A stretch of DNA of 22,128 nucleotides, from positions 1-22,128 of the IMG/VR virus record IMGVR_UViG_3300024261_000170, one strand, 5' to 3'. The stretch's first letter is position 1. Each line of letters begins with the position of its first letter. Source of the DNA: a virus. The notes beneath the pieces were generated by a model. That model ran no database searches and was not told where the DNA came from. It saw nothing but the letters and a program-made list of their open reading frames with translations. A program made the position numbers and the translations under genes. Positions 1 to 22,128 of this stretch are shown here, piece by piece.

Positions 1-609
1 GCTGTTGGTTTCACAGAGCTACTTGAAAAGGTAGATAAGACGTGGAAGAAGACTCAGAAAGATGTCGCTTCGGCAATGTCTGCGGGTACTACTGTACTTA
101 CAAAGCTAATAAGAAGTAGGCTAAAAGGAAACAACGAGATGAGTGGTAGATTGAAATACGCAAAGAAGTCTCTATTCAATGTTAGGACTGAAGAGAAAGA
201 TGGATTCTTTAGATTTCATTACGAGTATGACTTTCCTATATCAACAAGTAGTAAGAGATGGAAGTATGGATTCTTCTTTGCAGATCCAACAGTAAAACTA
301 GGTAATGTGGATGCTATAAGGAGATGGTTAAAGAGGAAGGCTGCTCAGGGAATGAAGGTATATTACCTAAAGAAAACAAAGGATGGCTATGTACAAGAAA
401 CACCAACTAAAGACTGGCAATGGAACGCAGCAACATTTGCTGTATTAAACAGTAAAGGTGGTGAGAGTAATTACAAACCTGATAAAGATTGGTGGAAGCT
501 AGACATTAGAGGTAAAGATGCTCAGGTATTAGAAGAAACATTATTATCAAAACACAGACAATTAATTCAGTATCAATTTAAAAAAGGTTGGAACAACCTA
601 CCTAGATAA
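1..609 (+). CDS. Connector or tail-completion-like phage protein (5' end cut off)
   Basis: The frame is open from the first base of the window, and the residues before the first ATG (position 76) read as normal amphipathic protein (FTELLEKVDKTWKKTQKDVA), so the gene very probably starts outside the window. About 202 residues are visible. The N-terminal part is a charged helix, followed by an SGRLKYA segment and alternating beta-like stretches rich in Trp, Tyr and Lys. The pattern of an N-terminal helix, then a 'G-L' turn and strands resembles HK97 gp10-like or tail-completion proteins, and its place 13 bases before the tape measure gene fits a tail or neck role. No catalytic motif is visible. 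It does not look like a tail assembly chaperone, which is the usual tape-measure neighbour. The functional call is weak; the coding call is strong. Confidence 0.6.
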   Translation, partial: AVGFTELLEKVDKTWKKTQKDVASAMSAGTTVLTKLIRSRLKGNNEMSGRLKYAKKSLFNVRTEEKDGFFRFHYEYDFPISTSSKRWKYGFFFADPTVKLGNVDAIRRWLKRKAAQGMKVYYLKKTKDGYVQETPTKDWQWNAATFAVLNSKGGESNYKPDKDWWKLDIRGKDAQVLEETLLSKHRQLIQYQFKKGWNNLPR

Positions 610-622
610 AATATAATACATA

Positions 623-3600
623 ATGGGAAATAGAAAAAATCAAATAGCAATAGAATTGTTGTTGGAGACCAGTGCAGAGCTTAGAGGTTATAAAGCTGAA
701 CTGGATAGAATGAGTAAGATACTCAAAGACCACAATAGGAAGAATGCAGCGGAGAGTAAGAAGCTAAATGTAACTCAGCACAATAACCTCATCAAGGATA
801 AGGAAAAACTTGATAAGTTATATCGTAGCAAACTTATAAAGGCAGAGAAGAATTATCAGAGGGATATTGGTAAGGCTGCCGTAAAAGAAAATGACAAGCG
901 TAGAAAAACTTATGTTGGCAAATGGAAACAAGCGTTTGGTACTTTAACAAGATATGCTTCAGCGGGTGCTTTAATCTTTAAAAGTATAGAGATAGGTAAA
1001 GAGATTGTATCTGAGGTTTTAGCCTTAGAGGTTGCTATAGATAGAGTTGGAGTAATTACAGCTTCTACATCAGCAGAGGCTGGTGTTCTTACAGATACTA
1101 TATATAGAATGGGTACTGGCTTTGGTATAGCTACAGCAGATGCTACTCAGTTCGTTATAGAGATGTCTAAACTTGGTAAGTCCATTGGTGAGATAGAAGC
1201 GTTGTCAGAACAAGCTGCTGGTCTATCTGTTATACTTGGTGAGGATTTATCAACTTCTGGTAAGCTTATGGTTACCACTATGAACCAGTTTGGTTTATCT
1301 ACATATGAAGCTGGTAGGGTGGCAACAACATTCTTTGAAACTATTAGAACATCTCCAATTGGTGTTAAAGACTTGCAGACTGCAATGCAGTATGTAGGTA
1401 GTGCAGCCGCTGCTGTGGGTTTAGAGATTGAGCAAGTAGGTGTTATGATTGCTGAACTATCAGAACTTGGTCTTAGAGCATCTAAGATTGGTACTGGTAT
1501 GAGAAACGTAATCCTTAAACTATCAGCCGATAGTAGAGGTTTTGCTGGTGCTATGGAAGAAATGGCTAAGAGGGGTATTACATTATCTGAAGCTGTGGAT
1601 TTGTTTGGTAAGAGAGGTGCATTAGCTGGTTACAACCTAATTAATAGTTGGGATGATTTAAGAGCTGAAGTAGAGGATAAGCCTATTGTTCCTGACTCAA
1701 ACTTTCTATGGGAAAGTCTTAGAACAACAACCAACCTTACAACAGAATTAGCGAGGAGATATGCTCAGTTTAGGGCATTGATTATTGGTAAAGATTATAA
1801 AGACCCATTTGGAGACCTAAGGGAATTATCTTCAGACCTTAGACTAGTAGGTCTTGAAGTTGAAAACTTACCACAAAAGGTTTCAAGCTTAACAACAGAG
1901 CTTGAAAATGCTGGTGAGGAAGTTACATCACTGAAAATATTAAAGAAGATACTTACTCCTCAGGAATGGAAAAAGTTTGAACACGAGCAAATTGAGAATG
2001 CAGATGGGTTCTATACTAGATTTATAGACTCATTTAGCGATATAAAATCAAGCGCTCGTAACGAAAGAAAAGATACCATACTAGATTCTGTACTTGGAGG
2101 TATTGATAAGATTGGTGCTGATATAAATGCTAAAGGAAATATACTTAGAGAGATAGAAACACTAAGGAAAAATTTTAGAGAAAAAACAGAAGACCTTGTT
2201 AAAGAGATTAGACGTGGTAATATATCAGGTGCTGACGCTAAAAAAGAAATAGAAAAGTGGAGTGAGGAGTTTGGTGAGGCTTTAACTGATGCTTCTTCAT
2301 TTAAGTGGGAGGACACTGGTCTAGAGGCTGGATACAGACAAGAGTTACTTACTATAGCGAGAATTGATGACATTGTAAAGAAAACAACTAAGGCTAATGA
2401 AACTCTATTACTTGGTGTATCTAAAAGTCTCGACTTAGAAGCAGCCATAAAGGTGTACGATGAAATACAAGAAGAGAGAAAGGAATTACAAAGGAAGATT
2501 AAGCAAGGTCTTATTTATGACGGTCAAGCTGGAATAGAGGCTGAGTTATTAGATGATAGAGAATCTCCATTATGTGCTTTCTTTAAGATAGCTGGTGTAG
2601 ATATATGTAACCCTGAGAAACAGAAGAAAGAATTTGAGGACTTCAAGAAAGACCTTAAACATTTCTTTGATATTAGAAGTTCAGAGGTTGATAGGCTCAT
2701 ATCTGAAATGGAAGCTGATGACCAATCATTGAGTGCTATTAAATCTAATGGATTACAAGACCTTATAACATTTGCTAAGTTTCACGAGGGTAACGCTGAA
2801 CTAAGTAAAAAGGAGGCTTACGATGCATATAGGAAGTATACTAAAGATTATTTGAATGGTGTTAGAACAGCTATTGATGGTGAGTACTACGCTCAATTAG
2901 GTGATATACAGAATAGTAGGGAGTTGATACAAGAAAATCTAATGGAGCAGATGACAAACACTGGTTTAGCTATTAACTTGGCAGAAGCTGCTGGGGATAC
3001 AGACCAGGCTGAAGAGTTGAAGAGAATGTATGTTAAATACTACCAATCATTCCTTGATGCTGAACAAGATGCTAAGAATGAAGTTATAGCTTTAGGTATT
3101 AAACAAGAGAATGCTCAGGCAGATGTTAATACTAAAGAGAATAAGTTAGCTTCCTTTGTTCCTGAAAAAGGTGAGTTAGAGGATAATATAGCTAAGTATG
3201 CTAACTATCTTAATGAAGCACTTGATACTTATAGACAGTTTGCTGATGAGATGGATGCTCAGAAACAAGCAGCTTGGGATAGGGATAAAGAGAACATAGA
3301 GAATAGAGCTGCGTTTGAGAAAGACCAATTAAGGTTAGCTGCTGAGAAAGGATTGCTAACAACAGAGCAGTACAATCATAGGGCGCTGATATTAGAGAAG
3401 AAGAAGATTAGGGATACTAACGCAATAGCTAAGAAACAATTTGAGGCTAAGAAGAAAGCTGACCAAAGGAATGCAATATTAGAGGGTCTTGCTAAGGCAG
3501 CACAAGCGTTTGCAACAACAGTAGGTCAGTTAGGTCTTCCAGCTGGTTTACCCGCTGGTATTGCCGCAGCAGCAGCCGTTGCAGCGCAAACAGCTATAGC

Positions 3601-3967
3601 GGTATCAGCTATCTCACAGAGAGAGTATTCACCGTTGAAGTTTGCAGCTGGTGGTAAAGTAGATGGTAAGTCACACGCACAAGGCGGTGTACCATTCACA
3701 GTTGCTGGACAAGGTGGATATGAAATGGAGGGTGGAGAGTATGTTATTAAGAAGTCATCAGTAAATGCAAATACACTTCCTTTATTAGATGCTATTAATA
3801 ATGACACAAGATATAATCCTACTCACTTTGCAAACGGTGGTCAAGTTGAAACTCCTAATGTAGAAGCAAATAAACCAACGGTTGTTAGAGCTTACATTAC
3901 AGAGAAAGACCTTGATTCATATGAAAGAAATAGAACAGTTAGAAATAATAATAAATCCTTATTTTAA
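623..3967 (+). CDS. Tail tape measure protein (TP901 family)
   Basis: At 1114 residues this is the largest protein here. It sets tail length and occupies the tail tube lumen before DNA ejection. Residues ~1-110 are a highly charged helical region. Residues ~140-340 match the TP901-type tape measure core: a run of small and hydrophobic residues with ATADATQFVIEMSKLGKS, an 'AAGLSVILGEDL' helix and a 'GLRASKIGTGMRNVILKL' helix. The middle is long coiled coil. Residues ~950-1000 are Ala/Gly-rich and hydrophobic, a possible membrane-inserting segment. The C-terminus has the Gly-rich 'AAGGKVDGKSHAQGGVPF' segment common in tape measures of Bacteroidota phages. No peptidase or muramidase domain is visible. 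At ~1.5 angstrom per residue the tail would be about 165 nm. The stop codon overlaps the next start (TAATG), which suggests translational coupling. Confidence 0.93.
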   Translation: MGNRKNQIAIELLLETSAELRGYKAELDRMSKILKDHNRKNAAESKKLNVTQHNNLIKDKEKLDKLYRSKLIKAEKNYQRDIGKAAVKENDKRRKTYVGKWKQAFGTLTRYASAGALIFKSIEIGKEIVSEVLALEVAIDRVGVITASTSAEAGVLTDTIYRMGTGFGIATADATQFVIEMSKLGKSIGEIEALSEQAAGLSVILGEDLSTSGKLMVTTMNQFGLSTYEAGRVATTFFETIRTSPIGVKDLQTAMQYVGSAAAAVGLEIEQVGVMIAELSELGLRASKIGTGMRNVILKLSADSRGFAGAMEEMAKRGITLSEAVDLFGKRGALAGYNLINSWDDLRAEVEDKPIVPDSNFLWESLRTTTNLTTELARRYAQFRALIIGKDYKDPFGDLRELSSDLRLVGLEVENLPQKVSSLTTELENAGEEVTSLKILKKILTPQEWKKFEHEQIENADGFYTRFIDSFSDIKSSARNERKDTILDSVLGGIDKIGADINAKGNILREIETLRKNFREKTEDLVKEIRRGNISGADAKKEIEKWSEEFGEALTDASSFKWEDTGLEAGYRQELLTIARIDDIVKKTTKANETLLLGVSKSLDLEAAIKVYDEIQEERKELQRKIKQGLIYDGQAGIEAELLDDRESPLCAFFKIAGVDICNPEKQKKEFEDFKKDLKHFFDIRSSEVDRLISEMEADDQSLSAIKSNGLQDLITFAKFHEGNAELSKKEAYDAYRKYTKDYLNGVRTAIDGEYYAQLGDIQNSRELIQENLMEQMTNTGLAINLAEAAGDTDQAEELKRMYVKYYQSFLDAEQDAKNEVIALGIKQENAQADVNTKENKLASFVPEKGELEDNIAKYANYLNEALDTYRQFADEMDAQKQAAWDRDKENIENRAAFEKDQLRLAAEKGLLTTEQYNHRALILEKKKIRDTNAIAKKQFEAKKKADQRNAILEGLAKAAQAFATTVGQLGLPAGLPAGIAAAAAVAAQTAIAVSAISQREYSPLKFAAGGKVDGKSHAQGGVPFTVAGQGGYEMEGGEYVIKKSSVNANTLPLLDAINNDTRYNPTHFANGGQVETPNVEANKPTVVRAYITEKDLDSYERNRTVRNNNKSLF

Positions 3968-6393
3968 TGGAACTGAAAGTAAACAATAATACAATGGACT
4001 TGTCAGCAGATGCAAAAGCGTCTGTTGACTATCAGATATTCTCAGACGATGCGTCTAATATAGTTAGTACAGTATCAAGTCTGAATCTTCCAGCTACAGA
4101 GAAGAATATATTAGGTATAGATACAAAGAACAGACAGTCAGCTGAATTGGTATCACAGTATGGTACTCCTTTCTTTGGTGAGATTGGTGTAAACAAACAG
4201 CGTTACAACTCACTAGAGTCAGGGCTTAACATAACTTTATATGATAAACTAAAAACTTCCTTTGATAAAATGAAGGATGATACTTTGGATTTAGTTGGTA
4301 TGACTGCTGGTAACTCATTTGATTGGGACTTCAGTGGTAATATACCAAGAGTACCTAACCAATACCAATGGTTCTTTACCACAGCCGATTTTAATGGCTC
4401 AAGTAATAAAGGACAAGATTATGGTATGATGTCTATATATCCAGCTAAAGTAACATCACCTATAAACCAACTATTATTAACCTGTAGGTTGGATACATTT
4501 ATAGATAGGGTATTTAGTTATTACGAGATAGATTCAGATATAAATTCAATTGATGAAGTGTTTAATGGTACAAGCTTTAGTGAATTATATATATACATAC
4601 CAGTAAAACAATACGCTGTAGAACTTAACTCACTATACCTTAGATGGCTTAACAGAGGATTCGGTAATGCTAAATGGGGAGTTTATGACTCAGACGATGC
4701 TGTTATAGAGTCTAATCAATATGTAGACTTTGTGTGTAACAATAAATCAGCGTACGGTATAGAGCAAGACAAGATTATGGTTGATTCTGTATATCCTTTA
4801 TTACCTACGTATGCAAGGGAAATAACAGGAACAGCGGATACAATATACAAATTAACATTTCAAGGAGACTTAGAGATAACTACTGACTGGAAAGCATTTA
4901 GACCTTACAACGATTTTGATGGAACACAAGGTTCAGTAGACTTGGTATTAGAGGTTATACAAAACGGTGGTGTTATAGGAACATTAATATTAGAGGAAGA
5001 TTTACAGTTCAGTGAATCAATTCAGTATTATGATAGTCAAGGTAATCCACAATTCACCAGAGAGAATCTAACTAATAGGGTATATGATTTAACTACATAT
5101 GACTTTGAGATAGAGTTTGAATTTAAAGCGTCAGGTTCTTTACAGTTGAGACCTAACTATAAGTTTAATTTCTATTACTTTAATGATATAAGGAATACTC
5201 ACTATGGCTCAGGAGTTAATGACACTATACAAACAGCTATGGGGACTTTAGATGGACTTGAAGCATTTGAGGTGTTTCAATATACAAGACCTGACTTAGA
5301 GGTTGGTATAGCTACTAATGATATACCTAAATTAAATATGTTTCCTTTAGAGGCTATTACTCCATTAAGAAGAGAGTACTTATATGAAGTAAGTAAATAT
5401 CAGTACACACACACAGATAAGATTGATTTTAATGAAACTCTAAAACTCACAGAAGTGAAGATTAGTACGGTAATGGAGAGTATTGTTAAAAGATTTAACT
5501 TAGGTTTTTGGTATAACTCTAATGGAGACTTAAAACTATCCAATTGGAATAATAGGTATAACCCTAAAGTTATAGTTAATATGTATGAATCTAGTGGAGA
5601 GCCTTATGAAATAGATTACGTTACTGGTAGAGTTGATGAGTTTTCATATAGTAATGAGAATGGTGAGATATCTTCCTTAGATATAACTGGCGTAGAAGAC
5701 TATAGTTTAGGTGACGTTTACCAACAAGAGATTAATGATGATGGCAAGGCAGTAAATATAGATACATTAGGTGCTGCTGCTACTCCTTTTATATTTGGAG
5801 ATTCTTTAGATGCAGAGGATACTACAAGTTTATTAGAGACTATAAATGATTTTGCATTATGGGGTTTAAGTAATAACGAGCAATTATCCCCTGACGATAT
5901 ACCTATTATGATTGGATATATAAGTTCATCATCAGTAACTATACTTCCTAGATTAAATCAGATACAAGCATTTGATACTGGAGAAGATGGTAACTCATCA
6001 TTTACACCAAAGAATATATATATGCCTAATGGTGCTAAGTTTCATTCAGACGTAGAAAGATTTACATCTTGTAATATGTATCTTCCACAAACTACTAAAG
6101 CTAATGGAAGTGGCACACTACTGCTGGGTAATAAAGATGGTGAAATTGACATATCAACAGAGTTATATAATAACTTCAAATATATGTTAGATGATGATAC
6201 AGATACAATCACCGTAGAGGGTCTTTTAAGCCATTCTGAGAAGAGTTCTATATTAGATGGAGCAATGGTAAGGATATTTGGATTGGATGACTCTAATGCG
6301 ATATTTAAGGTGTTAAGTATAGATGGTTTTATGTTTGACCAAGAGAAGTCAGTTGTTAAATTGAGCATTAAAAAATATGTAAGCAATGTATAG
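3967..6393 (+). CDS. Tail-tip / baseplate protein (distal tail plus hub-like)
   Basis: 808 residues, directly after the tape measure, where distal-tail and tail-associated hub proteins are encoded in siphoviruses. The N-terminus (residues ~20-110) has the pattern 'SSLNLPATEKNILGID' followed by an ELVSQYGTPFFGEIGV strand segment. This resembles the N-terminal beta domain of Bacteroidota phage tail-tip proteins. The C-terminus (GAMVRIFGLDDSNAIFKVLS, then a Lys-rich strand) resembles the usual end of such proteins. The middle is beta-rich with many Asn, Asp and Tyr and no recognisable enzyme motif. There is no signal peptide or membrane segment. It starts inside the tape measure stop codon and ends 8 bases into the next gene (ATGTATAG), so the tail operon is translationally coupled. 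An assignment to Dit versus Tal is not possible from sequence alone. Confidence 0.65.
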   Translation: MELKVNNNTMDLSADAKASVDYQIFSDDASNIVSTVSSLNLPATEKNILGIDTKNRQSAELVSQYGTPFFGEIGVNKQRYNSLESGLNITLYDKLKTSFDKMKDDTLDLVGMTAGNSFDWDFSGNIPRVPNQYQWFFTTADFNGSSNKGQDYGMMSIYPAKVTSPINQLLLTCRLDTFIDRVFSYYEIDSDINSIDEVFNGTSFSELYIYIPVKQYAVELNSLYLRWLNRGFGNAKWGVYDSDDAVIESNQYVDFVCNNKSAYGIEQDKIMVDSVYPLLPTYAREITGTADTIYKLTFQGDLEITTDWKAFRPYNDFDGTQGSVDLVLEVIQNGGVIGTLILEEDLQFSESIQYYDSQGNPQFTRENLTNRVYDLTTYDFEIEFEFKASGSLQLRPNYKFNFYYFNDIRNTHYGSGVNDTIQTAMGTLDGLEAFEVFQYTRPDLEVGIATNDIPKLNMFPLEAITPLRREYLYEVSKYQYTHTDKIDFNETLKLTEVKISTVMESIVKRFNLGFWYNSNGDLKLSNWNNRYNPKVIVNMYESSGEPYEIDYVTGRVDEFSYSNENGEISSLDITGVEDYSLGDVYQQEINDDGKAVNIDTLGAAATPFIFGDSLDAEDTTSLLETINDFALWGLSNNEQLSPDDIPIMIGYISSSSVTILPRLNQIQAFDTGEDGNSSFTPKNIYMPNGAKFHSDVERFTSCNMYLPQTTKANGSGTLLLGNKDGEIDISTELYNNFKYMLDDDTDTITVEGLLSHSEKSSILDGAMVRIFGLDDSNAIFKVLSIDGFMFDQEKSVVKLSIKKYVSNV

Positions 6394-7126
6394 TTATAGG
6401 AATGAAAGATTTAAAAGGGGTAACAGAGTACAAATAAGGTACAACCCCAGTCAAGCAAGAGATGATGGGCATTGGAACTCATCATTAATAAGTGGTAATA
6501 ATATAGACACAGCACGTTATATGACTTCAATAACCAATCCAGTAGAATCAAGGGGTATTGGTATTGATGTATTAACTTGTTCTGCATTTGGTGGTGAGAT
6601 ATCAGCATTAAGATCTGACTCTGATTTCGGTAATGGATACGAGACTGATGGTGGTACTTATTCCAGTGGTTTTGTTGGTGTAGATATTCCTAAGGATTGT
6701 TTCAATGGGAACTACAACAACTACATTAAGGATTACAATGATAAGGTGTATTTATTTGAGGGAGGTTCTAGCCCATCCATATCAGACGCTTATATATCAG
6801 AGTATTCATCATCATCTCAGTCTTCTAAATATGGTAAGTACGGTATTAACTACATCGTTAATCCTGTAGATACAATTAAAGTTGTTATCAGAGAGTCTAA
6901 CTTCGATGTGATTGCACAGTTACTTATGTCAGATGCTGTGGCTGTTGTATCTTGCGATATAGATTACACTGCAACAAAGAGTATACCTGATGGTGCTAAT
7001 GAGTTAGTAGCTTTCGGTGGTGGTAGTTATAATCCTATGGTAAGACAAGGTCATTTAATCTCCAATACAATTGAGAAGAAACGAGGAACAAGTACATACG
7101 AACTAACTATAAAACTATTAGGATAA
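6386..7126 (+). CDS. Tail protein, first of two tandem paralogues
   Basis: 246 residues, with no recognised family. It starts with 'YRNERFKRGNRVQIRYNPSQ' and ends with a strand segment closing in 'YELTIKLLG'. The next protein has the same layout: 'RRNRRFDVGQKVELLYNP' at its start and 'NTISIDLVLLG' at its end, plus a shared 'DAYIS' strand near the middle. The two are therefore probably diverged copies. The body is Gly-, Ser- and Tyr-rich and beta-like, with no signal peptide or membrane segment. It lies between the tail-tip gene (8-base overlap) and its paralogue (TAATG overlap), so a baseplate or tail-tip accessory role is the natural inference, for example forming a ring or peripheral part of the tip. 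Other structural roles are not excluded. Confidence 0.6.
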   Translation: MYSYRNERFKRGNRVQIRYNPSQARDDGHWNSSLISGNNIDTARYMTSITNPVESRGIGIDVLTCSAFGGEISALRSDSDFGNGYETDGGTYSSGFVGVDIPKDCFNGNYNNYIKDYNDKVYLFEGGSSPSISDAYISEYSSSSQSSKYGKYGINYIVNPVDTIKVVIRESNFDVIAQLLMSDAVAVVSCDIDYTATKSIPDGANELVAFGGGSYNPMVRQGHLISNTIEKKRGTSTYELTIKLLG

Positions 7127-7959
7127 TGGAAGTAAGAAGAAATAGAAGATTTGACGTGGGTCAAAAGGTTGAGTTATTATATAACCCAATACAGAAACTA
7201 ACAAACGGAGACTTAGGTGTATCAACATCTAATTACTCAGATGAATCGTTCCTTAGTTATGGTCAGTATGCAGAAGACTATAATAATGTTAACATATCAG
7301 TTAATGATGTTATAGCAACTCCTTATTTTGGTGGTAGAGTATCAAACCTGTATTACAATAACGTTACAATAGGATTAACTTATGATGCTTTTGGTGAACA
7401 CTCAGCAAACTACTTAGAGGGATACTCCCAGATAGATGCTTATATATTTGAACAGAAGACCAGTGGTTATTGGTACTGCTTAAATAATAGTGGTCATATA
7501 GAAGAGAATCTTGGGACTGCTGCTGGAGATAATAACAGGATATTAGATGCTTACATATCTAACGTAAAACTAAAAGCTAATAATAAAACATTTGGTTATG
7601 GGGAACAGGTATTCCAAAGTAATTGGCAAGATGTAGTTACTGTACAAGTTCCAGCTAATACTCCTGAATGGAAATTACAACAATTAGTTAATTCTACTGC
7701 TACTGCAATAAAAGGTAATAGTGATTTATATAATGTTATTCCTGATGGTAGTGAGTATGACGAAGAGTATGGAGATTCATATGGTGATACCGATGGTGGT
7801 GTTAGCGAATGGACAGATGTAGCTAACTATAATTATTATAAGCAATTCTCTGGTGGAAGTTGTAGCCCAGTAGTTAGAATGACAAATATAGATAAACCAA
7901 GTATAAACTACAATAGACGTAAGAATACAATATCAATAGACTTAGTGCTTTTAGGTTAA
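7126..7959 (+). CDS. Tail protein, second of two tandem paralogues
   Basis: 277 residues. It is related to the preceding protein by its start (RNxRFxxGxxVxxxYNP), a central 'LDAYIS' strand and the same end (hydrophobic strand closing in LLG). It differs by an insertion near residues 205-225 that is very rich in Asp, Glu, Gly and Tyr (DEEYGDSYGDTDGG), possibly a flexible or ion-binding loop. No enzyme motif is seen. It is the last gene of the tail operon; its stop codon (7957-7959) forms the first three bases of the conserved regulatory element that precedes the head genes. A tail-tip accessory role is inferred from position and paralogy only. Confidence 0.6.
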   Translation: MEVRRNRRFDVGQKVELLYNPIQKLTNGDLGVSTSNYSDESFLSYGQYAEDYNNVNISVNDVIATPYFGGRVSNLYYNNVTIGLTYDAFGEHSANYLEGYSQIDAYIFEQKTSGYWYCLNNSGHIEENLGTAAGDNNRILDAYISNVKLKANNKTFGYGEQVFQSNWQDVVTVQVPANTPEWKLQQLVNSTATAIKGNSDLYNVIPDGSEYDEEYGDSYGDTDGGVSEWTDVANYNYYKQFSGGSCSPVVRMTNIDKPSINYNRRKNTISIDLVLLG

Positions 7960-8031
7960 TCGGAGTTTTATAAACCTATATATCAATTCTTTATGGGAAT
8001 TTTTTTGGCTGACGGTCTATATAATTATAAC
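7957..8031 (+). promoter_or_regulatory. Conserved bipartite element, copy 1 (before protease and capsid genes)
   Basis: This 75-base element recurs at 19215-19289. The first 15 bases (TAATCGGAGTTTTAT) are identical in both copies. After a diverged 28-base stretch come TTTTTTTGGCT, RAM, GGTCTA, six variable bases and TAKAAC, all at exactly the same distances; about 50 of 75 positions match by eye. From TTTG to TAKAAC is 18 bases, close to the -33/-7 spacing of Bacteroidota promoters, although TAKAAC is not the vegetative TAnnTTTG box. A late promoter with an upstream activator site is the likeliest reading. The likely start codon follows 28 bases downstream, at 8059. Confidence 0.6.
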
Positions 8032-8058
8032 ATAAACATTTTTAATACACTTACTAAG

Positions 8059-9216
8059 ATGAATTTACCTATTTACGATATTACATTAGATGATTTTAGT
8101 CAGGGTATTATGGCAACTAGTCTTGTAGACTATCCTGCGATTGAAAGTGATTTCATTCACTTCAACAAAGATGAAGCTACATTTAAATTCTCTAACGAAG
8201 AGAAAAGAGAAGTACTAGGTGCAGTATTAGTTCCTGACAAATTAATCTACAGAAGAGATGGTTATGGTAATGAATACTATGTTAAATTCACAGCAGAAGT
8301 AATTCAACAATTGAATGCTAAGATGCACGAAGATGGGTTTAATAAAGTGTTTACTATTGGACACGAACTTGAAGCTGGTAACACCGTTAAGTTCTTAGAA
8401 TCTTGGATTAAAGAAACAGAAGAAGACAAGTCAAACGCTTTCGGAATAAACGAACCAATAGGCTCATTATTTATGAAAGTTAAAATAGAAAGTGAAATGC
8501 TGTGGGAGAACATCAAGGAAAACAAATTAAATGGTTTTTCAATTGAATTAGATGCTTCAATCATAGAAACAAAATTAAACAAAAATATGGACTTATCACG
8601 AATCTTAAAAAATGAGATAGTAGTTGGTGAAGAAACATTATTGTTCAATACTCTAGCAGAGGGTGAAGTAGTTGCATCTGACAATAAAGAATGGTCAGGT
8701 ACTTTTACACACGAAGGTAGTGAAGTTGTTGTTGAAGACGGAAACGTTATCAGCGTAACTGAAGTACCACCTGTTGAGGCTGAAGCTGTAATCGAAGAAG
8801 TAGTAGCTGTTGAAGTTGCTGCTGAAGAGGTTGTAGAAGAAGTGGTAGTAGAAGAAGTAGTAGCTGAAGAATTAGCTGAGGAAGAAGTAACTGAAGAGGT
8901 TGCTGAACCCATAGTTGAAGAAGTAGCTGCTCCAATCGAAGTACCAGTTGACACTACTGTTTTTGATTCCATCGAATCTCTAAACGCAAAGGTTGATGCA
9001 CTTACATCAATGATTACAAATCATTTTGCAAGTATGCAACCAGCAGAGACTACTACTGAAGTAGAAGAGTTATCTGCAAATATTGAGGAAATTAAACTTG
9101 AATTAAAACAACAAACTGCTGAAGCCGAAATAATGAGCGAAGCCGTTACCGATGAAGTTGTAGCTAGTGAGTTTTCAGTTGAGAACTACAGAGCTGTATC
9201 TGATTGGGGAAAATAA
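8059..9216 (+). CDS. XkdF-like capsid maturation protease with probable fused scaffold
   Basis: 385 residues from the ATG at 8059 (MNLPIYDITLDDF). An in-frame ATG at 7993 would add 22 residues, but that stretch is encoded by the conserved regulatory element, so 8059 is preferred. Residues ~10-180 match the XkdF-type phage serine protease pattern: 'GAVLVPDKLIYRRDG', then FTIGHE with the candidate catalytic His, then GSLFMKVKIES and KLNGFSIEL with the candidate catalytic Ser. Residues ~235-300 are a low-complexity Glu/Val/Ala tract, and residues ~305-365 form a coiled coil. Such a tail immediately before the capsid gene fits an internal scaffolding domain that is removed during head maturation. 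The protein would cut scaffold and capsid precursors inside the prohead. The protease assignment is good; the scaffold fusion is inference. Confidence 0.82.
   Translation: MNLPIYDITLDDFSQGIMATSLVDYPAIESDFIHFNKDEATFKFSNEEKREVLGAVLVPDKLIYRRDGYGNEYYVKFTAEVIQQLNAKMHEDGFNKVFTIGHELEAGNTVKFLESWIKETEEDKSNAFGINEPIGSLFMKVKIESEMLWENIKENKLNGFSIELDASIIETKLNKNMDLSRILKNEIVVGEETLLFNTLAEGEVVASDNKEWSGTFTHEGSEVVVEDGNVISVTEVPPVEAEAVIEEVVAVEVAAEEVVEEVVVEEVVAEELAEEEVTEEVAEPIVEEVAAPIEVPVDTTVFDSIESLNAKVDALTSMITNHFASMQPAETTTEVEELSANIEEIKLELKQQTAEAEIMSEAVTDEVVASEFSVENYRAVSDWGK
8770..8945 (+). repeat. Low-complexity GAA/GTA/GCT triplet tract
   Basis: Imperfect triplet repeats, mostly GAAGAAGTAGTAGCT-like units, encode alternating Glu, Val and Ala in the C-terminal half of the protease gene. 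The tract keeps the reading frame. It could change length in whole triplets by slippage without breaking the protein. It also produces a long, meaningless open frame on the opposite strand. Confidence 0.7.
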
Positions 9217-9238
9217 ACTTTTTTAAAACTTTAAAATT

Positions 9239-10141
9239 ATGGCAACTGGAATAACAATTGCATCTTTAGACTGGGGTAACAGAACTCCTGACAGATTTAT
9301 TGACGCTGCAGTAAAAAACGCTGACGTATTAAATCTATTTACTTTGATTGACAACGTAAAAAGTAAAGTACAAGTACCTATTTTTACAGGTGACTTGCAA
9401 TGGGGAAACGACCTATGTGTGTTTGACCCACAAAGTACAACTGGTATAGACGAAAAAGAAATGTCTGTTACTAATTGGAAATGGTCTTTTCAAAACTGTA
9501 AGACTGCACTTCAAACTTCTTACCGTTCAAAAATGCTTAAACAAGGAGCTAACAACGCTGAAACTATGGACGCTGAGTTTGGTGAGTGGACTTATGACTA
9601 CTTCGCAAAATTGAGTTCAGAGAAAGTTGTAACTTTAGCTGCTACTGAAATCCGTGCTGAATTAGTAGGTGATGCTGCCGTTATCGATTACGATATGGGC
9701 GTTACTGCTATTGACGACACAAACATCCTTGACAAAATGAAAGGTGCTTACCAACTTCTTTCTAACGACCTACTTAACCAATTGTTTGGTGGTTCTGACA
9801 GAGAGTTCAAACCTGCTTTCCTTATGAATGCAAATATGGTTCAATCTTACCAACTAGCAATAGCTGCAACTTATACTACTGTATATGACGGTTATGCTGA
9901 GGGTAAAATTATGCCTTTCTTAGGAATGGACATTATACTTTTCAATACTATGGCTGACGGTGAAATCATCTTGACTAACCCAAGTAACTTAGTAATGGTT
10001 GTTGATGACTATGCTGATACTAACGCTATTAATGCTGAGTACGAAGCAAAAGTTTCTTCTGACTATATCTGGGGTCAATTCACAATAGGATTCTCTTACC
10101 TTAAAGGTGAAGATATCGTATTTGCTGCTGACTTATCATAG
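9239..10141 (+). CDS. Major capsid protein (HK97-type fold likely)
   Basis: 300 residues, starting MATGITIASLDWGNRTPD behind an A/T-rich leader (TTTAAAATT before ATG). It follows the maturation protease by 22 bases, the classic protease-capsid order. The protein is mixed alpha/beta, acidic and free of signal or membrane segments. 'GGSDREFKPAFLMNANMV' in the middle and a C-terminal series of hydrophobic strands (IILTNPSNLVMVVDD; WGQFTIGFSYL) fit capsid proteins of Bacteroidota phages. No long N-terminal delta domain is present, which fits the idea that scaffolding is supplied by the protease fusion. Codon use leans to C-ending codons (AAC, GAC, TAC, CTT) more than in the tail genes, as expected for a very highly expressed gene. 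An intrinsic terminator follows directly. Confidence 0.85.
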   Translation: MATGITIASLDWGNRTPDRFIDAAVKNADVLNLFTLIDNVKSKVQVPIFTGDLQWGNDLCVFDPQSTTGIDEKEMSVTNWKWSFQNCKTALQTSYRSKMLKQGANNAETMDAEFGEWTYDYFAKLSSEKVVTLAATEIRAELVGDAAVIDYDMGVTAIDDTNILDKMKGAYQLLSNDLLNQLFGGSDREFKPAFLMNANMVQSYQLAIAATYTTVYDGYAEGKIMPFLGMDIILFNTMADGEIILTNPSNLVMVVDDYADTNAINAEYEAKVSSDYIWGQFTIGFSYLKGEDIVFAADLS

Positions 10142-10163
10142 TAAATTAAATTAGACAATATCT

Positions 10164-10190
10164 GGAGGGGATTAAGTTCCTCTCCTTTTT
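10164..10190 (+). terminator. Intrinsic terminator after capsid gene
   Basis: GGAGGGGA pairs with TTCCTCTCC over 8 base pairs (one G-U) around a six-base loop and is followed by five T. The tail tube start codon lies only 25 bases further on with no obvious promoter between, so the hairpin probably terminates only part of the transcripts and lowers tube expression relative to capsid. Confidence 0.8.
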
Positions 10191-10215
10191 AATAACTTAT
10201 TAAATATATAAAATT

Positions 10216-10752
10216 ATGGGATGTACACCATCATTAACTTTAGGTGGAATCAGTTACTCTTGTGACGATATCGCTGTAGGAGGACTTAAAAGAGTTCTTT
10301 ATACACTCTCTGCTGACGCAACTCTTACTGAGGCTGCTGGAGAAATTACTGCTGCGACTATCACAAGTGGTGATACTGTTGAACTAGAGTTTAATAACAA
10401 AGACGGTTTCTCTGCTTTTAGTGAAGAGAAAACTGTTGAGGCTAACGGAGTTGTAAACGTAGTACCTACTGTAGTAGTTGAATTTCCAAAAATGACTGCT
10501 GCTAAACGTGCTGAGTTAGACCAAATCTCTGTTGCTGGAATAGAATTAATTGTATGGGTTGAAACTGCTGCTGGTACTTACCACGCAATAGGTGTAGACT
10601 TTGGAGCATATTGCTCATTGGTTTCAGGTCAAAGTGGAACTGGTCGTTCTGAAAAGAATATGTACCAAGTTACTTTTACTGGTGAAGAAGACCACTTATC
10701 ATACTCAGTTGACTCATCCGCTTGGACAAGCGTTGTTGGTTCAATTGCATAA
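10216..10752 (+). CDS. Tail tube protein (major tail protein)
   Basis: 178 residues. It begins MGCTPSLTLGGISYSCDDIA followed by GGLKRVLY, a start typical of Bacteroidota phage tail tube proteins, which often carry early Cys residues and a 'GG-K' turn. The rest is beta-rich: 'SGDTVELEFNNKDGFSAFSE', a 'VVVEFPKMTAAKRAELDQIS' segment, then 'IELIVWVETAAGTYHAIGVD', and a C-terminal 'MYQVTFTGEEDHLSYSVD' pair of strands. This is the strand-strand-helix-strand layout of tube proteins that polymerise around the tape measure. It lies between two terminators, directly after the capsid gene and not beside the tape measure gene, which is unusual. Codon use is C-enriched like that of the capsid gene. Alternative: another small virion decoration protein. 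Confidence 0.72.
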   Translation: MGCTPSLTLGGISYSCDDIAVGGLKRVLYTLSADATLTEAAGEITAATITSGDTVELEFNNKDGFSAFSEEKTVEANGVVNVVPTVVVEFPKMTAAKRAELDQISVAGIELIVWVETAAGTYHAIGVDFGAYCSLVSGQSGTGRSEKNMYQVTFTGEEDHLSYSVDSSAWTSVVGSIA

Positions 10753-10780
10753 GAAACTTTCTTTCTTTTTGTTTTACACG

Positions 10781-10817
10781 ATGGCGATGACATTAGGTTG
10801 TTGTCGCCATTATTTTT
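10781..10817 (+). terminator. Intrinsic terminator after tail tube gene
   Basis: ATGGCGATGACA pairs with TGTTGTCGCCAT over 12 base pairs with two G-U pairs and a six-base loop (TTAGGT), followed by TATTTTT. It is a strong hairpin that closes the capsid-tube block before the membrane protein genes. Confidence 0.87.
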
Positions 10818-10831
10818 AACACTAATTAAAT

Positions 10832-11125
10832 ATGAATGGCAAGATTAGTTTATCAAACTTATTACTATCAGTAATATCAGGTTTGCTAGGCATCTTATTA
10901 TTCTTTACATATAACACAGTTGATAGATTTAATGCACTTGTTAACGCTTTTAATGAAGCAGAGAAAAATAGGATTGTCTGGCACGTTAAATCTGAAGAAC
11001 GTATTAACGAAGTAGAAAAGTTCTCTAAATTTATTTATGAGAACACAATTACTCCTACTGAAAAAAGGAGCGTAGAAAATAGCGACAGAATTTTACAATT
11101 AGAAACTAAATTAGGGAGAAGGTAA
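10832..11125 (+). CDS. Small membrane protein with C-terminal coiled coil (lysis-region candidate)
   Basis: 97 residues. One membrane segment lies at residues ~7-27 (LLLSVISGLLGILLFFTY). It is followed by a charged helical region, residues ~30-95, with heptad-like spacing (VDRFNALVNAFNEAEKNR; EERINEVEKFSKFIYEN). The positive N-terminus is very short, so the coiled-coil part could face either side of the membrane. It begins an overlapping three-gene set; its stop overlaps the next start (TAATG). The context suggests a holin accessory, spanin partner or hemolysin-like membrane protein. No family is recognised with certainty. Confidence 0.6.
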   Translation: MNGKISLSNLLLSVISGLLGILLFFTYNTVDRFNALVNAFNEAEKNRIVWHVKSEERINEVEKFSKFIYENTITPTEKRSVENSDRILQLETKLGRR

Positions 11126-11328
11126 TGGAGTTTACAGTAAAGATAAATCTGACGTATAGTAAAATAATAGCACTTGTAGTTCTATCCGTAAGCGTATGGC
11201 TAACAATAGAACTTAACAGTGTAACACCGTTCTCAATAGCAGTACCCGCAGTATCGGCAATGATAGTAGGTAAACAAGTTGAGGGAATGGTTAGAAAAAG
11301 GAAATGGACTGGAAATGACAATAGCTAA
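11125..11328 (+). CDS. Putative holin (two membrane segments)
   Basis: 67 residues with two hydrophobic stretches, ~13-31 (IIALVVLSVSVWLTIEL) and ~36-52 (PFSIAVPAVSAMIVGK), and a basic tail (KQVEGMVRKRKW). Size, two membrane helices, the short turn and the charged C-terminus fit small class II-like phage holins, which open the inner membrane at lysis. It overlaps its upstream neighbour (TAATG) and the downstream gene by 14 bases, so the three are probably translated together. No endolysin gene is adjacent, so the holin call rests on topology and on neighbours only. Confidence 0.5.
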   Translation: MEFTVKINLTYSKIIALVVLSVSVWLTIELNSVTPFSIAVPAVSAMIVGKQVEGMVRKRKWTGNDNS

Positions 11329-11950
11329 ACTTAAACAAATTATAACGAATGGTGTATGCTTAATATTAGTATTACTAATGGTAGGGATATCTATCTATAG
11401 TTATAACTTGGGTAAGAAGAGCGTTGAATGTTTAAAGGCTATAACCGATACTACTACAATCTATAAGGATATAACCTATAGAGATACTATATATACACCA
11501 AAACAATATGTATCAGAAAACGATACAATATTTGACACACTACATCATTACAGAATCGATACGATAGTATTACCAACTGTAATTGATACACTTGAGGTTA
11601 TCAAAGGATACTACGAATCTGTTATAGCAATAGATACAATACTAAATGATACCAATGGTTTTATAGTTATTGCTGATTCAATCAGTAAGAACAGAATACA
11701 GGGTAGAACAATTAACTCTATGAAATTATATCCAAGAGTAACTAAGGTTACCAAATATAGAGATAGAGAATTTAAAAAATCTTATTTCGGTGGAGTAGGG
11801 ATTGTTGGAAACGAAAGGAGCTTAGGCTTAAAAGTTGAACTCGGAGTTCTTTACAACCCAAACACGCTTTTTACTGCCTCATATGACATCATAAGAGGTG
11901 ACTTCTCCACTGGAATATATTGGAAACTTAATTTTAAACTTTTTAAATAA
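11315..11950 (+). CDS. Membrane-anchored envelope protein, possible one-piece spanin
   Basis: 211 residues from the ATG at 11315 (MTIAKLKQIITNG), which overlaps the putative holin by 14 bases; the upstream in-frame ATG at 11279 would overlap it by 50 and is less likely. Residues ~12-32 form one membrane segment (VCLILVLLMVGISIYSY). The following ~70 residues are rich in spaced Asp-Thr pairs (RDTIY, NDTIF, IDTIV, IDTLEV), a pattern common in extracytoplasmic phage and Bacteroidota membrane proteins of the DUF6808 kind. The last ~50 residues look like amphipathic outer-membrane strands (GGVGI; LGLKVELGVLY; LFTASYDII; FSTGIYWKLNFKLF). An inner-membrane anchor plus outer-membrane-like end would suit a protein bridging the envelope. 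The membrane topology is seen; the spanin role is inference. Confidence 0.6.
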   Translation: MTIAKLKQIITNGVCLILVLLMVGISIYSYNLGKKSVECLKAITDTTTIYKDITYRDTIYTPKQYVSENDTIFDTLHHYRIDTIVLPTVIDTLEVIKGYYESVIAIDTILNDTNGFIVIADSISKNRIQGRTINSMKLYPRVTKVTKYRDREFKKSYFGGVGIVGNERSLGLKVELGVLYNPNTLFTASYDIIRGDFSTGIYWKLNFKLFK

Positions 11951-11963
11951 AAAAAGACTAATT

Positions 11964-14306
11964 ATGGCTTTTGAAACATTAAAAACATTAATTAACGATA
12001 ACATTAAATCAGGATTACCTAACGGTATTAGACCTGAGGAAGAGCATAACCCTGTTCTTCAATCTATCGTTAGTACATTTGGTCAAGACTATATTTATAT
12101 GGGTCTTGCTACGACTAGCACATCACCATCAACGGATGATAATGCAAGGATGTACATAACTAACGGAGGTGGTACTTATACTAACTTTATGGATGATGAA
12201 TCCAACCCTATCGTAGTTGAAGAGGGTAGCATATGTTTTCTTAAAGGAGTGAGTGGCACATATTCTAAGGACGTTATAATTGACGGTGGATCTATAACAG
12301 ATAGCACAAAACTTAGGATTAGTGATAGTGGTACAGCTTTAGATTTAGAGGCATACCATAATTCAGCTTGGGTATCCATAGGTAAGTTTTCTTACGATGG
12401 AACTGAGGCTACCTATGAGGATTTAACTGCTAACAGTATTGTTTCCAGTTCTCTAGATGCGTCATCTATTGCTTCTGATAGTATAACTTCAGATACAATG
12501 ACAATAAACGGTGCTACTCCAGTAAGCCTTAAAGGATTAGCTGGTGGTATGTCTATTACTAAACAACGACAAGAGCAAGTTGGTGGTGATAAGATTGTAA
12601 ATACTGCTGCTAACAGTTTAGCTGAATTAAGTGACGCTGGTATATTAGGTAAAGCTGCATTGGTTTACGCTCCTTTTACAAGTAGAGCTGACTATACTGA
12701 TTCACTTGTACCATCACACGACTATGGTAGATTTGACTTTGCAAGAAGTTCAAGTAAAAACGTTGTTAATAAAGACGGTTTACTAAACTATCTTCCTGAG
12801 GATGTTCCTGCTTATGAGTATGACAATGGTGTAGAACCATATCTACTTACAGAACCAGCATCTACTAACTTAATAACATATCCTATTTCTTTTGGTAACT
12901 CATATTGGACAAAGAGTGGTGCGAGTATTGAAGGTGATTCAAGTACGGCTGGTAGTGAGTTGGTAACTGATGGTGTATTTGCAGACCCATTAAATACTAA
13001 TTGGACAACTAACGGAGATTGGACTATTGCAGGTGGTAGTGGTGCTGTGTTTACTTATACTACTGGTCTTAAATATATAACTCAACCTTTTATAATTGCA
13101 GATAATGCTTTTATTCAATTGACATTTACAATATCAGGAGCAAGTGGTGGTGGTGCAAGTATAAAGTTTACAAATGAGGCTACTAATCTATTATTCGGGG
13201 GGGCGTACACCCCATTATATCCAGATGGTACTTATACATTATATTATAATACGTTAGAAGCGGCAACAGGAATAAGAATTTATGCTAATACAAACTCATT
13301 TACAATAGACAACGTATCAGTCAAAGAATTACAAGGATTTGAATCACCTAAAGTTGATGGAAGTGGAGATTTAGAAACAGAAGCTTACAAACTTGTTGAG
13401 GATGGGGCTACGTCATCACATAGGATAGCAAGTTCATCATTAGCCTTTAACGCATCTGATTACTCGCAGTTTATCTATGCAAAAGCAGGAGAAAGAGACG
13501 TTATACAAATCTTTTTGGGTGGGCAACATTCGGGTAGTGCTTATGCTAATTTTGATTTAACAAATGGTACAATACCAAACTCAACGGGATTAACACCTAC
13601 TATAATACCTATGGCAGATGGTTGGTATAAGTGTAGTGTTGTGTTTACTGCATCTGCATCAGGTGGTGAGGTCATTTATTATTCATTAGCAGATAGCGAT
13701 GCAATGGCAAGGGCAGGTAGTTACGCTGGTGATGGCACAAGTGGTATTTATGTTGCCTACGCACAACTTGAAGAACAAGCGTCAGCGACATCGTTAATGC
13801 TACCAGCAGTAGAGGGTTCAACATCTTCAAGAGTAGCTGATGTAGTTAATAACGGTGGTAGTCAAGCTTTATTTGGTGGTGTAAATGCATCGGGAGTATT
13901 GTATACAGAGATTGCTGCTTTGAGTGATGATTTGACAGATAGATATATTACTATTGGAGATGGTACAACTGATAACTATGTTGATATATACTATTCCTCT
14001 GCATCTAATCTCATAAGTACTAGGGTATATAGCGGAGGTGTTATACAATTTATTACATCTACTTCTGTTAATGATATAAGTGATTTTCATAAAATTGCTG
14101 TAAGGTGGGCGCAAGATGATTTCAGTCTTTGGGTTGATAGTATAGAAATAGCAACCGATACAAGTGGAATTACACCATTAGGATTGAATACATTGAAACT
14201 CTCATATCCCGTTGGTAGCAGCAGTGCTTTCTACGGCAAAACAAAAGGTGTTGCAGTATTCAATTACCTATCAGATACAGAGATGACTAAATTAACAACA
14301 GTATAA
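11964..14306 (+). CDS. Tail fibre / receptor-binding protein 1
   Basis: 780 residues from MAFETLKTLIND; the longer frame from 11898 overlaps the upstream gene and is not shared by the paralogues, so 11964 is chosen. Residues 1-~150 are an N-terminal domain shared with the proteins at 14319 and 18010 (FETLK, GLPNGI, HNPVLQSIV, FGQDYIYMG, DDNARMYI), probably the virion attachment part. Residues ~295-620 form a carbohydrate-binding-like jelly roll (TNLITYPISFGNSYWTKSGA ... YKLVEDG ... AYAQLEE) interrupted at ~331-470 by a second such module (GSELVTDGVF ... IDNVSVKEL). Residues ~640-780 resemble a LamG/concanavalin-like lectin domain (FHKIAVRWAQDDFSLWVD). The role is host surface glycan recognition. 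A G7 tract at 13197 may be a slippage site. Confidence 0.8.
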   Translation: MAFETLKTLINDNIKSGLPNGIRPEEEHNPVLQSIVSTFGQDYIYMGLATTSTSPSTDDNARMYITNGGGTYTNFMDDESNPIVVEEGSICFLKGVSGTYSKDVIIDGGSITDSTKLRISDSGTALDLEAYHNSAWVSIGKFSYDGTEATYEDLTANSIVSSSLDASSIASDSITSDTMTINGATPVSLKGLAGGMSITKQRQEQVGGDKIVNTAANSLAELSDAGILGKAALVYAPFTSRADYTDSLVPSHDYGRFDFARSSSKNVVNKDGLLNYLPEDVPAYEYDNGVEPYLLTEPASTNLITYPISFGNSYWTKSGASIEGDSSTAGSELVTDGVFADPLNTNWTTNGDWTIAGGSGAVFTYTTGLKYITQPFIIADNAFIQLTFTISGASGGGASIKFTNEATNLLFGGAYTPLYPDGTYTLYYNTLEAATGIRIYANTNSFTIDNVSVKELQGFESPKVDGSGDLETEAYKLVEDGATSSHRIASSSLAFNASDYSQFIYAKAGERDVIQIFLGGQHSGSAYANFDLTNGTIPNSTGLTPTIIPMADGWYKCSVVFTASASGGEVIYYSLADSDAMARAGSYAGDGTSGIYVAYAQLEEQASATSLMLPAVEGSTSSRVADVVNNGGSQALFGGVNASGVLYTEIAALSDDLTDRYITIGDGTTDNYVDIYYSSASNLISTRVYSGGVIQFITSTSVNDISDFHKIAVRWAQDDFSLWVDSIEIATDTSGITPLGLNTLKLSYPVGSSSAFYGKTKGVAVFNYLSDTEMTKLTTV
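13197..13213 (+). other. G7 homopolymer with adjacent C4 arm in fibre gene
   Basis: Seven G at 13197-13203 encode Gly-Gly and the first base of Ala at codons 412-414 of fibre 1, and CCCC follows at 13210-13213, so a short GGGG/CCCC hairpin is possible. A gain or loss of one G leads to a stop codon within about 20 codons and would remove the lectin-like C-terminus. Confidence 0.5.
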
Positions 14307-14318
14307 AAAACGAAACAT

Positions 14319-17105
14319 ATGTCTTTTGAAACATTAAAAGCTACAATAAATAGCAATATAGTATCGGGATTACCCGATGGTATTAGAGCGGATTATGAGA
14401 ATAATCCAACGTTACAAGACATTGTATCTGCATTCGGACAAGATCACATATATATGGGGAGTGCCACAGTCGGTACTTCCCCTATGACAGATGATAATGC
14501 AAGAATGTATATATCAAGTGGTAGTGGAGAATTTACTGCCTTTCGTGATAGTGGAAACAATGCTATAAATATTAGCGAGGGAGAGATTGCAATATTAAAA
14601 GGAATCAGCGGTGTATACGAGAAGAATGTTTTCTTCTCAGGTGATACAATAGATGATGCTGGTTCAGTTAGAATTAACGATACTGGAAGTCTAATTCAAT
14701 TACAAGCTAAATACAATGGAAGTTGGGTTACAGCTTCTGAGTTTGGTTATATTGGAGGTGATATTACATTACAAGATGTTGTGTCAAGTAGTGTTAACGC
14801 AAACAGTGTAGTTGTAAACGGTTCTGTTGAGTCAACCTCAAATACAGACGTTAAGGACTATCTATGTATTGATGGTGAGGTTTTAGTATCCCAAAATGAA
14901 TACTTATACGCAGATGAATTTATAGAAGACAGATTAGAGTCTACTACTGGTGAGTATATTCCTAACACAGCGAGTAATTCACTTGCAGAGATAGGTATGG
15001 ATACTATAAATGATAAGTGCGTATTATATAATGAAGCTGTTACATCTGAAGTGGGTGTTATAGAATCTATTGTTCCTGACAGTACTGACGGTAACTTCGA
15101 CGTTACAAGAAGTTCTATTACTAATAGGGTTAATAGAGATGGTTTTATAGAGGAAGTACCAGCAAACACAGCGTCATATAATTATACAAGTGGAGATACA
15201 CGTCCTTATCTATTGACAGAGGCTGCTTCTACAAATCTAATAACATATCCAAAATCATTTGGTAATAGTTATTGGACTAAGAGTGGAGCTACTATTGAGG
15301 GTGATGCTAGTAGTGCGGGGAGTGAATTACATACATCCGCAAATGCAGCAAGTGACCCTAATGGGAATGAGGCTAATGCAACAACAGGCTGGGTAGTTGT
15401 AAATGGAATGGCATTGACAAGTGATGCTTCAGCCCCGCAAACAGGAGGTTATGCTTTGAAAGGAGTTAGTATTGGTATAGCATTCGGTCGAATGACATAT
15501 TCTTTTAGTGGATTTACAATAGGTTCGATGTATAAAGTATCTATATGGGCTAAGAGAGGAATCCAAGGGACAGACCAGAAAATAGCAGCTTGGGCTGGAT
15601 TTTCTTCAATACCTATTACTTCTATAAGTTCTACATCGTGGCAAGAATATGTCTTTTATGTCGTTGCAATAAGTACGACGCCAGAAATAAGAATTTACTC
15701 AAATTACACTACAACTGTTTCTGGAGATGAAGTTTATGCTGATAATATAAGCATCAAAGAAGTACAACCATTTGAAGCACCGAAAGAAATACCATCTACT
15801 AACGGAGTAGAGTTGGTAACTAATGGTGATTTTTCAAGTAGTACAGGATGGTCTTTGCGTAATAATTGGACTGTCTCAGGAGGTACACTAAACACAGTGT
15901 CTGAAAGTGATTATTCAGCCTACACAATAGGAGATATGTCAAATAAAATTGTAAAGGTTACTTATGACATAACATCACATACAACCGGTGGTGTTTCTGT
16001 TAGATTTTTTGGTTCTGAATCACAAATTGGCATTTACAGGGGTGCTGTTGGAACATACACAGAGTACATACAGGTTCAATCTTCACATAACGGGGACTTT
16101 GGATTTCAAGCGCTTTCATCCTTTACAGGTTCAGTAGACAACGTTTCTGTAAAAGAAGTAACATCTTACTCAGGCGGAGGCTTTGAGAGAGATGCTTATA
16201 AACTTGTTGAGGATACGAATAACTCTGCTCATTATATAAATAATGCAACTTCATCCGTAACCAGTGGGGCAACTGTGACTCATTCAACTTTTGTAAAGGC
16301 AGCCGAAAGGCGTTGGATTGCTTTATATGAAAGTTATAGCATTGGAAGTGGATATTATTTTGATTTAACTAACGGAGTATTGGGCGCAACGATTGGAATA
16401 ACACCTGATAGTTATTCAATAAGAGAAATAGCAAATGGGTGGTATAGAATAAGTATAACGACAACAGTGCCAAGCACAAGTGCACGAATTCGTATTGCAC
16501 TGGCTGATTCTGATGGGGGTACTACTTATACAGGCGATGGCACATCAGGCTTATACATTGCCTACGCACAACTTGAAGAAAGCGGTTATGCAAGTAGTCT
16601 AATGCTACCAACAACTGAGGGAAGCATAACAAGTAGAGTTGCCGATGCAGTTACTAATGCTGGTAATCAAAGTTTGTTTAGTAGTGTTAATAGTAGTGGG
16701 GTGTTGTTTGCGGAGATTGGGGCGCATTCGGATGATGGAACGAATAGATGGATAAGTATTAGTAAAGATGCTAATAATTACGTAGGGTTGGTATATACTG
16801 CAGCCACAAATCAGGTTGCTCTTTTTATAAATGTAGCTAGTAGCTTAGTAATAAAGACATATACCTTAACAGATGAAACAAATTTTAGTAAAATTGCAAT
16901 TAGATGGGCTACAAATGATTATTCATTGTGGGTTGATGGGGTTGAAGAAGCTACTGATGCTACACAAGGTGCATTTTCTACAAATGATTTAACAACATTA
17001 AATTTTGGAGATAGTGGTGGAGGTAGTAATTTCTACGCCAAAACAAAAGCAATTGCAGTATTTGATTATTTGAGTGATGAAGAAATGATAAGATTAACTA
17101 AATAA
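14319..17105 (+). CDS. Tail fibre / receptor-binding protein 2
   Basis: 928 residues, paralogous to fibre 1 along its whole length but with one additional module. Residues 1-~150 are the shared N-terminal domain (FETLKATINS, FGQDHIYMG, DDNARMYIS). An outer jelly-roll-like module starts at ~304 (TNLITYPKSFGNSYWTKSGA) and resumes at ~625 (DAYKLVEDTNNSAHYI), ending ~745 (AYAQLEE). Two modules are inserted in between: ~334-482, ending ADNISIKEV, and ~496-614, with VELVTNGDFSSSTGW at its start and VDNVSVKEV at its end. Residues ~793-928 are a LamG-like lectin domain closely related to that of fibre 1 (FSKIAIRWATNDYSLWVDG). It starts 12 bases after fibre 1. The glycan-binding role is inferred from the modules; no depolymerase motif is visible. 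Confidence 0.8.
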   Translation: MSFETLKATINSNIVSGLPDGIRADYENNPTLQDIVSAFGQDHIYMGSATVGTSPMTDDNARMYISSGSGEFTAFRDSGNNAINISEGEIAILKGISGVYEKNVFFSGDTIDDAGSVRINDTGSLIQLQAKYNGSWVTASEFGYIGGDITLQDVVSSSVNANSVVVNGSVESTSNTDVKDYLCIDGEVLVSQNEYLYADEFIEDRLESTTGEYIPNTASNSLAEIGMDTINDKCVLYNEAVTSEVGVIESIVPDSTDGNFDVTRSSITNRVNRDGFIEEVPANTASYNYTSGDTRPYLLTEAASTNLITYPKSFGNSYWTKSGATIEGDASSAGSELHTSANAASDPNGNEANATTGWVVVNGMALTSDASAPQTGGYALKGVSIGIAFGRMTYSFSGFTIGSMYKVSIWAKRGIQGTDQKIAAWAGFSSIPITSISSTSWQEYVFYVVAISTTPEIRIYSNYTTTVSGDEVYADNISIKEVQPFEAPKEIPSTNGVELVTNGDFSSSTGWSLRNNWTVSGGTLNTVSESDYSAYTIGDMSNKIVKVTYDITSHTTGGVSVRFFGSESQIGIYRGAVGTYTEYIQVQSSHNGDFGFQALSSFTGSVDNVSVKEVTSYSGGGFERDAYKLVEDTNNSAHYINNATSSVTSGATVTHSTFVKAAERRWIALYESYSIGSGYYFDLTNGVLGATIGITPDSYSIREIANGWYRISITTTVPSTSARIRIALADSDGGTTYTGDGTSGLYIAYAQLEESGYASSLMLPTTEGSITSRVADAVTNAGNQSLFSSVNSSGVLFAEIGAHSDDGTNRWISISKDANNYVGLVYTAATNQVALFINVASSLVIKTYTLTDETNFSKIAIRWATNDYSLWVDGVEEATDATQGAFSTNDLTTLNFGDSGGGSNFYAKTKAIAVFDYLSDEEMIRLTK

Positions 17106-17115
17106 AAAAAGTAAG

Positions 17116-17445
17116 ATGAAATTATTAAAGCTAAGTTTTTCAAACAAAGAAGAGTGGAATACAGTAAAGGAAAGTTTATTGATTCCAAATGAAGATGGTA
17201 TATATCCGTCAAACAGTACTTACACAGCTAATACAAGTTACGGTTCAGCTACAGTTGTTGAGATAGGTCACGTACCTATTGCAGCCGTATTAAACGAAGA
17301 TGGTGAAGTAGTTACTGAAGCGACATTTCATAGTGATTATGCAGTAGACATTCTATTTGCAGATGATATTATGAAACAAGTATCCATTGCTGAGGCTAGT
17401 CCTTATATAATAGAAATTGATAATCCTTACCACAACTTCATATAA
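17116..17445 (+). CDS. Small fibre-region protein, unknown function
   Basis: 109 residues, MKLLKLSFSNKEEWNTVKES at the start. The protein appears to be a small alpha/beta fold with a central 'ATVVEIGHVPIAAVLNEDGE' strand segment and a 'SDYAVDILFADDI' segment, and it is acidic without membrane segments or Cys. It begins 10 bases after fibre 2 and its stop overlaps the next start (TAATG). Small proteins with this start are often found beside fibre genes in Bacteroidota phages, as far as I recall, but I know of no established function. A fibre assembly factor or a minor fibre-associated structural protein is possible. Confidence 0.65.
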   Translation: MKLLKLSFSNKEEWNTVKESLLIPNEDGIYPSNSTYTANTSYGSATVVEIGHVPIAAVLNEDGEVVTEATFHSDYAVDILFADDIMKQVSIAEASPYIIEIDNPYHNFI

Positions 17446-17822
17446 TGATTGTATTTAAAAACAACGATGTATCAAATTTTAGAATGGCATACAAGTCTTG
17501 GTTCTCCCCTACGGAGAATCTTGACGATGTCGTTGTTAGATTTGAGAAAATAAATGCTGAAGATGTTACATATACATTTGATGCACAGATAACAGACTAC
17601 GACTGCTACAATAGACTTGTTAGTATTCAAACATCTGTTGAACTTGATACAGGTGAATATATTATGTCCTTATGGACTATAGGTGCTTATTCATCACAAT
17701 ACAACAAAGACGACTATTCAGTAGTTGATGACTACTTGAATTACATTGCTGTAGATAACGCAAATATAAAAAGAGAAAACGATAGAGTAGAAGACTCAAG
17801 TGGAGTTGTTGTTTTCGATTAA
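17445..17822 (+). CDS. Small beta-rich fibre-region protein, unknown function
   Basis: 125 residues, MIVFKNNDVSNFRMAYKSW at the start. It is acidic and strand-rich (DVVVRFEKINAEDVTYTFDA; NRLVSIQTSVELDTGEYIMS), with a polar, Asp-rich C-terminus ending in VVVFD. There is no signal peptide, membrane segment or enzyme motif. The start overlaps the stop of the preceding small gene, so the two are probably translated together. I do not recognise a family; the position between fibre 2 and fibre-like protein 3 suggests a structural or assembly role. Confidence 0.65.
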   Translation: MIVFKNNDVSNFRMAYKSWFSPTENLDDVVVRFEKINAEDVTYTFDAQITDYDCYNRLVSIQTSVELDTGEYIMSLWTIGAYSSQYNKDDYSVVDDYLNYIAVDNANIKRENDRVEDSSGVVVFD

Positions 17823-17849
17823 TAAACATTATAGTAAAAATAAAAAGAT

Positions 17850-18005
17850 ATGAAATTTATAAACGGATATAAGGCTGCTGCAAAGCAATCTGACAAATGT
17901 GAGATATTATGTAGGATTGGGAAAATAACCCTAATTGAACTTAAACTGGATATATCTAAAGGAGACTATAGAATCACATTGTTAAATCTTACAATAAAAA
18001 ACTAA
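17850..18005 (+). CDS. 51-residue small protein, unknown function
   Basis: A short frame starts with ATG behind an A-rich leader (AAATAAAAAGAT) and ends 4 bases before the next gene. The product begins MKFINGYKAAAKQSDKCEIL and continues with two strand-like stretches (KITLIELKLDI; DYRITLLNLTIKN). It is basic with two Cys and no membrane segment. The tight fit in the gap and the A-rich leader, which matches neighbouring genes, support real coding. Nothing indicates function. Confidence 0.5.
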   Translation: MKFINGYKAAAKQSDKCEILCRIGKITLIELKLDISKGDYRITLLNLTIKN

Positions 18006-18009
18006 TAAT

Positions 18010-19191
18010 ATGGCTTGGGAAACATTAAGAGCATTCATAGATGATAAGATTAGGGATAAGCTACCTATAAAAATAAGCGCTGATCTTGACCACAATCCTA
18101 CTCTTAACGAAATAGTAGATGTATTTGGTCAGGATTATATATATAGTGGAATAACTGGTAAAACACTACAACCATTTAACGATGATAATAGAAGAATGTA
18201 TTTTACTGATGGTTCTGTTGGTAACTACCTATTCTTTAAGGATGAGTTAGGAGCTGTTCTTTCAGTTGAAGAGGGTGAGTTTGTTATATTTACGGGAGTA
18301 AATAACGTATGGGTAAAGAGAACAATATATAATAATGGAACATTCCTTACTCTACCTGATACACCAGCATCATTCATTGGTGCTGCTGGTAATGAGGTTA
18401 GAGTGAACGACACTGGAACTGCGTTAGAATTTGTTAATACATCAAAGTTTACACCTACACTAGAGAGCGAAATTAATGCATCTACAGCCGTAACTCAGGT
18501 TATGGCAGTACAAGGTGATGGTATAGCTACTGACTCTGTAACAACTCCTTTATTGGTAGTTGGTGATAGTGAATATGAGGACTCTACTACTATAGATGAT
18601 GCAGGATTTCCTACATTTTGGGGAACGGCAGTGAACTATCAGTCAGTTAGTGTGTCTATGTTAGAAGCTAAGACTCTTGGTATTAAAGACCCTGACTTAG
18701 TACAGTACAAGGATAATGGTGCTGGTAGTACTGGTGTTTATGCTTATACATTCGATGCTTCATCAGAAGAAGAGTTGCTGTTCTCAATTGATGTACCGAG
18801 ACAATATCAAGAGAACACAGATGTAGGAGTAAACTTTAATTGGGTGTCCGCTGAAGACGGAGCTGCTGGTTTAAATGTTGCTTGGGGTATTGAGTATGCT
18901 TGGTCTAATAGAGGTGAATTATTTGGTAATACTTCGACAGCAATTGCTGATGATAGAGTACCATTAGACGCTCAGGTAACTCAGGATACTCTTTACAGGA
19001 CAGAGGTAAGTTCTATAGATGGTACTGGTAAAGATATAAACTCAACGCTTTTATGTAGAGTATACAGGAATGCGACTAATGTATTAGATACATTTACTTC
19101 TGATGCGTCCTTATTAAGCGTGGACTTTCATTTCGTTTGTAATAGCATAGGTAGTAGGCACGAGCAGAGCAAGGGTGTTGCAACACCTTAG
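18010..19191 (+). CDS. Fibre-like virion protein 3 (shared N-terminal domain, different C-terminus)
   Basis: 393 residues. Residues 1-~145 are homologous to the first domain of both fibre proteins (WETLRAFIDD, HNPTLNEIV, FGQDYIYSG, DDNRRMYFTDG), ending in the 'VRVNDTGTALEFVN' motif seen in fibre shafts. The C-terminal ~210 residues are unrelated to the lectin-type fibre ends. They form a beta-rich domain (GVYAYTFDASSEEELLFSID ... VNFNWVS ... LYRTEV) finishing with 'SVDFHFVCNSIGSRHEQSKG'. This closing pattern of a strand, 'IGSR' and a polar tail occurs in trimeric beta-sandwich domains of many marine phage virion proteins. It could be a tail appendage, whisker or head fibre using the same docking domain. 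A GC-containing palindrome overlaps the 3' end. Confidence 0.7.
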   Translation: MAWETLRAFIDDKIRDKLPIKISADLDHNPTLNEIVDVFGQDYIYSGITGKTLQPFNDDNRRMYFTDGSVGNYLFFKDELGAVLSVEEGEFVIFTGVNNVWVKRTIYNNGTFLTLPDTPASFIGAAGNEVRVNDTGTALEFVNTSKFTPTLESEINASTAVTQVMAVQGDGIATDSVTTPLLVVGDSEYEDSTTIDDAGFPTFWGTAVNYQSVSVSMLEAKTLGIKDPDLVQYKDNGAGSTGVYAYTFDASSEEELLFSIDVPRQYQENTDVGVNFNWVSAEDGAAGLNVAWGIEYAWSNRGELFGNTSTAIADDRVPLDAQVTQDTLYRTEVSSIDGTGKDINSTLLCRVYRNATNVLDTFTSDASLLSVDFHFVCNSIGSRHEQSKGVATP

Positions 19192-19214
19192 ACATAATAT
19201 ATAACGGAATAATC

Positions 19215-19289
19215 TAATCGGAGTTTTATTGTGTTGTACCATAGTCATTTACAAGATTTTTTTTGGCTAAAGGTCTAATATAGTAGAAC
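19215..19289 (+). promoter_or_regulatory. Conserved bipartite element, copy 2 (before portal gene)
   Basis: This is the second copy of the element at 7957-8031, with identical spacing between TAATCGGAGTTTTAT, T7GGCT, GGTCTA and TAKAAC (here TAGAAC at 19284-19289). The copy lies in a true intergenic gap of 145 bases, so coding constraint cannot explain the conservation. The portal start codon is 48 bases after TAGAAC, and a small hairpin (TAACC-ATTA-GGTTA, 19290-19303) lies directly behind the element. Confidence 0.6.
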
Positions 19290-19336
19290 TAACCATTAGG
19301 TTATTCTGTTATTAACGATAATAAAAAACATAAACT

Positions 19337-20641
19337 ATGAGTAGAGTACAAAAGTTAATTGATGGTGTCTTTGCAGCCATACCAACGACTGCAAGTAGTA
19401 ACACTATGGATAGGAATCCTATAGACCAAAGTCTTGAGGGCTTATTAAAGAATCCTCAATACGGCAAAGTTGGTGCATTCGAATATATTAAGTTCGGTCA
19501 GAACGATGATATTGATACAATCCTTGAGATACTAAAAGACAAGTCTGCTACACACAGTGGTATACTTAATCGTAAAGCTAAGATGGTTAGCGGTGATAGG
19601 CTTATTGCTGAAGGACTAACTGGTGGTAACGATAAGGCTTGGAATGCTTTTGAGAAAGCTGCTGGTGGTAAAGTAGGTTCAAGCCTTGAAGTACAATGGA
19701 AGCGTATGGGTAGCATATATGAGACTCAAGGTGCTGTTGGTATACTTGTGCGTAAGTCAGGTAATGACATAATAGCCATACAAGCTGTATCACCAAGACA
19801 AATGAGAATAGGTACGCTAAACAGTAAAAACGAAATTGACCATTACATATTAAGACCTACATTTGTTAGGGGTAGTGGTAGGATATTCGAGAAAACAGAG
19901 CGTAAAGTTCCAATCTTTGAGTTAGATAAAAATCAAAAGGAATCTTTGTTATATATAAAGAATCCAGCTACTGAGAATGACTTCTATGGTACACCTAACT
20001 ATATAGGTGCTTATAACTTCATTGAAGCAGATTATAAATTTGGTGTAACTATACACAATGCTGCTGAGAATGGTTTCCAACCTAAAGTAATGGCTACATT
20101 CGTAGGACGTAATATGTCAGACGAACAAAAGGAAGCACACGCTGATGCATTTAAGGATAACTTTAGTGGTTCTGATAGAGAGTTAGCTATTGTTAATTAT
20201 GTGCGTAGAGAAGAGGAGATGCCTAAGATTGAGAAACTTCAAATAGAGAATCTTGACAAGACTATAAGTACAATGGCTGACCTTAATGATGCTAAGATAC
20301 TAACAGCTCACTCCGTAACTAATCCAGCTTTGTTTGGTGTTATGGTAAGTGGTAAGCTAGGTAATAGTGGTACTGAGTTAGAGTCTGCTTATAATGTATT
20401 CAGAGCTACTGAGATGATTCCTGATAGAAACCTATTACTTGATGGTTTAACATTGGTATTCTCAGGTAGTAAGTATGATGACATAGAGTTCGTTGTTGAA
20501 GACCTTAATATAACTCCACAAGAGAATCGTGGTGGTGATGTAACACAGGATGAAGCTATCGAGGATACTCCTAAAGATGAGGCTCAGTCTAAATCAGATG
20601 ATAAAGCAGATAAGGACACTAAATCAACTAAAAAGAAATAA
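19337..20641 (+). CDS. Portal protein
   Basis: 434 residues. The portal is the dodecameric ring at one head vertex through which DNA enters and leaves and to which the tail attaches. Signs are: overall length and helical content; an early 'ILEILKDKSATHSGILNRKAK' segment as in portal wing regions; the middle segment IQAVSPRQMRIG followed by strand-turn-strand; a GTPNYIGAYNFIEADYKFGV helix; and the stem/crown pattern 'HSVTNPALFGVMVSGKLGN' followed by a GTELESAYNVF helix. The last ~35 residues are a disordered Lys/Asp tail. The start has an A-rich leader (AATAAAAAACATAAACT). It is followed by a probable connector gene after 2 bases. It is oddly far from protease and capsid, with its own copy of the conserved element. 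No terminase gene is present in the window. Confidence 0.85.
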   Translation: MSRVQKLIDGVFAAIPTTASSNTMDRNPIDQSLEGLLKNPQYGKVGAFEYIKFGQNDDIDTILEILKDKSATHSGILNRKAKMVSGDRLIAEGLTGGNDKAWNAFEKAAGGKVGSSLEVQWKRMGSIYETQGAVGILVRKSGNDIIAIQAVSPRQMRIGTLNSKNEIDHYILRPTFVRGSGRIFEKTERKVPIFELDKNQKESLLYIKNPATENDFYGTPNYIGAYNFIEADYKFGVTIHNAAENGFQPKVMATFVGRNMSDEQKEAHADAFKDNFSGSDRELAIVNYVRREEEMPKIEKLQIENLDKTISTMADLNDAKILTAHSVTNPALFGVMVSGKLGNSGTELESAYNVFRATEMIPDRNLLLDGLTLVFSGSKYDDIEFVVEDLNITPQENRGGDVTQDEAIEDTPKDEAQSKSDDKADKDTKSTKKK

Positions 20642-20643
20642 CT

Positions 20644-21090
20644 ATGGCTAAGAAATATTATACTATCAGCGACGGATACTACAGAGAAGAGTATCCAATG
20701 GACGTTAACTTAAATGTTGAGAAATTTTATTCAGTACAGAGACTAGAGCAGAAGACTACTTTAGTTGATATCTTAGGTGATAACGTAGCTGAATATTTTA
20801 TGGAAACAATACTACCTACACCAGTAAGTAGTAGAGAATCTTGGCAAACAGAGTTTCTTGAAGAAGTTCAAGACCTTATGGTGTTCTGTATTGCTAAAGG
20901 ATTAGAAGACTTCAATAGTGGTAATACCAATGACAAACTTGTTAATGGTTTAAATTCCAAGATTGAGTTCTACAAGAAAAGAGTAAGGGAATATATAACT
21001 GAATCAACTGAATTAACAGCGATTCAAGGTGATGATAGCGCATCTGGTAGAGAGCCTTATCAGGGACTTCCCACATACTTCTACCGTTAA
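20644..21090 (+). CDS. Probable head-tail connector / adaptor
   Basis: 148 residues, 2 bases after the portal gene and last in the plus-strand run. The protein is largely helical: 'EKFYSVQRLEQKTTLVDILG' early, a central long helix (WQTEFLEEVQDLMVFCIAKG) and a 'GLNSKIEFYKKRVREYI' helix, with a polar C-terminus ending LPTYFYR. Small helical proteins coded next to the portal are usually adaptors that sit between portal and tail. No membrane segment or enzyme motif is visible. A minor head protein is the alternative. The coding call is strong; the function is inferred from size, helicity and position. Confidence 0.5.
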   Translation: MAKKYYTISDGYYREEYPMDVNLNVEKFYSVQRLEQKTTLVDILGDNVAEYFMETILPTPVSSRESWQTEFLEEVQDLMVFCIAKGLEDFNSGNTNDKLVNGLNSKIEFYKKRVREYITESTELTAIQGDDSASGREPYQGLPTYFYR

Positions 21091-21114
21091 GATACTTTTT
21101 TATCGTTATTATTT

Positions 21115-21146
21115 AAGCCGCCTCCTTAGTTGGAAGCGGCTTTTTT
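21115..21146. terminator. Bidirectional intrinsic terminator between convergent operons
   Basis: AAGCCGC pairs with GCGGCTT, extended by TCC/GGA after one mismatch, around TTAGTT. T6 follows on the plus strand, and the A/T-rich upstream side (AATAATAACGATAAAAAAG when read on the minus strand) serves the other direction. It lies between the connector gene and the end of the minus-strand operon. Confidence 0.88.
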
Positions 21147-21148
21147 GT

Positions 21149-21355
21149 TTACTTACCTCCCGATTCAATCTTTTCAATTATCATTTGTAAGTAATGCTCA
21201 AGTTTGTATAAATCTTGCACTCCGTTCTTATCCTTGTAACGAAGCAGATATTTTAGTATGTTACCCTCATAAAAATCGAGGTTATGGTCGTCTACAATAT
21301 CTACAACTTGTATCTTATACTTGCTGTAGTGGTCTCCTCCCACCTGACTATCCAC
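21149..21355 (-). CDS. DUF3310-family small phage protein
   Basis: 68 residues from a GTG start (21353-21355) that overlaps the stop of the upstream gene by 8 bases. The sequence has the signature of DUF3310: an N-terminal VGGDHYSKYKIQVVDIVDDH, then NLDFYEGNILKYLLRYKDKN with the conserved 'GN-KYL-RYK-K-G--DL-K' pattern, ending with a helix (LEHYLQMIIEKIES). The family is frequent in phages, where it is often labelled as a nucleotide kinase-like protein, but I know of no solid experimental function. It is normally coded among early or DNA-metabolism genes, which fits its minus-strand position away from the virion genes. It is the last gene of its operon, just before the shared terminator. Confidence 0.88.
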   Translation of the reverse strand: MDSQVGGDHYSKYKIQVVDIVDDHNLDFYEGNILKYLLRYKDKNGVQDLYKLEHYLQMIIEKIESGGK

Positions 21356-21611
21356 AGACTTCTGACCTTTCTATTTCTAACTCACCTAGTTTAGCTCTAG
21401 CTTCCATCATCCTAACATTAAGTTGCCCCCAAATATCAGGGTCTGTATTAGGATTAAGGTATAGCTCCATCATTCTATCTATCGAGGATTCTTGCCTTTC
21501 TATCTCTTGCTCTATAACATAACAAGGGTCAAGTTCATTTGTCTTACTACAACTAGAAAACAAAACCGTCATTACCATAGTCATCATTATTATATTACTT
21601 AATTTTTTCAT
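21348..21611 (-). CDS. Small lipoprotein with coiled coil
   Basis: 87 residues. The start MKKLSNIIMMTMVMTVLFSS followed by Cys21 is a clear lipoprotein signal peptide with an LFSSC lipobox, so the mature protein is ~67 residues anchored by Cys21 to the envelope. The mature part is mostly helical and charged (CYVIEQEIERQESSIDRMM; NVRMMEARAKLGELEIERSE), with Cys residues near each end that could form a disulfide. Such phage lipoproteins are either outer-membrane spanin subunits or superinfection-exclusion factors that protect the infected cell. Being on the minus strand, away from the membrane protein cluster at 10832-11950 and next to early-type genes, favours exclusion or another envelope change over lysis, but neither is shown. 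Confidence 0.7.
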   Translation of the reverse strand: MKKLSNIIMMTMVMTVLFSSCSKTNELDPCYVIEQEIERQESSIDRMMELYLNPNTDPDIWGQLNVRMMEARAKLGELEIERSEVCG

Positions 21612-21615
21612 ATTA

Positions 21616-21987
21616 TTATATTTTTGTTGAATCGTTTATATTTAAGTAAGCAATCTTTTTACTTACCTTATTAGTGTTACTAAAGTCAGTTTGCTTAGGC
21701 ATTTTTGCATCAATCCAATCGTATTTCAGTTTTATAAGATTGAAAGAGAATACACCTAAAGGTGTTGAGTTGACATATCTAACATTACATCCTAGACTAG
21801 CGAGTTTACTGTATTTCATCTCTTCCAATATTAATGTAGGATAATGCGTCCTTCTGCATTTCAATTCAAATACTGTATTAAACTTAGGTGAATACGCATC
21901 AAATGACGAGTACTTATCTGTAGGCTTTACTAAATCAGGAATATAATTATCCTTTATATACGTGAACAATTCTCTTTCGTATCTCAT
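21616..21987 (-). CDS. PD-(D/E)XK-like nuclease candidate
   Basis: 123 residues, first gene of the minus-strand operon. The motif pattern fits a minimal restriction-endonuclease-like fold: an N-terminal helix (ERELFTYIKDNYI), an Asp in 'YSSFDAYSPKFNTVFELKCR' (Asp30), then Glu41-Leu-Lys43 as the ExK half, a helix (EEMKYSKLASLG) and a last strand pair (NVRYVNSTPLGVFSFNLIKL). The C-terminal ~35 residues are basic. Such small proteins act as Holliday junction resolvases, recombination nucleases or DNA repair nucleases in phages. It is followed after 4 bases by the lipoprotein gene. The fold assignment depends on short motifs, so it is tentative; an inactive relative is possible. Confidence 0.55.
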   Translation of the reverse strand: MRYERELFTYIKDNYIPDLVKPTDKYSSFDAYSPKFNTVFELKCRRTHYPTLILEEMKYSKLASLGCNVRYVNSTPLGVFSFNLIKLKYDWIDAKMPKQTDFSNTNKVSKKIAYLNINDSTKI

Positions 21988-22006
21988 AGTTTTATTTATT
22001 TATTGT

Positions 22007-22036
22007 TTAAAGTAATACCGTAGAGTACCCTTAAAA
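22007..22036 (-). promoter_or_regulatory. Putative Bacteroidota-type promoter of minus-strand operon
   Basis: On the minus strand TTTT is followed after 18 bases by TACTTTAA, close to the TTTG / TAnnTTTG boxes of Bacteroidota housekeeping promoters. Transcription would begin about 13 bases before the nuclease start codon. The upstream box overlaps one arm of the inverted repeat at 22026-22099, so a repressor could act there. Confidence 0.35.
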
Positions 22037-22099
22037 CGCATTTTAAAGCGTTCTAAGAATACTTAACGATAAAGTTATATAATGTATCCATTAAGGGTA
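22026..22099. repeat. Nested inverted repeat (cloverleaf-like) upstream of minus-strand operon
   Basis: TACCCTTAA (22026-22034) is an exact inverted copy of TTAAGGGTA (22091-22099). Inside lie a second pair, AACGC/GCGTT with an 8-base loop, and a third, GAATAC/GTATCC with one G-U when read as minus-strand RNA, which itself holds TAAC/GTTA. Together they could form a three-arm structure of 74 bases. It may be an operator array or a structured RNA; in AT-rich DNA part of this can arise by chance. I see no gene in 21988-22128. Confidence 0.35.
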
Positions 22100-22128
22100 T
22101 AACTGCAACACCACTTACAAGGCGTTAG

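Follow-up and report, generated by a model that had tools for sequence, protein, structure and literature searches.

Among the closest described systems are the late promoters of bacteriophage T4, at which gp55 takes the place of the host sigma factor (PMC3014915). The same account further describes, for T4 genes e, soc and 49, a late promoter located inside a leader RNA hairpin (PMC3014915). For the Bacteroidota, the primary-sigma promoter is given as a -33 TTTG and a -7 TAnnTTTG (PMC6847099). Searches of the open literature, at the level of titles and the openings of abstracts, turned up no phage of the group considered here whose late promoters have been mapped.

Here we describe a 75-base element of three boxes that occurs twice in a virus record of 22,128 bases (IMGVR_UViG_3300024261_000170), the whole of which is referred to as the window. 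A longer IMG/VR record of the same phage, of 41,933 bases, is ~99.96% identical across the window, and position x of the window is position x+2755 of that record. Its late genes run rightward, terL being followed by the tape measure, protease-like, capsid-like and portal genes, and from the right end its replication genes are read leftward. The terL profile match begins at position 348 of 807, so the N-terminal part of terL lies beyond the record end; the record starts inside terL, and the terL leader is outside it. The features of the two leaders and their surroundings are given below in window coordinates.

7957..8031, plus strand: element copy 1 (75 bases), lying in the protease-like leader (same sequence at 10712 of the 41,933-base record)
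7957..7971, plus strand: box 1 of copy 1, TAATCGGAGTTTTAT
7975..7997, plus strand: possible small hairpin of copy 1, CCTATA / TATGGG with an 11-base loop (~3% in shuffles)
8000..8019, plus strand: box 2 of copy 1, TTTTTTTGGCT-GAC-GGTCTA
8026..8031, plus strand: box 3 of copy 1, TATAAC
8059..9216, plus strand: protease-like gene that follows copy 1 (matches to phrog_24921, of unknown function, at E 3.7e-32 and to phrog_34096, a head maturation protease, at E 7.4e-6)
9239..10141, plus strand: capsid-like gene with 44 relatives (match to phrog_1623, a virion structural protein, at E 4e-6)
10164..10185, plus strand: terminator-like hairpin 3' of the capsid gene
10780..10811, plus strand: terminator-like hairpin 3' of gene 10216-10752
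19201..19312, plus strand: sense RNA hairpin of 44 bp enclosing copy 2 (36 Watson-Crick pairs plus 8 G-U, -43.6 kcal/mol)
19215..19289, plus strand: element copy 2 (75 bases), lying in the portal leader (same sequence at 21970 of the 41,933-base record)
19215..19229, plus strand: box 1 of copy 2, within the 5' arm of the large hairpin
19233..19255, plus strand: possible small hairpin of copy 2, TTGTA / TACAA with an 11-base loop, an alternative to the large hairpin
19258..19277, plus strand: box 2 of copy 2, TTTTTTTGGCT-AAA-GGTCTA
19284..19289, plus strand: box 3 of copy 2, TAGAAC, which base-pairs with box 1 in the large hairpin
19337..20641, plus strand: portal gene that follows copy 2 (match to phrog_11226, a portal protein, at E 2.4e-17)

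An earlier note on this DNA had placed one copy ahead of each head-gene block, and this holds, with both copies in a single orientation. Copy 1 occupies the gap ahead of the protease-like gene, whose start at 8059 was picked by comparing relatives, and its first three bases (TAA, 7957-7959) double as the stop codon that ends ORF 7126-7959. Copy 2 lies within the gap 19192-19336 ahead of the portal gene. Between the two head-gene blocks stand the two terminator-like hairpins and three paralogous genes with a common start region (11898-14306, 14319-17105 and 18010-19191), for which ‘fibre-like’ is our own label, a family search for two of these three large genes having found none. In distant relatives ~430 bases separate gene 10216-10752 from the portal gene, a space that the fibre-like genes fill here, so the portal gene of this phage was set apart by the fibre-like module. 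A search of an annotated phage collection gave no match to the window DNA or to the portal, capsid or 131-aa protein (the last encoded outside the window, see below).

Scans for tRNA and tmRNA genes found nothing. Pieces resembling a tRNA T-arm (e.g. CGGTTCGAATCCGCC) are seen in the non-coding spaces before early genes in two loci of close relatives, L062 (~100-185 and 905-940) and L061 (~100-150), and a similar piece lies in a long non-coding stretch of this phage (record G001, ~39.75-40.63 kb); ARAGORN and Rfam reported no RNA genes at these pieces. Another non-coding stretch of record G001 (L054), at 38,797-39,572, holds many head-to-tail copies of a CTATAGTATAA-like unit and is possibly a replication origin.

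The two copies are identical at 50 of 75 positions without a gap, with the conserved blocks in register. The identity alternates along the element, being 15/15 in box 1, then 11/28, 11/11 (T7GGCT), 1/3, 6/6 (GGTCTA), 1/6 and finally 5/6 (TAKAAC). The observations behind the earlier note are thereby confirmed: its coordinates are right, box 1 is identical over all 15 bases and the rest of the window is free of any site within three mismatches of it, and boxes 2 and 3 keep the same distances from box 1. Under an independent-base model of the window, 3.8e-4 pairs this good are expected, and the best pairs in six first-order Markov shuffles reach 43-45 of 75. Ten offsets in the window score at least 48 of 75, and since nine of them link the fibre-like paralogues or their immediate leaders, the element is the sole unrelated pair in the window. 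Box 1 by itself, allowing up to three mismatches, gives at least two matches in 36 of 100 shuffles, and in the 42-kb record its reversed pattern has three matches versus two for the real one. It is through its combined blocks that the 75-base pair is not a product of chance; box 1 alone is weak evidence. The spacers, taken as free in the earlier note, may be constrained, as a small stem of 5-6 bp with an 11-base loop can form at the same place in both copies (element positions 19-24/36-41). This stem was noticed after the fact, and about 3% of shuffled sequences (mononucleotide shuffling) do as well.

There are possible explanations for a shared element in these two leaders. The one we prefer is that both copies are late promoters read by a gp55-like sigma factor of the phage, and we hold it with modest confidence, because the copies are few and the comparative material is scant. 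From the sequences and predicted folds we infer promoter activity, start sites, an activator and the pairing of sigma factor with element, in the following form. A region 2-only sigma factor, made from the leftward early genes, would join the host RNA polymerase late in infection. With the DNA opened by this complex at box 3 or close to it, transcripts would begin a few bases downstream, copy 1 serving the protease-capsid genes and copy 2 the portal gene. A sigma factor without region 4 is not known to read a -35 box, and boxes 1 and 2 are therefore assigned to another factor, which would set strength or timing; that box 1 is the binding site of an activator is a guess.

The earlier note had proposed a phage-specific late promoter, and its proposal is upheld in part. 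In its favor are the duplication of the element, in one orientation, in two late leaders, the terminator-like hairpins between the blocks, the candidate for a gp55-like sigma factor and the absence of a host-type site from both leaders, where a pattern scan for TTG..TAnnTTTG, run with no shuffle control, found none. Against it are the lack of further copies and the portal hairpin, which pure DNA binding does not explain. The observation that box 3 departs from the host consensus is borne out, as it reads TATAAC or TAGAAC and TAnnTTTG is missing from both leaders. A host-type promoter-like site, TTGAC..TATGTTTGC, is present at ~41,744 on the minus strand of record G001 (L054), at the start of the leftward early genes. 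This site at the far end of the early arm suggests a Bacteroidota host, which is the phylum we infer.

The phage also seems to encode its own protein for reading late-gene start signals, and this is why the copies have the look of such signals. The candidate is a 131-aa protein whose early gene lies on the minus strand at 28,462-28,857 of the 41,933-base record, outside the window. Three close relatives have it at 62-63% identity, and in two of these the protein sequence is the same. Family libraries assigned it to no recognised family, NCBIfam gave a single weak and unrelated hit (E 0.015, 2/4 members), and a sequence search of solved structures with its alignment returned six hits at E 0.17-0.59, none of them a sigma factor. 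An AlphaFold2 model from four sequences is of low confidence, with a mean pLDDT of 52.8 and 52-76 per ten-residue block over residues 1-90; an earlier model made without an alignment (mean pLDDT 41.0) was set aside. The top Foldseek hit in the PDB, a weak one, is T4 gp55 in a late promoter complex (E 0.5, probability 0.82, TM 0.53/0.51), with no PDB hit at E 0.001 or better. BFVD likewise gave none at that level; its hits (best E 6.7e-3) include phage proteins named as sigma factors, among them a sigma-like factor of a Klebsiella phage, and an unnamed protein of a Tenacibaculum phage.

When the 155 chains ranked highest by Foldseek were re-examined with VIA-align, the titles of 21 of the first 27 rows named a sigma factor (Z 10.5 to 6.1), gp55 being row 3 (Z 9.1, 96 residues, 2.7 A). 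Rows 7, 17, 23 and 26 have titles without a sigma factor, row 16 is WhiG, itself a sigma factor, and the first row plainly of another kind has rank 28 (Z 5.9). VIA-align warns that helical folds can attain Z 13 through a common arrangement, so we rely on the consistency of the sigma hits and not on Z. By hhalign, residues 11-100 align with seven gp55 proteins, with P 9.4e-5 for one pair and a probability of 59%. Among ten distant relative records, a weak sigma-like match (E 0.0018) was found in one (G003) and none in the other nine; the G003 match has P 2.3e-5 against the 131-aa alignment and is not significant against gp55. A sigma-like fold is thus indicated by the predicted model, and on these comparisons the 131-aa protein is probably a sigma factor with region 2 only.

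A lack of further copies ahead of other late genes is half of what the earlier note took as speaking against a late promoter, and no such copies were found, either in the 42-kb record, which is missing the terL leader, or in 118 relative loci. In the 41,933-base record no third copy was found, the next best score being 24 of 41. The relative loci (1.31 Mb, partly redundant) comprise 44 capsid relatives (39-59% identical), 71 further portal relatives drawn from the best 80 of 167 hits, and three close relatives obtained via the 131-aa gene, whose contigs end short of the portal gene. The element is absent from all 118, with a top score of 27 of 41, and none holds box 1 or box 2 at 14 or more of 15. 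Three exact-pattern scans of IMG/VR, one of them for box 2 plus box 3 alone, found nothing beyond this phage. Three pattern stretches in bacterial contigs (an intergenic gap of a Flavobacterium contig, a long ORF of a Bacteroidales contig and the end of a Clostridia contig) were judged to be chance from ORF lists only. The relatives of the late genes are distant: with the portal, gene 7126-7959 and the capsid as queries, no match listed was above 44% identity (portal) or 59% (capsid fragment), the same phage apart. Those leaders of the relatives that were read leave little or no room ahead of the protease and portal genes. Given this distance and a record that starts inside terL, a third copy may yet exist.

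A different signal is repeated in the distant relatives. The motif TTGTANATTA occurs within ~80 bases ahead of 43 of 44 capsid genes, 29 of 33 portal genes and 13 of 27 protease genes, where gene starts were taken as tblastn alignment starts and the count has no shuffle control. Over 370 kb of the 44 loci (L007-L050) it is found 147 times on the plus strand and not once on the minus strand; locus L025, for example, has it at 8977, 9970 and 11899. In ten full-length relative records one strand carries 5-9 matches and the opposite strand 0-1, with 0-2 per strand for a reversed control. This phage has a single match, which lies in the early arm on the minus strand. In that phage group the motif may act as a late promoter or as a signal for translation, and its pattern makes it plausible, by analogy, that late genes of the wider group bear lineage-specific repeated signals.

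The main rival to a late promoter is an RNA leader element, in which the boxes would work in the transcript for processing, antitermination or translation control; we regard this as possible, if somewhat unlikely. Its case is made by the portal copy, which with its flanks folds at -43.6 kcal/mol (z -7.6 to -8.5, with no shuffle as good), pairs box 1 to box 3 with the T tract in the loop, and has the lowest plus-strand energy of 2,681 overlapping 120-base windows of the 41,933-base record. As expected under selection on the sense RNA, the minus strand reaches only -17.5 kcal/mol (z -1.3) and all eight non-Watson-Crick pairs are G-U with none A-C, an outcome of 1 in 256 by equal odds that is less telling under strand-biased mutation, which could likewise yield G-U without A-C. 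The possible small stem, equally placed in both copies, points the same way. Yet copy 1 has no comparable fold, its z values of 0.31, 0.23 and 1.80 being no better than shuffles, and the inner uninterrupted stem of copy 2 scores 16 versus 14-16 in shuffles, with a minus-strand stem elsewhere at 18. Rfam also stands against this reading, with no match at the gathering score in the window and none up to E 1 in three loci spanning the 41,933-base record. Several specific roles for the leader RNA were considered and rejected. As an intrinsic terminator, copy 2 lacks a U run after the large hairpin and is not among the listed terminator-like hairpins; pairing of the two transcripts is predicted at -32.5 kcal/mol, where shuffles average -30.1 and reach -43.3 at best; and for a leader peptide, examined by eye, box 2 would read FLA-x-GL in copy 1, and the frame in copy 2 has no ATG and a stop upstream. 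The hairpin can also be joined to the late promoter. With a start a few bases past box 3 of copy 2, it would form only in read-through RNA, in which the portal start region has a predicted openness of 0.70-0.71 versus 0.43-0.57 for RNA from 19296 or 19290 (with no shuffle control). Hiding of the portal start in the manner of T4 was rejected, as this prediction runs the opposite way. A two-level switch, in which a probable Bacteroidota phage combines a three-box promoter, different from the known consensus sequences, with a gp55-like, region 2-only sigma factor and the portal-copy hairpin gives read-through and promoter-started transcripts different leaders, opening the portal start in the former, is an extension that we consider unlikely.

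The block pattern would fit any sequence-specific binder, and the copies could instead be bound in replication, packaging or recombination, or by a homing endonuclease, and lie in the two largest head-gene leaders by chance. The direct repeats do flank an 11-kb block, and the 41,933-base record has an HNH endonuclease gene; still, the copies are co-oriented and directly ahead of late-gene start codons, the needed head genes between them would make exchange costly, and no integrase was noticed in the ORF lists, all of which leaves such a site very improbable. Only two copies and none in relatives is also what an old intergenic duplication would leave, its blocks spared by uneven decay and without present function. 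We give this the least credence of all, since the alternation of near-complete and low identity along the element is unlike uniform decay and 75 bases are kept without any gap.

If both copies are indeed late promoters read by the phage sigma factor, a candidate late sigma factor and its candidate target would be in hand in a lineage far from T4, and gp55-like late transcription would extend to a tailed phage of ~42 kb. The presence of TTGTANATTA in the distant relatives would then suggest that sister lineages swap the late-gene signal and keep the genes behind it.

Compared with known systems, the element shares with T4 late promoters the repetition of short signals ahead of late structural genes and a phage-encoded early sigma factor with a region 2 fold, here a candidate whose fold is predicted and whose homology is tentative. 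It differs in box 3, which is TATAAC or TAGAAC (with two more bases, TATAACAT and TAGAACTA) and not the T4 -10 box TATAAATA, and in having two extra conserved upstream boxes. As at T4 genes e, soc and 49, the candidate promoter is enclosed in a hairpin whose formation would need read-through RNA; in this phage 24 bases separate the hairpin from the portal ATG, the start is predicted to be more open in read-through RNA, the reverse of T4 gene e, and copy 1 is without a hairpin. The Bacteroidota primary-sigma promoter is resembled in a TTTG that closes the T run 18 bases ahead of box 3, uninformative as part of the T7-T8 run, and it differs in the TAnnTTTG that is missing at box 3. Like the element, the TTGTANATTA motif is repeated, strand-specific and ahead of capsid, portal and protease genes, although it is a single 10-base motif near the start codon. 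Since a defining box of the T4-type and one of the host-type promoter were each looked for and not found, we assign the element to neither type; it probably belongs to phage late promoters as a kind.
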